Origin: Victivallis sp. Marseille-Q1083
GTDB lineage: Bacteria > Verrucomicrobiota > Lentisphaeria > Victivallales > Victivallaceae
Length of the DNA: 64,000 nt
Reading direction: 5' to 3'
Assembly: GCF_903645315.1 (NCBI RefSeq)
Contig: NZ_CAHJXL010000001.1
Coordinates: 3,524,841-3,588,840, forward strand
This document shows positions 1-64,000 of the stretch, one piece after another. The position numbers and the translations under genes are program-made. The notes beneath the pieces were generated by a model. It saw only the letters and a list, made by a program, of their open reading frames with translations. It was not told the DNA's origin and did no database searches. Within the stretch, counting starts at the first letter, position 1, and each line of letters begins with the position of its first letter.

Positions 1-1098
1 CGGCAGCTCTACCGGATTCTGCTGCAGCGGATTGCTTCAGGGCGTTACGCTGCCGGCCGCAAACTCGACAGCATTCGAGTGCTCATCCAGGAATTCAAGG
101 TCAGCAGCATGGTGGTCAACCAGGCGCTGGAATTGCTGGAGAAAGACCGCCTGATCATCCGGGTGCCGGCCAAAGGCGTTTATGTCAGCAGTTCCGAGTC
201 GGTGGCGACCAAGCCGCTGCAGTTGCTGATCGCCTTTCCGGAGCTGGCCATTTCGCCGGATCTGCTGCCGCTTTCCGACTGGCATGCCAATTCGGAAATC
301 TACCGCGGCATCCTCGGCTTCGGTTCCCGCCACAACGTCAATGTCCATCTGGAATATTTTCAGGAAGCTGCCGACGAGTTTGAGCTCAACGGGCAACTGC
401 GGCGGCTCGATGGCTACGATGCGGTGCTGTTTTACGGAAACCAGCGCCAGCGGCTGCGGGCTCTGGCGCATACCGTGGTGCCGTACGTGTTCGATGTCGG
501 CTGGGCGGAGTTGCCGCACCGCTTCGGTCATGAGCACATTGTCGGCTTCACGGTGGCGGACAATGCCGAGGTGTTGCTGCGATTCATGCGGCAGCGGAAT
601 TTCCGCCGTTACGGTTCGATTACGCTTTATCATCCGGAAGAGGAACAGCACTTCCTGCTGCATCGGCTCGAACTGATTCATCAGCGGGCGGCCGGGTTCG
701 GCGTCGAACCGGACGAGGAGTTTCAATTCGAAACCGCCGAAGCGCCGGCGGAAGCCGTCCGCCAGATAGCCGATCGGCTCCGCCGCGGATGTCCCGATTT
801 GATTTTCTTCAATTCCGATGAACTTGAGCTGATGTACCGGGCGGCGGCCCGGGCCGGCCTGCTGCCCGGCCGGGATGTCAACTTCCTGTACATGGGGCCG
901 GGGCCGGTTTGTCCGCAGGCGACCCGGGTGGCCGAACCGTATTTCCAGATCGGCGAAACCGTCGTCCGGAAGCTGGTCGAATGCGCCAGAGGCAATCAGC
1001 CTTGGGCGCCCGGCGTGACGCTGCTGTCCTCCCGGGTGATCGAGGGGGGCTCGACCGGGGCCGGCCGGGAGGAGCTGCCGGCGGCGAAGGTGGTTTGA
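1..1098 (+). CDS. GntR-type regulator with LacI-like sensor domain (5' truncated by window)
   Basis: The reading frame is open from base 1 and its start lies upstream; 365 residues are visible. Residues 1-55 look like a GntR winged helix: RILLQRIASGRYAAGRKLDS, then VSSMVVNQALELLEKDRLI and the wing residues KGVYV. The rest resembles the periplasmic-binding-protein-like sensor of LacI/GntR hybrid regulators, which bind sugars and control catabolic genes. It ends 63 bp before a pseudopilin gene, and a GH42-like enzyme follows, so it probably regulates that locus; this is inferred from context. An ATG at 79 exists but would discard half of the DNA-binding domain, so it is not the start. The effector is unknown. 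Confidence 0.85.
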   Translation, partial: RQLYRILLQRIASGRYAAGRKLDSIRVLIQEFKVSSMVVNQALELLEKDRLIIRVPAKGVYVSSSESVATKPLQLLIAFPELAISPDLLPLSDWHANSEIYRGILGFGSRHNVNVHLEYFQEAADEFELNGQLRRLDGYDAVLFYGNQRQRLRALAHTVVPYVFDVGWAELPHRFGHEHIVGFTVADNAEVLLRFMRQRNFRRYGSITLYHPEEEQHFLLHRLELIHQRAAGFGVEPDEEFQFETAEAPAEAVRQIADRLRRGCPDLIFFNSDELELMYRAAARAGLLPGRDVNFLYMGPGPVCPQATRVAEPYFQIGETVVRKLVECARGNQPWAPGVTLLSSRVIEGGSTGAGREELPAAKVV

Positions 1099-1161
1099 AT
1101 TGTTCCAGTCGTTTTTCCGTCGAACCGTAAAAATACAACACCAAAAAAAGGGAGGCAGGCG

Positions 1162-1845
1162 ATGAGAAAGAAATTCACATTAATTGAGCTGTTGGTTGTA
1201 ATTGCTATAATAGCAATACTTGCCAGCATGCTGCTGCCGGCTTTGTCCAAGGCCAAGGCGAAGGCACAACAGATCAAATGCACCAGCAATCTCAAGCAAT
1301 TCGGCTTGACGTTCCATCTGTATGCCAACGATTATGACGACTTCATGCCGCCGGCGGGGATCATCACGCCGAAGTACTATCCCGGCTGTTGGTGGGCTTA
1401 CTGGAGTGTGTCGGTCGCACCGTATTTTACCGCGGAACTGCCGTCGCCGCTGCCGGCGGATTGGAAGGCTCCGGACATTTATTTCTGCCCGGCCGGTTCC
1501 GACAATGGCTTTCAGGAGGACGGCTTCGATTATAAACACACCGGCTATTTTTACAATATCTCGATCGGACTGGTCGATATGGCCGGCGGGGCGGTCTGGG
1601 ATACGCCGGTGAAAAAACTCTCCTCCTGCCGGCTGCCGTCCAATTTTGTCGCTCTGGTCGACGCCTTCAATGCGAATGGCTGGCCGCTGTTCAACAATGA
1701 ATGGAAAGATAAATTCATCGGGCCGCACGGCAGCGGCGCCAGCAACATGACCTATGTCGACGGCCATGTCGGCAGCGCGCGGATTTACACCGTCACCGAC
1801 GAGGAATTCTGGCGGGATTTCCGGTTCGGCGATGAAGGCTGGTGA
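1162..1845 (+). CDS. Prepilin-type (pseudopilin) protein, H-X9-DG family
   Basis: The protein has 227 residues. After a short basic leader (MRKK) comes the type IV prepilin signature [19 protein letters not shown], in which cleavage and N-methylation would occur before the Phe, followed by a hydrophobic helix. The C-terminal part is a globular domain ending in [13 protein letters not shown], the DGHV block typical of the large pseudopilin-like families of Lentisphaerota and Planctomycetota. A good ribosome site, AGGGAGG, lies 6 bases before the ATG. It sits between a GntR-type regulator and a GH42-like secreted enzyme, with a perfect hairpin 35 bases after its stop. The leader is unusually AT-rich and uses rare ATA Ile codons. 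The function of this protein is not known. It may be a surface-exposed minor pilin or secretion factor specific to a substrate. Confidence 0.85.
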
Positions 1846-1879
1846 GTGATTCGAAAACGGAAATAAAATCAGCGCGGGA

Positions 1880-1903
1880 GGTACGGCCTGCTCCGGCCGT
1901 ACC
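1880..1903 (+). terminator. Perfect 9-bp hairpin between pseudopilin and GH42-like gene
   Basis: GGTACGGCC and GGCCGTACC pair perfectly around a 6-base loop, with no T tract behind. It could be an attenuator or an RNA-stabilising structure that lets the pseudopilin be made in excess over the downstream enzyme. Confidence 0.45.
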
Positions 1904-1947
1904 ATTCCAGCCGTTTTGACGGACTTGCTCTGAACAATGATACAGGT

Positions 1948-4900
1948 ATGCGCATGCTTATGATGAACAGAAAACAGTGGGGATACTTGCTTTTGCTGGC
2001 CGGCCTCTGGTTCGGCTGGAACGGAACCGCCGGTGCGGCGGTTGCCGAGCTGGAACAGGATGGACAACGGCTTTACCGATTGTCCAACGATTGTCTGACC
2101 GTGGTGATCAATCCGTCTTGCGGCGGCCGGGTGGAAGAGTTCCGCCGTACCGGCGGGGTCAATCTGGTTTCGCCGCGGCCGGCGGATCTGGCGCCGGGCG
2201 GCAGCGGACTTGGACAGGAACGGCTGCGATCCGGCGGTGTTCTCGTCGATCGTACCGCCTGGGTGAAATGGAAAGTGGTTGCCGCCGGCGGGGAAAACGG
2301 CCGCAGTTTCGTGACGCTGGAAAATAGCGATTCGCCGCTGCATTTCGTCAAGACATACACGCTGCGGGACGGCATTGCCAGCCTGACGGTCGATTACGCG
2401 GTCGACAATCCGGGCACCGGGGATTTCATCGGCAACCTCTGGTTTATCACCGCGCCATTTCCGGAAGGAACCGGCGCCATGCGTTATTATTATCCGCTGG
2501 CGGAACAGTCGTCCTGGCCTGATTTGGCCGGCGGCCGGGCTTCGCTGGAACCGGTCCGCTGGCCGGAAACCGACGGCAATATCACGGTCAACCATGCGGC
2601 GGCCGGCTGGGTGGCGGCGCTGAACGACGCCGGCAACGGCATTTTACTGGAAACCGGTTATCCGGATTTGGGCAGTTTCTATCAATGGTTGCCCGACAAT
2701 CCGATGCTGCAGGGGACGCTGGAATTTTTGACCGGGGATTTGAAAATCCGTCCGTTGTCGGAGGGCAAAGCGCTGGCGCAGGCCCGGCCGGAACGGGAGG
2801 ACTCGCTGTTCGATTATATCTTTCGCACTTCATACAGCGTGATGCCGCTGGACGGCTGTGAAGCGGTGAATGCCGCCGACAATCACATCGCCGGGTATCT
2901 GACCCGGGAGGCAGGCCGGCTCCGCGCCGTACTGCGCAGCGACCGCGATTACGGCACGGTGACGGCCCGTTGCGGCGAAGCGGAACGGCCGGTGACGCTG
3001 AATGCCCTGGCTGCCGCCGAACTGGATTTGCCGCTGCCGGATGAATCGCCGGTCGTTTCGCTGGAACTGCTGAACGCCGAAGGACGAAAGATCGCCACTT
3101 TGGTCAAAAGTTTCGAGACCGCCCACCGGCCGCCGCCGGCGGCTGAAAAGAACACCCTGTTCACGTATGCGCCGAATCATGCGGAGCTGTTCACCGATTT
3201 TCCGCAAGACATCATTTGCTGGGCGGCCGATACCGCTGAAAAGACCAGCCTGCTGCTGTTCGCCGTCGCCTGGAGCCATCGCGACAGCGCCGAACTGACG
3301 GTGCGCGGCAATTTTGATTTCGATCTGGTCGAAGTGGGCTATCCGCATCAATTGGCATTCGACATCAGCGACAACCGCAGTTGGATTGCGCCGGATCCGG
3401 TGGACTACGCCCGCCGGATGGTCGACCGGGCGCATGAGGTCATCGTCATCGCGTCGACGATCCGCTGGGAAATACTGCCGGAAGAGGTCCGGGAGCGGAT
3501 TGCGGCGCAGGTTGCCGAAGGGACCGGCCTGATTTATGTCGATCCGCCCGGCGGCATTGAATCGCTGGGACTGGAATTACATTACAATCCGGAAGCGACC
3601 GAGAACTTGAACCGCGCAGTGCCTTATGAAATGCTGCCGGCAATCCGAACCGATGCCGATCCGGCCGCTCCGCCGTTGAAAGTTTACGACTGCGGCCAGG
3701 GCCGGGTGATTGCCGTCAACTATCGGCTCAACCAGAATGACCTGGTTTGGCAGGTCGAGAGTTACGGCCTGGTTCCCGGCCCGGATTTTGCGGCTGGCTG
3801 CCGGTTCAATTATTATGATTATCATTTTTCGCAACTGCTGCGGGCAATCCGCCTGGCGGCACGGCGCCGGCCTGCGGCTGAAATTACCGGTATGACGGCC
3901 GACCCGGACCGCCTGACGCTGGCGGTTGCGGCGGCGGCGCCGGCGGCGGGATCGGTGGTTCTGGAAGTTAGGAACAAATATGGTGAAGTCGTCGACCGAA
4001 CTGAATCGGAAGCGGTGCTGCCGCAAGGCGCCGGCCAACTGGTTCTGCCGCTGCCGACGACCCAGATGACTTTGGACGGCGACTATTTCTACAACGCTTT
4101 TCTGAAAATCGACGATCACACCGCCGATTGGTTCACGGTTGTTCAGAACCGGCCGGCGGCCGGCGCGATTGAGAAATTCACCCTGGCGAAGAAATCGTTC
4201 GAGCCCGGCGAAGCGGTGACCGGCACGATCCGCTTCCGGGGCGCAGTCGACGGCGCCGGGTTGTCGCTGGTGATGAAAGACCGTTACGATCGGCTTCTGG
4301 CGCGGCGGAATTTTACCGAACTGCCGCCGGAATTGACTTTTTCGATCGAACCGGCGGTACGGCCGGAAACGACGTTGAGCACGGTCGAACTCGAGTTGAC
4401 CCGGGATGGCCGGCTGCTGGATCGAACCGAAGCGACTTGGACCACGCAACTGCCGCCGCGGAACGGGCTGACTTTCACCTGCTGGGGTTCCTGTTCGAAC
4501 TATTTCGCCGATGAATATCATCGGTACCTGGTGGAAATGGGCTTCGATGAAGTGATCGGCTACGATGGGCAATTGACTGATTTCGGTCAGCAGCGGATTG
4601 CGGCGGAGTCGGCTTTGCGCAGCAATATCAACTATATTCCGATCGGCATTTCCCGGCTGATGGGGTGGACGGCGAATAGTAAGCCGAATTCCGACGGCAT
4701 TCGCACGCCCTGTCTGCGCGACCCGGAATATTTGGCTGAACTCGGCCGTACGGTTAACGCAGTGGTGGCCAATATTGCCGACTACCAGCCCAACGCCTAT
4801 TTCATCGGCGATGAAAATTCGCTTTTCATGTGGGATATTTTTCATGACTATTGCCATTCGCCCCGGTGTCTGGCGGCATTTCGGACCTGGCTGCGGACGC

Positions 4901-6612
4901 GCTATGCTTCGCTGGCGGAGTTGAATGCCGCCTGGCAGACTGATTTTACCGCCTGGGAGCAGGTAAAACCGCTCAAACTGGCGGAAGCGCAGCAGCAGCG
5001 GCAGTACGCCTCCTGGATCGAACACCGGACCTTTATGTTCACGGCGCTGACCGGCGCGGTGAAGACCGAATATGAAGCGATGAAAGCGGCCGACCCGGCC
5101 GGCCGGCTCGGAGTGTCCGGCATGGCGATGACCGATTTGAATGTCGGCTTCGACTGGCATGAGGTGCTGCCGTATCTGGACCGGGCGATCGTCTACGAAC
5201 ATTCCGGATTGGATGACGTGCTGCGCAGCTTTGCCCGGCCGGGCAGCGGTCTCGGCAGTTGGACCGGCTACAATGCGGCAGTGCCGGAAATCCGTGAAAA
5301 CAACTACCGGCAGATCCTCAACGGACTGCGGGCCAACGGCAACTGGGCCAACGGCTATCTGCTGCGGCACGGCGACCTGAAGGTGAATGATTACGGCCGG
5401 CAGCTCAAGGAGATGATCGCCGAGCTTAAACAGTCCGGCCTCGATGTGATCACCGAGCCGGCCAACCGGATGCCGTCGCCGTTCGCCCTCTATTTCTCCA
5501 TCCCGTCGATGCTGCTCTGCGACGCGACCGACGAACGGGTGATCGACAACCGGCGCTGTTATCAGCGCAATTTCGGCGGCTGGACCGGCCTGCTGGCCAA
5601 TCTCGGCTGGCCGGGGCCGCTGGTGATCGGGCCGGGAGAATTGCCGGAACTGGACCCGGAACGCACCCCTTATCTGATCCTGCCGCTGGCCCAGGCGATG
5701 AGCGATGCCGACCTCGAAGCGATTGAACGCTATGTCGCTTCCGGCGGCAAATTGATCGCCGACGTGCTGCCCGGCGTTTGTTACGACAACGGCAATCCGC
5801 GGCCGGAAAATCCGTTCCGAAAGCTTTTCGGCGTGGAAGCGCGGCTCCGCAGTCCGGCCGACCCGGCGGAATGTCCGGTGTGGAACGGCCGGACTCTGGA
5901 GGCGGAACTCGGCGATTCGCAGCTCAAGCTGACCGGCGGCCGGCCTTTGCTGGCCGCCGACCGGCGGATCATGATCGGCAATGCCGGTCACCTGCTGCTG
6001 AATCTGCTGCCCAATCGCTACGGGCGGGGCCGGGCGAATACGGCATTGGCCGATCCGGTGACCGCCGTTTTCCGGACTGCGCTGGAGCTGGCCGGCGCGC
6101 GGGACGATTGGACGATTCTGCTGCCGCCGAATGCGGAGGCGGCCCGTTATACACTGGACGGCAACTGTTATGTCGGGCTGACCCGGGCGGCGGTCGGCAA
6201 AGAGGAACGCGATGACGCGGTGCTGCGATTCGATCGGCCATACTGCATTTACGATCTGCTGCAGCGGCGGCTGGTCGGCACCGCCGACTGCTATGAAACG
6301 GCGCTGGACGGCTGTGACGTCCGGCTGCTGGCGCTGCTGCCGGAACCGACCCGGCCTTATTCGCTGTCGGTGGCGAAACGGGGACGGGAGATGACTGCGG
6401 TGGTGGAAAATCCGGGCATCGCCGGGCTGTTCCGCCTGGAAGTCTTCCGTCCGGACGGGATGCTCTATCCGCCGGCGACCGGCAACCACGCCGGAAAACC
6501 GCGGACTGAAGTTGCCGTTGATCCCGGGTTGGAGCCGATGCCGGGAGAGTGGGTTTTCAAAGTGATCAATCTGCTGGACAACACCACGGTCGAAAAGACC
6601 GTTCGATGGTGA
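1948..6612 (+). CDS. Very large secreted GH42-like (beta-galactosidase-like) protein
   Basis: The protein has 1554 residues. A signal peptide (about residues 1-31, hydrophobic WGYLLLLAGLWFGW) precedes an N-terminal beta-rich region resembling sugar-mutarotase or galactosidase accessory domains. Residues about 840-1170 form a TIM-barrel-like domain close to GH42: FIGDENSLF (Glu956 in the acid/base position), then YCHSPRCLAAFRTWLRTRYASLAELNAAWQ in the style of the GH42 metal-binding loop and following helix. Residues about 1215-1310 (YLILPLAQAMSDADLEAIER, then VASGGKLIADV) resemble the GH42 trimerisation domain, followed by C-terminal beta domains. Ordinary GH42 enzymes have about 650-700 residues, so this is more than twice as long. 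Several ATGs lie at 1948-1963; the first is used here. Substrate is unknown, and catalysis is inferred from the fold signature only. Confidence 0.75.
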   Translation: MRMLMMNRKQWGYLLLLAGLWFGWNGTAGAAVAELEQDGQRLYRLSNDCLTVVINPSCGGRVEEFRRTGGVNLVSPRPADLAPGGSGLGQERLRSGGVLVDRTAWVKWKVVAAGGENGRSFVTLENSDSPLHFVKTYTLRDGIASLTVDYAVDNPGTGDFIGNLWFITAPFPEGTGAMRYYYPLAEQSSWPDLAGGRASLEPVRWPETDGNITVNHAAAGWVAALNDAGNGILLETGYPDLGSFYQWLPDNPMLQGTLEFLTGDLKIRPLSEGKALAQARPEREDSLFDYIFRTSYSVMPLDGCEAVNAADNHIAGYLTREAGRLRAVLRSDRDYGTVTARCGEAERPVTLNALAAAELDLPLPDESPVVSLELLNAEGRKIATLVKSFETAHRPPPAAEKNTLFTYAPNHAELFTDFPQDIICWAADTAEKTSLLLFAVAWSHRDSAELTVRGNFDFDLVEVGYPHQLAFDISDNRSWIAPDPVDYARRMVDRAHEVIVIASTIRWEILPEEVRERIAAQVAEGTGLIYVDPPGGIESLGLELHYNPEATENLNRAVPYEMLPAIRTDADPAAPPLKVYDCGQGRVIAVNYRLNQNDLVWQVESYGLVPGPDFAAGCRFNYYDYHFSQLLRAIRLAARRRPAAEITGMTADPDRLTLAVAAAAPAAGSVVLEVRNKYGEVVDRTESEAVLPQGAGQLVLPLPTTQMTLDGDYFYNAFLKIDDHTADWFTVVQNRPAAGAIEKFTLAKKSFEPGEAVTGTIRFRGAVDGAGLSLVMKDRYDRLLARRNFTELPPELTFSIEPAVRPETTLSTVELELTRDGRLLDRTEATWTTQLPPRNGLTFTCWGSCSNYFADEYHRYLVEMGFDEVIGYDGQLTDFGQQRIAAESALRSNINYIPIGISRLMGWTANSKPNSDGIRTPCLRDPEYLAELGRTVNAVVANIADYQPNAYFIGDENSLFMWDIFHDYCHSPRCLAAFRTWLRTRYASLAELNAAWQTDFTAWEQVKPLKLAEAQQQRQYASWIEHRTFMFTALTGAVKTEYEAMKAADPAGRLGVSGMAMTDLNVGFDWHEVLPYLDRAIVYEHSGLDDVLRSFARPGSGLGSWTGYNAAVPEIRENNYRQILNGLRANGNWANGYLLRHGDLKVNDYGRQLKEMIAELKQSGLDVITEPANRMPSPFALYFSIPSMLLCDATDERVIDNRRCYQRNFGGWTGLLANLGWPGPLVIGPGELPELDPERTPYLILPLAQAMSDADLEAIERYVASGGKLIADVLPGVCYDNGNPRPENPFRKLFGVEARLRSPADPAECPVWNGRTLEAELGDSQLKLTGGRPLLAADRRIMIGNAGHLLLNLLPNRYGRGRANTALADPVTAVFRTALELAGARDDWTILLPPNAEAARYTLDGNCYVGLTRAAVGKEERDDAVLRFDRPYCIYDLLQRRLVGTADCYETALDGCDVRLLALLPEPTRPYSLSVAKRGREMTAVVENPGIAGLFRLEVFRPDGMLYPPATGNHAGKPRTEVAVDPGLEPMPGEWVFKVINLLDNTTVEKTVRW

Positions 6613-6619
6613 GGCGAAC

Positions 6620-6651
6620 CGGCGGCCCGGCGAAAGAAAACCGGGCCGCCG
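6620..6651. terminator. Perfect 11-bp GC hairpin between convergent genes
   Basis: CGGCGGCCCGG (6620-6630) pairs with CCGGGCCGCCG (6641-6651) around a 10-base A-rich loop. It lies in the 43-bp gap between converging genes, so it may stop transcription from both sides. Neither side has a T tract. Confidence 0.5.
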
Positions 6652-6655
6652 AAGC

Positions 6656-7168
6656 TTAAAATGCCGGAAGCGAAGCGAGAAAGCGTTCGGTTTCCCGCGG
6701 CGTTTTTAAAACGACCAGTGTCGTCGATTCGTTCCGTTCCCGCAATACGGCCAGCACGCGCGGCAGCATTGCCCGGTTATAGGTCCAGATGTAACGCAGG
6801 AATTCCCGATTCAGCCGTTCCGGACAGCCTGCGGCCAGATCCTCACGGTTGCGGCGGCGGTATTGCCACCGGCGTTTGAAGGTTTGCCAGAAACAGCGCC
6901 GCCGGGAATACTGCAGCAGGATCACCGTATCGGCGTATTGCAGCCGTTCCGCCAGCGTTCGCTGGTAATTCCCGTCGATGATCCAGCGGTCCTGCCGGAG
7001 CAGGTCGGCCAGTTCGGCGTCGAATTGTTCCCGGGCTTTTTCCTGCCAGCCCGGTTGCCACCAAAGCCGGTCGAGGTGATGGACCGGCAGCCGGAGCCGT
7101 TTGCCCAGCCGCCTTGCCAAAACGCTTTTGCCGGCGCCGCAGCAGCCGATGATCAGAATTCTCTGCAT
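6656..7168 (-). CDS. P-loop kinase-like protein (FlaR/adenylate-kinase-related)
   Basis: The protein has 170 residues. The Walker A motif GCCGAGKS is at residues 8-15, followed by a short-kinase layout: LGKRLRLPVHHLDRLWWQPGW, then DRWIIDGNYQRTLAERLQYADTVILLQYSRRRC. This matches the family usually annotated as DNA topology modulation protein FlaR or adenylate kinase-related kinase. These are small soluble nucleoside or nucleotide kinase-like ATPases whose true substrates are mostly unproven. It is transcribed alone, converges on the GH42-like gene and is divergent from the MarR operon. Confidence 0.75.
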   Translation of the reverse strand: MQRILIIGCCGAGKSVLARRLGKRLRLPVHHLDRLWWQPGWQEKAREQFDAELADLLRQDRWIIDGNYQRTLAERLQYADTVILLQYSRRRCFWQTFKRRWQYRRRNREDLAAGCPERLNREFLRYIWTYNRAMLPRVLAVLRERNESTTLVVLKTPRETERFLASLPAF

Positions 7169-7263
7169 GTAATTTCCTTCGCTGTCCGGTTACAATATTG
7201 CCGGTTTCCGGCTTGTCAATGCCGGATCTTTCATACCATCCGATCATTTTTCCAAAATTTCGC

Positions 7264-7303
7264 TTGACAAAATGATTAGTGCATAATATGTTTAGTATCT
7301 AAA
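7264..7303 (+). promoter_or_regulatory. marR-RND operon promoter with palindromic operator
   Basis: A -35 TTGACA (7264-7269), a 17-base spacer and a -10 TATGTT (7287-7292) are followed by a perfect inverted repeat TTTAG-TAT-CTAAA at 7291-7303, which overlaps the -10 end and the probable start point. This is a typical position for autorepression by a MarR protein. The operator assignment is inferred. Confidence 0.6.
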
Positions 7304-7338
7304 TAATATGGAATCTGAATATTAAGGGGGATGGAACT

Positions 7339-7809
7339 ATGTCGACGGCAGTTGAGGAGGAAAAAGTTTGGAAGCAATTGTTTCGGACCGTGGAGGACAT
7401 CCGGTTGTATCATGGCCGGACTACGCCGTTTTCGCCGCCGGCCCGGGCGACAATGACCCAGATGCGGGTGATGGGATATTTGATTGGAACCTTGTCCGGT
7501 TCCGTCAAGGTCAAGGACATCGCCCGGGAATTGGGCATCACTTCCGGCGGGGTTTCGCAGATTGTCGACACGCTGGTGAAAAGCGGCAAAGTGGAACGCT
7601 GCCGGGACTCCAGTGACCGCCGGAGCGTCTGCATTTCGCTCTCCCGGGAGGGGCGGCGGTTGCAGGCGCAGATCGATGCGTCGTTCACGGCGTTGTTCCG
7701 GAAGCTGTTGCGTTCCGTTCCGGAGGAGAAATTGCAGGTTTTTTATGAAGTGCTCGGCGCGATGAGCCATGCGCTGGAAGACGCAAAACAAAATGGAGAA
7801 AAAAATTGA
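7339..7809 (+). CDS. MarR-family transcriptional regulator
   Basis: The protein has 156 residues. It contains a winged-helix MarR core: MRVMGYLIGTLSGSVKVKDI, recognition region ARELGITSGGVSQIVDTLVK, wing SGKVERCRDSSDRRSVCISL, and dimerising helices at both ends. A strong ribosome site AAGGGGG lies 8 bases before the ATG. The stop overlaps the start of the efflux adaptor gene (TGATG), so the gene heads a three-gene RND operon that it probably represses until an inducer binds. Confidence 0.88.
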   Translation: MSTAVEEEKVWKQLFRTVEDIRLYHGRTTPFSPPARATMTQMRVMGYLIGTLSGSVKVKDIARELGITSGGVSQIVDTLVKSGKVERCRDSSDRRSVCISLSREGRRLQAQIDASFTALFRKLLRSVPEEKLQVFYEVLGAMSHALEDAKQNGEKN

Positions 7810-8912
7810 TGAAGCAGAAGTTGATTGCCGGTTTGTGTTTGGTCGTCCTGGGATCTCTGAGCATTCGGGCGGCCGACGGGCCCGGTGCGGCTCCGGCCAA
7901 AGCGGTGGTGGAAACCGGCAAGGTGACGGAAGTCGAGGATACCGAAAGCCGCCGTTATACCGGCCAGATCGTATCGCCGGCGGTGGTGCAGATTGTGCCG
8001 CGGGTTTCCGGTGAAATTCTGGAAGTCGGTTTCCAGGACGGTTCCTATGTCAAACAGGGGCAGATGCTCTACCGGCTCGATCCGGTGCAATACGAAGCGG
8101 CGGTCAAAAGCGCCGAAGCGAAAGTCGCCGAGTGCAAAGCCCATCTGGAATATGCCCAGAACAATTTTGACCGCAACAATCTGCTGTATGAGAAACGGGC
8201 GACGAGCCGGGATGTCATGGAGAATACCAAGTCCTCGCTGGAAGCCTACCGCGCTTCGCTGCTGGCAGCGGAAGCGGAACTGATCACCGCCAGGGACAAT
8301 TTGAAGAATACGACGATCGTCGCGCCGATGGAGGGCGTCGTCGGCGTCACCAATTTCACTGCCGGCAATTATATCACGCCATCCTCCGGGAAGATGGTTT
8401 CAATCATCCGGGTGCAGCCGATCCGGGTCTGCTTTTCGATCAGTACGGCCGATTTTCTGTCGATGTTCGGTTCCCTGAAAGTATTGAAGGAGAACGGCAG
8501 TGTCCGGATCAGACTGGCCGACGGCAGTTCCTATCCGGACGAAGGAGGCATCGAACTGTTGAACAACGAGGCCAACCGCAAGACCGACGCGATTCAGGTC
8601 TATGCCAATTTCCCGAACAGTGATTACAAATTGATCGTCGGCAGTACAGTCGGCGTGACGTTATCGAAGAAACAGGGGCGCACGGTTCCGGCGGTGCCGC
8701 TGTCGGCGGTCATGCATGACAATCAGGGTACTTATGTTTACGTGGTGGATGCCGCCAACAAAGTGGAAAAACGTTATATTGTGCCGGAAAACGCCACCGA
8801 TGAACTGCAATTGGTCGCTTCCGGACTGGAGGTCGGCGAAACGATCGTCGTCAAAGGGACGCACAAAGCGGTGCCCGGCAAGGAGATTGAACCGGTGAGC
8901 GCGGAGCGGTAA
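7809..8912 (+). CDS. RND efflux periplasmic adaptor (AcrA/MexA type)
   Basis: The protein has 367 residues, with an N-terminal signal peptide (LIAGLCLVVLGSLSIRAADG). The barrel-sandwich/lipoyl halves show PRVSGEILEVGFQDGSYVKQ and TIVAPMEGVVGVTNFTAGNY, separated by an alpha-hairpin (about residues 95-160). A beta-barrel and a membrane-proximal domain follow. The adaptor joins the inner-membrane pump to an outer-membrane channel. The ATG at 7809 overlaps the marR stop and follows GGAGAA; a TTG at 7806 is less likely. No lipobox is visible. It is co-transcribed with the RND permease. Confidence 0.88.
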   Translation: MKQKLIAGLCLVVLGSLSIRAADGPGAAPAKAVVETGKVTEVEDTESRRYTGQIVSPAVVQIVPRVSGEILEVGFQDGSYVKQGQMLYRLDPVQYEAAVKSAEAKVAECKAHLEYAQNNFDRNNLLYEKRATSRDVMENTKSSLEAYRASLLAAEAELITARDNLKNTTIVAPMEGVVGVTNFTAGNYITPSSGKMVSIIRVQPIRVCFSISTADFLSMFGSLKVLKENGSVRIRLADGSSYPDEGGIELLNNEANRKTDAIQVYANFPNSDYKLIVGSTVGVTLSKKQGRTVPAVPLSAVMHDNQGTYVYVVDAANKVEKRYIVPENATDELQLVASGLEVGETIVVKGTHKAVPGKEIEPVSAER

Positions 8913-8915
8913 ATC

Positions 8916-11900
8916 ATGTTTTCTCGAATCTTTATTGAGCGGCCGCGTTTTGCCGTCGTCATCAGCGTGGTGATGGTGTTGGCGGGAATCATCTGTCTGT
9001 ATAAGCTGCCGATTGCGGAATATCCGGAGATTGCGCCGCCGACGTTGTTCGTATCGGCCAGCTACGTCGGCGCCAGTGCGGAGGTGATTGCCGAGACCGT
9101 GGCGATGCCGATCGAAGACGAGATCAACGGCGTTGACGACCTGCTGTATTTCTCATCGACCTGCGACAATTCCGGCAGTTACTCCTGTTCGGTGACCTTC
9201 AAGAGCGGTACGGACACCGACATCGCGATGGTCAATCTGCAGAATGCGGTCAAACGGGCCGAGGCGAAACTGCCGTCGGAAGTGACCAAGACCGGGATCA
9301 ACGTGATGAAGCGGGGCGGCGACATCCTGGCGATGTTCGCTTTCCTGACCGATGGCACCAGCATGAATTTGATGGAACTGAACAATTATGTCGAATCCAA
9401 TATCAAGGATGCGGTCAGCCGGATCGAGGGCGTTTCCTCGGCCAGCGTGATGTCCACCCAGGAATATTCGATGCGTATCTGGCTCGAGCCGCTGCGCATG
9501 TCCGGTCTCGGAATTTCGACGTCGGACATCGCCCAGGCGGTCGAATCGCAGAATATCCAGGCGGCGGCCGGTTCGATCGGCACCGAGGACAGCAACCACT
9601 TCGTCAATTACAAGCTCAACGTCCAGGGCCGGTTGAAAACCGCCGATGAGTTCGAGAACATCATCCTCCGGCATGATGATGACGGCAGCATCGTCCGGCT
9701 CCGGGATGTCGCCAAAGTGGAGATCGGCGCCAGTTCCTACTCCGGCAAGAGTATGTTCAACGGCAAGCAGGTGGTCGGGCTCGGCGTCTACCGGACGCCG
9801 GAAGCGAATGCGTTGGCTACCGTCGAGCGGGTAAAGGCCGAACTCAATAACTGGGCGAAGCGGTTTCCGGCCGGCGTCAGCTACCAGATCGCTTACGACC
9901 CGACGGAGTTCATCACCGTTTCGCTGCAGGAAATTGTCACGACGCTGGTGGTGGCGCTCGGACTGGTGGTGTTGATCACCTGGCTTTTTCTGCAGGATTG
10001 GCGGGCGACGCTGATTCCGTCGATCGCCATCCCGGTCGCTTTGATCGGCACCTTTCCGTTCATGTACGCATTGGATTACAGCATCAACGTGCTGACGATG
10101 TTCGGTCTGATTCTGGTCATCGGTTCGCTGTGCGACGACGCCATTGTCGTGGTCGAAAATTGTCAGGCGCTGATGGAACGCGAAAAACTTTCCCCGAAGG
10201 AGGCCGCCATCAAATGTATGGAGCAGATCACCGGCGCGATCATCGCGACGACGCTGGTGACGGTGGCCTGTTATGTGCCGCTGGCTTTTTACGGCGGTAT
10301 GGTCGGAGCGATTTACATGCAGTTTGCGGTGACCATGTGCATTGCTCTCTGTCTGTCGACGGTGGTGGCGATGACGTTGAGCCCGGCGCTCTGCGCGATC
10401 ATGCTGCGCAAACCGGACGGGCATGTGCCGATCATCTTCCGGCCGTTCAACCGGGTGTTGGACGGCAGCCGGAGCGTCTATTCATTTTTCGTCGGTTTCC
10501 TGGTGCGGCGGGCGCTGCTGACGATCGTTTCATTTGCCGGAGTGGTCATGGTCATCTGGTTTTTGTTCAACAATATCGACAGTTCATTCCTGCCGAATGA
10601 AGACAAAGGCGTGATCATGTGCAACATCGAGCTGCCGAACGGCGCGTCGCTGGCGCGGACCGAAGCGGTGCTCGACGAATTTTCCGACTGCATCAAAGAC
10701 ATCAAAGGCATCAAGTCGGTGATGATGGTTTCCGGCATGAGCATGATGTCCGGTGACGGCGAGAACGTCGCCATGTGCATTTTGCAGTTGGACAACTGGG
10801 ATCTCCGCCGGACGCCGGAGACGCAATTGGATGCGATTGTCGCAAATGTCCAGGCCGAAACCAGACGGATTGCCGATGCTTCCATCATCTGTTTCACGCC
10901 GCCGGCGATCATGGGACTCGGGGTGACCGGCGGCGCCACCTTCAATCTCTGCGCCATCGGCGACGTCAGCGCCGACGCGCTGTCGGTGACGGCGAAAGAG
11001 GTGGTCCGGGAACTCTCCGCCCAGCCGGAAACGCTGTACGCGATGACTGCTTACAACGCCGACACGCCGCAATTGTACCTGGACATTGACCGGGAAAAGG
11101 CCGAAACGCTTGGTGTCGAGGCCAGTTCGATTTTTTCGACGCTGCAGAGCAAACTCGCTTCGCTGTACATCAACGATTTCACGATGATGAGCCGGAATTA
11201 CAAGGTGAAAATGCAGTCGACGGCCGAATACCGGAAGACGCTCGACGATATCCGGGAAATTCAAGTCCGGAATGACGAGGGCGAAATGGTGCCGCTCAGT
11301 TCGCTCGGCACCCTCCGGTATATGGTCGGGCCGCGGCAGATTACCCGGTTCAACAAGATGAGCAGCGCGGAGCTGAACACCCAGGCGATGCCGGGCGTCA
11401 GTTCGCAGAAATTGTTCGAACTGGTTGAAAATACCGAACTGCCGGACAATTATATGGTGGAATGGACCGGGATGAGTTATCAGGAAAAGCAGAACCAGGG
11501 ACAGATCGTCTATTTGATGATGCTGGCGCTGACCTTCGCCTATCTGTTCCTGGTGGCGCAATATGAGAGCTGGACGATTCCGGTGCCGGTGATGCTGGCG
11601 GTGGGGTTTGCCGTGCTCGGGGCGCTGCTCGGTTTGCTGCTGACCGGCGAGACGATGAGCATCTATGCCCAGCTCGGCATGGTTATGCTGATCGGTCTGG
11701 CGGCCAAGAACGCCATATTGATGGTCGAATTTTCCAAGCAGGAACGCGAAGCCGGCAAGAGTGTGTTCGAGGCGGCGATGCGCGGCGCCAATCTGCGTTA
11801 CCGCGCCGTGCTGATGACGGCCTGGAGTTTTCTGTTCGGGGTGTTCCCGCTGGTGATCGCCACCGGAGCCGGTTCGGGCAGCCGCCGCGCCATCGGCATT

Positions 11901-12026
11901 ACGACTTTCTCCGGTATGGCGCTGGCGACCTTGATCGGCATCATATTCACCCCGGCGCTCTACGCGGCGTTTCAGCGCAGCCGCGAATGGCTGAAGTTGA
12001 AATTGGGGTGGCAAGCCAAACGATAG
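8916..12026 (+). CDS. RND efflux permease (AcrB/MexB, HAE1 type)
   Basis: The protein has 1036 residues, the normal HAE1 length, with 12 predicted membrane helices and two large periplasmic loops. The proton-relay Asp pair falls at residues 407-408 (IGSLCDDAIVVVEN), the same place as in AcrB. The TM10 lysine lies in LAAKNAILMVEFSKQ. The N-terminus IFIERPRFAVVISVVMVLAG is canonical. It starts 3 bases after the adaptor gene. No outer-membrane channel gene follows; the TolC-like lipoprotein at 25.8 kb is in another operon. Substrates cannot be predicted from the sequence. Confidence 0.92.
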   Translation: MFSRIFIERPRFAVVISVVMVLAGIICLYKLPIAEYPEIAPPTLFVSASYVGASAEVIAETVAMPIEDEINGVDDLLYFSSTCDNSGSYSCSVTFKSGTDTDIAMVNLQNAVKRAEAKLPSEVTKTGINVMKRGGDILAMFAFLTDGTSMNLMELNNYVESNIKDAVSRIEGVSSASVMSTQEYSMRIWLEPLRMSGLGISTSDIAQAVESQNIQAAAGSIGTEDSNHFVNYKLNVQGRLKTADEFENIILRHDDDGSIVRLRDVAKVEIGASSYSGKSMFNGKQVVGLGVYRTPEANALATVERVKAELNNWAKRFPAGVSYQIAYDPTEFITVSLQEIVTTLVVALGLVVLITWLFLQDWRATLIPSIAIPVALIGTFPFMYALDYSINVLTMFGLILVIGSLCDDAIVVVENCQALMEREKLSPKEAAIKCMEQITGAIIATTLVTVACYVPLAFYGGMVGAIYMQFAVTMCIALCLSTVVAMTLSPALCAIMLRKPDGHVPIIFRPFNRVLDGSRSVYSFFVGFLVRRALLTIVSFAGVVMVIWFLFNNIDSSFLPNEDKGVIMCNIELPNGASLARTEAVLDEFSDCIKDIKGIKSVMMVSGMSMMSGDGENVAMCILQLDNWDLRRTPETQLDAIVANVQAETRRIADASIICFTPPAIMGLGVTGGATFNLCAIGDVSADALSVTAKEVVRELSAQPETLYAMTAYNADTPQLYLDIDREKAETLGVEASSIFSTLQSKLASLYINDFTMMSRNYKVKMQSTAEYRKTLDDIREIQVRNDEGEMVPLSSLGTLRYMVGPRQITRFNKMSSAELNTQAMPGVSSQKLFELVENTELPDNYMVEWTGMSYQEKQNQGQIVYLMMLALTFAYLFLVAQYESWTIPVPVMLAVGFAVLGALLGLLLTGETMSIYAQLGMVMLIGLAAKNAILMVEFSKQEREAGKSVFEAAMRGANLRYRAVLMTAWSFLFGVFPLVIATGAGSGSRRAIGITTFSGMALATLIGIIFTPALYAAFQRSREWLKLKLGWQAKR

Positions 12027-12069
12027 CCGTTCGGTTCCGGAAGTTGCGTCCGGGAAAGAACCGGGAAAA

Positions 12070-12102
12070 GGCCGGAAAAGTTTTTGCCAAACTTTCCCGG
12101 CC
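12070..12102. terminator. 14-bp hairpin between convergent genes
   Basis: GGCCGGAAAAGTTT (12070-12083) pairs with AAACTTTCCCGGCC (12089-12102) with one non-Watson-Crick position and a 5-base loop. It is placed between the RND permease and the converging DUF4091 gene. No T tract follows on either strand. Confidence 0.5.
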
Positions 12103-12122
12103 TGAACATTCGGTGCCGTGAA

Positions 12123-14930
12123 TTATTTTTCGGAAGCCAGCCATTGCAGCAGCCGGAGCCGTTTGGCCGGAAAATCGAGCTGCTGGTCGGCGATCAACGC
12201 ATCGACCTCGGCCGTCCGGCCGCACTGGCGCAGTTGCTGGATCATCACAAAATCCTCCCAGGCTTCCCGCATGTCCTCGCTCTGCAGCGATGCGACCGGT
12301 GCGGCGTTGCCGGGGAAATAAATCAGGTAATCCATCTCGGCGCCGTCGAAATCATCCCACGGATCGAAGCGCGGCGCGAAGATCGAATAAAAACCCCAGC
12401 CGTCGAGCCGTTTGGCGGCGGAGGTCCAGGCCAGGCGGCGGCCCGGGCAGGGATGGATGTAGGTGACGTTGAACCAGCGGTCCGGCTTGCGCCACAATTC
12501 GACCAGTTTTTCGTTGTCTTCCAGCCCTTCGATCGGGCAAGAGAGGTCGATGAGGTCGTACCAGTCCCGGTAGGCGGCAAGGACTTCGTCGGCCGGCGCG
12601 AAGCCGCGGTCGGTCCAGCAGCACGGGTCGCAATACAGCCGAACGGCCGGATTGTGGGCTTTGATGATCTTCACCAGCTCCCGCATCAGCGTGACGCCGG
12701 GAGTGGTGCCGGGTTCATCCCAGAGCTCGCCGTACCAGCGGTCGTAATCCAACCCGGCCTTTTGCATGCGTTCGACCACTTCATCGACATAATCGGTTAC
12801 CTCCTGGCGCATTTCCGGCGTGACATCTTCGGCGGAAATCTGATTGGAATAACCGCCGTGCACCAGGCGGTCCGGAATGATCTGGATATGAATTTTGCTT
12901 TCCGGAAACCGGGCGGCCTGCTGCCACAGCGGCGATTCGGGCGCTTCCCAGTAGATGTTCCAGCCGGCTTCGCGGCGGAACGCGGCCTCCTGCCGGTGGT
13001 AATCCGCGTCGCGGACCGGAAAGAACGGCGCCGTGCTGGCGTTCCAGGTCAGGATTGCCTGTTTGGCGGGCCGTTCGAGCGTGGCGTCGACGACCTCGAC
13101 GGCGACCGGCACGGTCGGCCCGTTGGCGATCGTCAGCGGAGCGGAATAACGGCCGGGCGCCGCCTGGTCGGTGGTGAGCTTGACGTAGATTAGAGCCGCC
13201 TGGGCCGGCTGCAGTTCGAGCGTCGGAAAATCGGCGATCTGGGAGCCGTTCAGCAGATAGCGTTCCAGCCAGGAGCGTTCCAGCAGCGACTGCCGGTCGA
13301 ACAGCGGCCGGAAGACATTGCTGTTCCGGCGGGTGTTCATAATGCCGCCGACCAGCAGTTCCCCGGTGACGCCGGCCGCTTTCCGGCCGTCGGCCGCCAT
13401 GAATTCGCCGAGGGAAATTTCCGGGCGGCTGACCTGCCGGCCGGATGGGTTGACGACGTAAAAGGCCAGGTATTCGGATTCATTGCGCGCCAGTTGCAGC
13501 GGCGTTGCGGCGGCGACCGGTTGTTTCAGCACCTGGCTGGCGGCCGGGGCCGGATTGTTCGGTTCGCCCGGCACCAGTACCGCCGGCGCTTCCGCCAAAT
13601 CGCCGAGCGCCTCCTGCCAGTTGAGGAAATCCGCCGCGGTGGTGATGCTGGCGGCAATGCCGGGAAACAGTTGATATTGGACGTCGGCGTCCGCCTGTTC
13701 GTCGTGCGCCTTGATCCAGGCGAAATGCGCCGGCGCCAGCGCGAAATAACCCGCATCGGAATAAGGCCAGGAGGTCAGGGTTTCCGTCTCGGCGGCTATG
13801 CCGCCGGTGCGCCGGGTTCGTTCCAACGCCAGCCGCCAGGCCTGTCGGCCGTCGCGTTCCGGGCCGACAAAATCGACGGTGGAGAGCAGCATTTCCGCCG
13901 TCCAGCCCCAGGGATGCTGCTGTACTGCGCTTTGCGAGTCGAGCGGTTTTCCGCTGAAAGTCGGATCGATCATCCGGCTGGTGTCGTTGATCTTCTGGCC
14001 TTCGGAATTGACGGTCAATACCGCGAAACGCCCTTCGGAGACATCGGCGCGATTGAAGCAGACTTCGACCATGTCGTCCGGCCAGGCGGCAGAGGCGGCG
14101 GCAGGGTCCTTGATCCGCCGGCCGGCCATATCGGGCTCCCGGCAGATCCAGGCGACGTAGATGCCGCCCGGTACGTAGGCCAGATAGGCATCGGTCAGCG
14201 TATCGGGCTGATCCGGATGCTGGAGCGTGCACAACGATACTTGGCGCATTTGCTGCAGATCGTTTTCTGCCGGTTGTCCGTCGATGACGGGAACTTCGGG
14301 CAGGGCCGGCAGGGTGAAGGTTTCATACGAGACCGTCGACGTCTGCTGAGGAGCCGCCGTGCCGTCGCCCCAGATGGCGACCTCTTCCAGGATGAACCAC
14401 CGTTGGGCGTGGAGCCGCAGCCGCAAAACCGTTCCTTCGGCCGGTTCGAGGGCGATGCGTTTCATCACGTCGGTCATCGCGCAGCTCCCTTCGGCGACTG
14501 TTTGGAACGTTGTGCCGTCGCCGACCTGAATTTGATAATGAACCGGCGTATCGCCTTCCCGATTGCCCACCGCCAGATCCACCTCCGAAAACCGGTAGGG
14601 CAGCGCGAAGCTCCAGTCGACGGTGGATGCTTCCGGAGCCGAGGACGGAGGAAGGATGACGCCGGCGGTCAGCGTTCCGTCGTTCAGCGCGCGGTCGGCG
14701 GGAATGCGCCAATCGGGAATTTGAGGGTCTCCTTTGGCGGTAATCCGATAGGAAACATTGGTGGCGATGGCGTAATCGGCAACTTGCCGGCTGTTTTCAC
14801 TGAGCAGCAGTCCGGGCAGTCCGGCGGTGTTGTCGGCGGTTCCGTCGGCCCAGATCAAGTCGCGGGCCTGCGCGGCGGCGGTCAGCAGCGTCGCGCCGGC
14901 GAGCGCTGCGGTGGCGATCCAATGCTTCAT
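12123..14930 (-). CDS. Secreted multidomain DUF4091-type glycosidase-like protein
   Basis: The protein has 935 residues. The ATG at 14930 is chosen because AGAGGA lies 7 bases upstream and a clear signal peptide begins there (MKHWIATAALAGATLLTAAAQA). An ATG 39 bases upstream would only add a polar leader. Residues about 20-200 look like a discoidin-type beta-sandwich. Residues about 205-400 resemble a CBM9/DOMON-like domain (PVIDGQPAEND, then AYVPGGIYVAWICREPD and WPDDMVEVCFN). The C-terminal half is a DUF4091-type TIM barrel with ELWDEPG at residues 735-741, whose acidic residues are the likely catalytic ones. It is probably exported and acts on a glycan. Upstream are a strong promoter and two LacI-type palindromes, so it is probably induced by a sugar. 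Confidence 0.7.
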   Translation of the reverse strand: MKHWIATAALAGATLLTAAAQARDLIWADGTADNTAGLPGLLLSENSRQVADYAIATNVSYRITAKGDPQIPDWRIPADRALNDGTLTAGVILPPSSAPEASTVDWSFALPYRFSEVDLAVGNREGDTPVHYQIQVGDGTTFQTVAEGSCAMTDVMKRIALEPAEGTVLRLRLHAQRWFILEEVAIWGDGTAAPQQTSTVSYETFTLPALPEVPVIDGQPAENDLQQMRQVSLCTLQHPDQPDTLTDAYLAYVPGGIYVAWICREPDMAGRRIKDPAAASAAWPDDMVEVCFNRADVSEGRFAVLTVNSEGQKINDTSRMIDPTFSGKPLDSQSAVQQHPWGWTAEMLLSTVDFVGPERDGRQAWRLALERTRRTGGIAAETETLTSWPYSDAGYFALAPAHFAWIKAHDEQADADVQYQLFPGIAASITTAADFLNWQEALGDLAEAPAVLVPGEPNNPAPAASQVLKQPVAAATPLQLARNESEYLAFYVVNPSGRQVSRPEISLGEFMAADGRKAAGVTGELLVGGIMNTRRNSNVFRPLFDRQSLLERSWLERYLLNGSQIADFPTLELQPAQAALIYVKLTTDQAAPGRYSAPLTIANGPTVPVAVEVVDATLERPAKQAILTWNASTAPFFPVRDADYHRQEAAFRREAGWNIYWEAPESPLWQQAARFPESKIHIQIIPDRLVHGGYSNQISAEDVTPEMRQEVTDYVDEVVERMQKAGLDYDRWYGELWDEPGTTPGVTLMRELVKIIKAHNPAVRLYCDPCCWTDRGFAPADEVLAAYRDWYDLIDLSCPIEGLEDNEKLVELWRKPDRWFNVTYIHPCPGRRLAWTSAAKRLDGWGFYSIFAPRFDPWDDFDGAEMDYLIYFPGNAAPVASLQSEDMREAWEDFVMIQQLRQCGRTAEVDALIADQQLDFPAKRLRLLQWLASEK

Positions 14931-14957
14931 GGCAAATCCTCTGTTTTCATGGTTTGC

Positions 14958-14967
14958 GAAACGTTTC
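14958..14967. promoter_or_regulatory. LacI-type operator half of a pair (GAAACGTTTC)
   Basis: A perfect 10-bp palindrome with a central CG, 66 bp from the centre of an identical core at 15023-15034. It lies in the leader of the DUF4091 gene. The spacing, about six helical turns, would suit a looping tetramer. Confidence 0.5.
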
Positions 14968-15022
14968 ATTTATCATGGCCGTTTCACCGGTTATTATGTT
15001 CAAAAGAAAATAACGCAAAAAG

Positions 15023-15034
15023 TGAAACGTTTCA
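15023..15034. promoter_or_regulatory. LacI-type operator (TGAAACGTTTCA)
   Basis: A perfect 12-bp palindrome with central CG, as in LacI/GalR/CcpA-family operators. It begins about 10 bases downstream of the predicted start point of the minus-strand promoter at 15051-15079, a position suited to blocking elongation or open-complex formation. Confidence 0.55.
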
Positions 15035-15050
15035 TTTTTTGTTATTTCTA

Positions 15051-15079
15051 AGTATAGCAAAATAATCGTGAAAAGTCAA
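15051..15079 (-). promoter_or_regulatory. Sigma70-type promoter of the DUF4091 gene
   Basis: Read on the minus strand, TTGACT (15074-15079), a 17-base spacer and TATACT (15051-15056). The predicted start near 15044 gives a leader of about 115 bases containing both palindromes. Confidence 0.65.
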
Positions 15080-15170
15080 CACTTTCGGAAATTTTTTGAG
15101 AATTTTTTCTGCCGGTGAGACGAAAAAAGCTGGCCGGTTGGCCGGAAGGAGCGGCCGGGGAAAGTCTGCG

Positions 15171-15204
15171 GGCCGGAAAAAGCCTGCAAAGGCTCCCTCC
15201 GGCC
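15171..15204 (-). terminator. Hairpin downstream of the DUF4838 gene
   Basis: GGCCGGA and AGCC on one side pair with GGCT and TCCGGCC on the other around a short loop, 26-59 bases past the DUF4838 stop. It is likely the end of that transcript, but there is no T tract. Confidence 0.35.
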
Positions 15205-15229
15205 CATCCTGGAATTTGTCCGGCGCGAT

Positions 15230-17569
15230 CTATTCCGGCCGGCCGGCCAGCCGGACCACCACGATCCGGTCGACCCAGATATTTCCCTGCCAGCCGGCGG
15301 TCATTGGCGCGACATAAGCCTCCCGCCGGACGCCGGGGGCAAAGCCGTCGAGTTTGAACCAGCGGTAACGGTCGCTCGGCAGTTCGTCGAATTTCAACTC
15401 CACAGCGGTGTTGACATCGTTGTCCAAATCATGTACGCCGATGACCGCCGCCGGCGCCTCCGCGACCTTGTTTCCATCGGCGCGGAGGCTGAAGTACACC
15501 TCAAACGTATCCGTTGACGTTGCCGGCCCGGCCGCCAGAAATTCCGACAGCGGCAGCTGCATCAGCCGCCAGATTTGTTGGTTGGGCAGCCGGGCCGCCC
15601 GCCCGTAGGGTGAGGAAGCATCCGCTTCCACCGTCACCCAGTCGCCTTCCTTGAGCAGCGTGAAGTCGGCGGCGGAAAATTCATACCAGTCCGCATCCGC
15701 GATTCCGGTACAGAACTCCGGCACGTCGCCGGACCGGCGCAGGTATTTCGGCCCCGCCAGCAAGCCCGGCATCCGGCGGTATAAAACATCGATTTTATCC
15801 AGTTCGTTGAGGCGTTCCACCCGGTTGCGGGTATAAATTGCCTGCACTTCCGCCCATAACCGTTGGTTGGCGCGATAAGTTTCCCGGCCCAGTGCCGGGT
15901 TCCAGGCCGAGGATTGCGGTGCGCACAAATAGACCAGATCGAACGGCAGCCGGGCCCGCCGCAACCGTTCCTGAAAAATCGCCCGTTCCGCCGCCGGCAG
16001 CTTTTCCAGTTGCCGTTCCGCTGCGGCGAAGCGTTCCCGGATGGCGGCGATTTCGGCGAAAGGGAGCCAGTCGTTGACGTTGGCCCGGTAGCAGCCGAGC
16101 GGTTTGCCGGCAGCCGCGAATACCGCCTTGCAGCGGTCGATCACTTCCAGCAGGATTTCGCCGGCGGCCGGCGAATAATAACCGTTCAGGAATTCTTTCA
16201 TCAACGCTCTCTCATCCGACGACGGGTCCCACAGAAGATGGGCGATCACCCAGGCTTTGAGTTGGATGAAGTCGCCGCAGTTTTCGCTGCCGAAGTCGCC
16301 CTGCGAAAAAACGAAAACCACATTATTGGCCGCGTACAGCCGGAGATTGTCGCCGAACGTTCCGTAATTCGGATGCGGAATCAGGTAATTGCTAAAGTTG
16401 GCGATGTAGTCCCAGATGGCGATTTTGCCGGCGATCTGCCGCCAATCGTTCAAATCGCCGGCGAAGGCCGAATTGGCCGCATCGGTATACGGCCGGGAAA
16501 AGTCGTTGAGATACGGACAGAGCCGCACCAGCACATTGTCATGCACCTTCATCTTCAACGGCGCGGCCTGGGAGTAACAGTAAGCCAGCGTTTCGATCAG
16601 AACATCCGGGTATTTTTCGCCGACGGCTTCCGCCACGGCGTTGACTGCGGCGATGATCGGCGCCGCCGGCGAACCGCCGGCCGCTTCCATCGCTTGGCAT
16701 TGATCACACTCGCAACGCAGCCAGCCGTCCATCTGGCTGACCGAGATGATCGGCGCGCCGGGTTGCCGGTCCAGCCATTCGAGCACATTGCGGCTCAATT
16801 CCCGGATCATCGCCTGGTTGGACCAGCACACCTGGGCCGGCACGCCCCGGTCGTCCAGCACATACCACTCCGGATGCGCTTCGAAATACCGCTCCGGCGG
16901 CAGCAGAAAGGTAATGGTGTGGACGTAACCTGGTTCGGCGATTCGCACGTGACCGCCTCGATTTTCCGGGATGGGTTGGAAATGTCCGTTGCATTTCAGC
17001 TTTACCGCAAATTCCGGATTGGTGTTGATCTGGCTGTAATGCGATTCCCGGCTGAAAAATGGCGGCGCGTAACGATAAGTCAAATCATCCGGCAATGACA
17101 GTGTCGCTTTTTCCGGCACCCATTCCTCGGTCGGACTCCACCAGCGTACTCCCCAGAATTTTTCCAGCAGAGTGTAAACCGCATACAGCGTGCCGCGCGG
17201 CCGGTTGCCGGACAGCACCACGTTGTCGCCGTCGACTCGGATGATGACGCTGTCGGCTTTCCCCCGCCATTGATCATCCTCCGCTGTTCCGGATAACAAC
17301 TGCCGCCATTCCGGAGCATCGCCGACCAGAATATTGCCGCCTGCCGGCTGCGGAGTGTTGAGCACCGGCAACTCTTCCCCGGTCATTAAACTGATATATT
17401 TACGCAATTCTTGGGCAGCCGTCTGTTCCGGCAGTGGTGCATCGGCCGCCACGACGATGACGGCCTGACTGTGCCCGTTGTCCACGAGTTCGATCGCCGC
17501 TGCTTCGTTGGCCGGGATAAGCGCCAGCAGGCAGAATCCGTACCGCCGGAAATTTTTCCATCGCATCAT
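15230..17569 (-). CDS. Secreted DUF4838-type protein (alpha-glucuronidase-like N-domain)
   Basis: The protein has 779 residues, with a short signal peptide (about residues 1-25, YGFCLLALIPANEAAA). Residues 30-150 match the hexosaminidase/alpha-glucuronidase N-terminal fold often found before DUF4838 (AAQELRKYISLMTGEELPVL, then GTLYAVYTLLEKFWGVRWW). The DUF4838 core follows, including RCECDQCQAM and HLLWDPSSD. The last 180 residues are a beta-sandwich, possibly carbohydrate-binding. DUF4838 proteins are secreted and occur in polysaccharide loci, but activity is not established. Transcription likely comes from the pseudopilin gene 64 bp upstream, with a perfect hairpin between the two. Confidence 0.72.
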   Translation of the reverse strand: MMRWKNFRRYGFCLLALIPANEAAAIELVDNGHSQAVIVVAADAPLPEQTAAQELRKYISLMTGEELPVLNTPQPAGGNILVGDAPEWRQLLSGTAEDDQWRGKADSVIIRVDGDNVVLSGNRPRGTLYAVYTLLEKFWGVRWWSPTEEWVPEKATLSLPDDLTYRYAPPFFSRESHYSQINTNPEFAVKLKCNGHFQPIPENRGGHVRIAEPGYVHTITFLLPPERYFEAHPEWYVLDDRGVPAQVCWSNQAMIRELSRNVLEWLDRQPGAPIISVSQMDGWLRCECDQCQAMEAAGGSPAAPIIAAVNAVAEAVGEKYPDVLIETLAYCYSQAAPLKMKVHDNVLVRLCPYLNDFSRPYTDAANSAFAGDLNDWRQIAGKIAIWDYIANFSNYLIPHPNYGTFGDNLRLYAANNVVFVFSQGDFGSENCGDFIQLKAWVIAHLLWDPSSDERALMKEFLNGYYSPAAGEILLEVIDRCKAVFAAAGKPLGCYRANVNDWLPFAEIAAIRERFAAAERQLEKLPAAERAIFQERLRRARLPFDLVYLCAPQSSAWNPALGRETYRANQRLWAEVQAIYTRNRVERLNELDKIDVLYRRMPGLLAGPKYLRRSGDVPEFCTGIADADWYEFSAADFTLLKEGDWVTVEADASSPYGRAARLPNQQIWRLMQLPLSEFLAAGPATSTDTFEVYFSLRADGNKVAEAPAAVIGVHDLDNDVNTAVELKFDELPSDRYRWFKLDGFAPGVRREAYVAPMTAGWQGNIWVDRIVVVRLAGRPE

Positions 17570-17592
17570 ATCAAGTTTCTCCGTGAAAAGCG

Positions 17593-17620
17593 GCCGGCGC
17601 CGCCATGGAGCGGCGCCGGC
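17593..17620 (-). terminator. Perfect 11-bp hairpin between pseudopilin and DUF4838 gene
   Basis: GCCGGCGCCGC (17593-17603) and GCGGCGCCGGC (17610-17620) with a 6-base loop and no T tract. The position mirrors the hairpin at 1880-1903: straight after a pseudopilin and before a carbohydrate-active gene on the same strand. Confidence 0.45.
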
Positions 17621-17633
17621 GAGGGTTGATTGA

Positions 17634-18401
17634 TCAATCGAGCCAGCTCGGCCACCACAAGTTTCCGGTGTGGTCGTTGTAAGGAGACCAGTAAATGCCG
17701 CCCTGAAAATCGGCTTCGATCAACGGCACCGCTTCGACATGGCTGTCGAGCATCACGGCATTGGCGTGGTTGCCGTGCCGGGTGTGGATCTGATAGAAGC
17801 CCAGCTCATGGCTGGGATAAGAATAGTCGCCCCAGTTCATAAAATAAGAGGGGGCCCAGGTGCCGGTGGCGTCCAGGACGATCTGGGTTGGAACGGTGTC
17901 GGCCGCATACATCAATTTGCTGGAGCTGAAGCGGTCGAAATCCGACCGTTTGTGCGGCGTATAGTAGACATCCGTCCAGGAATTCACCCCGAAGCTGTTC
18001 AGATAGACGCCGTAACTGTAGTTCGCTTTATCCTTCAACAAGTTCTCTTCGCTGACGATACCCTGCGGCGAGGAGGGGCACTCGAAACTCCAGCCGGAAA
18101 AACCGTAATTGTCGATCAATTCCCAGCCCCAGACGCGGGAACCTTCGCCGCCCCACGGATTGATGCCTTTGAATTCGGCCGGCATACACCAGTCGTCATT
18201 GTCATTTTGATAAAATGCATGTCCAAGGCCGAGTTGTTTCAAATTGCTGACGCATTTGATATTTTGCGCGGCGGCCTTGGCTTTGGTCAGGGCCGGCAGC
18301 AGCATGCTGGCGAGTATCGCGATGATGGCGATCACTACGAGCAGTTCAATCAGGGTGAAATCTCTTGGCGCCCGACGACATTTTTTCGAGGTTTTTCTCA
18401 T
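17634..18401 (-). CDS. Prepilin-type (pseudopilin) protein, H-X9-DG family
   Basis: The protein has 255 residues. The leader [14 protein letters not shown] is longer and more basic than in the other three copies, then [19 protein letters not shown]. The globular domain ends with H-x9-D in [18 protein letters not shown]; the usual DG is DS here. A good ribosome site GGAGAG precedes the ATG, and an extended -10 promoter lies about 100 bases upstream. It is followed on the same strand by the DUF4838 gene, so the pair is likely co-expressed. It is probably a minor pilin-like surface or secretion component; its role is unproven. Confidence 0.85.
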
Positions 18402-18497
18402 TCTTTCTCTCCAGAAATTTAGGGAAGTTCATTTTGCCAAAACCGATTGAACAGTTCATCCTGTCCAGCTCGATCAAAAATATCTATTTTTAAGAAT

Positions 18498-18506
18498 ATT
18501 ATAGCA
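18498..18506 (-). promoter_or_regulatory. Extended -10 promoter of the pseudopilin gene
   Basis: On the minus strand TGCTATAAT combines a consensus -10 with the TGn extension. The -35 region (TTCTTT at 17 bases) is weak, which fits an extended -10 promoter. Confidence 0.5.
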
Positions 18507-18659
18507 AAATTTCTATTGAAAAAGAATATGGAAAATGAGCGAAAAGATGAGTATTCCGCGCAAAAGAAGGAATTTTACGATATCTTGATCCGGAAAACGC
18601 CGGCCAAGTTCAGCCAATCCGCTGACGCGGAGGAACAATTGGCCACAAAGGACGCGGGA

Positions 18660-18689
18660 CATTGCCGCCGGAATCGCCCGGCGGCAATG
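18660..18689 (-). terminator. Perfect 12-bp hairpin after the DUF4434 gene
   Basis: CATTGCCGCCGG (18660-18671) and CCGGCGGCAATG (18678-18689) with a 6-base loop, 24-53 bases past the DUF4434 stop. There is no T tract. Confidence 0.5.
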
Positions 18690-18712
18690 CGTTAACCGCA
18701 AGCGGAACCGTC

Positions 18713-19648
18713 TCAAAATTGGAGGTTGAAGTACTCGCAGTAGCGTTCGTAAAGTTTGCCGGCCTGCAGGTAGCAGGAATTCGGACTCATGAAATGCGAA
18801 AATTCAAAAGTAATCGCTTTGTCCAGTCCGGCTTCCTGGGCCGCCTTGAGTTTGAGCAGCATTTTTTCCCACTTGATCGGCAGGAATTTGATCGGCATAT
18901 CGCGGTCGAATGATTCGCAGTTGGTCCAGCAGCTCATGCCGTATTTGTCGGCCAGCTTTTTGTTGATCCGCATATAGTCGGCCAGTTCGTCGTATTCGCA
19001 GTGGCCGTCCTGAAAGGCGATGATGTTGACGGAATTTTTGATGGCGTCGAGAATTTCGTTCCACTCCTGTTCGTGCCGGTTGAGGCCGATACCCTCTTTC
19101 TTGCCGAGCGTACTGTCGAAAGCGTACACGTTTTTGACGCCGTCGATATACGGGGAGATCATCGTCGGCAGGTTGTTCGACAGATCCTTGCAGAATTTGC
19201 CCATACTGGCGTAGATGTCGATGATGCCGTGCGCCTTGCGGCTGACTTCCTGGTTGAGGTACCAGCCCTGAAAGGAGCGGTGATGGCCATACCGCTGCCA
19301 GACTTCCTCGGCAACGGCTTTGTTGAGGTCGATTTCCGCCTGGAATTCGCCGTTGCACCAGTATTTGCCGGAATCGTAGGTGCCGAAGAAGAATTTCATC
19401 TGGTATTTGTCGGCCAGCGTCAGGAACAGCTCCAGCAGATCCAGCGGCGGCACGTAACAATTTTCACGTTCCTGCAGAACCCGGGAGGGATAGGTCATGA
19501 AACGCTTGTGGCCGCAGCGGATCAAAATCACCGTATCGATGCCGATTGCTTTCATCGACGCAAAGTCTTTGTCCCAATCTTTCTCGCCCCAGTTTTGATG
19601 GGGAATGTCGTGAGAGATTTCGTCGAGAAAAGTGCCGGTGATTAACAT
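18713..19648 (-). CDS. DUF4434-type TIM-barrel protein
   Basis: The protein has 311 residues and no signal peptide, so it is probably cytoplasmic. Its layout matches DUF4434 glycosidase-like barrels: ITGTFLDEISHDIPHQNWGE at the start, DFASMKAIGIDTVILIRCGH, SFQGWYLNQEVSR in the middle (candidate catalytic Glu), FWAG-like strands replaced by SCWTNCESFDRD, and a C-terminal AITFEFSHFMSPNS. AAGGAG lies 8 bases before the ATG. It is a single-gene unit, divergent from the metallophosphoesterase. A role in glycan or glycoside breakdown is likely from context, but no substrate can be named. Confidence 0.65.
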   Translation of the reverse strand: MLITGTFLDEISHDIPHQNWGEKDWDKDFASMKAIGIDTVILIRCGHKRFMTYPSRVLQERENCYVPPLDLLELFLTLADKYQMKFFFGTYDSGKYWCNGEFQAEIDLNKAVAEEVWQRYGHHRSFQGWYLNQEVSRKAHGIIDIYASMGKFCKDLSNNLPTMISPYIDGVKNVYAFDSTLGKKEGIGLNRHEQEWNEILDAIKNSVNIIAFQDGHCEYDELADYMRINKKLADKYGMSCWTNCESFDRDMPIKFLPIKWEKMLLKLKAAQEAGLDKAITFEFSHFMSPNSCYLQAGKLYERYCEYFNLQF

Positions 19649-19689
19649 CTTTAATGCTCCTTGCAGGTTATGTTTGATTTAATCCGATA

Positions 19690-19717
19690 AATCTACACTT
19701 ATTCAGTGATTTTTCAA
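19690..19717 (-). promoter_or_regulatory. Candidate promoter of the DUF4434 gene
   Basis: On the minus strand TTGAAA (19712-19717), 16 bases, TAGATT (19690-19695). A perfect 7-bp inverted repeat AACGGCG-GTT-CGCCGTT at 19717-19733 abuts the -35 and may be an operator. Confidence 0.4.
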
Positions 19718-19832
19718 ACGGCGGTTCGCCGTTGCCGAATAAAAGAAACCACTTTTTGAGCCGGAAGGTTTGCATTTCAGGCTGCCATGCGGCAATTTAA
19801 AGACGGGAACAAGTGTATCGAAATTGTGGAGA

Positions 19833-20714
19833 ATGCGATATTTGAAAATCGGAACATGGCGGCAGCGGCCGTGGCTGTGGGCGGCGGCGGCCGGAACGGT
19901 GCTGTTCGGCGTCTGGCTCTATGACCAGAACAATACCATTGAGGTGACGGAGTATGCGGTTGGTTCGCCCCGGGTGCCGGCGGGGTTCGAGGCGTTCCGC
20001 ATCGTGCAGTTGTCGGATTTGCACAACGCTTCTTTCGGCCCGGACAACCGGCGTTTGCTGGAAAAGGTGGCGGCGGCCCGGCCGGACCTGATCGTGCTGA
20101 CCGGTGATATGAGCTCCTGGAACTCCCGCGATACGGCGCTGTTGGAAAATCTGTACCGGGAACTGGCGGGAATGGCGCCGACTTATTGCATTTTGGGCAA
20201 CCATGAGGTAAAGTACGGTGAGTTGGAGGAGCTGCAGCAGCTGGCGGCGCGGACTGGAACGCATCTGCTGCGCAATGAACTGGTGGAAATCGAACGGCAT
20301 GGCGACCGGATGGTGCTGCTGGGGCTGGACGATGTGCTGGAAATGAAGCCGGAAATGACGGCGGCGCTGGAGCGGTTGGCCCAGACGCCGCCGGAACAAA
20401 TGCGGGTGGTGCTGACCCACCGGCCGCATACGGTCTACGACGACGAAGAGGGCCGGACCTTCAAGCTGGTGGATTACGGATTCGACCTGGCGTTGGCCGG
20501 GCACATGCACGGCGGACAGTGGCGGATTCCGTATTGGCGCGGCTTTCTGGTGCCGCGATACGGCTTCTTTCCGAAGTATACCGGCGGCGTCCATGCGTTT
20601 GACGACGGCTGGCTGGTAATTTCCCGGGGATTGGGCAACGGGCTGGTGCCGCAGCGGTTGTTCAACCGGCCGGAAGTGGTAGTGGTTACGCTGCATCATG
20701 AAGCGGAAAAATAG
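19833..20714 (+). CDS. Membrane-anchored metallophosphoesterase (YaeI/YkuE-like)
   Basis: The protein has 293 residues. One N-terminal transmembrane helix (PWLWAAAAGTVLFGVWLY) anchors a periplasmic or outer-face calcineurin-type domain. Metal-binding motifs are in the expected order: QLSDLHNASFG (D-x-H), LTGDMSSWNS (GD), LGNHE (GNHE), VLTHRPH (H) and LAGHMHGGQW (GHxHGGQ). That set defines the family, which includes UDP-diacylglucosamine or phospholipid hydrolase-like enzymes of uncertain substrate. The ATG at 19833 starts just ahead of the anchor and follows GGAG closely; a TTG at 19770 with GGAAGG upstream is an alternative. A glycerophosphodiesterase gene follows 35 bp later. Confidence 0.85.
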   Translation: MRYLKIGTWRQRPWLWAAAAGTVLFGVWLYDQNNTIEVTEYAVGSPRVPAGFEAFRIVQLSDLHNASFGPDNRRLLEKVAAARPDLIVLTGDMSSWNSRDTALLENLYRELAGMAPTYCILGNHEVKYGELEELQQLAARTGTHLLRNELVEIERHGDRMVLLGLDDVLEMKPEMTAALERLAQTPPEQMRVVLTHRPHTVYDDEEGRTFKLVDYGFDLALAGHMHGGQWRIPYWRGFLVPRYGFFPKYTGGVHAFDDGWLVISRGLGNGLVPQRLFNRPEVVVVTLHHEAEK

Positions 20715-20749
20715 TGAACTTTTAACCGAAACCGAAAAGGAATCAGATT

Positions 20750-21475
20750 ATGTTATTGATCGCTCATCGCGGAGAGTCGGAAGCCGTTCCTGAAAACACC
20801 ATTGAATCGTTTGTGCTGGCCTGGACGCGCGGCGCGGCCGGGATTGAAGGGGATTTTCACCTGACCAAGGACAAGCGGCTGGTCTGCATGCACGACGACA
20901 ACGCGCTGCGTACCTGCGGCGTGAACCGCCGCATCGCCGACATGACGCTGGATGAAATCTGCGAACTGGATTGCGGCCAGTGGAAGTCGCCGGCCTGGGC
21001 CCACACCGAGGTGCCGACCTTGGAGGAGGTGCTGGAAACCATTCCGGAGGACGGCCGGATCTATATTGAATTGAAGACGATCGGTTCCGAGGTGGTCGAC
21101 GAGTTGCGCCGGGTGGTCGAAGAGTCCGGCCTGCGCGAAGAGCAGTTGGTCATCATTGCCTTCGACCGGGAGGTGGTCAAGGCGAGCAAGGCGGCTTTCG
21201 GCGGCCTGAAGGTTTACTGGCTGACCTGCCTGGACGAAGGCTTGACGCCGGAAAAAATGGTGGCGACGGTCAAGGAACTCGGTGCCGACGGCGTCGATTG
21301 CCATGCCACCGACAAGCTGACGGCGGAATATGTCGAGGCGATGCACCGGGCCGGATTGGAGTTTCACGTCTGGACGGTGGACGATTGCGAGCAGGCCAGA
21401 CGGCTGATCGAGTTCGGCGTCGATTCGATCACCACCAACCGGCCGTATGCGCTGTGGTGCGAATTGAACGGATAG
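20750..21475 (+). CDS. Glycerophosphodiester phosphodiesterase (GDPD/UgpQ type)
   Basis: The protein has 241 residues and no signal peptide. It shows the GDPD signature: IAHRGESEAVPENTIESF with catalytic His5 and Arg6, GIEGDFHLTKDKRLVCMHD (metal-binding Glu/Asp and the second catalytic His), PTLEEVLETIPEDGRIYIEL and a C-terminal FHVWTVDD and GVDSITTNRP. The enzyme splits glycerophosphodiesters into glycerol-3-phosphate and an alcohol. AAAAGGA precedes the ATG. It is probably co-transcribed with the metallophosphoesterase and ends at a hairpin with a T6 tail. Confidence 0.9.
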   Translation: MLLIAHRGESEAVPENTIESFVLAWTRGAAGIEGDFHLTKDKRLVCMHDDNALRTCGVNRRIADMTLDEICELDCGQWKSPAWAHTEVPTLEEVLETIPEDGRIYIELKTIGSEVVDELRRVVEESGLREEQLVIIAFDREVVKASKAAFGGLKVYWLTCLDEGLTPEKMVATVKELGADGVDCHATDKLTAEYVEAMHRAGLEFHVWTVDDCEQARRLIEFGVDSITTNRPYALWCELNG

Positions 21476-21483
21476 TCGGAGAG

Positions 21484-21524
21484 CCGCCGCCTGGCAATTG
21501 GCCGGCCGGCGGCGGGGGTTTTTT
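21484..21524 (+). terminator. Rho-independent terminator overlapping the next gene's ribosome site
   Basis: CCGCCGCC (21484-21491) pairs with GGCGGCGG (21508-21515), followed by GGG and six T. The only purine-rich ribosome-site candidate of the gene starting at 21528 lies inside the 3' arm, so the hairpin would also hide it. Confidence 0.55.
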
Positions 21525-21527
21525 CTG

Positions 21528-23546
21528 ATGAACAGTAGTTTCTGCAATCCGGGGAGGTTTGGCGCTCGAAAGGGTGCCGGCTTCAAGCTCAAGCTGGCGG
21601 CCGCCGGGCTGGCGCTGTGGTGCGGATCGGCGGGGTTGGCCGGGGCGGAAACGTTCCGACCGATTCCGGAACCGGCCGGAACGGCGATCCAGGCGCGCGG
21701 CGAAGATTGGACTGGCGATCTGATTGCCGTCCAGACCTGGGGGCAGCCGGAATACAATCTGGTCACCAAAGCCGGGCAATGGCTGCCGCTGCTGCGCGAC
21801 GGCTTGAAGGTCAACGCTGTCTGTTTCCGGCCGCCGGCGGTCTTCAACCACCACCGCCGCGGCATGAGTCCGCCGGGCCACCAGCATACGCCGCCGGAAG
21901 AGTATTTCAACAGCGAGGAGGCGTTTGCGGCGGCGCACCGTTTGTACCGGGCCTCCGGCATCCGGCTGATTCTCTATACCGGGCTGGTGAATCTCGGCCA
22001 TGCGCCGCAATGGGACGACGGAACGTTGCAGCGGGAGCATCCGGACTGGCTGCAGCGCGGCGCCGACGGCGGCACGGTGTCGCATTTCGGCAACCTCTGG
22101 CTCTGTCCGAACAGCGGCGCGCTGGATTATGTGATCGATTATTCGCGCCGGTTGTTGGAGCGGTATCGCCCGGATGCGCTGATGTTCGACAACAATTTCT
22201 ATCACAATGCCAACAGTGGCGAAGCGGCGGAGCGAACCTGCTACTGCGTGAATTGCGAGGCGAAATTTGCCGCCTATGTCGCCGAACGTTTTGCCGGCCG
22301 GACCGAGGAGCTGTTTCAATTGAAGCCGGCGGAGATCCGTATTCCGCGCCGGGAAGGGCTGTTGTGGAATGTTTGGCTGGACTGGCGCAACCGCTCGTGG
22401 GCGGACGCGATGCGCCGTATCCGGCGGGAATTGCCGTGCGTCGTGTTTGCGAATACCGAATTCATGTGGGATGACTGGACGCTGGGCGTCGACCGGGTGT
22501 TTGCCGAAGAGGACGCGGTATTTTCCGAAACCGACAATTTGGCTACGCTGTCGGAAAAATTGGCGGTCGGCAACTCGTTTGCGCCGGACCGTCCGGTATT
22601 CAATTACCTGATCGCCTTTGAAACCGAGAAAGAGGCGTTCTGGAATTTGCGCCCGGAGGCGGAAATCGCCAATTTGATCGGTTATGTGCTGGCTTACAAG
22701 AACAACCCGTGGCTGATGTTCCACGGCTGGGATCCGGAGCTGGGGTATCCGGAACCGGTCGGCGATGCCAACGCCGCCGGGCAGGCGCTGATCAAGCGTT
22801 TTTTTCAATTCCGGCATGACAGAGGAGAATGGTTTCGGGAGATGCAGCCGGCATCGGATGCCGGTATCGTTTACGCCAGCCGCAACCGGTTGTACGGCGA
22901 GCAGCGGCAGGATACCGCCGCCTTGCGCTATCTGTTGCGGCAGGGCTATCCGGTGCGGGTGATCTACGATTTGAATCTGGCGGACGGAACCGGATTGGAA
23001 CGGCTCAATGTCCTGGTGGCCGACCATTTGCGTTTCCTCAGCGATGAGGAGGCGGCGCAGTTGGCGGCGTTCCTGCGGCGCGGCGGGACGATCCTGGCCA
23101 CCGCCGACTTGGGGGAATGCGATCAGTTCGGCCGCATCCGGCCGGTGCCGGCGGTGATGGCCGCGTTGCAGCGGCAGCCGGACGGGGAGGATCTGGCCGG
23201 CCGAATCGACGATTACCGTGTGCCGGCCGATTTGCCGGAATTGCTCGACGGGACGAGCGAATGGGGCTTGCCGGAGACGGCTGCCGCGGCATTTGAACTT
23301 GTCCCGTGGCAATTGCCGGACGGCCGCTGGCTGCTGCACGGCGTGCGGCGGCTGAATGGTTCGGACGGCGCGGCGGAGCTGCGGTTGCCGCGCCGGTTGG
23401 CCGGGCAGGCGCTGGCGGTGCGGCTGCATTCGCCGTTTGGGGCGGAGGCATTGGAATTGCCGCTCGAAGACGGTGTGGTGAAGTTGCCGCAAGTGCTTTA
23501 CTATTTTGTTCTGGAAGTGTGCCCGGCAGAGGCGGCAACCCGTTAG
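21528..23546 (+). CDS. Secreted glycosidase-like protein with GH42-type C-terminal domain
   Basis: The protein has 672 residues. An N-terminal signal-like stretch (LKLAAAGLALWCGSAGLAGA) follows a basic segment. The barrel part shows GIRLILYTGLVNLGHAPQWD, a conserved DALMFDNNFYHNAN loop and TCYCVNCEAKFAAYVAERF, which parallels the GH42 Cys-rich helix of the large protein at 1948. A Rossmann-like domain (LVADHLRFLSDEEAAQLAAF, then LRRGGTILATADLGECD) resembles the GH42 trimerisation domain, then a C-terminal beta domain. The ATG at 21528 is chosen; a TTG at 21498 would lie inside the terminator hairpin. It is probably a retaining glycosidase relative with unknown substrate. Confidence 0.65.
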   Translation: MNSSFCNPGRFGARKGAGFKLKLAAAGLALWCGSAGLAGAETFRPIPEPAGTAIQARGEDWTGDLIAVQTWGQPEYNLVTKAGQWLPLLRDGLKVNAVCFRPPAVFNHHRRGMSPPGHQHTPPEEYFNSEEAFAAAHRLYRASGIRLILYTGLVNLGHAPQWDDGTLQREHPDWLQRGADGGTVSHFGNLWLCPNSGALDYVIDYSRRLLERYRPDALMFDNNFYHNANSGEAAERTCYCVNCEAKFAAYVAERFAGRTEELFQLKPAEIRIPRREGLLWNVWLDWRNRSWADAMRRIRRELPCVVFANTEFMWDDWTLGVDRVFAEEDAVFSETDNLATLSEKLAVGNSFAPDRPVFNYLIAFETEKEAFWNLRPEAEIANLIGYVLAYKNNPWLMFHGWDPELGYPEPVGDANAAGQALIKRFFQFRHDRGEWFREMQPASDAGIVYASRNRLYGEQRQDTAALRYLLRQGYPVRVIYDLNLADGTGLERLNVLVADHLRFLSDEEAAQLAAFLRRGGTILATADLGECDQFGRIRPVPAVMAALQRQPDGEDLAGRIDDYRVPADLPELLDGTSEWGLPETAAAAFELVPWQLPDGRWLLHGVRRLNGSDGAAELRLPRRLAGQALAVRLHSPFGAEALELPLEDGVVKLPQVLYYFVLEVCPAEAATR

Positions 23547-23562
23547 GAAGGAGTGGGACGAA

Positions 23563-24108
23563 GTGGAAAAGGCGGTATTGTTGGTGGTCGATGTGCAAAA
23601 CGGTCTGGTGGAAAATAATCCGTACAACCGGAACGCTTTTCTGTCCAATGTCCGGAATTTGATCGCCGCCGGCCGGCGGCGGGGCACTGAAGTGGTGTAT
23701 GTCCGGCATGACGGCAGCGGCAGAGGGATGCTGTGCTGCGGCAGCCGGGAGTGGGAAATCGTTCCGGAAGTGGCGCCCCTGGCCGGTGAGAAAATTTTCG
23801 ACAAGTGCTTTTGCAGCGCATTTGGCGGAACCGGCTTGAAAGAGTATTTGGACGGCAAAGGGATCGGGACGATCATTCTGGTGGGCATGCAGACGGAATA
23901 CTGCATCGACACGACCTGCAAGGTGGCGTTTGAATACGGTTATAAAGTGATTATTCCGCAGGGCGCGACGACGACCTTCGACAATCCGCCGATTGCGGCG
24001 GCCGCTTTGTGCGAATTTTATGAAAATAAAGTGTGGGGCGGCGGTTTTGCCGAGGTATTGCCGGCGGAACGGGTGTTGAACCGACATGATTTTCCGAGTG
24101 CGCGATAA
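23563..24108 (+). CDS. Isochorismatase-like cysteine hydrolase
   Basis: The protein has 181 residues. The GTG start at 23563 is preferred because AGGAAGGAG ends 9 bases upstream and the fold begins at once (KAVLLVVDVQNG, catalytic Asp). The second catalytic residue is Lys in GEKIFDKCFCSAF, and the nucleophile Cys lies in VGMQTEYCIDTTCKVAFEYG. The family includes nicotinamidases and other amide or pterin hydrolases. The metal-binding and substrate residues do not single out nicotinamidase, so the substrate is open. It begins 16 bp after the preceding glycosidase-like gene. Confidence 0.85.
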   Translation: MEKAVLLVVDVQNGLVENNPYNRNAFLSNVRNLIAAGRRRGTEVVYVRHDGSGRGMLCCGSREWEIVPEVAPLAGEKIFDKCFCSAFGGTGLKEYLDGKGIGTIILVGMQTEYCIDTTCKVAFEYGYKVIIPQGATTTFDNPPIAAAALCEFYENKVWGGGFAEVLPAERVLNRHDFPSAR

Positions 24109-24379
24109 AGGCTGGCGCTCCAGGACGGGCCTGGCCCGGTCCGACGGCGGAATGCTGCCGGACCAATCCAACAGGTGAAACCGGCCTCCGGGTTGGGGCT
24201 GGCGATCGACCGGAACAAGGCTGTATTCTTTAGGCTGAAAAGCGATACGGTGACGGCGGGTCCGGTATTTTTTTTGCAAAAAATTCTGGCGTTTTTATTT
24301 TTTTATGACATAGTAATCCCATGGAGTAGAGAAAATTGGCCCGGGAATGGAAGGAAAAACCGGGCGGGGAGGAGAATCT

Positions 24380-25288
24380 ATGTTTTTCGGAATTCTTTCC
24401 GGCGTCGGCGCGGCTTTGTTTCAAGGCGGCGGCTATATCCTGTCGCGGCGATATGTCCGCCGCACTGGCGACGCCTGGTCGCTGCTGATTTACACCCAGG
24501 TGATCATGGCGGTATTCAGTCTGCTGATCCTGCCGTTCGCCTGGCAGGAGGATTTCTGGCGTTCCTGGCGCTGGCTGCTGCCGTTGCTGGGTAGCGCCGG
24601 CGGTTCGGTCGGCGGGCAATTTTTCTTTTTCAAGGCCGAGAAGAAAATCGAAGCGTCCCGCCTGGCTTCGCTGATGGGATTGCGGGTGGTCTTGCTGGCG
24701 GTCGTGTCGGCGTCGGTCGGACTGGAGTCGTATGATGCCCGGCAGGTGTGCGGCATCGTGCTGGCGGCGCTGGCGGCGCTGGTGATGAATTACCAGAACG
24801 GCCGGCTGGTCTGGGACGGCATGCATTTTCTCGGTTTGGCGCTGCTCTGCTACTGCGTGTCGGATTTGAGCGTCAAATACCTGGTCGACGGTCTGGCCGG
24901 CGGCAGTGTCTGGCAGAATGCACTGCTGGCGATGTGTCTGGTCAATTTCCTGCTGGGGTCGCTGGCGCTGCCGTTCGTGGCGGGGCGGCGCTGGAAGCGG
25001 GAGAAGGCGGTCGGAGCCTTGCCGTTTGCCGGCGCCTGGTCGGTCAAACAATTCTGCTTGTATACCTGCTACGCGCTGATCGGGCCGGTCTTCGGCAACG
25101 TCATCCTGACGGCGCGAGGACCTTTGACGATCGTTCTGACGTTGATATTGGTGCACTTTCAGGTCCGTTATCTGGGCGATCATGCCGATTGGCGAACCTG
25201 GCTGCGCCGCAGCGCGGCGACCTTGATGATGATCGTGGCGATCGTGTTGTATTCCTGGAGTGTATCGTCCGGCCCGGCCGGTTTGTAA
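24380..25288 (+). CDS. EamA/DMT-family membrane transporter
   Basis: The protein has 302 residues with about 10 hydrophobic helices in two halves (FGILSGVGAALFQGGGYILS, then FLGLALLCYCVSDLSVKYLV), the duplicated EamA layout of drug/metabolite exporters. GGGGAGGAG lies 5 bases before the ATG. The gap of 271 bp before it contains a GGTCCG/CGGACC stem (24138-24164) and an AT-rich stretch but no strong promoter match. The small gene at 25324 follows 35 bp later. The substrate cannot be predicted. Confidence 0.8.
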   Translation: MFFGILSGVGAALFQGGGYILSRRYVRRTGDAWSLLIYTQVIMAVFSLLILPFAWQEDFWRSWRWLLPLLGSAGGSVGGQFFFFKAEKKIEASRLASLMGLRVVLLAVVSASVGLESYDARQVCGIVLAALAALVMNYQNGRLVWDGMHFLGLALLCYCVSDLSVKYLVDGLAGGSVWQNALLAMCLVNFLLGSLALPFVAGRRWKREKAVGALPFAGAWSVKQFCLYTCYALIGPVFGNVILTARGPLTIVLTLILVHFQVRYLGDHADWRTWLRRSAATLMMIVAIVLYSWSVSSGPAGL

Positions 25289-25323
25289 CAGCAACAGTCA
25301 TAATTATGGAACGAGGTGTGAAA

Positions 25324-25521
25324 ATGAGTACGAGATGTCAGGAAAATTTATTGAAAACGGCGGAAATGCTGGCGACGAAATGTCTGGCCGAAAACCGTTA
25401 TCCGAAGGATGTCGCCGGCGAATGGCTGGTGGTGTATCCGCTGGTGTCGCCATGCTATACGCTGTCGGAGCTGGTTGACGCCATCGACGCGGTGATGACG
25501 GAGAATGCCTGCGACGATTGA
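25324..25521 (+). CDS. Small conserved-looking hypothetical protein
   Basis: The protein has 65 residues, acidic and probably soluble. It begins MSTRCQENLLKTAEMLATKC and ends with ELVDAIDAVMTENACDD. A good ribosome site GAGGTG lies 6 bases before the ATG; an in-frame ATG at 25306 would remove that site. It follows the DMT transporter and precedes a strong terminator. No family is recognised, and the coding call rests on the ribosome site and codon usage. Confidence 0.5.
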   Translation: MSTRCQENLLKTAEMLATKCLAENRYPKDVAGEWLVVYPLVSPCYTLSELVDAIDAVMTENACDD

Positions 25522-25703
25522 ATCGCGGGCAGCCGCCTTGTTCCGTCCGGTTCCGCCGGAAGCGGATTGCCGGCCGGACCGTTTGGTTGGGACGATTGTC
25601 CTGACCGGCGGAGGCTGTCCGCGGCGGCGGAAACGGAGCGCATTCGGGATGAAGGAGGGCTGCCGGTTGATTTATAGCTAATTTCTTACCGTTTCGGTAG
25701 TTT

Positions 25704-25744
25704 TTCTGCCAATTTTCCGGTCTGGAAAATGGCAGAATTTTTTT
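25704..25744 (+). terminator. Strong rho-independent terminator
   Basis: TTCTGCCAATTTTCC pairs with GGAAAATGGCAGAA (one bulged base) around the loop GGTCT, followed by seven T. It closes the transporter operon and insulates the secretion operon. Confidence 0.8.
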
Positions 25745-25768
25745 CATGATTTTTTTCCATTTTTCGAT

Positions 25769-25797
25769 TTGTTTTGAGCAGACTTTGACAGTATATT
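25769..25797 (+). promoter_or_regulatory. Candidate promoter of the adhesin-secretion operon
   Basis: TTGTTT (25769-25774), 17 bases, TATATT (25792-25797), directly after the terminator. A TTGACA at 25785-25790 is a second possible -35, but its matching -10 is poor. Confidence 0.45.
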
Positions 25798-25842
25798 CAT
25801 TAGGTGAATAACTCCTCCATCTTTAATGTGCAAGGTTAGTCA

Positions 25843-27921
25843 ATGCTTAATAATCGTACTTTTCTGTTTTGCGGTCTTCTCGCTGCCATGCTTGCCGGTT
25901 GTAAATCTCAGGAGGATTTCGTCAACGAGCGGGCAGAGTTTGCGATCTCTTACTTCGATAAAATTGATAAAATGGTGCCGGATGCCGGCAGAGTTTATAC
26001 ATTGCCGGAGTGTATTGCGGCGGCGCTGGAATCCAATCTGGATTTGAAGGTCAACCAGATCAACGAACAGGTGGCCAAGGAGCGCAAGACTGCCGAGGCG
26101 CTCGGCATGCTGCCGGACCTTTATATTTCCAACGGCACGACCTATCGCGACAACCAGCCGGGATCGACCAGCATCAATGTGAGAACCGACGAACAGTCGC
26201 TGGCGGCGAGCCGCAGCTCGGAGAAGTTCGAAAACAGCCTGCGGCTTGAGATGGCGCTCAGTCTGCTGGACTTCGGGTTGGCCTATGTCAATTTTGCCCA
26301 GGCCCAGGACCGTGAGCTCCTGGCGCAGTATCAGACCCGGCGCGCCGCCCAGAATCTGGCGCTGGAAGTGGCGCAGACCTATTATAAAGTGGCGGTGGCG
26401 CAGCAGGCGATCGAGGATACCGAAGCGTTGCTGGAGCGCTGCCGCAATGTCCAGGCCGAATTGGAGAAGCTCGGGTTGGACAAGAAGATTTCGCCGTTCC
26501 GGATGTTCGACGAAAGCCAGCGGTTCATTCAACTGGAAAAGCGGCTGGTTGCCTATCAGCGCAGTTATGAAAATTCCTGTACCGAATTGCGGGCGCTGAT
26601 GGGATACAAGCCGACGGCGGTGATCCGGGTGGATGCCGGCAATCTCGACAACATCAATCCGGTGCAGTTGCCGGCGATCGCCGAGCTGGAAAAATTGGCG
26701 CTCTATCAGCGGCCGGAACTGTATCAACTGGACATCAATACGAATATCACCGTCAACGAAGGCCGCAAAGCGTTGCTGATGATGCTGCCGAACGTCCGGA
26801 TGTTCGTGGATTTCAACAATTCCAGCAATCCGCTGCTGTACAACCAGTCCTGGTGGGAGATCGGCGTGCGCGCCGCCTACAATTTGCTGAAACTGCCGCA
26901 GCAGATGAAGCGTTATCAGGCGATCGGCCAGGAAGAGGAGATGCTGAAGGCGCAGTTGCTGGCGCTGTCGGTCGGCGTGTTGTCGCAGGTGCGCATCGCG
27001 GTGACCAACGTCGGCGAGGCGGAAAATCGTTATCGGATCAACAAGCGGGTTTACGACTCCTACAGTCGTTATCGGGAGGCGGCGATCCAGGCGCACACGT
27101 TGACCGGCAGTCTGTCGCAGCTGGAGCTGGACCGGGTGGAGCTGGAGACGGCGGAAGCCAAGATCGACTGTCTGATTGAGCTGGGCAACTATTATGTCTC
27201 CTATTACCGGCTGTTGAACATGGTCGGCATGTCGGAATTGTCCAACGAAACCTTGCAGCAGATGAACGATCGGTTGCAGGAAGCCATGCGGCGGATGGAG
27301 GACAAAACTGCCGGTGAAGCGTCGGCTTCGCCGGCGCCGGCGCTGGCGGCGGCGATTCCGACGGAACCGGACGCCGAGGAACCGGCGCCGAAAACGGAAT
27401 CGGCGGACCGGAGCATCGTCTGCGGCAAGGTGATGCGGCTGAAAGAGCCGCTGGACAATTGTCGTTATGTGCTCGCTTCCAGTTTCGCCGAAAAACTGCG
27501 GGTGCTCTGTGTGCTGCGGGGCGAAGAGGCGGCGTTTGCCGACGCGCTCGGCGAACAGTTGCTGGTGGAAGGCGAATTGGCGGAGGATCCGAAATTCAAA
27601 GTGCCGGTGATGACGGCGATGCAGTGGAAAGCACTGCCGGCTGACAATGTGGTCCGGCGGCAGGAATACCGGCCGGATCCGAACCGGCAGGAAGCGATTG
27701 CCGGCAAATTGATCCGGTTGCGCGACAATCGGCTGAATTTGAAATACGCGTTGGCGGAGGAGCAGCCGGAGGGACGCCGGATTGTCGGTTACCTGGCCAA
27801 CACCGCCGACGATTGCGGGGATTATCTGGGGAAAGAGGTGGAGATTCGTGGTGCGGCCCGGTTGATCGAGGATTGGGGAGTTCCGATTGTCGGGATGGAA
27901 GCGATGAAGGTGCGGAATTGA
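25843..27921 (+). CDS. TolC-like outer-membrane lipoprotein with C-terminal duplicated domain
   Basis: The protein has 692 residues. The signal peptide ends in a lipobox, LAGC at residues 17-20, so it is lipid-anchored. Residues about 50-470 match the outer-membrane efflux (OEP/TolC) fold: TLPECIAAALESNLDLKVNQ and long coiled helices (ALEVAQTYYKVAVAQQAIED). An Ala/Pro linker (about 485-520) leads to two related beta-type modules at about 527-600 (GKVMRLKEPLDNCRYVL) and 621-690 (GKLIRLRDNRLNLKYAL), which typical TolC proteins lack. It is the first gene of the operon with the giant surface protein and three adaptor or protease-like genes, and probably forms the outer-membrane channel. Confidence 0.8.
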   Translation: MLNNRTFLFCGLLAAMLAGCKSQEDFVNERAEFAISYFDKIDKMVPDAGRVYTLPECIAAALESNLDLKVNQINEQVAKERKTAEALGMLPDLYISNGTTYRDNQPGSTSINVRTDEQSLAASRSSEKFENSLRLEMALSLLDFGLAYVNFAQAQDRELLAQYQTRRAAQNLALEVAQTYYKVAVAQQAIEDTEALLERCRNVQAELEKLGLDKKISPFRMFDESQRFIQLEKRLVAYQRSYENSCTELRALMGYKPTAVIRVDAGNLDNINPVQLPAIAELEKLALYQRPELYQLDINTNITVNEGRKALLMMLPNVRMFVDFNNSSNPLLYNQSWWEIGVRAAYNLLKLPQQMKRYQAIGQEEEMLKAQLLALSVGVLSQVRIAVTNVGEAENRYRINKRVYDSYSRYREAAIQAHTLTGSLSQLELDRVELETAEAKIDCLIELGNYYVSYYRLLNMVGMSELSNETLQQMNDRLQEAMRRMEDKTAGEASASPAPALAAAIPTEPDAEEPAPKTESADRSIVCGKVMRLKEPLDNCRYVLASSFAEKLRVLCVLRGEEAAFADALGEQLLVEGELAEDPKFKVPVMTAMQWKALPADNVVRRQEYRPDPNRQEAIAGKLIRLRDNRLNLKYALAEEQPEGRRIVGYLANTADDCGDYLGKEVEIRGAARLIEDWGVPIVGMEAMKVRN

Positions 27922-27961
27922 AACCCGGAATGGATCCGGATGCGTAAGGATCGGTGGCGGT

Positions 27962-30900
27962 ATGTCTTTTGAATTGGAGAAAAGGATTTTGTTCGACGGA
28001 GCCGGCTTTGCCGAAGTGGCGGCAGCCGCGGAGGCGGTCGAAGCGGTGGATCATGATCACGATGCCGGTGTTCCGGCCGATGGCCGGGACGCGGTCGAAC
28101 AGTTGCTGGATGCCGACCTCGGCGGCCTGCTGCCGGCGGACCAGGCGGCAGGTTCGGTTTCGGGCGGGACCGATGTGGTGTTTATTGCCGGATCGCTGCC
28201 GGATAGCGAATTGATCGGCCAGGTGGCTGCGGAACGCGGCGAAGTGGTCATTCTGCAGTCCGGAGCGGACCCGTTTCAGCAGATGGCCGATTATCTGGCC
28301 GGCCGCTCCGATGTGGCGGCGATCCATATCATCAGTCACGGCGAAGCCGGCAAGCTGGTGATCAACGGCATTTCCATCGATGCCGATTATCTGGAAAGCC
28401 ATCGCGGGGCGGTCGGGGCGCTCGGCGAAGCGATGACGCCGGATGGGGATATTCTGCTCTATGGTTGTGATCTGGCCGATTCCGCCGCCGGGCGGGAGTT
28501 GATCGGGCAGCTCGCTTCGTTGACCGGCGCGGATGTGGCGGCGTCGGAGGACGCCACCGGCTACGGCGGCGACTGGGATCTGGAATATCAGTTCGGCTTG
28601 ATCGAGACTGAGGCGATTCAAATCGACAATTACGATTACCTGCTCAGCAGCGCCGGAGAGACGATCTATGTCAAAGTGGACGGCAGCGACGCCTGGCTGG
28701 GGCGCGGCAATGTTTATACCGATTTGCAGACGGCGCTGCAGGCGGCCGGGGACGGCGATCAGATCTGGGTGGCTTCCGGCCGTTATGTGCCGACCCGGGA
28801 GATGGTGGACGGCGATCCCCGCAGCGTCTCTTTCGTGATCGGCGACGGTGTGGAGCTGTACGGCGGTTTCGCCGGGACGGAACATGCCGTCGGCGAACGG
28901 ACCGATTTCGGTTTCGGCGGGCGCAACGAAACAGTCCTGAGCGGTGATGTGCTGAACAACGATAGTTGGTCGGTGGTCGGCGATAGCTTTGTCGATGACG
29001 CCGGCTCGGCGGCCGACAATGCTTACCATGTCGTTTTCGTCGGGGAGGATGTCAGTTGCACGATCGACGGTTTTACGATCACCCGCGGGGTGGCGGCCGA
29101 CGTCGGTCGCGACGCCAATGGCGGTGGGGTTTACAACGCCGGGGAGGCGCTGATCCGCGACTGTTGTATTACGGTGAATTATGCCGCCAACGAAGGCGGC
29201 GGTATCTGGCTTGGCGGCGGCCGGCTGGAAAATTGCCGGGTGCTCGACAATGTCGCCGGCAATCAGGGCGGCGGCGTTTTCGCTTCCGATGCGAATGCCG
29301 TCATCACCGCCAGTGAAATTTCCGGCAACCGGACGATCGGCGCCGGCGGCGGCGGCGGCGGTGTTTTCATGGCCAACGGCAATCTGCGGGACAGTTGGCT
29401 GCATGACAACCACAGCAGCAGCGCCGGCGGCGGATTGTACATTTGCGCCGGAACGGCGGAGAATAGCAATGTGACTTACAACCACAGTCTGGACGGCGGC
29501 GGCATCTGGATTGCCGGCGGTGAAGTGGTTTCCTCCAGGGTGTTCGGCAATACCGCCCAGGTCAACGGCGGCGGTATTTACGCGATTGGCGGAGCGGTGA
29601 CGCAGACGGAGTTGGTGAACAACAGCGCCGGCGGCATGGGCGGCGGCCTGTGGAGCCTGAACCTGGAACGCGGTGAAAATCTGCTGGTGGTCAACAATTA
29701 TGCCGAACGCAGCGGCGGCGGCATGTACCTGCTGCTCGGTACGGTGGTCAACGCGACGCTGGTCAACAATCTGGCCGCTTACGGCAGCGGCGCTTACCTG
29801 GGCACCGGCGGGGTGCTTCACAATTCCATTTTGTGGGGCAACCGGGAGTCAGGCGGTGATAAAACGCAGTTGCGGCTGGCCGGCGGCAATATTTTGAATT
29901 CCGGAGTCGAAGGCGGTGTGGCGGTCGGCAGCGGTAATTACAAATTCAGCAGTGACAATTCCGGCAGCCGGCCCGGCGAACTCTATTTTAACTTCGTTTC
30001 AGCGACTTCGTTTGCCGGCAACGCGACGAGTCAAGCGCAACTGGCGGAGCTGGCTCGGGCCGACTGGCAACTGGCCCGCGGTTCCCATGCGGTCAACCGC
30101 GGCGACAACGGTATTGTCATCACTGAAAATATTGCCGAAGACCTGATCGGCCACGACCGTATTCACAACGCGGCCGGTGGCGGCATTGTCGATCTCGGCG
30201 CGTATGAATCGGTCTGGAAGGGCGTTCAGATTGCGCCGGTGATCGACGATATCATGTACGGCGATACTGCGCGGCTGCCGGACCGGAGCGAAGCCGGTTT
30301 GGAAATTGCCTATGAGAGCCGGGATACTTCAATCATCGTCATCGACGGCAAGGAATTGACCGGGGTAAAAGTCGGCGAAGCGGATATCGGCATTAAAATC
30401 GACGGCAATGACAACTGGGAGGCGTTGGACTATACGCAAACCGCGGTCAAGGTGACGCCGCGGCCGATTACCATCATCGCCGACGATCAGCGGAAAGTGT
30501 ACGGCGAACTGGATCCGGAATTTACTTTTGCCTACGGCGCCGGCAGCCTGCAGTTGGTTTTTGGTGACAAAATTACTCTCGACCGCGGCGACAAGGGGGA
30601 AAACGTCGGTGTTTATGATATCGATCAATATCTGCTCGAAGACGGCAATGGCGGTAAAAATTATGCGGTGACGCTGGTAAAAGGAGAATTGACGATTACG
30701 AAGCGGTCGATCACGATCGTCGCGGACGATCAGCATAAAACTTACGGCGAATCGGACCCGAATTTCAGCTATCAGGTGGTTGGCGGTCTGGTCGGCAGCG
30801 ACAGCGTGACGTTGAACCGCAGCGACAAGGGCGAGAATGTCGGCGAATACGCGATCGACGACTATGACTTGACCGGCGCCGAGAATTACGATGTGACTTT

Positions 30901-33472
30901 CGTGGAAGGGACGTTGACGATCACGAAGCGGTCGATCACGATTGTTGCGGACGACCAGCATAAAACTTACGGCGAATCGGACCCGAATTTCAGCTGTCAG
31001 GTGGTCGGCGGTCTGGTTGGCAGCGACAGCGTGACGTTGAACCGCAGCGACAAGGGTGAGAATGTCGGTGAATACGCGATCGACGATTATGACTTGACCG
31101 GTGCCGAGAATTACGATGTGACTTTCGTGGAAGGGACGTTGACGATCACGAAGCGGTCGATCACGATTGTTGCGGACGACCAGCATAAAACTTACGGCGA
31201 ATCGGACCCGAATTTCAGCTGTCAGGTGGTCGGCGGTCTGGTTGGCAGCGACAGCGTGACGTTGAACCGCAGCGACAAGGGTGAGAATGTCGGTGAATAC
31301 GCGATCGACGATTATGACTTGACCGGTGCCGAGAATTACGATGTGACTTTCGTGGAAGGGACGTTGACGATCACGAAGCGGTCGATCACGATTGTTGCGG
31401 ACGACCAGCATAAAACTTACGGCGAATCGGACCCGAATTTCAGCTGTCAGGTGGTCGGCGGTCTGGTCGGCAGTGACAGCGTGACGTTGAACCGCAGCGA
31501 CAAGGGTGAGAATGTCGGTGAATACGCGATCGACGATTATGACTTGACCGGCGCCGCGAATTACGATGTGACTTTCGTGGAAGGGACGTTGACGATCACG
31601 AAGCGGTCGATCACGATTGTCGCGGACGACCAGCATAAAACCTACGGCGAAGCAGACCCGAATTTCAGCTGTCAGGTGGTCGGCGGCCTGGTTGGCAGCG
31701 ACAGCGTGACGTTGAACCGCAGCGACAAGGGTGAGAATGTCGGCGAATACGCGATCGACGATTATGACTTGACCGGCGCCGCGAATTACGATGTGACTTT
31801 CGTGGAAGGGACGTTGACGATCACGAAGCGGTCGATCACGATTGTCGCGGACGACCAGCATAAAACCTACGGCGAATCGGACCCGAATTTCAGCTATCAG
31901 GTGGTTGGCGGTCTGGTCGGCAGCGACAGCGTGACGTTGAACCGCAGCGACAGGGGTGAGAATGTCGGCGAATACGCGATCGACGATTATGACTTGACCG
32001 GCGCCGAGAATTACGATGTGACTTTCGTGGAAGGGACGTTGACGATCACGAAGCGGTCGGTCACGATTGTTGCGGACGACCAGCATAAAACCTACGGCGA
32101 ATCGGACCCGAATTTCAGCTGTCAGGTGGTTGGCGGCCTGGTCGGCAGTGACAGCGTGACGTTGAACCGCAGCGACAAAGGCGAGAATGTCGGTGAATAC
32201 GCGATCGACGATTATGACTTGACCGGCGCCGAGAATTACGATGTGACTTTCGTGGAAGGGACGTTGACGATCACGAAGCGGTCGGTCACGATTGTTGCGG
32301 ACGACCAGCATAAAACCTACGGCGAATCGGACCCGAATTTCAGTTATCAGGTGGTCGGCGGCCTGGTTGGCAGCGACAGCGTGACATTGAACCGCAGCGA
32401 CAAGGGCGAGAATGTCGGCGACTATGCGATCGACGACTATGACTTGACCGGCGCCGCGAATTACGATGTGACTTTCGTGGAAGGGACGTTGACGATCACG
32501 AAGCGGTCGATCACGATTGTTGCGGACGACCAGCATAAAACCTACGGCGAAGCAGACCCGAATTTCAGTTATCAGGTGGTCGGCGGTCTGGTCGGCAGCG
32601 ACAGCGTGACGTTGAACCGCAGCGACAAGGGTGAGAATGTCGGCGACTATGCGATCGACGACTATGATTTGACCGGCGCCGCGAATTACGATGTGACTTT
32701 CGTGGAAGGGACGTTGACGATCACGAAGCGGTCGATCACGATTGTCGCGGACGACCAGCATAAAACTTACGGCGAAGCAGACCCGAATTTCAGTTATCAG
32801 GTGGTCGGTGGCCTGGTTGGCAGCGACAGCGTGACGTTGAACCGCAGCGACAAGGGCGAGAATGTCGGCGACTATGCGATCGACGACTATGACTTGACCG
32901 GCGCCGCGAATTACGATGTGACTTTCGTGGAAGGGACGTTGACGATCACGAAGCGGTCGATCACGATTGTCGCGGACGACCAGCATAAAACTTATGGCGA
33001 AGCAGACCCGAATTTCAGCTATCAGGTGGTTGGCGGCCTGGTTGGCAGTGACAGCGTGACGTTGAACCGCAGCGACAAGGGCGAGAATGTCGGCGAATAT
33101 GCGATCGACGAGTACCGTTTGAGCGGGATGGATAATTATGACGTGACCTTTGTCGAGGGATCGTTGACCATTGTTGCCAGGCCGGTCGGTGATGGCGTCG
33201 CGCAATTCAATATCGACAAACAGCATCAGGAAATCGACCGCAGTTTTATGGAGTTGGAAGCGTTCACGCTGGAGCGCAGCCGGCTGGTTGCCGAATTGAA
33301 TGCCGCGGTGAAACATCTGCCGCCGGAAGTGGAAGAATTGACGCCGCTGCCGGACGGAGAATATCTGCTCAGCGATTATGCGCCGTTGCGGCCGGTCCGC
33401 GAGGAGATCGAAATTCCGGATCTGCTGAAAACGCAGTTGGACCGGGATCTGGAATCGCTGTTGGTGATCTGA
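27962..33472 (+). CDS. Giant repetitive surface protein: DUF4347, beta-helix, MBG repeats
   Basis: The protein has 1836 residues and no classical signal peptide. It begins MSFELEKRILFDGAGF, matching the LE-x-R-x-LFDGA N-terminus common to DUF4347 and LEPR-XLL surface proteins and possibly an export signal. Residues 71-229 are a DUF4347-like domain (DVVFIAGSLPD, then AAIHIISHGEAGKLVING and DILLYGCDLADSAAGRELIG). Residues about 231-755 form a right-handed beta-helix rich in GGG-x-W/Y turns. A degenerate MBG unit starts at 836, and eleven near-identical 75-residue MBG units follow at 916-1740. Residues 1741-1836 are an acidic, Leu-rich tail. No RTX nonapeptides and no LPxTG anchor were seen. It is probably an adhesin or matrix protein exported by the neighbouring genes. 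Confidence 0.85.
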   Translation: MSFELEKRILFDGAGFAEVAAAAEAVEAVDHDHDAGVPADGRDAVEQLLDADLGGLLPADQAAGSVSGGTDVVFIAGSLPDSELIGQVAAERGEVVILQSGADPFQQMADYLAGRSDVAAIHIISHGEAGKLVINGISIDADYLESHRGAVGALGEAMTPDGDILLYGCDLADSAAGRELIGQLASLTGADVAASEDATGYGGDWDLEYQFGLIETEAIQIDNYDYLLSSAGETIYVKVDGSDAWLGRGNVYTDLQTALQAAGDGDQIWVASGRYVPTREMVDGDPRSVSFVIGDGVELYGGFAGTEHAVGERTDFGFGGRNETVLSGDVLNNDSWSVVGDSFVDDAGSAADNAYHVVFVGEDVSCTIDGFTITRGVAADVGRDANGGGVYNAGEALIRDCCITVNYAANEGGGIWLGGGRLENCRVLDNVAGNQGGGVFASDANAVITASEISGNRTIGAGGGGGGVFMANGNLRDSWLHDNHSSSAGGGLYICAGTAENSNVTYNHSLDGGGIWIAGGEVVSSRVFGNTAQVNGGGIYAIGGAVTQTELVNNSAGGMGGGLWSLNLERGENLLVVNNYAERSGGGMYLLLGTVVNATLVNNLAAYGSGAYLGTGGVLHNSILWGNRESGGDKTQLRLAGGNILNSGVEGGVAVGSGNYKFSSDNSGSRPGELYFNFVSATSFAGNATSQAQLAELARADWQLARGSHAVNRGDNGIVITENIAEDLIGHDRIHNAAGGGIVDLGAYESVWKGVQIAPVIDDIMYGDTARLPDRSEAGLEIAYESRDTSIIVIDGKELTGVKVGEADIGIKIDGNDNWEALDYTQTAVKVTPRPITIIADDQRKVYGELDPEFTFAYGAGSLQLVFGDKITLDRGDKGENVGVYDIDQYLLEDGNGGKNYAVTLVKGELTITKRSITIVADDQHKTYGESDPNFSYQVVGGLVGSDSVTLNRSDKGENVGEYAIDDYDLTGAENYDVTFVEGTLTITKRSITIVADDQHKTYGESDPNFSCQVVGGLVGSDSVTLNRSDKGENVGEYAIDDYDLTGAENYDVTFVEGTLTITKRSITIVADDQHKTYGESDPNFSCQVVGGLVGSDSVTLNRSDKGENVGEYAIDDYDLTGAENYDVTFVEGTLTITKRSITIVADDQHKTYGESDPNFSCQVVGGLVGSDSVTLNRSDKGENVGEYAIDDYDLTGAANYDVTFVEGTLTITKRSITIVADDQHKTYGEADPNFSCQVVGGLVGSDSVTLNRSDKGENVGEYAIDDYDLTGAANYDVTFVEGTLTITKRSITIVADDQHKTYGESDPNFSYQVVGGLVGSDSVTLNRSDRGENVGEYAIDDYDLTGAENYDVTFVEGTLTITKRSVTIVADDQHKTYGESDPNFSCQVVGGLVGSDSVTLNRSDKGENVGEYAIDDYDLTGAENYDVTFVEGTLTITKRSVTIVADDQHKTYGESDPNFSYQVVGGLVGSDSVTLNRSDKGENVGDYAIDDYDLTGAANYDVTFVEGTLTITKRSITIVADDQHKTYGEADPNFSYQVVGGLVGSDSVTLNRSDKGENVGDYAIDDYDLTGAANYDVTFVEGTLTITKRSITIVADDQHKTYGEADPNFSYQVVGGLVGSDSVTLNRSDKGENVGDYAIDDYDLTGAANYDVTFVEGTLTITKRSITIVADDQHKTYGEADPNFSYQVVGGLVGSDSVTLNRSDKGENVGEYAIDEYRLSGMDNYDVTFVEGSLTIVARPVGDGVAQFNIDKQHQEIDRSFMELEAFTLERSRLVAELNAAVKHLPPEVEELTPLPDGEYLLSDYAPLRPVREEIEIPDLLKTQLDRDLESLLVI
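30707..33181 (+). repeat. Eleven tandem 225-bp repeats (MBG domain units)
   Basis: The core DDQHKTYGE recurs every 225 bp, with its DNA beginning CAGCATAAAA at 30731, 30956, 31181, 31406, 31631, 31856, 32081, 32306, 32531, 32756 and 32981. Copies differ by a few bases, mostly silent, plus alternations such as SYQ/SCQ, ESD/EAD and AEN/AAN. The eleventh copy diverges at its 3' end. Unequal recombination between copies should change the length of the stalk. Confidence 0.95.
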
Positions 33473-33483
33473 GGAGAAAAACT

Positions 33484-34257
33484 ATGATGTGTCCTGTTTG
33501 GCGATGGTGCGCCGTCTGGATGGCCGTCGTCCTGTCGGCTGTTGCCGGTGAACCCGGTGTCGGGGGGGAGTTTATCGCGGTGCTGATCCCGTATCAGGAA
33601 GCGGTGGTTTCGGCGCGGGTCAGCAGTGTGGTCGGCGAATACCGGTTGAAGGATGGCGACGCCGCCGCCAAGAATGCGGTGATCGTCGAACTGGACACGG
33701 CGGAATTCCTGCCGTTGAAGGAAAAGGCGGAGGCGGTTTATCAGGAAAGCGTCACCCAGCGCAATTATTACAGGAAAATTTACGACGGCAATCTCGAACT
33801 GTTTCAAAAAGGCCTGCTCGGCGAACAGGAACTGGCGAAGAGCAAGCTGGACTGGGAATTGGCCGTGGCCCGGGAAAAAACCGCCATCGCCGATTTGCGG
33901 TTGACCAGCTTCAATGTCGTGGAATGCTCGATCCGGATGCCGTTCGACGGCAAGCTGGCCGAACGGTTGTGCAAGGCGCACGAATTCGTCCGGGCCGGTA
34001 TGCCGCTGGTGTCGGTCATCGACGACAGCAAGGTTTACGCCGTCGCTTTCCTGCCGCTGGAATTGCGCAGCCGGTTGCGGCTGGGAGAACCGCTGTGGTT
34101 TTTGACCGATGAGCAGGCGATGCCGCTGGAGGGGAAAATCGCCTTTCTGGCACCGCGCGGCGATGCCACCAGCGGTAATTTCGAATTGCGGTTGTTGCTG
34201 GACAATGCCGACGGGAAATTGCTGCCCGGCATGTCCGGAGTGATTCGCTGCCGATGA
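33484..34257 (+). CDS. Periplasmic adaptor (HlyD/MFP-like) of the adhesin operon
   Basis: The protein has 257 residues, with a signal peptide (VWRWCAVWMAVVLSAVAG). The first lipoyl half shows VVSARVSSVVGEYRLKDGD and KNAVIVELDTAEF, then a helical hairpin (about residues 80-140), the second lipoyl half (CSIRMPFDGKLAERLCKAHE) and a beta-barrel ending LLPGMSGVIRC. It is short for an adaptor, as the membrane-proximal domain is missing. GAGGAG precedes the ATG, and an ATG one codon later is equally possible. The stop overlaps the next start (ATGA). Confidence 0.8.
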   Translation: MMCPVWRWCAVWMAVVLSAVAGEPGVGGEFIAVLIPYQEAVVSARVSSVVGEYRLKDGDAAAKNAVIVELDTAEFLPLKEKAEAVYQESVTQRNYYRKIYDGNLELFQKGLLGEQELAKSKLDWELAVAREKTAIADLRLTSFNVVECSIRMPFDGKLAERLCKAHEFVRAGMPLVSVIDDSKVYAVAFLPLELRSRLRLGEPLWFLTDEQAMPLEGKIAFLAPRGDATSGNFELRLLLDNADGKLLPGMSGVIRCR

Positions 34258-35642
34258 CTACCGAAGCGCAGCAGTTGCGGGGGCGCCTGGCGGCGTTGTC
34301 CCAGATCATCAAACTGGGGCAGGGGGCGTTTGAAGCGCCGACGCCGGCGGCGTTGGCTTCTTATATCGTCAACCGGAGCCTCGGTTTGATTCCGGCGGAT
34401 CGTTCCACGCTGTTGGAGGTCCGGCAGAGACGAGTCCGGGTTCTGGCCCAGGCCGGCCAGGCCAAAGTGGTTGGCGATTCGGCTTACAATCAGGCGCTGC
34501 GGACGATTGCGCCGGCGTTTCCGGCTTTGGAGTCGGTGACGCTGTTGGCGCCGGATGTCGAAAACGACGTTTGTCCGCTGCGGGATCGCACCGCCTTCAG
34601 CGCGGACCGGGAAATCCTGGTGGTCGTTCCGCTGCGTTCCGGCCGGCGGCGGCCGGACGATTGTGCCCGGTTCTGGGTATTGGGCTTCTGGCAGGAGGCG
34701 TCCCGGCCGGCGGCGGACGGCAGTCTGCCGTTGTTGCGGGTGCTGTACCGTTTTTACGCCGATGCGTTCGAAAGCCTGGACGGCCGGGGAACCGGTCGTT
34801 TCCGGCTGGCGCCGGGGCGGTGGGGACGGAGCCGTTGGCTGTGGCTGGCGGTGATTGTGGCGGCGCTGTTGGTGTTCGTCCGGGTGCGGGATACGGTTAG
34901 TGCCGATTTTGAGCTGCGTCCGCTGGAGGAAAATGTCGTCTATGCGCCGTTTCCGGGAACGTTGCGGGAGTGCCTGGTCGGCGACGGTGCGCCGGTGAAG
35001 GCCGGCCAGGCGATTTTGCGTTATGACAGTGACGAGGTGAATTTCAAATTGGTGCAGGCGATGCGCCGCTGCGAATTGGCGCGGATGCGCTATGAGGTTG
35101 CCCAGAAACAGTCGGTCAAGGACCCGGCCAGCCTGGCTGCCGCCAAATTGCTGCAGTTGGAGATGGCCAGCGAGGCGGCCGATGTGGATTTGTGCAAGTG
35201 GTATGTCGAACATTCGACGCTGTACGCCGGTGCCGATGGCCGGGTTTTCTTCAACGATATCGCCAAACTGCTGAACCGTTCGCTGACGGCGGGAGAGCGG
35301 TTGTTCGAGGTGATTCCGGAGCATGGCGCGTTGATTGCGGAAGTTTATTTGAACGAACGGGACGCTGCGGTGCTGACCGATCCGGAACAATTGTCGCTGG
35401 CGCTTTATTTGCATACCCGGCCGGAACAGTCGCTGCGCGGTGAATTGCTGTCGGTCAGTCCGCAGGCGTTGCCGATCGGTCTGAATCATTACGGCTATCG
35501 GATTCGGGTGAAGCTGGCGCCGGAAGAAAATTCACCCGAATTGCTTTCCGGCATGCGCGGCATTGCCCGGGTGCAGGGCCCGCGCGTTTCACTGGGCTTT
35601 TATCTGTTCCGCAATCTGCTGATCTGGTGGCATGGCGTATGA
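34254..35642 (+). CDS. GAF-like domain fused to HlyD-type membrane adaptor
   Basis: The protein has 462 residues. Residues about 1-175 are soluble and look GAF-like (LASYIVNRSLGLIPADRSTL, then REILVVVPLRSGRRR). A single transmembrane helix lies near residues 193-212 (RWLWLAVIVAALLVFV). Residues 215-462 are HlyD-like: VVYAPFPGTLRECLVGDGAP, a helical hairpin, STLYAGADGRVFFNDIAKLL and a barrel ending LLSGMRGIARVQG. This topology puts the GAF-like part in the cytoplasm and the adaptor in the periplasm, so it may link a cytoplasmic signal or cargo contact to the export channel. It is coupled by ATGA overlaps to both neighbours. Confidence 0.75.
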   Translation: MTTEAQQLRGRLAALSQIIKLGQGAFEAPTPAALASYIVNRSLGLIPADRSTLLEVRQRRVRVLAQAGQAKVVGDSAYNQALRTIAPAFPALESVTLLAPDVENDVCPLRDRTAFSADREILVVVPLRSGRRRPDDCARFWVLGFWQEASRPAADGSLPLLRVLYRFYADAFESLDGRGTGRFRLAPGRWGRSRWLWLAVIVAALLVFVRVRDTVSADFELRPLEENVVYAPFPGTLRECLVGDGAPVKAGQAILRYDSDEVNFKLVQAMRRCELARMRYEVAQKQSVKDPASLAAAKLLQLEMASEAADVDLCKWYVEHSTLYAGADGRVFFNDIAKLLNRSLTAGERLFEVIPEHGALIAEVYLNERDAAVLTDPEQLSLALYLHTRPEQSLRGELLSVSPQALPIGLNHYGYRIRVKLAPEENSPELLSGMRGIARVQGPRVSLGFYLFRNLLIWWHGV

Positions 35643-37714
35643 CGGCAGCGAGGGAAGAGAACGTCCCGCAGGTCGCTCCGTTGCGGCGGGACCTGAAATT
35701 GCTGCACAATGCCGAAGGCGCAGTGTGGTTCGATCCGGTGGCGGATCGTTATTTTCAATTGGATGAGGCGTTGCTGACGTTATCCGGTTTTTTGAAGGAC
35801 GCGCTGCCGCTCGATGAATTGCTCGCGCGGGGAGCCGCCGCCGGCTTGGATCGGGAAACGGTGCTGCAGGGGGTGCTGTTTCTGAAACATCACCATCTGC
35901 TTCGTCTGCCGCCGGAGGAGGCGATGGCGGCCGCCGGTAAAGTTGCGGCGCTGGAACGCGGCATGCTCTGGCAGAAAGTGCTTTCTTCCTATCTGTTTTT
36001 GCAGTTTACCCTGTGTCGTCCCGACCGCTTTCTGACCCGGACGCTGCCATGGGTCCGGATGATCTTCAACCGGCCGGTGGTGTGGCTGCTGCTGCTGTCG
36101 GCGGCGGCCGGTTATCTCGGCCTGATCCGGCATTGGACGGCGGTCGGCGATATGTTTGCGCATTCTCTATCGCGGCGGGGACTGATCAATTATGCGCTGG
36201 CGGTGACGGCGGTGAAGATCATTCATGAGCTGGCGCATGCTTATGTCGCCAAATCCTACGGCGTCCGGGTGCGTCGGTTCGGCCTCGGTTTCATCGTTTT
36301 TCTGCCGCGCTTGTTTACCGATGTCACCGATGGTTGGCAGTTGTCGGATCGCCGCGGCCGGATTTGGATCGACGCGGCCGGAATCGCCGCCGAAGTAGCG
36401 ATCGGCGGTCTGGCGGCACTGATGTGGGCGGCTTCGTCGCCGGGTGCGCTGCATACGGTCTGTTTTTATCTGTTTGCCGTCAGCGCGCTGAATACGGTCT
36501 TCGTCAACGGCAATCCGCTGATCCGCTATGACGGTTATTTTCTGCTGATGGATGCGTTGGGCATCCATAATCTGCAGCAGCGCAGTTTGCAGGAGGTGCG
36601 ACGGCGTTTTCAGCATCATGTGCTCGGCATGCCCGCCGGTCCGGCTCCGGAACGGTCGGGCTGGCTGCTGGTTTACGGTATCGCTTCGTTCATTTATCGC
36701 CTGTTCTTGTATACGGCGATCATCATGGTGGTCTATTTCAGGTTCACCAAGACGATCGGCCTGGCTTTGCTGCTGCTGGAATTCTATCTCCTGGTCTGGC
36801 GGCCGCTGCGGCGGGAGTTTCAATGGTATTGGCGGCAGCGGGAGCGCCTCCGGCCGGCCCGGGCGGTGCTGTTCGGCGGGGGGCTGCTGGTTCTGCTCGG
36901 TATCCTGGCGCTGCCGTTGCCGTGGACGTTGCGGCTGCCGATGGAAGTGTCGGCCGGAGCGGTGGAGTACTTCTATGTCCGGCAGCCGGGATACCTGCAG
37001 AATTGGGCGTCGGATGGCCAATGGGTGGAACCGCAACAGCCGTTGATTGAAACGATGAATCCGGAATTCGACAATGCGGCGCAAAGGGCGCAATTGGCTT
37101 TCCGCCGTGCGGAGGAAGAGTTCCGGCAGGCCGGCCGAACGCCGGAACGGCAACGGGAATTGCCGGCGCTGGAACAGCAGCGGCAGCGGGCGCTGGAAAA
37201 TGTCCATGAAATGGTGCGGCGGCAGCGGCAATTGCGCTGCGAAAGCGCCTTCGCCGGCCGTTTTGCCCGGATTGCCGATTCCGCCCATGTCGGTGAATTT
37301 CTGGCGCCGGGCCGTTTGATGGGGGTGCTTTACGATGAAAAACCGTTGATTCGGGCCTATGCCGGCGAGAAGGAGATCGGCTGGTTGCGGGAACGGCAGG
37401 AAGTGCAGCTTCGCCTGGCCGGTGAATGGAACAGTTGCCGGGGGATCATCCGTTCGGTCGGCGCGATTCCGGTGGCGGTGGTCAATTCGCCGTTGCTGGA
37501 TCTCTACGGCGGGCCGTTGGCGACGGTTCGCGGCCGGGATGGCCGTCCGGAGTTGCAGGAACGCTTTTACCTGGTGGAAATCGTCCCGTCGGCGGGAGAA
37601 TGGTCCGGGCAGTTCGGCCGCAGCGGTGAAGTGAGCTGCCGGCGTTACCGCTCGTTGGGGATGCTGTTGTTCCGGCAACTTTTCCAGTTGCTGCGCCGGG
37701 AACTGAGTTTTTGA
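35639..37714 (+). CDS. M50-type membrane protease with PqqD-like N-domain and HlyD-like C-domain
   Basis: The protein has 691 residues. Residues about 20-90 resemble PqqD (AVWFDPVADRYFQLDEALLT, then VLQGVLFLKHHHLL). The membrane core carries the zinc motif HELAH at 196-200 and the third ligand region NPLIRYDG at 292-299, as in site-2/M50 proteases. Both are intact, so it is likely active. After further helices, residues about 440-691 form a HlyD-like periplasmic part with a coiled coil (about 480-540). The ATG at 35639 overlaps the previous stop (ATGA); a GTG 12 bases upstream is also possible. It may take the place of the inner-membrane ATPase of type I secretion or process the exported protein. 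Confidence 0.8.
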   Translation: MTAAREENVPQVAPLRRDLKLLHNAEGAVWFDPVADRYFQLDEALLTLSGFLKDALPLDELLARGAAAGLDRETVLQGVLFLKHHHLLRLPPEEAMAAAGKVAALERGMLWQKVLSSYLFLQFTLCRPDRFLTRTLPWVRMIFNRPVVWLLLLSAAAGYLGLIRHWTAVGDMFAHSLSRRGLINYALAVTAVKIIHELAHAYVAKSYGVRVRRFGLGFIVFLPRLFTDVTDGWQLSDRRGRIWIDAAGIAAEVAIGGLAALMWAASSPGALHTVCFYLFAVSALNTVFVNGNPLIRYDGYFLLMDALGIHNLQQRSLQEVRRRFQHHVLGMPAGPAPERSGWLLVYGIASFIYRLFLYTAIIMVVYFRFTKTIGLALLLLEFYLLVWRPLRREFQWYWRQRERLRPARAVLFGGGLLVLLGILALPLPWTLRLPMEVSAGAVEYFYVRQPGYLQNWASDGQWVEPQQPLIETMNPEFDNAAQRAQLAFRRAEEEFRQAGRTPERQRELPALEQQRQRALENVHEMVRRQRQLRCESAFAGRFARIADSAHVGEFLAPGRLMGVLYDEKPLIRAYAGEKEIGWLRERQEVQLRLAGEWNSCRGIIRSVGAIPVAVVNSPLLDLYGGPLATVRGRDGRPELQERFYLVEIVPSAGEWSGQFGRSGEVSCRRYRSLGMLLFRQLFQLLRRELSF

Positions 37715-38857
37715 TTACGGTTTTTTCGCCGGTTGATCGGTCGGGGGGCCGGAGGCGGCCGGCAGGGTCTTGCCGGCGTTGAGCAGCAGCGTCAGGAAGC
37801 TGAGCAGGAACAGCAGCTGCACCAAGATGACCACGGCCGTCTGGAAGGTTCCCCACAACAGCGGCAGGACGCTCAAATTGATGACGAACATCAACGTATG
37901 CAGCAGCAGCACCGCCCGTTTGCGGCTCATGCCGAGCCGGACGAAGCGATGGGAAAGATGGTTGTGGTCGCCGATCCAGAAGGGTTGGCGGCGGAGGCTG
38001 CGGATGACGATGACCGACAGCGTGTCGAACAGCGGAATCGACAGGATGAACAGCGGCAGCAGAACCGGAAAACGCGACAGCGAAAATTCCGGTGAATAAT
38101 AGGTGACGCTGGCGCTGACCACCGCAATCAGGTAGCCGAGGAAGTGACTGCCGGAATCCCCCATGAAGATGGTTGCCGGCGAATGGTTGAAAAACCAGAA
38201 CCCGAGACCGACGCCGCAGCTCAGCGAGGCCAGGGTGGCAACGAAATATTGCTGCTGGATGCCGGCAACGATGGCGAAGAACAGCATGGCGATGGTGACG
38301 GTGCCGACCGCCAGTCCGTCCATGTTGTCGAAGAAGTTAATTGAATTCATCATCAGCATGAACCAGAAGACGGTGGCCAGCCAGGTCAATACCGGCACAT
38401 CCAGGAAGATGCTGATCCGGATGCCGGCGAACTGGACGGCGATCAGGGCGACGAGGAACTGGCCGGCGAATTTCGGCGCCGCCTGCAGATGGCAACGGTC
38501 GTCGGCCAGTCCGAGCAGCATCGCCAGCGCGGCGCCGAGAATGATGAACAGCAGCTTGACAGAGACGTGCGCCAGTCCGGCGGTATGGGCGGCGATCGCC
38601 TGGGAGATCTGGGTCGCCAGCCCGGAATCCAGCGCCAGAAAGGCGAACAGGAAACAGCAGAGCCAGGCGGAGAACATCGCCGCGCCGCCGAGCAGGGCGA
38701 CCGGCTTGCCGTGGCCTTTGTGTTTTTCGCCTTTCGGGCGGTCCATGAAATCGAGTTTTTCCGCCAGCCGCTGAAAAAGCGGCGTGGCGATCAGCGTCAG
38801 CCCGGCGCCGCCCAGCAGCGTGATAAAGTACAAATGCGGCCACAGTATCATAAGCAA
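37715..38857 (-). CDS. Polyprenyl-phosphate N-acetylhexosamine-1-phosphate transferase (WecA/MraY superfamily)
   Basis: The protein has 380 residues with about 11 transmembrane helices. Signature motifs are LADDRCHLQ (Mg-binding Asp pair), NFFDNMDGLAVG, IFMGDSGSHFLGY and GDHNHLSHR. They place it with WecA/TagO-type enzymes that link GlcNAc-1-P or a similar sugar phosphate to undecaprenyl phosphate to start O-antigen, capsule or teichoic-like polymers. The length exceeds bacterial MraY a little, and the HxHxxHR-type loop fits WecA/TagO better than MraY. Its stop directly abuts the stop of the converging M50 gene with no base between. Confidence 0.88.
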   Translation of the reverse strand: MLMILWPHLYFITLLGGAGLTLIATPLFQRLAEKLDFMDRPKGEKHKGHGKPVALLGGAAMFSAWLCCFLFAFLALDSGLATQISQAIAAHTAGLAHVSVKLLFIILGAALAMLLGLADDRCHLQAAPKFAGQFLVALIAVQFAGIRISIFLDVPVLTWLATVFWFMLMMNSINFFDNMDGLAVGTVTIAMLFFAIVAGIQQQYFVATLASLSCGVGLGFWFFNHSPATIFMGDSGSHFLGYLIAVVSASVTYYSPEFSLSRFPVLLPLFILSIPLFDTLSVIVIRSLRRQPFWIGDHNHLSHRFVRLGMSRKRAVLLLHTLMFVINLSVLPLLWGTFQTAVVILVQLLFLLSFLTLLLNAGKTLPAASGPPTDQPAKKP

Positions 38858-38965
38858 AATCCCGGTTTATTGATGAATGATCGTTGTAAAAAACTGAAAT
38901 AAAACTATGTTGATGGAATAACATAGCAGATTTACTTCACTTTGAAACCGGGGAATTCAAAAAAA

Positions 38966-39928
38966 ATGTCTCGACAATATATTTTCGGACCGGTTGCCTC
39001 CCGGCGGCTCGGTGTTTCGCTGGGGATTGATTTGGTCGAACCGAAAACCTGTCCGCAGAATTGCGTTTATTGCGAAGCCGGCGCCACTACCCTGCTGACG
39101 ATGGAACGGCGCGAATACGTGCCGGTCGCGACGGTGCTGGCCCAGCTCGACCTGGTGCTGCGGAGCCGTCCGCCACTTGATTACGTCACCTTTTCCGGTT
39201 CCGGCGAACCGACGTTGCATTCGAAAATCGGCGAAGTGGTCGCTTTCCTCAAGACCCGTTATCCGGAATACAGGATTTGCCTGCTGACCAACGGCATGCT
39301 GCTCGGGGACCGGGCGCTGCGGCGGGAAATTGCCGCCGTCGATCTGGTCGTGCCGTCGCTGGATGCCTCCTGCCGGCCGGAATTCGAACAGATCAACCGG
39401 CCGGCGGCGATGTCGGATTTCGACGTTTTTGTCGCCAATCTGATCGATTTCTGCCGAAATCGCACCGCCGAAACGGTGCTGGAACTTTTTGTCGTGCCGG
39501 GCGTCAACGATTCCGAGGCGTCGCTTGAGCGGTTTGCGGCGATCATCCGGCAGTTGAAAGTGGGCAAAGTGCAGCTCAATACCCTGGATAGACCGGGCTG
39601 CGTGGAGTGGATCCGGCCGGCCACGTCGCGCGACCTGGGGCGGTTCATCCGGGCGCTGGAGCCGTTCGTGCCGGTCGAAGCGGTGGGCGTCTATCGCTAC
39701 AAGAGCCCGGCGTTGCATAAAAAGCTGGAACTGAGCGAACTGGACAAACGGATTCTGGATTACGTGTTGCGCCGTCCCGCCACGGTGGCGGATCTGGTGG
39801 TGGCGCTCGGTTGCGATGCCGCCGAAATCCAGCGGGCGGCGGCCCGGCTGGTGGACGGCGGCCAGTTGCAGTCCGAGCGCCTGGCGCGCGGCGAATTTTT
39901 CAGTCGCGGCGGCCAGAGTGCCGGCTGA
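38966..39928 (+). CDS. Radical SAM protein (COG0731-like)
   Basis: The protein has 320 residues. The cluster motif is CPQNCVYC (C-x3-C-x2-C) at about residues 31-38, after the conserved lead FGPVASRRLGVSLGIDLVEP. SGSGEPTLH is the GGE-type SAM-binding segment. The C-terminal about 70 residues form a small winged-helix-like tail (LDKRILDYVLRRPATVADLV). COG0731 contains wyosine-like and uncharacterised Fe-S oxidoreductases. The substrate is unknown. The ATG at 38966 is preferred; a TTG at 38942 would add eight residues. It is divergent from the transferase gene. Confidence 0.8.
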   Translation: MSRQYIFGPVASRRLGVSLGIDLVEPKTCPQNCVYCEAGATTLLTMERREYVPVATVLAQLDLVLRSRPPLDYVTFSGSGEPTLHSKIGEVVAFLKTRYPEYRICLLTNGMLLGDRALRREIAAVDLVVPSLDASCRPEFEQINRPAAMSDFDVFVANLIDFCRNRTAETVLELFVVPGVNDSEASLERFAAIIRQLKVGKVQLNTLDRPGCVEWIRPATSRDLGRFIRALEPFVPVEAVGVYRYKSPALHKKLELSELDKRILDYVLRRPATVADLVVALGCDAAEIQRAAARLVDGGQLQSERLARGEFFSRGGQSAG

Positions 39929-39972
39929 AGCGGGCATGCGGCTGAACAAAATTTAGTTTTCGCCTGTCAACT

Positions 39973-40857
39973 TCACAGATATTTGCCGATGAGCAGTTCG
40001 AATTTCCGGCGGTTTTCGGCGGAGATCGCCGTTGGGCGGGTGATCAGCGCGTGTTCCAGGGCGTGCGGACACGGACAGCGTACGGGCAGGCCGGCGACCC
40101 GGCCGGCGACCAGCCGGATGATCTCTTTGGCCAGTTTGACGTTGGCGGTAAGGTTCTGGACGACCAGTTTGACGGTGACATGGTCATGGTCGGGGTGCCA
40201 GCAGTCGTAATCGGTGACCATCGCGACGGTGCAGTAACACAGTTCGGCTTCCCGGGCCAGCTTGGCTTCGGCCAAGTTGGTCATGCCGACGACCGACAGG
40301 TGATTGTCGCGATGGAAGCGGGATTCCGCCTGGGTGGAAAAGGCCGGGCCTTCGATGTTGACGTAGGTGCCGGTTGGGAACACCCGGCGGTCGGGCGCTT
40401 CGGAGCCGGCGATGGCTTCGCGGGCGGCGGCGGCGGCCAGGCTTGATAGTTCCGGGCAGACCGGATGGCCGAATGCGATATGGGCGGCGACGCCGCCGCC
40501 GAAAAAGGTTTGCGTTTCGCCGCCGCGCTTGGTACGGTCGAAATACTGGTCGATGATCACGACGTCGCGCGGCCGCATTTCCTCGGTCAGGCTGCCGACT
40601 GCCGAAATGCTCAGCAGGTGGGTGACGCCGAGTTGTTTCATCGCATGGATGTTGGCGCGGTGGTTCAACTCGTGCGGCAGCAGGGTGTGGTTGTGGCCGT
40701 GGCGCGGCAGGAAGACCACTTCGACGTCGTGCAGGCGGCCGCAGGTGAATTGGTCGGAAGGCGTTCCGAACGGAGTGTCCAGTGTTTGCGTGTGAAGTGC
40801 TTCGAGTCCTTCGATGTCATACAGGCCGCTGCCGCCGATGATGCCGAGTTTTGTCAT
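39973..40857 (-). CDS. mtnP: S-methyl-5'-thioadenosine phosphorylase
   Basis: The protein has 294 residues. Family landmarks are LGIIGGSGLYDIEGL (phosphate-binding loop), FLPRHGHNHTLLPHELNHRA, the SAVGSL segment, YVNIEGPAFSTQAESRFH and VGMTNLAEAKLAREAELCY with the base- and ribose-contacting residues. The enzyme splits methylthioadenosine with phosphate to adenine and methylthioribose-1-phosphate in methionine salvage and polyamine metabolism. The ATG at 40857 has TAAGGA 9 bases upstream; an ATG three codons earlier leaves no spacing. No other salvage gene is adjacent. A strong promoter lies upstream with a leader of about 70 bases. Confidence 0.9.
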   Translation of the reverse strand: MTKLGIIGGSGLYDIEGLEALHTQTLDTPFGTPSDQFTCGRLHDVEVVFLPRHGHNHTLLPHELNHRANIHAMKQLGVTHLLSISAVGSLTEEMRPRDVVIIDQYFDRTKRGGETQTFFGGGVAAHIAFGHPVCPELSSLAAAAAREAIAGSEAPDRRVFPTGTYVNIEGPAFSTQAESRFHRDNHLSVVGMTNLAEAKLAREAELCYCTVAMVTDYDCWHPDHDHVTVKLVVQNLTANVKLAKEIIRLVAGRVAGLPVRCPCPHALEHALITRPTAISAENRRKFELLIGKYL

Positions 40858-40933
40858 GGTTGTCATTCCTTAAAATAGTCGTAAAAACATTGTTACTTTC
40901 CTGCGGGAGGAGGTTGCCAGCACGGTTTCCAAC

Positions 40934-40962
40934 ACTATATTATGCCAGAGCGGGATTGTCAA
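40934..40962 (-). promoter_or_regulatory. Promoter of mtnP
   Basis: On the minus strand TTGACA (40957-40962), 17 bases, TATAGT (40934-40939): a near-consensus sigma70-type promoter. The start is predicted near 40927. Confidence 0.65.
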
Positions 40963-40979
40963 GAACGGGGAATAGTCCT

Positions 40980-40996
40980 CGAAATATTTTATTTCG
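40980..40996. promoter_or_regulatory. Perfect inverted repeat upstream of mcsA
   Basis: CGAAATA-TTT-TATTTCG lies 17 bases before the mcsA ATG. It could be an operator of a dimeric repressor or a leader hairpin near the ribosome site. It does not match the CIRCE or CtsR consensus. Confidence 0.4.
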
Positions 40997-41013
40997 GAAA
41001 GTGATTGAAAGTT

Positions 41014-41571
41014 ATGTTATGTGAGATATGCAAACACAATGAGGCGACAATCCATATTCAGGAGATTGTCGGCGGCAATAAGAAAACGATGCACATCTGC
41101 AGCGATTGCGCGGCGCAGAAGCAGAGCAACGGCGGGTTGGATTTCGGCGGCTTCAACCTGGCGGAGATGTTGTACAATCTGTCTGCCAAATTCACCGATC
41201 CGGCGACCGGCGCCAAGGAGCGCCGGGAGGAGGACGCCGCGGTGGAACCGGCCAACGCCTGTCCGAATTGCGGTTGGGATATCGTCGGATTGCGGAAAAC
41301 CGGCCGGCTGGGCTGTCCGGTTTGTTATGAGACGTTCAAGGAAGTGATCGATGAGGCGTTGACGAAGATGCACCGCGGCAAGGTCCATGTCGGCAAAATG
41401 CCGCACGACGGGCACGATGCGGACAATTCGCAGTGGTTGCGGGAGTTGACGATGGCGCAGCAGAGCCTGGCCGAATCGGTCAAGCGGGAAGAGTATGAAC
41501 AGGCGGCGGTCTTTCGCGACCGCATCAATGAGTTGAAGAAGAAACTGGCGGATCGCGGGGTGCAGTTATGA
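41014..41571 (+). CDS. mcsA: McsA-like zinc protein, activator of arginine kinase
   Basis: The protein has 185 residues. Two CxxC zinc pairs at the N-terminus (MLCEICKHNEATIHIQEI, then HICSDCA) and a second set (CPNCGWD, GCPVCYETF) match McsA. A C-terminal UvrB/UvrC helix pair (AVKREEYEQAAVFRDRINEL-type, here SVKREEYEQAAVFRDRINE) completes the layout. In Firmicutes McsA activates McsB and links it to Clp proteolysis under stress. No clear ribosome site precedes the ATG; a TTG at 41005 is an alternative. The stop overlaps the mcsB start. Confidence 0.85.
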   Translation: MLCEICKHNEATIHIQEIVGGNKKTMHICSDCAAQKQSNGGLDFGGFNLAEMLYNLSAKFTDPATGAKERREEDAAVEPANACPNCGWDIVGLRKTGRLGCPVCYETFKEVIDEALTKMHRGKVHVGKMPHDGHDADNSQWLRELTMAQQSLAESVKREEYEQAAVFRDRINELKKKLADRGVQL

Positions 41572-42647
41572 GCGCGGCGGATATCGAACGGCTGTGGCGG
41601 AACAATGTCAGTTGGCTGGCGAATTGCGAGGAGGACAATGACATTGCCATCAGTTCGCGCATCCGGCTGGCCCGCAATGTCGTCGGTTTTCCGTTTCCGA
41701 TTGCGGCGACGGCGGAGCAACTGGAGCTGCTGGACCAGAATGTCGAACAGGCATTGAAGAGCAGCGGCTGCCTGGGAGAAGCGCCGCTGAGCTTCAAGCT
41801 CAATGAATTGAGCGAAATGGAAAAGCAGTTGCTGCTGGAGCGCCGGCTGGTCAGCCCCGACTTCCTGGCCCGGCGGCAGGGGGCGGAATTGTTCGTTCAG
41901 GCCGATGAGGTCAGCGGTATCATGGTCAACGAAGAGGACCATCTGCGGCTGCAGACGCTGCTGCCCGGGTTGCAGTTGCAGGAGGCCTGGCAGATCATCG
42001 ACCGGCTGGATTCGCGGCTCGGCGAATTTCTGGATTATGCGTTCGACGACCGGCTCGGCTATCTGACCTGTTGTCCGACCAACGTCGGTACCGGCATGCG
42101 CGCTTCGGTGATGCTCCATCTGCCCGGCTTGGTGTTGTCCGGGCAGATTACTGCGGCGATTCAGGGCGTCGGCAAACTGGGGATGGCGGTGCGCGGCATT
42201 TTCGGCGAAGGCTCGGACAATCGCGGCAATCTCTTTCAAATTTCCAACCAGAGCACGCTCGGCGAGAGTGAGACGCAGATCATCGAGCGGCTGAGCAATG
42301 TCATCGCGATGATGATCAACCATGAGAAAAACGCCCGTTATTCGATGCTGGAAAAGAATCAGGCTTTCCTGCTGGATCAGGTGGGGAGAGCTTACGGCAT
42401 GTTGCGGCACTCCTATATTTTGAATTATGAGGAAGCGTTGAATTTGCTGTCGCGGCTGCGTTTCGGCGTCGATATGAAGATGTTTTCGATGGTCAACGTC
42501 AAAACGGTCAATCTGCTGTTCATGGCGATCGGGCCGGCGCATTTGCAGAAATATGCCGGCCGGGTCCTGTCCGGCGGCGAATGTGATGTCGTCCGGGCCG
42601 CGATGGTGCGCGAACGTTTGAAGGAGGCCAATGAAAACGGCAATTGA
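41568..42647 (+). CDS. mcsB: Protein-arginine kinase McsB
   Basis: The protein has 359 residues, the standard length. Guanido-kinase motifs are present: SSRIRLARN (ATP phosphate-binding arginines), CCPTNVGTGMRASVMLHLPG (catalytic Cys region) and the C-terminal SGGECDVVRAAMVRERL pArg-sensing region typical of McsB rather than creatine or arginine kinase. It phosphorylates arginine residues of proteins, marking them for ClpCP in Firmicutes. It is translationally coupled to mcsA (ATGA). Neither ctsR nor clpC is adjacent, unlike the Bacillus operon. Confidence 0.92.
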   Translation: MSAADIERLWRNNVSWLANCEEDNDIAISSRIRLARNVVGFPFPIAATAEQLELLDQNVEQALKSSGCLGEAPLSFKLNELSEMEKQLLLERRLVSPDFLARRQGAELFVQADEVSGIMVNEEDHLRLQTLLPGLQLQEAWQIIDRLDSRLGEFLDYAFDDRLGYLTCCPTNVGTGMRASVMLHLPGLVLSGQITAAIQGVGKLGMAVRGIFGEGSDNRGNLFQISNQSTLGESETQIIERLSNVIAMMINHEKNARYSMLEKNQAFLLDQVGRAYGMLRHSYILNYEEALNLLSRLRFGVDMKMFSMVNVKTVNLLFMAIGPAHLQKYAGRVLSGGECDVVRAAMVRERLKEANENGN

Positions 42648-42728
42648 ATATCGGGCGGAGCCGTAACGGTCACGGCGTCTTTCGCGGTCCGGGAGGCGCC
42701 GTCAACATGACAGGGGGGATGAATTCTT

Positions 42729-44741
42729 TTGGATACGATGCTGGTATTGCTGCTCGCATTGCTGGAGATGACGTTTATTTTTGTCGGCTTTTGCCTGCTG
42801 CACAGCCAGCGCAAGGTATTGGGGTCGGCGGCGTTCTACATGACCTTCGGGTTGATGTTCCTGATGATGCAGTTGGTCTATGCCGCCGATTTGCAGGTGC
42901 AGGGGCCGAACGTCCTGTGGTTCGGGTTGTCGTTCCGGTTGAGTTCAACGGTATTTTTCATGCCCTGCCTCGCCGCTTTGCTGCTGTTGTATGTCACCGA
43001 AGGAACGCTGGCGATCCAGCGTTTCATCATCGGCTTGCTGGTGTTGTTCGGCATCTTCTTCTACCTCGGCGACCTGACCAGGTTGCAGTGCGCCTGGCAG
43101 GAGTTCTCCATTTCGCAGGGCATTGCGGCCAACACTTTCGAATTCCTGCTGGAACGCAGCCGGCAGGGCCTGCTGGCGACGCTGGTCGCCCAGATCATCG
43201 ACCTCTTCCTGCTGCCGATCGTCTATACCCGGCTGCGCAACTCCAACAGAAATTTATTCTGTTGTCTGTTCGGCGCGCTGATGGTGGCGCAGCTGGCCGA
43301 TTCGCTGGTGTACATGCTGCTGACTTTCCGTACCCAGCCGCTCTGGCCGGTCGAATTGAACAATACCTTCGTCATCCGGACGGTGACGGCTTTCTGGTTC
43401 GGCATCCTGCTGACGGTTTACATCCACAAATTCGAGCAGGGCAACGAGAACAAAGAACACAATCCGCTGGAGATCGTCTTCGCGTTTTTCGGCGGTTACG
43501 GCCGTTCGAAGATGCTGGAAAAAAATCTGCTCGAATGGGAAGGCCGTTATAAAATGGTGGTGGAAAACGCCACCGAGATGGTCATCCTGATCGACAACCT
43601 CGGGATGATCATCGAGTGCAATCCGGCCACCGCCAAAATGCTGAAGATGAAATCGCCGCTCGACTTGGCCAACCGGGATTTTTTCGAATTGATGTACGAT
43701 GTCGATGAAAACATGCGGCGGGTGATGCTGAACACGCCGCCGACGGCCGACGGCCGCGGCGCCCGTTACAAGGTGCGGATGGCCGGCACCCAGAATTTGG
43801 ATCTGCTGATCGATCTGACGATTTCGCCGATCAATGTCCACGGCGTGCTGATGCTGATCGTTTTCGGCCGCGATATCACCGAAGAGACCCATCTGGCGGA
43901 AGAACGGGAGATGCTGCGCGAACAATTGGCGCATTCCCAGCGTTTGGAGTCGCTGGGCAAACTGGCCGGCGGCGTCGCCCATGATTTCAACAATTACGTT
44001 CATGCGATTCTGGGACATATCGATGTGATCAATATGATTTACGCGGTGGACAACCCGAAGATCAAGCAGCATCTCGACAAGATTGAAATGGTCGCCGAAC
44101 AGGCCAGCCGGCTGACCGGCCAGTTGCTCGGTTTCGCCCGCAAGGGAAAATATCAGGAGGCTGAACTGGAATTGCGCCAGTTGTTGCTCAAAAGCGTCGA
44201 GTTGTTCCGGCTGAGCTGCAAGCGGCATATGAAATTGATCGAAGCCTATGGCGACAGGGAGTGCTGGATTTGCGGCGATCAGCTGCAGTTGCAGCAGGTG
44301 ATCGTCAATCTGCTGATCAACGCCCGCGATGCGATGCGCAAGGAAGAGGGGTATCTGCCGGTGGTGGAAATTTCGCTGGGGGAGGCGTCGCAGTGTCCGG
44401 TCAAGCCGCATCCGATGGAATTGCCGCCGGAAGGATTCGAACCGGCCGATTTCTATTACATCATGATCCGGGATAACGGCCGTGGGATGAACCGGGCAAC
44501 GATGCAGCGGATTTTCGAACCGTTCTTCACGACCAAGCCGGTCGGAGAGGGAACCGGCATGGGGCTGGCGATGGTTTACGGCACGATTAACCATCACCAC
44601 GGCGCGATGCAGGTCCTGAGCCGGGTCGGCAAGGGGACTACCTTTATCATTTTCCTGCCGAAACTGACCAACCGCCGGCAGGCCGACCAGCAGAGCAGCA
44701 TTCAACTGGCGACCGAAGAGATGCCGGCGCCGGAAGTGTGA
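42729..44741 (+). CDS. Membrane sensor histidine kinase with PAS domain
   Basis: The protein has 670 residues. Residues 1-235 form about seven membrane helices of an unrecognised sensor type. Residues about 275-400 are a PAS domain (YKMVVENATEMVILIDNLGM). The dimerisation domain has the H-box KLAGGVAHDFNNYVHAILGH with the phosphorylated His418. The ATPase domain shows LINARDAM (N box), DNGRGM (G1) and EGTGMGLAMVYGTINHHHG (G2). The TTG at 42729 is chosen because GGGGGG ends 10 bases upstream; an ATG at 42738 is the alternative. No response regulator is adjacent, so it is an orphan kinase. Confidence 0.85.
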   Translation: MDTMLVLLLALLEMTFIFVGFCLLHSQRKVLGSAAFYMTFGLMFLMMQLVYAADLQVQGPNVLWFGLSFRLSSTVFFMPCLAALLLLYVTEGTLAIQRFIIGLLVLFGIFFYLGDLTRLQCAWQEFSISQGIAANTFEFLLERSRQGLLATLVAQIIDLFLLPIVYTRLRNSNRNLFCCLFGALMVAQLADSLVYMLLTFRTQPLWPVELNNTFVIRTVTAFWFGILLTVYIHKFEQGNENKEHNPLEIVFAFFGGYGRSKMLEKNLLEWEGRYKMVVENATEMVILIDNLGMIIECNPATAKMLKMKSPLDLANRDFFELMYDVDENMRRVMLNTPPTADGRGARYKVRMAGTQNLDLLIDLTISPINVHGVLMLIVFGRDITEETHLAEEREMLREQLAHSQRLESLGKLAGGVAHDFNNYVHAILGHIDVINMIYAVDNPKIKQHLDKIEMVAEQASRLTGQLLGFARKGKYQEAELELRQLLLKSVELFRLSCKRHMKLIEAYGDRECWICGDQLQLQQVIVNLLINARDAMRKEEGYLPVVEISLGEASQCPVKPHPMELPPEGFEPADFYYIMIRDNGRGMNRATMQRIFEPFFTTKPVGEGTGMGLAMVYGTINHHHGAMQVLSRVGKGTTFIIFLPKLTNRRQADQQSSIQLATEEMPAPEV

Positions 44742-44811
44742 CTTTATCCCTCTGGTAAACAAGCGGAAAAGCAACGCGGCGCAGTGAGCGTCCAGCCTGT
44801 GGCCGGCAGGT

Positions 44812-45591
44812 GTGGGCCGGCAGCGACTGCTCTATGTGCCGGGTTCCAGTCGAATGAAACCGATGTGGCAACAGGCGATGCCGGAACAAAGCGTCATCTA
44901 CCGGCGGGAATGGGCCGGCCGGACCGAATTGGCGCTCTATTCGCCGACGGAAGTAGCGGAGGAATCTTTGCTGATCCGGTTGCCGTCAGACCGGCAGAAC
45001 GCGTTGGAAATGATCCGGCGCGACCGGCTCAACCGGTTGCAGCGGTACGTACGTATTTCACCGCTGGAATCTTCGTTGCCGCCGGTGCGGCCGTTTGTGT
45101 TGACCGCGCAAGAAGTCGTGGCCTTGACGGATATGGAGGATTTGGAGGTATATCTGGCGGAATATCTGCAATCTTTGCAGCAACGCGATCGCGAGAATGC
45201 ATCATATGATGTGGAAGTGACGGTATCGCCGCTGACCGGCCGGCCCGGCTGTTATGCCATAACCATGAAGTCTTTTGACCAACTGAAGCATGAAGTGGTT
45301 GCTGCTCCGGCTTTGCTGGTGGAGAAGGGAACGGTCGGAACGGTGGAATTATTGGGACCGGGAACGACCTCTCACTGGTTTCAGACCGAATTTTTTGAAG
45401 AAGTCAAGGTGTCGGGATATGGTTATGTTGCCAAGACCAGAGTCGATCCGGCGGACGGTGGTAAAATCCGGTTACGGATAGCCTGCATGTTCCGTTTGCG
45501 GAGTGGAAACGGAAAAGAAGATTCTACCAGGTTGATCGAGAAAGAGCTGTGGTTGGAATCCGGGGAACCGGTGACGTTGCGGGGAAATTGA
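44812..45591 (+). CDS. Hypothetical protein, possibly secretin-like beta domain
   Basis: The protein has 259 residues from a GTG at 44812; ATGs at 44854 and 44866 are possible starts. There is no signal peptide. The C-terminal 130 residues run like a secretin or pilus-channel beta domain: HEVVAAPALLVEKGTVGTVE followed by YVAKTRVDPADGGKIRLRIA. That likeness is weak and is a guess. No known family is recognised. It lies 70 bp after the kinase gene and ends 6 bp before a perfect 17-bp hairpin. Confidence 0.5.
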   Translation: MGRQRLLYVPGSSRMKPMWQQAMPEQSVIYRREWAGRTELALYSPTEVAEESLLIRLPSDRQNALEMIRRDRLNRLQRYVRISPLESSLPPVRPFVLTAQEVVALTDMEDLEVYLAEYLQSLQQRDRENASYDVEVTVSPLTGRPGCYAITMKSFDQLKHEVVAAPALLVEKGTVGTVELLGPGTTSHWFQTEFFEEVKVSGYGYVAKTRVDPADGGKIRLRIACMFRLRSGNGKEDSTRLIEKELWLESGEPVTLRGN

Positions 45592-45596
45592 GAATG

Positions 45597-45631
45597 GCCG
45601 CCGTCTCCGGTTTGAAACCGGAGACGGCGGC
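45597..45631. terminator. Perfect 17-bp hairpin between convergent genes
   Basis: GCCGCCGTCTCCGGTTT (45597-45613) and its exact complement (45615-45631) flank a single base; in RNA the AAA/TTT end would open into a loop. It starts 6 bp after the hypothetical gene's stop. No T tract follows. The rest of the 212-bp gap up to the pseudopilin stop shows no supported gene. Confidence 0.55.
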
Positions 45632-45803
45632 GGACATTGGGCGACGCGGATCGGTCGCGTTGTTGCCTAATCGACGGTAGACGGTTTCGACCTTCGGCTT
45701 CGGATTGTCGAAGGTCATGAACCGCATCTGCCGGGGCCGCCGGGGGCAGCGACAGATTGTGATCGTCGAACGGCAATTACGGCCCGGCAAAACGTACCTT
45801 TCT

Positions 45804-46469
45804 TCAATCGCCGTATGTGCTGTTCCATTTTTCGTCATTGTCGGCAAGCTCTGTGGCGGACATCGGCTGGACATGCCAGTCGGCAAACAGCATGTTGGTC
45901 TTTTTGTCATGGACCATGCCGGCTCCCATAAAAGTGGTCTGGTTTCTGACATTCCAGGCGTTATCCGACCAGCTCGGGAAATAATCGATGTAACCGCCGC
46001 CCTCGCTGGAACAATCCGCCAGTACCGCCAGAATGGTCGGCTGCTTCATCTGGACGGTCTTTTTGCCTCGCCCCAGGCGCGCATAATTGTGGACATAATT
46101 CATGCCGTAGGGATTGTCCATCGTCGAGTTATCGTTCCACCATTGACGGCTGTTGGTCGGGCATTGCCAGACACCGGACAGCGCCCGGCCGTCCCATACT
46201 TCGTTGCCGGTCTCATACCAGCCGAGATCCAGCCACCAGGTGGTGTTGCTTTTACCGAATTCACCAAAATCGTAATGCGCCAGGTAATTGTCATCGTAGT
46301 CGTTGGTGTACATCGAATAAGTGATGCCCAACTGTTTCAGGTTATTGACGCATTTGATTGACATCGCCCTCGCTTTGGCTTTGCCCAATGCCGGCAGCAA
46401 CATACTGGCAAGAATGGCGATAATCGCAATCACGACCAGCAGTTCGATGAGTGTGAAACTTTTCTTCAT
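45804..46469 (-). CDS. Prepilin-type (pseudopilin) protein, H-X9-DG family
   Basis: The protein has 221 residues. The ATG at 46469 is chosen because GGAAAG lies 6 bases upstream and MKKS leads directly into [19 protein letters not shown]; an ATG further upstream would put 17 polar residues ahead. The globular part has the H-x9-D motif in [19 protein letters not shown], with DW in place of DG. It lies 51 bp after the LacI-type regulator on the same strand, so the pair is probably one operon. No carbohydrate-active gene follows in the window. Confidence 0.83.
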
Positions 46470-46520
46470 GGTTACTTTCCTTTCCGATTTAGATGGAGGT
46501 TTTTGGTGTTTTATATACAA

Positions 46521-47669
46521 TTAAGAGAGTGCAAAAGTTCCATCGGCAACTTGGATGGCTTCGACCGCCGCCTTCACCTGCAAGTCCGGTTTCTGAATGA
46601 CGTGCAGCGAACGGTTCGGCGGCGGCGCCGTCGAATGGCGGACGATGATTTCGGCATTGTTTTTGAACATGTTCAGATTGAAGCTGATCTCTTCGAAAGT
46701 CCGCTTGCCTTCTGCCAGATCGAGAACGCTCAACGCCGCTTGTTGGCCGAGGATGAACGTATGGTCGTCGAAGGTGGTCATCTGAATGATGCCGTAACGG
46801 CTCAACGGCGTTTCCAGCGAGATGATGCTAATGTCCTGCGGGCAGTTGCCGCCGGCCTCGATGAAACGGTTCAAAAAACCAGCGGCAAATTGATCGGTGG
46901 CCGCCAGCGCGGTGAAGCGCTCGGCCAGCGGCATCGCCAGCCATTCCCCGGCCAGCCGGGCACCGCTGATGAACTCCTCCGCCTGGTAAGGCGGGAACTG
47001 CAGTTCCAGGTCGTTCCAGAGATTTTTGGCGCAAAGCCGTTCGCGGGCCTCCTGGTAAATTTCCCGGGTGAACAGGTAATAAACCGGTACGGCAATCCGG
47101 CGGTGCCCCAGGCTGTAAAAATAGGAAAGAATGCGTTCGCAACTCTCCTGTTCGTCGGTGTTGACGCAGAGGATGTCTTCCGGGTATTGACCACCGATGA
47201 TGACGAACGGCAGTTTGGTCTTCTGAATTTCACGGACGACCTGCAAATCGGTGATCCCGGCCAGAATCAGGCCGTCGATGTTGCACTGACGAATGTTGGT
47301 CGGCATGATGAATTCGTTGATGTCGCTCATGTCGTAGGTGGAGATAACCACGTTGTATTTTCGTTTCCGGCAGATGTCGTGAACGCCGGACAGCATCGTG
47401 GCGAAATAGTTGTTGGCCAATCCGAGCGTTACTTTGCAGGAAAGCAGAAAACCGATCTGATAGCTTCGCTTGCTGGAAAGCATCCGGGCCGCACTCTGCG
47501 GAACGTAATTGTGGGTCTTGATGATTTGCTGTACCCGTTCTTTGGTCTGGGCGCTGATTTTCGGACGGTTGTTGAGTACGGCGGAAACCGCCGCCGTCGA
47601 AACGCCGGCCAGTCGGGCAATATCACTGATTCGTAATTTGCCGTTCTTCCGTTCCGGGGCTGTACTCAT
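46521..47669 (-). CDS. LacI-family transcriptional regulator
   Basis: The protein has 382 residues from the ATG at 47669, which follows AAGGA by 10 bases; an ATG at 47696 would add nine residues. The LacI helix-turn-helix is LRISDIARLAGVSTAAVSAV, followed by the hinge helix NYVPQSAARMLSS. The sensor domain is a periplasmic-binding-protein fold (YQIGFLLSC, then DGLILAGI). It is slightly long for LacI. Two 14-bp palindromes with central CG lie in its promoter, so it very likely represses itself and the pseudopilin gene behind it. The effector is unknown. Confidence 0.9.
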   Translation of the reverse strand: MSTAPERKNGKLRISDIARLAGVSTAAVSAVLNNRPKISAQTKERVQQIIKTHNYVPQSAARMLSSKRSYQIGFLLSCKVTLGLANNYFATMLSGVHDICRKRKYNVVISTYDMSDINEFIMPTNIRQCNIDGLILAGITDLQVVREIQKTKLPFVIIGGQYPEDILCVNTDEQESCERILSYFYSLGHRRIAVPVYYLFTREIYQEARERLCAKNLWNDLELQFPPYQAEEFISGARLAGEWLAMPLAERFTALAATDQFAAGFLNRFIEAGGNCPQDISIISLETPLSRYGIIQMTTFDDHTFILGQQAALSVLDLAEGKRTFEEISFNLNMFKNNAEIIVRHSTAPPPNRSLHVIQKPDLQVKAAVEAIQVADGTFALS

Positions 47670-47719
47670 GAGCGTCTCATCCTTGTTGTCATTCATCGTA
47701 TCGTCATGGTTAATGATTA

Positions 47720-47733
47720 GTGAATCGATTTAC
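47720..47733. promoter_or_regulatory. LacI operator 2 (GTGAATCGATTTAC)
   Basis: An imperfect palindrome with central CG, downstream of the predicted start of the lacI-type gene. Its centre lies 34 bp from that of operator 1. Confidence 0.55.
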
Positions 47734-47747
47734 TTCGTTTGCTATAT

Positions 47748-47776
47748 AGTATAGTAAATCGGTTAACAAAATGCAA
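47748..47776 (-). promoter_or_regulatory. Promoter of the LacI-type gene with operator in the spacer
   Basis: On the minus strand TTGCAT (47771-47776), 17 bases, TATACT (47748-47753). Operator 1 (GTAAATCGGTTAAC on the plus strand, 47754-47767) fills the spacer between the two boxes, a classic autorepression layout. Confidence 0.65.
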
Positions 47777-47852
47777 TAGGGAAATCTAAAAAAAATGAAA
47801 TTTTTTTTGTTTTTCTTTGATTTTGATGAGAAGTGGGAAGATGATAGTCGGC

Positions 47853-47901
47853 CGGCGGCGGCTTTCTACCCGGCGAAAAGTGGGATGAAAAGCCGCCGCC
47901 G
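47853..47901 (-). terminator. 13-bp hairpin after the nitroreductase gene
   Basis: CGGCGGCGGCTTT (47853-47865) and AAAGCCGCCGCCG (47889-47901) pair perfectly around a 23-base loop, 5 bp past the stop codon. No T tract follows on the minus strand. Confidence 0.5.
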
Positions 47902-47906
47902 TGGCT

Positions 47907-48482
47907 TCAGCGCCAGGAAACGAGATCGTCCAGCCGGTATTTCGGCACGTGCAGCACATCCCGGTCGTCGAGATAATAACTGGCGTCCTCATCCAGCGCC
48001 ACGGTTTCGCCGACCGGCATTTCAGCCGGATAGCCGACCGCCAGCAGATAAAGCAGCCGCCGCGGCGCCGAAAAATCCAGCAGGCTTTCGACCGCCCGGG
48101 CGTCGAAAGCGCCGATCCAGCAGCAGCCGAGTTCCTGGTCGGCGGCCATCAGTTCCATGCTCTGGATGGCGGCGCCGGCGTCGGCGTAAAGATGATTGTT
48201 CGGCGTCGCGTCGCTGTAAACGGCGATGAAACACCGAGGCGCGGTTTCGCCGGGCACCGGATTGCGCCGGGGAGCGACCTTGGCGGCATAACGGGTATGC
48301 CGGAAGATCTCGCCGACCAGCGATTCATCGCGCAGAACAAGATAACGCAGACGCTGCAAATTGGCGGCGCAGGAACTCTGCCTTGCCGCCTCCAGCATCC
48401 GTCGCAGCGCTTCCTCCGGGACCGGGCGCTGCTGAAAGCGCCGGATGGTCCGGCGCCTGGCCAGCAAAGTGTTGAAATCCAT
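47907..48482 (-). CDS. Nitroreductase-family flavoprotein
   Basis: The protein has 191 residues. The start at 48482 gives MDFNTLLARRRTIRRFQQRP, the typical FMN-binding opening (RRTIRRF) of the family. SSCAANLQRLRYLVLRD and DAGAAIQSMELMAADQELGC follow as expected, with CCWIGAFD and the C-terminal YPAEMPVGETVALDEDASYY. These enzymes reduce nitro compounds, quinones or enones with NAD(P)H and FMN. The physiological substrate is unknown. A G-rich ribosome site lies about 6 bases upstream. It follows the NDK gene by 14 bp on the same strand and is probably co-transcribed with it. Confidence 0.88.
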   Translation of the reverse strand: MDFNTLLARRRTIRRFQQRPVPEEALRRMLEAARQSSCAANLQRLRYLVLRDESLVGEIFRHTRYAAKVAPRRNPVPGETAPRCFIAVYSDATPNNHLYADAGAAIQSMELMAADQELGCCWIGAFDARAVESLLDFSAPRRLLYLLAVGYPAEMPVGETVALDEDASYYLDDRDVLHVPKYRLDDLVSWR

Positions 48483-48496
48483 GATTGCCCCCCGGC

Positions 48497-49666
48497 TCAG
48501 TTGGCGGCCAGAAATTCGTCGATCTTGGCGGCCAGATGATTGCGGCTGATCTTGATGATGCGCTCTTCGCGCCGGACGCTTTCCGGCGAATCGGAGGCGT
48601 GGGCGGTGTTGACCATGACGTTGCTGCCGAAATCGCGCCGGACGGTGCCGCCGGGCGCTTTGCCGGGATCGGTCGGACCGAGGACGCGACGGATCCGCTG
48701 AATGGCGTCCTTGCCCTCGTAAATCAGCACCAGGCACTTGACCAGGCCGGGCTCGTTGCGTTCCGCTTCCGGACAATCTTCCGGCCGGCGGCCGGACATG
48801 AATTCGATCAGGCTGCCGAACTCGTAGTCGGCGTAGCGCATGCCGACGCTGGCGGTGAGTTGCTCCAGGACGCCGTTATCCAGCGGGCAATGCAGTTCCT
48901 GCTCGAGCAACTGGCGCGCCCTGTCGCCGATCTTCGGCGCCAGTTTTTCCTGCAGCGCCTGCTGGACCGGGCCGTAGAATTCCAGCGCTTCGGCGATGCT
49001 CATCCGGTAAAGCTTGCAGCCGACGATCCGCAAACCGGTACGGCTGAGCATGTCGATGATGTTGCCGGGCCGGCTGCTGGGATAGCGCCAGTTGTCCGGC
49101 TTGATGATGACCAGCGTCTGTTCGTCGTCCGGTGCCGAACCGACGGTATTGGCGATAATGTTCGGCGACTGGGAGGCGACTTCGGCAAACAGTTTCAGGG
49201 CCGGCACGGCGCGGTTCCAATCCTCCGGCGCCAGCACGGCCGGCTCGAAATAGCGGATGACGGCCGGATTGTCCCTGTCTTCGATCAGATCGGCGTAGGT
49301 GGCGCGAATCGTGTCGCCGTTCATCAGCGAGTGCGGTGCCTGATAGGGAATGCCGCCGACGATTCCGGCAATCTTGCGGCAGGCGTCTTCGCCTTTGAAC
49401 AGCACCAGCAGGAAGCGTTTGTTCTTGCCTTCGCCGGTGGGAGTGAAGTTTTCAAGGACGTAATCGGCGAGCATTTCGGAATTTTTCGATTTCTCCTGGC
49501 GCAGCAACGCGGCATAAGCCTGCGTCTGTTCCGGGGTGAAGGCCAGAATCTGGGCGCCGATGAGTTCCAGGTCGGTCCTGGACAGCAGCCGGGCGAGAAT
49601 GACGCCGGTACGCGCTTTGATCAGACTGTACGGAGAGATTACGACATACGATAATTCAACAGCCAT
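48497..49666 (-). CDS. ndk: Tandem-domain nucleoside-diphosphate kinase
   Basis: The protein has 389 residues, against about 140-150 for an ordinary NDK. Residues 1-155 are an NDK-like domain (LSYVVISPYSLIKARTG, then GDTIRATYADLIEDRDNPAV) that lacks the active-site H-G/A-S-D-S block. Residues about 185-389 form a second domain with TLVIIKPDNWR and the active motif NTAHASDS, His356, which would carry the phosphate. It has an insertion of about 45 residues before that block. The protein probably exchanges the gamma phosphate between NTPs and NDPs through the second domain. The first may be structural or regulatory. Confidence 0.85.
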   Translation of the reverse strand: MAVELSYVVISPYSLIKARTGVILARLLSRTDLELIGAQILAFTPEQTQAYAALLRQEKSKNSEMLADYVLENFTPTGEGKNKRFLLVLFKGEDACRKIAGIVGGIPYQAPHSLMNGDTIRATYADLIEDRDNPAVIRYFEPAVLAPEDWNRAVPALKLFAEVASQSPNIIANTVGSAPDDEQTLVIIKPDNWRYPSSRPGNIIDMLSRTGLRIVGCKLYRMSIAEALEFYGPVQQALQEKLAPKIGDRARQLLEQELHCPLDNGVLEQLTASVGMRYADYEFGSLIEFMSGRRPEDCPEAERNEPGLVKCLVLIYEGKDAIQRIRRVLGPTDPGKAPGGTVRRDFGSNVMVNTAHASDSPESVRREERIIKISRNHLAAKIDEFLAAN

Positions 49667-49703
49667 TTGTCACATCCTTGCGTTTTGGTTGTCTCAAGAG
49701 ATG

Positions 49704-49723
49704 GCCCGGCTCCGGAGCCGGGC
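49704..49723. terminator. Perfect 20-bp palindrome upstream of the NDK and rnf genes
   Basis: GCCCGGCTCC followed by its exact complement, with no loop base. It sits between the divergent ndk and rnfA genes, so it is not at a gene end and may be an operator or cruciform-type site instead. Confidence 0.35.
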
Positions 49724-49813
49724 TCTAGCTAAATCAACTGTAATATAGCCAGATGAATGAAAAAAAACAACTGCGGTTGACGGCTTTTTTTGCCGGAGCA
49801 CCTGAAAGATGCG

Positions 49814-49842
49814 TTGACAGCGGCGGCTTGGAATGATACATT
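49814..49842 (+). promoter_or_regulatory. Promoter of the rnf operon
   Basis: TTGACA (49814-49819), 17 bases, TACATT (49837-49842), about 55 bases before the rnfA start. The -35 is consensus and the -10 matches at four of six positions. Confidence 0.6.
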
Positions 49843-49901
49843 GTATTCGTCCGTTTTTTTAGCGGAAAATGACGTGCAAACCAGAGAAACAGGGAATATC
49901 T

Positions 49902-50504
49902 ATGGAGCAACAAAATTACTTGGAATTGACCATTGGAGCGGTGCTGGTGTACAATTTTGTACTGGCCCGTTTCATGGGCATCTGTCCGTTCCTCGGCGTG
50001 TCCAAACGGTTGGATACGGCGCTGGGGATGGGAAGCGCCGTCGTCTTCGTCATGACATTGGCTTCGCTGGCGACGGCATTGGTCTTTCAATATGTGCTGC
50101 AGACACGGGAAATTTTCGGCATTTCGGTCGACCTGAAATTTCTCCAGATTATTCTGTTCATTCTCATTATCGCCGCGTTGGTGCAGGTGGTGGAAATCTG
50201 CCTGCAGAAACTTTCGCCGGCCCTCTACCGATCGCTGGGCATTTACCTGCCGCTGATCACCACCAACTGTGCGGTGATGGGAGTGGCGTCAATCAACGCC
50301 CAGGCCGGCCGGCCGGTCTGGCCGGCGACATTGTTCGGCTTCTGTTCCGGCGTCGGTTTCGCGTTGGCGCTGCTGATCTTTGCCGGGGTGCGGGAGCGCC
50401 TGGCACTGTCGCAGATTCCCCGGCCGTTTCAGGGCATGTCGATCGCGTTGATCACCGCCGGCATCCTGGCGATGGCCTTCATCGGTTTTTCCGGAATCTG
50501 CTAA
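49902..50504 (+). CDS. rnfA: Rnf electron transport complex subunit A
   Basis: The protein has 200 residues with six membrane helices and the conserved opening YLELTIGAVLVYNFVLARFM GICPFLGVS and ITTNCAVMGVAS, each with a Cys that in Rnf/Nqr binds the intramembrane iron centre between RnfA and RnfE. CAGGGA precedes the ATG at 49902; an upstream in-frame start would add polar residues only. It is the first gene of rnfABCDGE, which couples ferredoxin oxidation and NAD reduction to pumping of Na+ or H+. Confidence 0.93.
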   Translation: MEQQNYLELTIGAVLVYNFVLARFMGICPFLGVSKRLDTALGMGSAVVFVMTLASLATALVFQYVLQTREIFGISVDLKFLQIILFILIIAALVQVVEICLQKLSPALYRSLGIYLPLITTNCAVMGVASINAQAGRPVWPATLFGFCSGVGFALALLIFAGVRERLALSQIPRPFQGMSIALITAGILAMAFIGFSGIC

Positions 50505-50520
50505 GGAGGCACCCCGAATC

Positions 50521-51363
50521 ATGGAGACGATTTTCGTATCGGTCGGCATTGTGCTGGTCATCGGCGGCTGCCTGGGCGCGGTCATCGGGCTGGCGGCCAG
50601 AATATTCAAAGTGGAAGTTGATCCGCGCATCGAGCTGGTCACCGAATTGCTGCCGGGCGCCAATTGCGGCGGCTGCGGCAAAGCCGGCTGCGCCGATTTC
50701 GCCAAGGCGGTGGTCAATGGCGAGTTGCCGCCGAACAAGTGTCCGGTCAGTTCCCAGGAAGTGGTGGCGACGATCGCCAACACGCTGGGAATCGAAGCGG
50801 GCAGCAGCTTCAAACAGGTCGCCGTCGTGCTGTGCGGCGGCGACATCAACCAGACCCGGCTGCATGTTCTCTACAACGGCGTTCGCGACTGCGTTTCGGC
50901 TTCGCTGGTGGCCGGCGGCCCGAAAGGGTGTTCCTATGGCTGTCTCGGCATGGGCAGTTGCGCGCGCGCCTGCCCGTTCGGCGCGATTGAAATCATCAAC
51001 AATCTGGCGGTGGTGCACAATGAACTGTGCGTCGGCTGCGGCAACTGCGTCAATACCTGTCCGCGGCATCTGATCAAACTGGTGCCGGCCGAAGCCAGGG
51101 TCCATATCTACTGCAGTTCTCCACAGCGTGGCCCCTTGAAAAAGAAAGTTTGCGCCGTGCCGTGCATCGCCTGCCGGAAATGTCAGAAAGCGGGCGCGGA
51201 AGGTCAGTTTGTTCCGGACGGATTCAAGCTGTCGGTCAATTACGGCGCGGAATCGTTGCCGGGACCGGCAGTGGTCGAAGCGGCCGGCTGTCCGACCGGT
51301 TGCCTGCTGACGGTGGATGGGCATTTGCAGATTGAACGCAATGAAATTCTGGAGAATCATTGA
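50521..51363 (+). CDS. rnfB: Rnf electron transport complex subunit B
   Basis: The protein has 280 residues. An N-terminal membrane anchor is followed by the 4Fe-4S domain GANCGGCGKAGCADFAKAVV with C at the expected spacing, then GSCARACPFGAIEI and CVGCGNCVNTCPRHL ferredoxin-type clusters and a further CIACRKCQKAG set. It takes electrons from ferredoxin. The stop overlaps the rnfC start (TGATG). Confidence 0.93.
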   Translation: METIFVSVGIVLVIGGCLGAVIGLAARIFKVEVDPRIELVTELLPGANCGGCGKAGCADFAKAVVNGELPPNKCPVSSQEVVATIANTLGIEAGSSFKQVAVVLCGGDINQTRLHVLYNGVRDCVSASLVAGGPKGCSYGCLGMGSCARACPFGAIEIINNLAVVHNELCVGCGNCVNTCPRHLIKLVPAEARVHIYCSSPQRGPLKKKVCAVPCIACRKCQKAGAEGQFVPDGFKLSVNYGAESLPGPAVVEAAGCPTGCLLTVDGHLQIERNEILENH

Positions 51364-52697
51364 TGAGCGATAAGAAATACAAGGTTGTCACCTTCAAGGG
51401 CGGTGTGCATCCGGAGAATGACGGCAAAGCGCTGTCCGCCGATGCGGCGATCCGGACGGCGCCGCTGCTGGAGCGTTATGAAGTGATTGTGCCGCAGAAT
51501 GTCGGCGCGCCGCCGAAAGTGATTGTCCAGAAAGGCGATACAGTTAAGAAAGGCCAGATGCTGGCCGAAGCGGCCGGTTTCGTTTCGGTGCCGCTGCATG
51601 CGCCGACCAGCGGGACGGTCGAGGGAATTGTCGAAATCGACGGTCCGATGGGATTGCCGGTGCCGGCGGTGGCAATTGTTGCCGACGGACAGGACGAGTG
51701 GGGCGAGCTGCCGGAGAAGCTTGACTGGCGGAATTGTGACGGAGCCTTATTGAAGGAACGCATCGCCGCGGCCGGGATTGTCGGCATGGGCGGCGCCGCG
51801 TTTCCGAGTCACGTCAAATTGTCGCCGCCGCCGGACAGGAAAATTGATTTTCTGGTGCTGAACGGAGCGGAGTGCGAACCGTATTTGACCGCCGATCACC
51901 GGGTGATGCTGGAGACGCCGGAGAAAGTATTGACCGGCGCGGCGATCATGGGGCGGATTCTGGGCGTTGAACAGATTTATATCGGCGTCGAAGTCAACAA
52001 GCCCGATGCCATTGAGGCGATGCTGGCCAGAGCCGAAGAATACCGCATCGGCATCGTCGGCTTGAAGGTGCAGTATCCGCAGGGAGCGGAAAAGCAATTG
52101 ATTTATGCGGTGACCGGCCGTAAAGTACCGGCCGGCGGTTTGCCGATGGATGCCGGCTGCGTCGTGCAGAACGTCGGCACGGCGGCGGCGGTTTGCGACG
52201 CGGTGACGCAGGGCTGGCCGCTGATCGAGCGGGTGACGACAATCACCGGGACGCCGGTGCGGACGCCGGGCAATTGGCGGCTGCGGCTCGGCACGCCGAT
52301 TTTGAAAGCGATGGAATTCGCCGGCGGGGTGACGCGGGAGCCCGGCAAGATCATTCTGGGCGGGCCGATGATGGGATTCGCACAGAAATCGCTCGGCGTG
52401 ACGGTGATGAAAAATACTTCCGGCATTCTGTTGCTGGCGCCGGAGGAGGTGGTGCAATACGATTCCACCGCCTGCATTCGCTGCGGTCAATGTCTGCGGG
52501 CCTGCGCGATGGGGATTTCTCCGGGACCGTTGAGTACGGCGATCGAAAGCGAACAGTTCGATCTGGCATTGCAGAATCATGTGATGGACTGTATGGAGTG
52601 CGGCTCCTGTGCGTATGTTTGTCCGGCGCACCGGCCGTTGGTGCAGCATTTCCGCCGGGCCAAGGCGGAGATCCGGAACCGGATGAAAAAGAAATAA
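51363..52697 (+). CDS. rnfC: Rnf electron transport complex subunit C
   Basis: The protein has 444 residues and is peripheral. The N-terminal HlyD-like fold (FKGGVHPENDGKALSA, then APTSGTVEGIVEIDG) precedes the FMN/NADH-binding part (GMGGAAFPSHVKL, NGAECEPYLTADHR). Two 4Fe-4S motifs follow, CIRCGQCLRACAMGISPG and CMECGSCAYVCPAHRP. It has the short form without the long C-terminal repeat tail of some gammaproteobacterial RnfC. It is the NAD-interacting subunit. Confidence 0.93.
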   Translation: MSDKKYKVVTFKGGVHPENDGKALSADAAIRTAPLLERYEVIVPQNVGAPPKVIVQKGDTVKKGQMLAEAAGFVSVPLHAPTSGTVEGIVEIDGPMGLPVPAVAIVADGQDEWGELPEKLDWRNCDGALLKERIAAAGIVGMGGAAFPSHVKLSPPPDRKIDFLVLNGAECEPYLTADHRVMLETPEKVLTGAAIMGRILGVEQIYIGVEVNKPDAIEAMLARAEEYRIGIVGLKVQYPQGAEKQLIYAVTGRKVPAGGLPMDAGCVVQNVGTAAAVCDAVTQGWPLIERVTTITGTPVRTPGNWRLRLGTPILKAMEFAGGVTREPGKIILGGPMMGFAQKSLGVTVMKNTSGILLLAPEEVVQYDSTACIRCGQCLRACAMGISPGPLSTAIESEQFDLALQNHVMDCMECGSCAYVCPAHRPLVQHFRRAKAEIRNRMKKK

Positions 52698-52713
52698 TTC
52701 AGGTGAAATAGAG

Positions 52714-53838
52714 ATGAGCGAAGCGAATTGCGAAAAATTATTGTTGCCGAAAGGCGAGGAATTGGTGTTGAGTTCTTCGCCGCACATTCATGCCAGGGAA
52801 GATGTGCGCGGCATCATGTTGAAAGTATGCGTCTGCCTGTTGCCGGCGACGGTGATGGGAATTTATTTTTTCGGCTGGGCGGCATTGCAGGTGATCGTGC
52901 TGACCGTGCTGTTTTCGGTCGGTGCGGAAATGCTGTGGTGCCGGCTGGCCGGCAAACCGGTATTGGGAACGGTGAAGGATTGCAGCGCGGCGCTGACCGG
53001 CTTGCTGCTGGCGTTGAATTTGTCGGCCGGGGTGCCGTGGTGGATCTGTCTGATCGGCGCTTTTCTGGCGATCTGGCTGGGCAAACAGGTATTTGGCGGG
53101 CTCGGTCACAATCCGTTCAATCCGGCGCTGGTGGCGCGGGTGGCGCTGCTGATCGCGTTGCCGGCCTATATGACTTTGTGGATACCGGCCCGGGATATGG
53201 GGCCGGAGAATGCCGAATATGCCCAGAAATTTTATACGGCCGGCGACTGGCAGGCGTTGGAGCAGGGGACGGCCGGGATCGACCAGTTGACCTGTGCGAC
53301 GCCGCTGGGCGGCATCACGGCGCCGGGCGCGAATGAGAACGCTTTTGCCGATTATATTGACGGCGGCAGTTACTGGAATTATTTCATCGGCAATGTCGGC
53401 GGCTGTCTCGGGGAAACATCGGCGCTGGCGCTGTTGATCGGCGGGGGGGCGCTGATGCTGATGCGGGTGATCAAGTGGCAGATTCCGGTTTTTTACATCG
53501 CCACGGGGGCGGTGGTCTCCGGCGTCGTCAACGCCTGCTGTCCGACGGCGACGCCGCCGGCTTTGTTCCATCTGTTGACCGGCGGCTTGATGCTGGGGGC
53601 TTTTTTCATGGCGACGGATATGGTCACTTCACCGATTACCGGCTGGGGCTGCGTCATCTTCGGCGTCGGCTGCGGCATCATCACCTGTGTGATCCGGTTG
53701 TGGGGCAGTTACCCGGAAGGAGTCAGTTTTTCGATTCTGCTGATGAATGCGCTGGTGCCGCTGATCGACCGGTGCTGCCAGTTGCGGCCGTTCGGCTATG
53801 TGCGGCGCAAAGCCGCGAAGAAAGAGGTGGCGGCATGA
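52714..53838 (+). CDS. rnfD: Rnf electron transport complex subunit D
   Basis: The protein has 374 residues with about nine membrane helices. The opening LSSSPHIHAREDVRGIMLKV and the segment FMATDMVTSPITGWGCVIFG are typical of RnfD/NqrB, which carry flavin within the membrane. YPEGVSFSILLMNALVPLID is the conserved C-terminal helix. The stop overlaps the rnfG start (ATGA). Confidence 0.93.
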   Translation: MSEANCEKLLLPKGEELVLSSSPHIHAREDVRGIMLKVCVCLLPATVMGIYFFGWAALQVIVLTVLFSVGAEMLWCRLAGKPVLGTVKDCSAALTGLLLALNLSAGVPWWICLIGAFLAIWLGKQVFGGLGHNPFNPALVARVALLIALPAYMTLWIPARDMGPENAEYAQKFYTAGDWQALEQGTAGIDQLTCATPLGGITAPGANENAFADYIDGGSYWNYFIGNVGGCLGETSALALLIGGGALMLMRVIKWQIPVFYIATGAVVSGVVNACCPTATPPALFHLLTGGLMLGAFFMATDMVTSPITGWGCVIFGVGCGIITCVIRLWGSYPEGVSFSILLMNALVPLIDRCCQLRPFGYVRRKAAKKEVAA

Positions 53839-54542
53839 AGCTCAAGGACAGTGAAAATTATCTGGTGCTCGGAACCTTCCTGGCCCTGACCGGCGGGATT
53901 GCCGCTCTGATCTTGGCCGGCTTTGCGCAGTTGACGGCCAAGCCGATCGCCGAGGCGAAATTGCGCAAGGTCAATCAGGCGCTGCAGGAAGTGCTGCCGG
54001 CGTTCGACAATACGCCGTCGGAGAATACCGTAGTCAAAACTTCTCCGAACGGTTGGGAGGTGACGTTTTACGGGGCGTTGCAGGGGGGTGAACTGGTCGG
54101 GGTGGCGGCGACGGCTTCCAGTCCGGACGGTTACGGCGGCAAACTGACGTCGCTGTTGGCGCTGGACCCGGACGGAACGGTCCGGACGATTCAGACCGGC
54201 GACCAGCAGCGCTCTGCCGTGCTGATCACCGAACAGACCGAAACGCCCGGTTTGGGGACGAATGTTTGTGAGCGCAAAAATGTCAAGACGATTTTCAATT
54301 TATTTGAAGACAAATCGAATGCGGGGTTGCCGCCGAATCGGGTGCTGGATCAGTTTGCCGGTAAGACGGCGACCGCGGCGGCGCCGTGGAAAGTGGAAAA
54401 AGACGGCGGCGAAATGATTTATATCACCGGCGCGACCGTGACCAGCCGGGCGGTGACCGAACTGGTTTATCAGATTGCAGTGACTTACGACCGGGATCGC
54501 GACGCGATCAACGCCGCGTTGCAGAAAGGAAACAGGCAATGA
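53835..54542 (+). CDS. rnfG: Rnf electron transport complex subunit G
   Basis: The protein has 235 residues. One N-terminal helix (LVLGTFLALTGGIAALILAG) anchors an FMN-binding domain. The covalent flavin site is ITGATVTSRAV near residue 200, with the TGAT-x-T/S pattern. The upstream segment TETPGLGTNV is the conserved partner loop. It starts inside the rnfD stop and ends inside the rnfE start, so translation is coupled. Confidence 0.92.
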   Translation: MKLKDSENYLVLGTFLALTGGIAALILAGFAQLTAKPIAEAKLRKVNQALQEVLPAFDNTPSENTVVKTSPNGWEVTFYGALQGGELVGVAATASSPDGYGGKLTSLLALDPDGTVRTIQTGDQQRSAVLITEQTETPGLGTNVCERKNVKTIFNLFEDKSNAGLPPNRVLDQFAGKTATAAAPWKVEKDGGEMIYITGATVTSRAVTELVYQIAVTYDRDRDAINAALQKGNRQ

Positions 54543-55228
54543 ATTTCATCGGTGATTTCGTACGGGGATTGTGGAAGGAAAACCCGGTGCTGGTGCTGCT
54601 GCTCGGCATGTGTCCGACGCTGGCGACCACTTCGAATGCGATCAACGGTCTCGGCATGGGGTTGGCGACGACTTTTGTGCTGCTGGGCAGCAACGTGGTG
54701 ATTTCGCTGATCAAGAACATCGTACCGCGTAAAATCCGGATTCCGGTTTATATCGTCGTCATTGCGACTTTTGTGACGGTGGTCGATTTGTTGATGTTGG
54801 CGTATGCGCCGGAGGCGTTGTACTCGGCGCTCGGTATTTTCATCCAGTTGATCGTGGTCAACTGCATCGTGCTGGGGCGGGCGGAAGCGTTTGCCTCGAA
54901 AAATACGCCGGTCCGTTCCTTTTTCGACGGTCTCGGCATGGGTTTGGGATTTACGCTGGCGCTGACGGTGCTCGGGGCGACGCGGGAATTTCTGAGCAGC
55001 GGTTCGCTGTTCGATGTCAAAGTGATCACCGCCTGGACGGTGGATTTCATGCTGCCGACCGGGGCGCCGGGGGCGTTCATCATTCTTGGCTGCTTCCTGG
55101 CATTGATGAATTATCTCAATGCGCGCCGGGCGATCAAACGCGGTGAAGTCTATGTCCCGCCGCAAGGATTGGATTGCCGGCATTGCAGCATCTGCGATCT
55201 CGGCAGGAGCAAAGACACCGATTCTTAA
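54539..55228 (+). CDS. rnfE: Rnf electron transport complex subunit E
   Basis: The protein has 229 residues with six membrane helices. It has the conserved opening GLWKENPVLVLLLGMCPTLA and a central VVNCIVLGRAEAFASKN, each with a Cys for the iron centre shared with RnfA. The C-terminus carries an extra tail, LDCRHCSICDLGRSKD, with three closely spaced Cys that standard RnfE lacks. It is the last gene of the operon. Confidence 0.92.
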   Translation: MNFIGDFVRGLWKENPVLVLLLGMCPTLATTSNAINGLGMGLATTFVLLGSNVVISLIKNIVPRKIRIPVYIVVIATFVTVVDLLMLAYAPEALYSALGIFIQLIVVNCIVLGRAEAFASKNTPVRSFFDGLGMGLGFTLALTVLGATREFLSSGSLFDVKVITAWTVDFMLPTGAPGAFIILGCFLALMNYLNARRAIKRGEVYVPPQGLDCRHCSICDLGRSKDTDS

Positions 55229-55293
55229 GCGATCGGTATAGGTATCCTTGAATTGCCATGCTCCCTGGGTTGTGGCCTGCGGGACCCGCACGG

Positions 55294-55334
55294 AACTTCA
55301 TCCGGCGTTTGATAACGCAACGCCGGATGAAGTT
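55294..55334. terminator. 16-bp perfect hairpin after the rnf operon
   Basis: AACTTCATCCGGCGTT (55294-55309) and AACGCCGGATGAAGTT (55319-55334) around a 9-base loop, 66 bp past rnfE. No T tract follows. It may end the rnf transcript. The rest of the 222-bp gap up to the IS481 remnant shows no supported gene. Confidence 0.45.
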
Positions 55335-56105
55335 GCCGCGTATTGTCGAAATTCATATCGTGCCGTACTCCAAGTTGCGGCAGGCTGGCGCACTCTTTCA
55401 GCTCCTGCCGGCGACCTTTCCCAAGATAGTTTGCAGGTCTTTTTACACTGATTCCGAATGCCAAGAATCGTGTTGCGCCCGAACTGGAGTCTCGCGTGGT
55501 CAAAATGGCTCTTGACAATCCGGCATTGGGCCAACAACGAGTTGCTAATGAGTTACGCAAGGAAGGGCTGTTTATTTCTCCAGGCGGAGTTCGTTCTGTT
55601 TGGCAGAGGCATGATCTGGAAACTTTTTGGAAACGCCTCAAAGCACTGGAAGCCAAAATTGCTCAGGAAGGGATCGTGCTGACCGAATCACAGCAGCAGG
55701 CTGTGGAAAAAGCCAAAGAGGAAAAGGAAGCCGTTGGAGAAATCGAAACCGGACATCCGGGTTATCTCATTGCTCAGGATTCCTTCTATGTCGGCAATAT
55801 GAAAGGCGTGGGACGCATCTACCAGCAGACAGTTATCGATACCTATTCCAAGGTGGCTTTTGCTAAACTCTACGACCGTAAAAACGCTTTAATTGCCGCT
55901 GACATGCTCAATGATCGCGTGATTCCCATTTTCGACGTAAATGAGATTCCAGTCTTACAAGTTCTGACGGATCGCGGCTCGGAATATTGCGGGAACCGCG
56001 AACATCATAAATATGAACTTTACCTGGACTTAGAGAATATTGGCCACACCAAAACCAAGGCAAAATCGCCACAAACCAATGGCATTTGCGAACGATTCCA
56101 TACAA

Positions 56106-56114
56106 ACATTCTCA
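56106..56114. repeat. Left target-site duplication (ACATTCTCA)
   Basis: The 9 bases ACATTCTCA occur directly before the IS4-type element and again directly after it at 57484-57492. Removing the element and one copy restores the IS481 reading across the junction. Confidence 0.85.
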
Positions 56115-57483
56115 CACGCCTGTCCTAACAAACTTTTGAAAGGGTGAAAAAAGTGGAGCCAACTTGTCCGTAATAGTATATTACGGTTGCCTAAACCACA
56201 AGGAGGCTCCGTAATGAAGAATACATCAGTCAGTCTTTTTCGTCAAGTGTTGGATTTGATACCGAAGCGAGAATTTGAAGAAATAGTCATGAAACACAAT
56301 GGAGACAAGCGAAAACAGTCCTTTGACAGTTGGGCACATTTTGTGTCGATGATCTTCTGCCAGTTGGCGCAGGCCAATAGTCTGCGAGAGATTTGCGGAG
56401 GTTTGAAAACCTGTGGAGGCAAATTGAATCATCTTGGAGTGGAATCCGCTCCAACCAAATCCAACTTGTCGTACGCCAATGCCCATCGCTCTCCGAAAAT
56501 GTTCGGCGATATTTTCCATATGCTTCTGGGACACTGCCATGCAATTGCGCCACGGCATGAGTTTTCGTTTCCCAAGAAACTTTACAGTCTCGACGCAACG
56601 CTGATTGAGCTTTGCGTTAAAGTTTTTCCATGGGCAACCTATCGGCAAACCAAAGGGGCAATCAAGCTCAATATGCTGTTGGATCACGATGGTCATCTTC
56701 CCGTGTTCGTTGATTTCACCAATGGAGATGTTCATGAGGTAAACAGCGCCAGACGAATGGAACTCCCGCGTGACAGCATGGTGGTTTGTGATCGCGGATA
56801 CGTTGATTTTTCCATGCTGTATAAATGGAATCTCTCCGGTGTGGATTTTGTCACGCGCCTCAAGACCAATACGACCTACGACATCCCGGAATACGATGTC
56901 AAGCAATATCCCGGAACCGTTTTGAGCGATGAAGTCATTTTTCTGCGTGGTTCGCAAGACAAATATCCGGAACGTCTCCGCAAAGTGGTCGTCTGCGATG
57001 TGGAAAACCATCGGACATTGACCTTGCTAACCAACAATTTTGAGCTGGACGCACAAACGATCGGCGACATCTATAAGGCTCGCTGGCAAATCGAAAGCTT
57101 TTTCAAGATGCTCAAGCAGAACTTCAAGATCAAAACGTTTATCGGCACCAGCGAAAATGCGGTTCGGATTCAAGTTTGGACAGCGCTTATCGCTATTTTG
57201 CTGACCAAGTACCTGAAGTTTTTGTCGAAAGCGCAATGGCATTTTTCAACCCTGGTCACTTTCCTGAAATGGAATCTATTTGTTTACCGCGACTTGCGCC
57301 AATGGCTGGATCAACCATTTACCAAACCACCGGAGCCGGAATCATTTCAACCAGAGTTCGCTTTTTAGGACAGCAGATTTACAACAAAGGGGGGCTACTT
57401 TTGAGAATTGGTGTGAAATAGATGAAAATGAGGGGGCGTAATCAGAAAATTACGCCATTTTGAAAATTGTTAGGACAGGTGTG
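56115..57483 (+). mobile_element. IS4-family insertion sequence, 1369 bp, inside an IS481 transposase
   Basis: Terminal inverted repeats CACGCCTGTCCTAACAA (left) and CACACCTGTCCTAACAA (right, read inward) differ at one base. A 9-bp target duplication flanks the element. A perfect 19-bp palindrome (CCGTAATA-GTA-TATTACGG, 56168-56186) precedes the transposase, possibly blocking readthrough from outside. Ends, duplication and gene are all intact, so the insertion looks recent. Confidence 0.9.
56214..57368 (+). CDS. IS4-family transposase (DUF4372 plus DDE domain)
   Basis: The protein has 384 residues from the ATG at 56214, which has AGGAGG 8 bases upstream. The N-terminus (VSLFRQVLDLIPKREFEEIV, then SWAHFVSMIFCQLAQANSLR) matches the DUF4372 domain found on this IS4 subgroup. 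The catalytic triad is visible as LDATLIELC (Asp), VVCDRGYVDFS (Asp) and RWQIESFFKMLKQNF (Glu in the Y/W-x-IE-x-F-F motif). It appears complete and active. Confidence 0.9.
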   Translation: MKNTSVSLFRQVLDLIPKREFEEIVMKHNGDKRKQSFDSWAHFVSMIFCQLAQANSLREICGGLKTCGGKLNHLGVESAPTKSNLSYANAHRSPKMFGDIFHMLLGHCHAIAPRHEFSFPKKLYSLDATLIELCVKVFPWATYRQTKGAIKLNMLLDHDGHLPVFVDFTNGDVHEVNSARRMELPRDSMVVCDRGYVDFSMLYKWNLSGVDFVTRLKTNTTYDIPEYDVKQYPGTVLSDEVIFLRGSQDKYPERLRKVVVCDVENHRTLTLLTNNFELDAQTIGDIYKARWQIESFFKMLKQNFKIKTFIGTSENAVRIQVWTALIAILLTKYLKFLSKAQWHFSTLVTFLKWNLFVYRDLRQWLDQPFTKPPEPESFQPEFAF

Positions 57484-57492
57484 ACATTCTCA
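57484..57492. repeat. Right target-site duplication (ACATTCTCA)
   Basis: Second copy of the 9-bp duplication, identical to 56106-56114. Confidence 0.85.
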
Positions 57493-57716
57493 ATGAGTTT
57501 TATCAGATTGCATTCCGCAAAAAATCTATGATTCCATCGAAATGCTACAGAAAGATCTCGACGAGTGGATACTGGATTACAATCAGCAGCGCCCTCATAG
57601 TGGAAAATATTGTTACGGAAAAACTCCAATGCAAACATTCCTGGATTCTGTACCGCTTGTAAAAGAGAAGATGTTACAGTATAGTAATCAGCCGTCGGAG
57701 CAATAGAAAATATGAC

Positions 57717-58082
57717 AAATCGTCAGATAAGGTCGTGACTTCTACAACTAATATGGGTAATTATGGTGGCGCAAACTGGGGAACTAGTCAACAGCCTTTA
57801 CCTATTGTTGCTCATTCTTTATCTAAAGAAACAGGTTTCTATCCGTTATTCCGTGTTCCTACCAAGATTGAATATGCCAGTTTCTTATACGACTTTGATT
57901 TAGAGACAATTCGTTGCTCTAAAGCGGAATTGCCTCTGGAGAGTCTAGCGCATCTGCGTTGGATTGGAAATGCTTGGTTTGTAGAGGGAGCTGAGCTTGG
58001 ACCGTTTGGCCAAGCGTACCGAGCGATTGGTACTCCTGCATTTCTTATCTTTGCCGGAATATCTGCTATTTTTGGAGATTGA
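57717..58082 (+). pseudogene. 3' fragment of an unknown gene cut by the IS481 element
   Basis: The frame is open back into the IS481 sequence with no start of its own except an unconvincing GTG at 57735. About 120 residues are visible: SDKVVTSTTNMGNYGGANW, then PIVAHSLSKETGFYPLFRVP and a hydrophobic end AYRAIGTPAFLIFAGISAIF. It is AT-rich compared with the rest of the window. The composition and the small lipoprotein gene behind it suggest the C-terminal end of a secreted or polymorphic-toxin-like protein, but no family is recognised. Confidence 0.45.
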
Positions 58083-58154
58083 TTTATATATTTTATTGGG
58101 TCCTCTATTTTCTTAACTAGTTTTTATTACATCTTAAGTGATGAGAGAAGTAAA

Positions 58155-58547
58155 ATGAAATTTTTAGTAATGATTTTACTGTTATTCACAGTTGGTTGTA
58201 GAGCTCTTATTCGTGAGTATGAATTTGATTTGATCGATAATTCCGCACAAGGAAAATCTTCGCAGTTATATTCTTCTTTGGAGGGATTTGCCCAAAAATA
58301 CGAAATACCAAAATATGAAGTTCAGAAAGGAAGTGGTGACAATATTACTTATCTCTGGTATGGATATGGTAGAGGAATATCTTTGTTTTATATTCCCCAT
58401 AAGAATGAAATTATTTTAAGATTTAATGATGTAGACCAACCAGCGGAAGATAGTATTTTTAAGGATTTTCAGATTCGCTTGCATGAAATGGGAATTTACT
58501 CTACAATAAAATTTATAGTATGGCGTGAACCATGGTTCCAATTTTAA
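58155..58547 (+). CDS. Small lipoprotein of unknown function
   Basis: The protein has 130 residues. A signal peptide ends in a lipobox, TVGC at about residues 12-15 (FLVMILLLFTVGC), so it should be lipid-anchored. The mature part is polar with many aromatic residues (ITYLWYGYGRGISLFYIPHK). It is AT-rich like its left neighbour. Its position directly after an orphan C-terminal fragment would suit an immunity or accessory protein; this is conjecture. No family is recognised. Confidence 0.6.
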   Translation: MKFLVMILLLFTVGCRALIREYEFDLIDNSAQGKSSQLYSSLEGFAQKYEIPKYEVQKGSGDNITYLWYGYGRGISLFYIPHKNEIILRFNDVDQPAEDSIFKDFQIRLHEMGIYSTIKFIVWREPWFQF

Positions 58548-58678
58548 GATTTTCTTATGGGATAATCCTGAATATGGATAAATATAACTGAGGTAGATAA
58601 GGAATTGTTCAATGTGGATAACAGTGCAAATAATAGTATAGATTCGGCAATTAGCATACGTGCATGTATATTATCATC

Positions 58679-59569
58679 ATGGAAACTCAAGATGCACGAA
58701 AACTCGATAAGGTCGCTCTTGAAGAGCGGCGCAAGCAGGCCGTGAGATTGTATCAAAGCGGCAAGTGTAATAAATTGTACGGAAATCGGAAAAATCGTTG
58801 GAGCGCACCGCAATACGGTGGGCAAGTGGATAAGCAGGTGGAAAAAAAGCGGCACGGTTGCACGTCAAGATTTCGTTTGGAATCGAAATACCAGTCCGAA
58901 CCTTGGGGGAGTACTTGAAACGCTGGGGATTTGCGCCGCAAAAACCAGTTAAGAAAGCTTATCAGCGCAATGAGGCGCACGTTCAAAAATGGCTGATTGA
59001 GGAGTATCCCCGAATCAAAAAGCTGGCAAAATCAGAAGACGCGGATATCTTTTGGGGGGATGAAACAGGAATTCGCAATGACGAGGCCAAGGGCCGCAGT
59101 TATGCGCCGAAAGGCAACCCCCCGGTACAAGCAGTCAATCCGGTACGCGAAAAAGTTAATATGATCAGCGCGATTACCAACCAGGGGAAAACTCATTTCA
59201 TGTTTTACAGCGAAACGATGACGGTTCAACTTCTGATCCAATTTATGGAACGTCTGATTCATCAAAATGAGCGGAAAGTGTATTTGATTCTGGATAACCT
59301 GCGGGTTCACCACAGCAAAACGTTGACTGGTTTTCTGCAGGAAAACGCGGCTTTCATCAAGTTATTTTTCTTGCCGAGCTACAGTCCCGACCTGAACCCG
59401 GATGAATATCTCAACCGCGACTTGAAAATCAAATCTGAGCAACAAGCCCTTGGGGCGTGCCAAAGGAAAAATAACCGAACATGCCAAGCAACATATGGAA
59501 ATGATAGCTAAACAGCCGGAACGAATCAAGAAATTATTCCATTCCAAGACTGTTTTATATGCAAGTTAG
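58679..59569 (+). pseudogene. IS630-family transposase remnant
   Basis: Reading begins METQDARKLDKVALEERRKQ, then shifts frame near 58770 (TEIGKIVGAHRNTVGKWISR in another frame). It lacks part of the linker region and continues from about 58866 as FGIEIPVRTLGEYLKRWGF with the DDE parts FWGDETGIRND, LILDNLRVHHS and LPSYSPDLNPDEYLNRDL. It shifts again near 59445 before KITEHAKQHMEMIAKQPERI and a TAG at 59567. Two frameshifts and an internal deletion make it non-functional. Confidence 0.8.
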
Positions 59570-59589
59570 TTAGTTGCCGGTACAATAAC

Positions 59590-59724
59590 ATTTTGAGCAC
59601 AAAAATATGTAATCGTCGTGTTCCAGCCAAACATCGACACGGGTTCCGTCTTCCGACAGCTTTACCTGCACGACCTCCACGGTTTGGACAGATTCAGCAG
59701 CTTTTGATAAAAGTCTTCTACCAT
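59590..59724 (-). pseudogene. Probable ISL3-type transposase N-terminal remnant
   Basis: On the minus strand MVEDFYQKLLNLSKPW is followed, after a small deletion and frame change, by VEVVQVKLSEDGTRVDVWLE and HDDYIFLCSKC. This resembles the start of ISL3 transposases, which runs into a zinc-finger CPxCG motif. The likeness is by eye only. The 307-bp gap between the IS630 remnant and the next gene contains this remnant and a promoter, and nothing else was seen. Confidence 0.4.
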
Positions 59725-59828
59725 ATGAGTGTTGTGAATTTTTACCCACAAAAATTCCCGAAGCGCCTCTTTTGATCTATTTTGATCTATTTAAAAAGGT
59801 AAAAAAATACTATTTTCCTTCAAGACAG

Positions 59829-59857
59829 TTGACTTTTTTTTGGGGTTTTGCTATAAT
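59829..59857 (+). promoter_or_regulatory. Strong promoter of the second GntR-type regulator
   Basis: TTGACT (59829-59834), 17 bases, TATAAT (59852-59857). The predicted start near 59864 would leave the ATG at 59865 leaderless, which supports the downstream ATG at 59877. Confidence 0.7.
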
Positions 59858-59876
59858 TAAAAACATGGAGAAGGAT

Positions 59877-60983
59877 ATGATACAGCTAAAGAAAAAGACA
59901 AAATCGCAACAGATCATTGAGACTTTTCTGGATGCCATGAATGCAGGTGTTCTGGTGCCGGGCTCCCGGATTGAAAGTGTCCGGGAAATCGGTGCCAGAT
60001 TTGATGCCAGTCTTTCGGTAGTCAATAATGCGTTGAATTATCTGGAACAGCAAGGGCGTATTATTCGGCGCCCGCGTTCTGGAGTGTTCGTTAAAGCGCC
60101 CGATCATACCAGAGAGCTATTGAATGATTCTGTTCTGGTTTGTATGCCGTTGGAGGGACACGTCTGGGGGACGTTGTTCAGTCTGATCGTACGTGCGCTT
60201 AACCAGCGCGGATTGAGTGCTATCACAGTGCACAGTGATATGTTGATGACCCGGGAGCCCACAGCGGAGTTGTCACTGCATATTCACGAACTAATTCATG
60301 ATCGTTTGCGCGGAGCCATTGTCATGGGATGCGACTATTGGAAAAATCCGTTTCTGAGTGATTATTCGCGGAATAAAATTGTCTTTATTTTTGAGTTGGA
60401 CTATCCAGAAATCTGCGGAAACGGTGTCTTGGTGGATTATGAAGCCGCTTATCATGCGATGACCACCCATCTGATTGAAACTGGACGGCGCCGGATTGCT
60501 TTTATGGTTCCTCCGGAAGCTATGCGCGAGGGACAGCGGCGGATGGTGCACTTCAATCAGATGTGTAATGGTTACGAGCGAGCTCTGAGAGAACATGATT
60601 TGACCGGAAACTGTCGGTACCTGACAGAATTTGATGGTAATGATCTGCGTAGCATTCGAGCGTATCTGGCCGATATTATGAATTCATCTTTGCCGCCAGA
60701 TGCGATCATGTGCTATATGGATGCGATTGCGATGCGGATCATCAAGGCGGCCCATCATCTGAAAATAGCCGTTCCGCGAGAGCTTGCCGTGACTGGTTTT
60801 TACCATACTCCGTGGGCTGACTTTGCTCCGTTGCCGTTAACGACCGCCCGCTTTGATCTGGACGCCATGGCTAAAAAAGCGGTGGAGATTCTGCTGACCG
60901 AGCAAGAAGTCCCTCAAATCATTTATGTGAAACCGGAATTGCGGCTTGAAGCCTCTTCCGTTGCCCTTGATACCAATAAATAA
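59877..60983 (+). CDS. GntR-type regulator with LacI-like sensor domain
   Basis: The protein has 368 residues from the ATG at 59877, which has GGAGAAGG 3-4 bases upstream; an ATG at 59865 lacks a ribosome site. The winged helix spans residues about 8-75 (IIETFLDAMNAGVLVPGSRI, then VREIGARFDASLSVVNNAL and RIIRRPRSGVFVK). The LacI-like sensor follows (RLRGAIVMGCDYW, NGVLVDYEAAYHAMTTHLIE, RELAVTGFYHTPWADFAPLP). It is the same architecture as the regulator at 1-1098. It is followed 36 bp later by a pseudopilin gene and probably controls that operon. Confidence 0.88.
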   Translation: MIQLKKKTKSQQIIETFLDAMNAGVLVPGSRIESVREIGARFDASLSVVNNALNYLEQQGRIIRRPRSGVFVKAPDHTRELLNDSVLVCMPLEGHVWGTLFSLIVRALNQRGLSAITVHSDMLMTREPTAELSLHIHELIHDRLRGAIVMGCDYWKNPFLSDYSRNKIVFIFELDYPEICGNGVLVDYEAAYHAMTTHLIETGRRRIAFMVPPEAMREGQRRMVHFNQMCNGYERALREHDLTGNCRYLTEFDGNDLRSIRAYLADIMNSSLPPDAIMCYMDAIAMRIIKAAHHLKIAVPRELAVTGFYHTPWADFAPLPLTTARFDLDAMAKKAVEILLTEQEVPQIIYVKPELRLEASSVALDTNK

Positions 60984-61019
60984 CCCCTGTCAAAGAAACA
61001 AGAAAGGAAGGAAAAACAA

Positions 61020-61751
61020 ATGAACCGAAAATTCACGCTTATCGAGCTCTTGGTTGTCATAGCAATCATAGCCATCCTTGCTAGCATGTTATTGCCGGCA
61101 TTAAACAGGGCTCGAAGTAAAGCTCAGGAGATTTATTGTGTCAATAACCTGAAGCAAATCGGGTTAGGGTTTGCTTTTTATCAGAATGACTATGATGATT
61201 ATTCGTTGCCATGGGTTGCTGCAGTTCCCAATGTGGCATATTACTGCTACTTTCCAGCCACGCTGAATCAATTATACAGCGTTCCTCGCAAGGTATTACA
61301 GTGTCCGGCGGAAGGTAATGCCAGCTCCACGGATCCCTTTCCGATTGACGACGCTGTGCTGGGGTCTTATGGTTACGGTATGAATGTTGACAGTATGGGA
61401 TTGGGACCGGCTGAAGACACCAGAACCCGTCAGGTGTCGTCGATGATGTCACAAGGATGGTCAACGGACAGTGTGGTGATGGTTGACACAATTACTACCA
61501 AAAAGCATATTTACTGTAGCATGATGTGGAGCACTACTGGTGTATTTCCGTTGGTGCCGGACAACGGGTGGGTGCAGGTCAATGCTCAGAGGCACGGCAT
61601 GCGCGCCAATACTTTGCATCTGGATGGCCATGTACAAAGCAATGCGGCACAGGCGTTGGCAAAAAACGAGAAGAATGATAGTTCAAATATGGAAAACCGC
61701 TTCTGGTATCCGAAAATCAACAATCCAACTAATACCCCGACTTGGTATTGA
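61020..61751 (+). CDS. Prepilin-type (pseudopilin) protein, H-X9-DG family
   Basis: The protein has 243 residues. MNRK leads directly into [19 protein letters not shown], and the globular domain ends with the full H-x9-DG motif in [20 protein letters not shown] double ribosome site (AAAGGAAGG) precedes the ATG. It follows the GntR-type regulator and precedes, after a 236-bp gap, a two-helix membrane protein and a DUF6259 gene. The protein has a different globular domain from the other three copies, which suggests different partners or ligands. Confidence 0.85.
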
Positions 61752-61786
61752 TGGCATTGGCGTGCTGATTCAATAATAAATAGGTT

Positions 61787-61965
61787 TTGTCCCAAATTTT
61801 GTGAAAGAATGGATGGCATGGCAATGAGCGTTGATTTTCACTGACTCATAGTAGTCGCACGAAATTCTATTTTTCAAGTTCACAAGGATTTTTCCTCGTT
61901 TCTTCCTTAAGGCATAGAAAATTCACGGCTCGAAATGCTCTTTATCTTCACAAAATTTTGGACAA
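61787..61965. repeat. MITE-like element with 19-bp terminal inverted repeats
   Basis: TTGTCCCAAATTTTGTGAA (61787-61805) is repeated in inverted form at 61947-61965 with one mismatch, enclosing a 179-bp non-coding unit. ATAAATA occurs shortly outside both ends. This could be a non-autonomous transposable element or a large regulatory stem between the pseudopilin and the next gene. Confidence 0.45.
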
Positions 61966-61987
61966 TAACAATAAATAAGGAACAACC

Positions 61988-62758
61988 ATGGAGTTAACGT
62001 TCAATTTTGCCTTGCTCGCGGTGATGCTCTGCACTTTCATCGTTATCCATATCTGCAAGAAAAGGGAAAAAACATTGCACCATGCATCTCTGTATGCAAT
62101 TCTGGCCCTGTTGGTACTGCTGGTGAGTTGCGGTTTATTTCTATGGCTCAATTTTTTGCGTGCCATCGTCACCGATGCCGGGAGTATAGCACTGGAACGT
62201 GCCGAGATGCAATGGTACGCTCAGGGGTGGCGTATGGCCCGGATACTCACGGAATTTCACAGTGACGATCTGAATAATACTGCCTCCATTCTGGTACTTC
62301 ATGGCGGCATGGCGAACCAGAAGAGTCGGTTGGATGCCTTTGTTGCCGCCATGACCGCGAATGGAGTGCCGCAAAGTGCTATAGAACTTCATGTGGTGCC
62401 GGTTTCCGGGCCTCGAGCTGGCATTGCTCCTGCAGAGAGTTTGGTGACGACCAATGATTTAAAAAAGGCTATGAGTCATTTTTCCGGTCCCGTCGTGATT
62501 TCTCTATTGGGGGTTCCTTCCGATGCCGCGGCCAATCGTTTTGACTTCACCAAACGCGGCCGTCAGCTTTTTGTGGCTGGCGGCGATGTTACCAATTATA
62601 CGTCAGAAGTTTTGCAGATGGTTCAAAACGGCAAAGTCGATGCTCTCGTTCAAACGCGCCTTGATGCGCCACAATTTGGAGAAACGTATTCTCGAGATCC
62701 GGAGCGGGCGTTCAACCAATTCTATACTCTGGTCACTTCTACCGCCAAGACTCCGTAA
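61988..62758 (+). CDS. Two-helix membrane protein of unknown function
   Basis: The protein has 256 residues. Two N-terminal hydrophobic helices (FNFALLAVMLCTFIVIHIC, then LYAILALLVLLVSCGLFLWL) precede an outer domain of about 195 residues with alternating strand/helix pattern (ASILVLHGGMANQKSRLDAF, then GPVVISLLGVPSDAAANRFD and GKVDALVQTRLD). That pattern is loosely like a periplasmic binding-protein half, but no family is recognised. AAGGAACAACC precedes the ATG. It lies between a pseudopilin and a glycosidase-like gene and so may belong to the same sugar-responsive unit. Confidence 0.65.
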   Translation: MELTFNFALLAVMLCTFIVIHICKKREKTLHHASLYAILALLVLLVSCGLFLWLNFLRAIVTDAGSIALERAEMQWYAQGWRMARILTEFHSDDLNNTASILVLHGGMANQKSRLDAFVAAMTANGVPQSAIELHVVPVSGPRAGIAPAESLVTTNDLKKAMSHFSGPVVISLLGVPSDAAANRFDFTKRGRQLFVAGGDVTNYTSEVLQMVQNGKVDALVQTRLDAPQFGETYSRDPERAFNQFYTLVTSTAKTP

Positions 62759-62800
62759 GCGGTTATCAAATCACATCAGATTCTGTCCTTTTTTTGTTTA

Positions 62801-62825
62801 GAGCCAATTTCAAAAAAATTGGCTC
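62801..62825 (+). terminator. Perfect 10-bp hairpin after the two-helix protein gene
   Basis: GAGCCAATTT (62801-62810) and AAATTGGCTC (62816-62825) with a 5-base A-rich loop. A T run lies before, not after, the stem. Confidence 0.45.
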
Positions 62826-62888
62826 AGTACCATAAATTAAAAAAATAAATTAACGAACGTCAGATATCATAATACAAGGAACTATGAT

Positions 62889-64000
62889 ATGAATTTTTCT
62901 GTAAGCATTTTGGCTGCATATTGTTGCTGTATTACTTCGCTGATTACGGCGGCACCGGTGGAATTGAGCAATGACCGTTTCCGAATCGAATTGGCAGGAG
63001 AGGAACATGGCATGGGCGTTCGGCAACTGGAAGACTGTAGCCGCGGTACCATTTTCTGGAAAACATCGGTCCAAAATCCATTGCTCTGGCGTATCCACTT
63101 GTCCGAAGCCGGTTCGGATCAGACCGTGTTATCCCGCGACAACCGTGATGCGTCCGAGTGTCGGATCATAGAACAGACTCCCGATTATTTGCGGATTCGC
63201 TGGAGCGGTTTTGCTGGACTGCGAGATGCTGAAGCTTTAACCGTGGATTTGCAAATTTCACTTGATGCCGCCGGTCGCTCGAGCTGGGAGCTGGTACCTG
63301 AACTGAATGATGATCGCTATACTTTCACTGGTATGGTTTTCCCATGTGTAGAGAATGTCATTGATCCGACCAAAGAAAAAATTCTGTTTCCGGTCGGCAA
63401 TAACGGTAGCCGAATAGTCAACTTCTCATTGAAAGGGCTTTACCCTTCGTTCGAGGCGCAATTGCAGTTCTTCGGGTTCCTGCAGGAGCAGGGAGCACTC
63501 TATATGGGACTGCATGATCCTGAAGCTTCAATAAAAAGCTTTGAACTTTCGGATCAATTGGAATTGTCAGTATTTAATTACAGCATGAACACCTCAATTG
63601 CCGGACAATCGAGAACTCCTTCTTATCCAGTGATAATGGCACCGGCAGCGTCATCATGGGAGTGTTGTGCTCTCTATCGCGATTGGGCAGAAGATCAGCA
63701 ATGGACGTCACGCGGCAAACATAATGAACGTAAAGACCTCCCGCCTCGTTCAGAAGAAATCGGTTTGTGGCTGAATCTTGACGATGATCCGGAAAAAACA
63801 ACCCGTGAAGCTCTCTCGGAAGCGCCTTTGCAAAAAGATCCATGTGCTGTTCACTGGTATCATTGGAATAAACGGAAATTCGATCGTGAATATCCGGAAA
63901 TGTTTCCGGCGAAAGAGGGGTTCCGAGAAGCAGTACAAGCCATGCGTAACGCCGGAATGTTCGTGTTTCCCTATATGAATGGGCGTTTGTGGGATACGAC
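62889..64000 (+). CDS. Secreted DUF6259-type glycosidase-like protein (3' truncated by window)
   Basis: 370 residues are visible and the frame runs off the end. AAGGAAC lies 7 bases before the ATG. A signal peptide (about residues 1-22, VSILAAYCCCITSLITAA) precedes a beta-rich N-domain (ELSNDRFRIELAGEEHGMGV, then LRIRWSGFAGL) like those of large glycoside hydrolases. The visible end contains HWYHWNKRKFDREYPEMFPA and FVFPYMNGRLWD, the pattern of the DUF6259 TIM-barrel. It is probably the enzyme of the GntR-pseudopilin unit. The codon usage is less GC-rich than in the left part of the window. Confidence 0.7.
   Translation, partial: MNFSVSILAAYCCCITSLITAAPVELSNDRFRIELAGEEHGMGVRQLEDCSRGTIFWKTSVQNPLLWRIHLSEAGSDQTVLSRDNRDASECRIIEQTPDYLRIRWSGFAGLRDAEALTVDLQISLDAAGRSSWELVPELNDDRYTFTGMVFPCVENVIDPTKEKILFPVGNNGSRIVNFSLKGLYPSFEAQLQFFGFLQEQGALYMGLHDPEASIKSFELSDQLELSVFNYSMNTSIAGQSRTPSYPVIMAPAASSWECCALYRDWAEDQQWTSRGKHNERKDLPPRSEEIGLWLNLDDDPEKTTREALSEAPLQKDPCAVHWYHWNKRKFDREYPEMFPAKEGFREAVQAMRNAGMFVFPYMNGRLWDT

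Follow-up and report, generated by a model that had tools for sequence, protein, structure and literature searches.

The operon at positions 25843..37714 raises the question of how a very large surface protein might reach the outside of the cell from a compact gene set that contains no ABC transporter of a type I system. The window referred to below is the whole stretch of 64,000 nt that was analysed. All five plus-strand ORFs of the original prediction were confirmed (Table 1), and their junctions of +40, +11, −4 and −16 bases in operon order agree with the tight or overlapping spacing described there. The reading favoured here, in which we place somewhat better than even confidence, is that the operon encodes a leader-guided, M50-centred complex which would export and process very large surface proteins and whose motor may be exchanged.

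Table 1. Features of the operon in window coordinates.
Feature	Position	Strand	Details
TolC-like outer-membrane factor, probable lipoprotein	25843..27921	+	692 aa; Pfam OEP 3.4e-28
Large surface protein, presumed substrate	27962..33472	+	1836 aa; LExR leader, DUF4347, 12 MBG_2 stretches
Leader motif LEKRILFDGA, then Ala-rich stretch	27974..28003	+	N-terminal in surface protein
DUF4347 domain, conserved H-G and Y-x-C	28175..28615	+	Pfam 1.2e-40
Periplasmic HlyD/RND-type adaptor	33484..34257	+	257 aa; NCBIfam RND_mfp 2.4e-32, over cut-off
(GAF-like) domain, one TM, HlyD fusion	34254..35642	+	462 aa; HlyD_3 3.7e-12
RRE (PqqD-like), M50 intramembrane protease, HlyD fusion	35627..37714	+	695 aa; GTG start
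PqqD-like RiPP recognition element, putative leader-binding domain	35666..35938	+	family-profile PDB matches; Pfam PqqD in relatives
Zinc-binding HELAH	36224..36238	+	HExxH in 85/85 members
Second active-site motif NGNPLIRYDG	36506..36535	+	NxxPxxxxDG in 82/85 members

A TolC-type outer-membrane factor is predicted from profile matches, the NCBIfam model type_I_sec_TolC being reached at 3.5e-8, below its cut-off. Its N-terminus carries LAGC, which we take to be a lipobox-like motif, and a phmmer search of the protein against the PDB returned no match. The HlyD proteins of the operon are either unlisted for the type I HlyD model TIGR01843 or lie far under its cut-off (21.8 vs 208.65), and are probably not type I adaptors. 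Two of them had been described as inner-membrane HlyD fusions, a description that is supported. The 462-aa fusion has one hydrophobic segment (residues 191-209), and its structural model (mean pLDDT 91.7) gives the N-terminal domain a confident alpha/beta fold. By sequence, the GAF assignment is weak: Pfam GAF is matched by three of 53 relatives (best 1.3e-6) and not by the window protein.

The last gene encodes the component on which the proposal centres. The protein matches Pfam Peptidase_M50 at 1.6e-9 and, below the curated cut-offs, the NCBIfam models daptide_HExxH (1.3e-55; 189 bits, with 300 needed) and LiaK (E 5.3e-5; 23 bits, with 225 needed). The zinc site is intact, as had been claimed, with both HELAH and NGNPLIRYDG present; the family counts in Table 1 come from a sample without a motif filter, and three members (L023, L054 and L083) deviate in the second motif and retain the aspartate. 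The invariant columns of the 70-row M50 alignment are partly selected, since it was drawn from 83 members in which HExxH was required and omits several of them, these three included. In the AlphaFold2 model (mean pLDDT 93.3), a helical membrane region is accompanied by an N-terminal domain of b-b-b-a-a-a order. With HExxH and NxxPxxxxDG in membrane helices, the protein fits an M50 (site-2) protease, and proteolysis is predicted. The four best PDB matches of the M50 family profile are PqqD (3g2b, 0.0021), TfuB1 (0.013), TbiB1 (0.093) and PaaA (0.13), the last three of which are presumably RRE proteins. Pfam PqqD is matched by 16 of 67 family members and was not found in the window protein on its own, and aligning the M50 N-terminus to two PqqD sequences with HHalign yielded a weak match (probability 8.7%). 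These matches point to a PqqD-like winged-helix domain, for which leader binding is predicted. Likewise, the HlyD match of the window protein itself is weak in Pfam (0.018), but with the family profile MacA/EmrA-type adaptors are reached, from 7.4e-19.

The leader of the presumed substrate, LExRxLFDGA with an Ala-rich stretch behind it, does not resemble a Sec signal; no 19-residue window of the protein exceeds 1.6 in a crude Kyte-Doolittle test. The other two DUF4347 proteins of the window genome begin with the same kind of LExR motif. Across 90 loci, the N-terminal pattern LE.R.[LM][LFM] was found in 24 (27 matches, one spurious), against one match with the reversed pattern; the 66 remaining loci gave no LExR protein by pattern in the DNA at hand, many of them being cut off upstream. 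The motif is common to giant proteins, to ORFs of 114-220 aa in a radical-SAM/PqqD cluster and to an E. coli protein of 4459 aa. LExRxLFD as a mark of the likely substrate is supported. The LEPR-XLL model NF012209 finds no match in the window surface protein, and a giant at L151 stays below its cut-off (16.3, with 17 needed). In the DUF4347 domain, H, G, Y and C are invariant among 22 aligned members picked from the window protein and 28 relatives, some omitted relatives being without the conserved pair. Three of these 22 weakly match Peptidase_C80, and a clan-CD-like cysteine peptidase is a lead suggested by these similarities. Chain G of PDB 9qpe, titled DUF4347 domain-containing protein, is a weak match, and phmmer of the L072 DUF4347 region against the PDB returned none. 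Matches to de novo TIM barrels in the DUF4347 search resemble chance and were rejected.

The components make up a distinct gene set that is conserved together across phyla. With the profile of the M50 fusion, matches at E up to 1e-40, a few of them partial, were obtained in 80 of 387 genomes of the phylum and in 54 of 197 genera, and relatives also occur in proteobacteria, chlamydiae and planctomycetes and on E. coli plasmids, with a copy of the cassette on a plasmid of Magnetospirillum gryphiswaldense. The usual neighbours are a HlyD gene and the (GAF-like)/HlyD fusion, often joined by TolC and by an LExRxL[FL] protein with a small-residue stretch; the genome-wide search for co-occurrence of these parts, proposed as a check, found them travelling together in multiple phyla. 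The named loci are the 80 best among 115, and 67 of them have at least 3.5 kb upstream. Of these 67, 54 show a short HlyD gene together with a long one and 5 more show two long ones, while in 8 one or both HlyD genes are missing near the M50 gene; among the named loci, a TolC-like gene was not seen in 19 of the 48 with at least 8 kb upstream. By reading, L256 has a response regulator and a sensor kinase at its flanks, and L154 includes a LuxR-like gene. The triad of HlyD, HlyD fusion and M50 is present three times in the window genome, each time alongside TolC and a DUF4347 protein, which is more than chance would give; the genome's only three DUF4347 loci are those at the triad copies. No description of the gene set was found in the literature searched, which comprised titles and the starts of abstracts, with preprints and most subscription papers outside its scope. 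We tentatively propose, with slightly less than even confidence, an undescribed secretion system in which the RRE-M50-HlyD protein, the HlyD fusion, HlyD and TolC would span the envelope, read the LExRxL[FL] leader, and export and cut proteins of about 110 to several thousand residues with interchangeable motors (a dedicated SecA-like ATPase, a type I ABC, or no motor belonging to the set itself).

Gene content, conservation, co-occurrence, domain architecture and the conserved active site are observed; leader binding, cleavage, export, conduit assembly and motor use are predicted to proceed as follows. The RRE domain of the M50 protein would bind the LExRxLFDGA leader at the cytoplasmic face, and the intramembrane zinc site would cleave within the run of small residues that follows the motif, thereby releasing the protein or letting it pass. 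The conduit would consist of TolC joined to the free HlyD protein and to the HlyD portions of the two fusions, the M50 protein and the (GAF-like) one. As motor, many Verrucomicrobiota, and likewise Acinetobacter, would rely on a dedicated SecA-like ATPase, and one Lentisphaeria clade would use a type I ABC-HlyD pair; for the window it would probably be one of two type I ABC-HlyD pairs encoded elsewhere in the genome, or the general SecA.

These two pairs also decide how far the set can be called ABC-less, as the original prediction had it. For the operon and its surroundings the description holds: a simple pattern search found no ORF with an ABC-ATPase signature in the whole window, no ABC is annotated in the neighbourhood of four E. 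coli copies, and an ABC gene is absent beside the single-contig Verrucomicrobiota copies inspected. For the genome it does not, the pairs ruling out the strict sense of no ABC anywhere. The foremost alternative, which we consider unlikely, builds on them: type I secretion would export the protein C-terminus first via the operon TolC, and the M50 triad would only process or hold the substrate, the RRE/M50 complex catching the late-emerging LExRxLF end and cutting it to release the protein, somewhat as adhesins are retained and released in the LapA/LapG system. An ABC and a type I HlyD do lie directly upstream of TolC, the DUF4347 protein and the triad in L040, L045 and L054, with a HlyD at the same position in L043, L051 and L060. 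Since the ABCs of the window genome are 63-74% identical to the ABC found there in rumen relatives, type I help may occur in this organism; no TolC was found in the 20 kb around these ABCs. Type I export starting at the C-terminus would also suit a C-terminal motif that 16 of 20 Lentisphaeria substrates carry; its pattern was fitted on these same sequences, some of them close relatives, and is unmatched in the window's own surface protein. In addition, a giant protein described from Vibrio combines LEPR-XLL at its N-terminus with RTX domains at its C-terminus (PMC10868602).

Several observations speak against type I export as the general route. In-operon type I genes mark one derived (rumen, Lentisphaeria) clade of the M50 tree, which was computed without L250 (wrong frame) and L054. 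Of the 25 genomes with this M50, 17 have no HlyD that scores above the curated type I cut-off. The firmer cases without a type I system are six single-contig Verrucomicrobiota genomes (G018, G091, G140, G099, G042 and G072), in which the HlyD neighbour was checked for the one or two best ABC matches fetched. Several of the remaining genomes are fragmented or of unstated completeness, and three Lentisphaeria among the 17 (G144, G040 and G046), with another ABC of ~600 aa beside a HlyD of 385-404 aa, are not counted as ABC-free. Conversely, an ABC of the window genome's own type is also found in 18 of 18 sampled genomes of the same family without a triad M50. A conserved ABC that always accompanies the set, which would have reduced it to a type I variant, was sought and rejected in view of the 17 genomes and the single clade.

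The exchangeable motor of the M50-centred complex is suggested by a short SecA-like ATPase. Counting matches with E up to 1e-175, it occurs in 23 of 387 genomes, all within the 80 with an M50 match (hypergeometric 1e-17, phylogeny ignored), and for 22 of 25 copies the gene comes shortly after that of the M50 protein. In the window genome there is a single SecA, and the short protein is absent. A Rhodopirellula genome (G145) has SecA paralogues of 661 and 809 aa that were not seen beside its M50 gene, and the SecA-linked M50s cluster in the tree without support (0.123).

It is improbable, in our estimation, that the M50 protein acts as translocase and protease without any ATPase, the substrate being pulled by folding outside the cell or by the proton gradient, with EpeP/YydH as a small-scale model. 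The M50 protein EpeP is reported to be sufficient for production of the epipeptide EpeX and is thought to cleave and export it (PMC10885120), which is a precedent for the M50-centred complex favoured here as well. The idea is also suited by the matches of the window M50, under the cut-offs, to the YydH/LiaK and daptide protease families and by cassettes near which neither an ABC nor a SecA-like gene was seen (L155, L156, L068 and E. coli). Of these, L155 and L156 are RiPP-like clusters of two small single-contig genomes and hold the same parts with peptides bearing the LExR motif; a radical SAM enzyme is present in two Verrucomicrobiota clusters (YydG-like in L155). Against the idea, it is difficult to see how a chain of 1836-4459 aa would move in the absence of a motor; the SecA-like ATPase accompanies many of the Verrucomicrobiota copies and an ABC accompanies one clade, and S2P proteases are not known to serve as protein channels. 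Still less probable is a device for signalling by regulated intramembrane proteolysis, or for export of a peptide or cut leader, with the surface protein leaving otherwise; M50 proteases do have roles in signalling and in the maturation of pheromones or RiPPs, some relatives may hold a GAF-like sensor domain, and the RiPP-like clusters L155 and L156 would suit it, but the linkage to TolC and giant proteins across phyla, the three HlyD-type proteins in each cassette and the lack of a recurrent regulator gene in the cassettes inspected argue against it.

If the leader-guided M50 complex operates as proposed, tripartite export would gain an inner-membrane component beyond ABC, RND and MFS, namely a leader-reading intramembrane protease, and the route of giant LEPR-XLL and DUF4347 proteins to the surface would be explained. 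One leader motif would link RiPP maturation with protein secretion, and a SecA paralogue would gain a role outside the classical translocase. The copies in Magnetospirillum gryphiswaldense and on E. coli plasmids make the system testable in tractable hosts.

Among known systems, type I secretion (ABC, HlyD, TolC) shares with the cassette a TolC-type factor, HlyD adaptors and huge repeat proteins without an evident Sec signal. Unlike it, the cassette has no ABC gene, has three HlyD-type proteins, one of them fused to RRE and M50, and a conserved N-terminal leader, and is also found in genomes where no HlyD exceeds the type I cut-off. The M50 proteases of epipeptides (EpeP/YydH, LiaK) and daptides have the same kind of membrane domain and act on short peptides, whereas the cassette protein carries an RRE ahead and HlyD behind, likely belongs to an envelope conduit and would handle giant substrates. 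The LEPR-XLL domain (NF012209, LEPR-8K) has the same N-terminal core motif as the cassette substrates; NCBIfam names the domain alone, while here the motif is tied to a specific cassette and occurs in the window as LEKRILFD, unmatched by the model. With SecA/SecA2, the short SecA-like protein of L151 shares the DEAD, preprotein-binding and second nucleotide-binding parts, but proteins of this kind are ~620-770 aa long, fall below all SecA/SecA2 cut-offs in the two scanned and adjoin the M50 gene. Finally, retention and release of the adhesin LapA depend on LapG, a soluble periplasmic cysteine protease. As in the present proposal, a protease acts there at the N-terminus of a large adhesin, whereas the protease of the cassette is predicted to be of the intramembrane zinc type and to carry its own leader-binding domain.

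The original prediction of five head-to-tail genes on the plus strand was confirmed. These form an operon ending in a triad of a free HlyD adaptor, a HlyD fusion and an M50 fusion, the last of which joins a putative RiPP recognition element (RRE) to an M50 protease domain and a HlyD part. The HlyD fusion is modeled confidently (mean pLDDT of 91.7), with an alpha/beta N-terminal domain preceding the TM helix. The surface protein begins with the leader LEKRILFDGA and contains DUF4347 and 12 MBG_2 stretches. Several of these stretches are almost identical in sequence. Judging from its residues, DUF4347 may be a cysteine-peptidase-like domain. Its H-G and Y-x-C are invariant across an alignment of 22 members selected from the window protein and 28 relatives, and three of the 22 give weak Peptidase_C80 matches.

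Positions of the operon, its parts and related loci
Feature	Position	Remarks
TolC-like probable lipoprotein	window 25843-27921 (+)	40 bases to next gene
DUF4347 surface protein, 1836 aa	window 27962-33472 (+)	11 bases to next gene
DUF4347 region	window 28175-28615 (+)	
Free HlyD/RND-type adaptor	window 33484-34257 (+)	-4 bases to next gene
(GAF-like)-TM-HlyD fusion	window 34254-35642 (+)	-16 bases to next gene
RRE-M50-HlyD fusion	window 35627-37714 (+)	
Putative RRE (PqqD-like)	window 35666-35938 (+)	
Third cassette	L117:7621-19633	
Lentisphaerote chromosomal locus	L020:9178-12073	
E. coli cassette	L261:6830-26581	plasmid NZ_CP081687.1; 4459 aa protein = LESRQLFDGA/DUF4347
RiPP-like clusters	L155:1932-11011; L156:7241-17481	two LESRxLFA proteins per cluster
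Loci with SecA-like ATPase directly after M50 fusion	L150, L151, L152, L153, L254-L257, L090	Verrucomicrobiota, Acinetobacter

The 4.82 Mb genome that holds the window (contig C1, 3524841-3588840) encodes two further M50 fusions of the same type, each behind a HlyD and a HlyD fusion. One copy (contig C1, near 1153k) comes with a TolC of divergent sequence and with a DUF4347 protein whose N-terminus reads LEDRILFDG, the other (contig C2, near 656k) with a TolC and a DUF4347 protein starting with LEDRVLFEAA. In this third cassette, the surface protein is spread over three consecutive ORFs in a frame-shift-like manner. Genome-wide, DUF4347 has four matches in three loci, every one of which adjoins a triad. 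The LExRxLFD pattern, searched at the DNA level, occurs three times: two occurrences are N-termini (in the window and at C1:1148k), and the third encodes serine at the R position.

The M50 fusion is very likely an active protease, since its catalytic motifs are conserved. In members sampled without a motif filter, HExxH is present in 85 of 85 and NxxPxxxxDG in 82 of 85; as the three departing motifs (NGNFFIRYDG, NGNIFIRYDG and NGNPLLRFDA) still hold the aspartate, this residue is retained in all 85. The alignment A4, whose 70 rows were picked among HExxH members with the three departing ones left out, has H200, E201, H204, N294, P297, D302 and G303 as invariant columns. By sequence the protein belongs to the M50 family, yet it scores below the thresholds curated for the daptide and the LiaK/YydH families. 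For the N-terminal 90 residues, a 67-sequence profile compared with the PDB ranked PqqD first (0.0021), ahead of TfuB1 (0.013), TbiB1 (0.093) and PaaA (0.13), the latter three being leader-binding RRE proteins. PqqD is also the commonest Pfam match of this region (16 of 67 members); the window's own M50 fusion gave no Pfam PqqD match. Its AlphaFold2 model (mean pLDDT of 93.3) starts with three strands followed by three helices, and HHalign of the N-terminus with two PqqDs was weak (8.7%).

With an E-value of at most 1e-40, the A4 profile matches 80 of 387 sampled genomes of the window's phylum, a few of them only in part, and 54 of 197 genera. The best 80 of 115 named relatives belong to Lentisphaerota, Planctomycetota, Chlamydiota, Alpha-, Beta- and Gammaproteobacteria and Desulfobacterales. 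Upstream sequence of 3.5 kb or more was available for 67 of these 80 loci. Within 6 kb of the M50 gene, 54 of the 67 have one short and one long HlyD gene, five more have two long ones, and in eight one or both are missing. A TolC-like gene was found in 29 of the 48 loci whose upstream sequence reaches 8 kb or more and not in the other 19. The locus L020 on a lentisphaerote chromosome combines a TolC, an LEDRILFDGA/DUF4347 protein with an open frame of 277 aa only, and an M50 fusion, and no HlyD genes were found there within 6 kb. The leader pattern LE.R.[LM][LFM] occurs near a start codon 27 times in 24 of 90 loci (the reversed pattern, once). One of the 27, inside the SecA-like protein of L150, was rejected as spurious. 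The motif starts large proteins of Lentisphaeria and Magnetospirillum relatives, as well as LEPR-XLL giants of Verrucomicrobiota; the giant of L151 scores 16.3 against the LEPR-8K model, whose cut-off is 17. Magnetospirillum gryphiswaldense MSR-1 carries a cassette on its plasmid pMSR-1, and the adjacent annotated protein has no LExR start. At their C-terminus, 16 of 20 Lentisphaeria substrates carry a motif like FKSDFEKLLDEL that is absent from the rest of those sequences, the pattern having been fitted to the very sequences counted, some of them closely related; it has no match on the C-terminus of the window protein.

In two small single-contig genomes (L155 and L156), the leader stands on four short proteins, with ORFs of 114 to 220 aa (e.g., LESRELFAAAAVPHH). 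Their RiPP-like clusters encode a radical SAM enzyme, a PqqD protein, a HlyD fusion, a HlyD and an RRE-M50-HlyD protein; a TolC adjoins that of L156, while that of L155 has a YydG-like radical SAM enzyme (4.8e-32) and also encodes a weakly HprK-like protein. The cassette is also found in E. coli: both the M50 gene and the TolC-to-M50 stretch have matches in 24 of 5426 genomes, covering at least 80% in 22, and lie in 21 plasmid and 4 chromosomal places (one of the latter a fragment). In four inspected records (three plasmids and one chromosome), the order is giant, TolC, HlyD, HlyD fusion and M50 fusion; the annotations read Ig-like protein, TolC and efflux adaptors. The giant of one record has the N-terminus MTTIKNRRLRPRAHRFALESRQLFDGAALAE and a DUF4347 region detected by our own profile and by Pfam.

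The original prediction called the system ABC-less. A simple signature pattern found no ABC ATPase in any ORF of the window, and the description fits the operon and many relatives; it does not fit the window's genome, which has two ABC-HlyD pairs. The 20 kb surrounding these pairs yielded no TolC, and their ABCs are 63-74% identical to those of three rumen relatives (L040, L045 and L054), in which genes for a type I ABC and the associated HlyD immediately precede the TolC, the DUF4347 protein and the triad. In three others (L043, L051 and L060), a long HlyD occupies the equivalent position. The five of these six loci included in the M50 tree form one clade (support of 1.0), nested within Lentisphaeria; therefore, the type I genes inside the operon look like one late recruitment. 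A profile of the window genome's ABCs matches 39 of 145 genomes of the phylum. These include 12 of the 15 whose triad M50 scores over 600 bits, and also all 18 genomes of the same family that have no triad; that ABC serves the group as a general exporter and does not mark the cassette. A type I HlyD exceeds the curated cut-off in 8 of 25 genomes having this M50, some of which are fragmented; none exceeds it in the other 17, six of them single-contig and three with another ABC-HlyD pair.

A different ATPase accompanies the cassette in many Verrucomicrobiota, where a short SecA-like gene (open frames of 622-770 aa; SecA_DEAD 2.9e-83 in L151) comes next after the M50 fusion, as it does in Acinetobacter. 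With an E-value limit of 1e-175, its profile detects 25 copies, spread over 23 of the 387 phylum genomes, all 23 belonging to the 80 with an M50 match (hypergeometric 1e-17, kinship ignored), and 22 of the 25 copies lie just 3' of the M50 gene on the same strand, at gaps of -1 to 1196 bases. The SecA-linked copies cluster in the M50 tree without support (0.123). Two SecA paralogues of 661 and 809 aa occur in a Rhodopirellula genome, neither seen adjoining its M50 gene, and the window's genome has a single SecA of 1008 aa. One of the two type I ABC pairs or this general SecA is the likeliest motor in the window's host.

Taken as a whole, the first interpretation is partly supported, and the most important additions to it are the putative leader-reading RRE, the copies linked to a SecA-like gene, the RiPP-like clusters and the copies on E. 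coli plasmids. We infer a mechanism in which the RRE would bind the LExRxLF leader, the M50 domain would cleave the small-residue stretch behind it, the HlyD parts would connect to TolC, and the motor would be exchangeable between hosts. A literature search of titles and abstract beginnings, covering neither preprints nor most subscription journals, found this gene set nowhere described. EpeP and YydH, two names of one protein, offer an M50 precedent for cleavage and export at a small scale, whereas the window's presumed substrate is large. EpeP is reported to be sufficient to produce the epipeptide EpeX and is credited with both its cleavage and its export, although some production persists when EpeP is deleted (PMC10885120); YydH is presumed to carry out the last processing step and the export of YydF (PMC7026026). 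Type I secretion would be partly alike in operation, but the operon has neither an ABC nor a type I HlyD, two defining features. A review of tripartite exporters names ABC, RND and MFS transporters as their inner-membrane partners (PMC8277102), a list that an M50 protein would extend.
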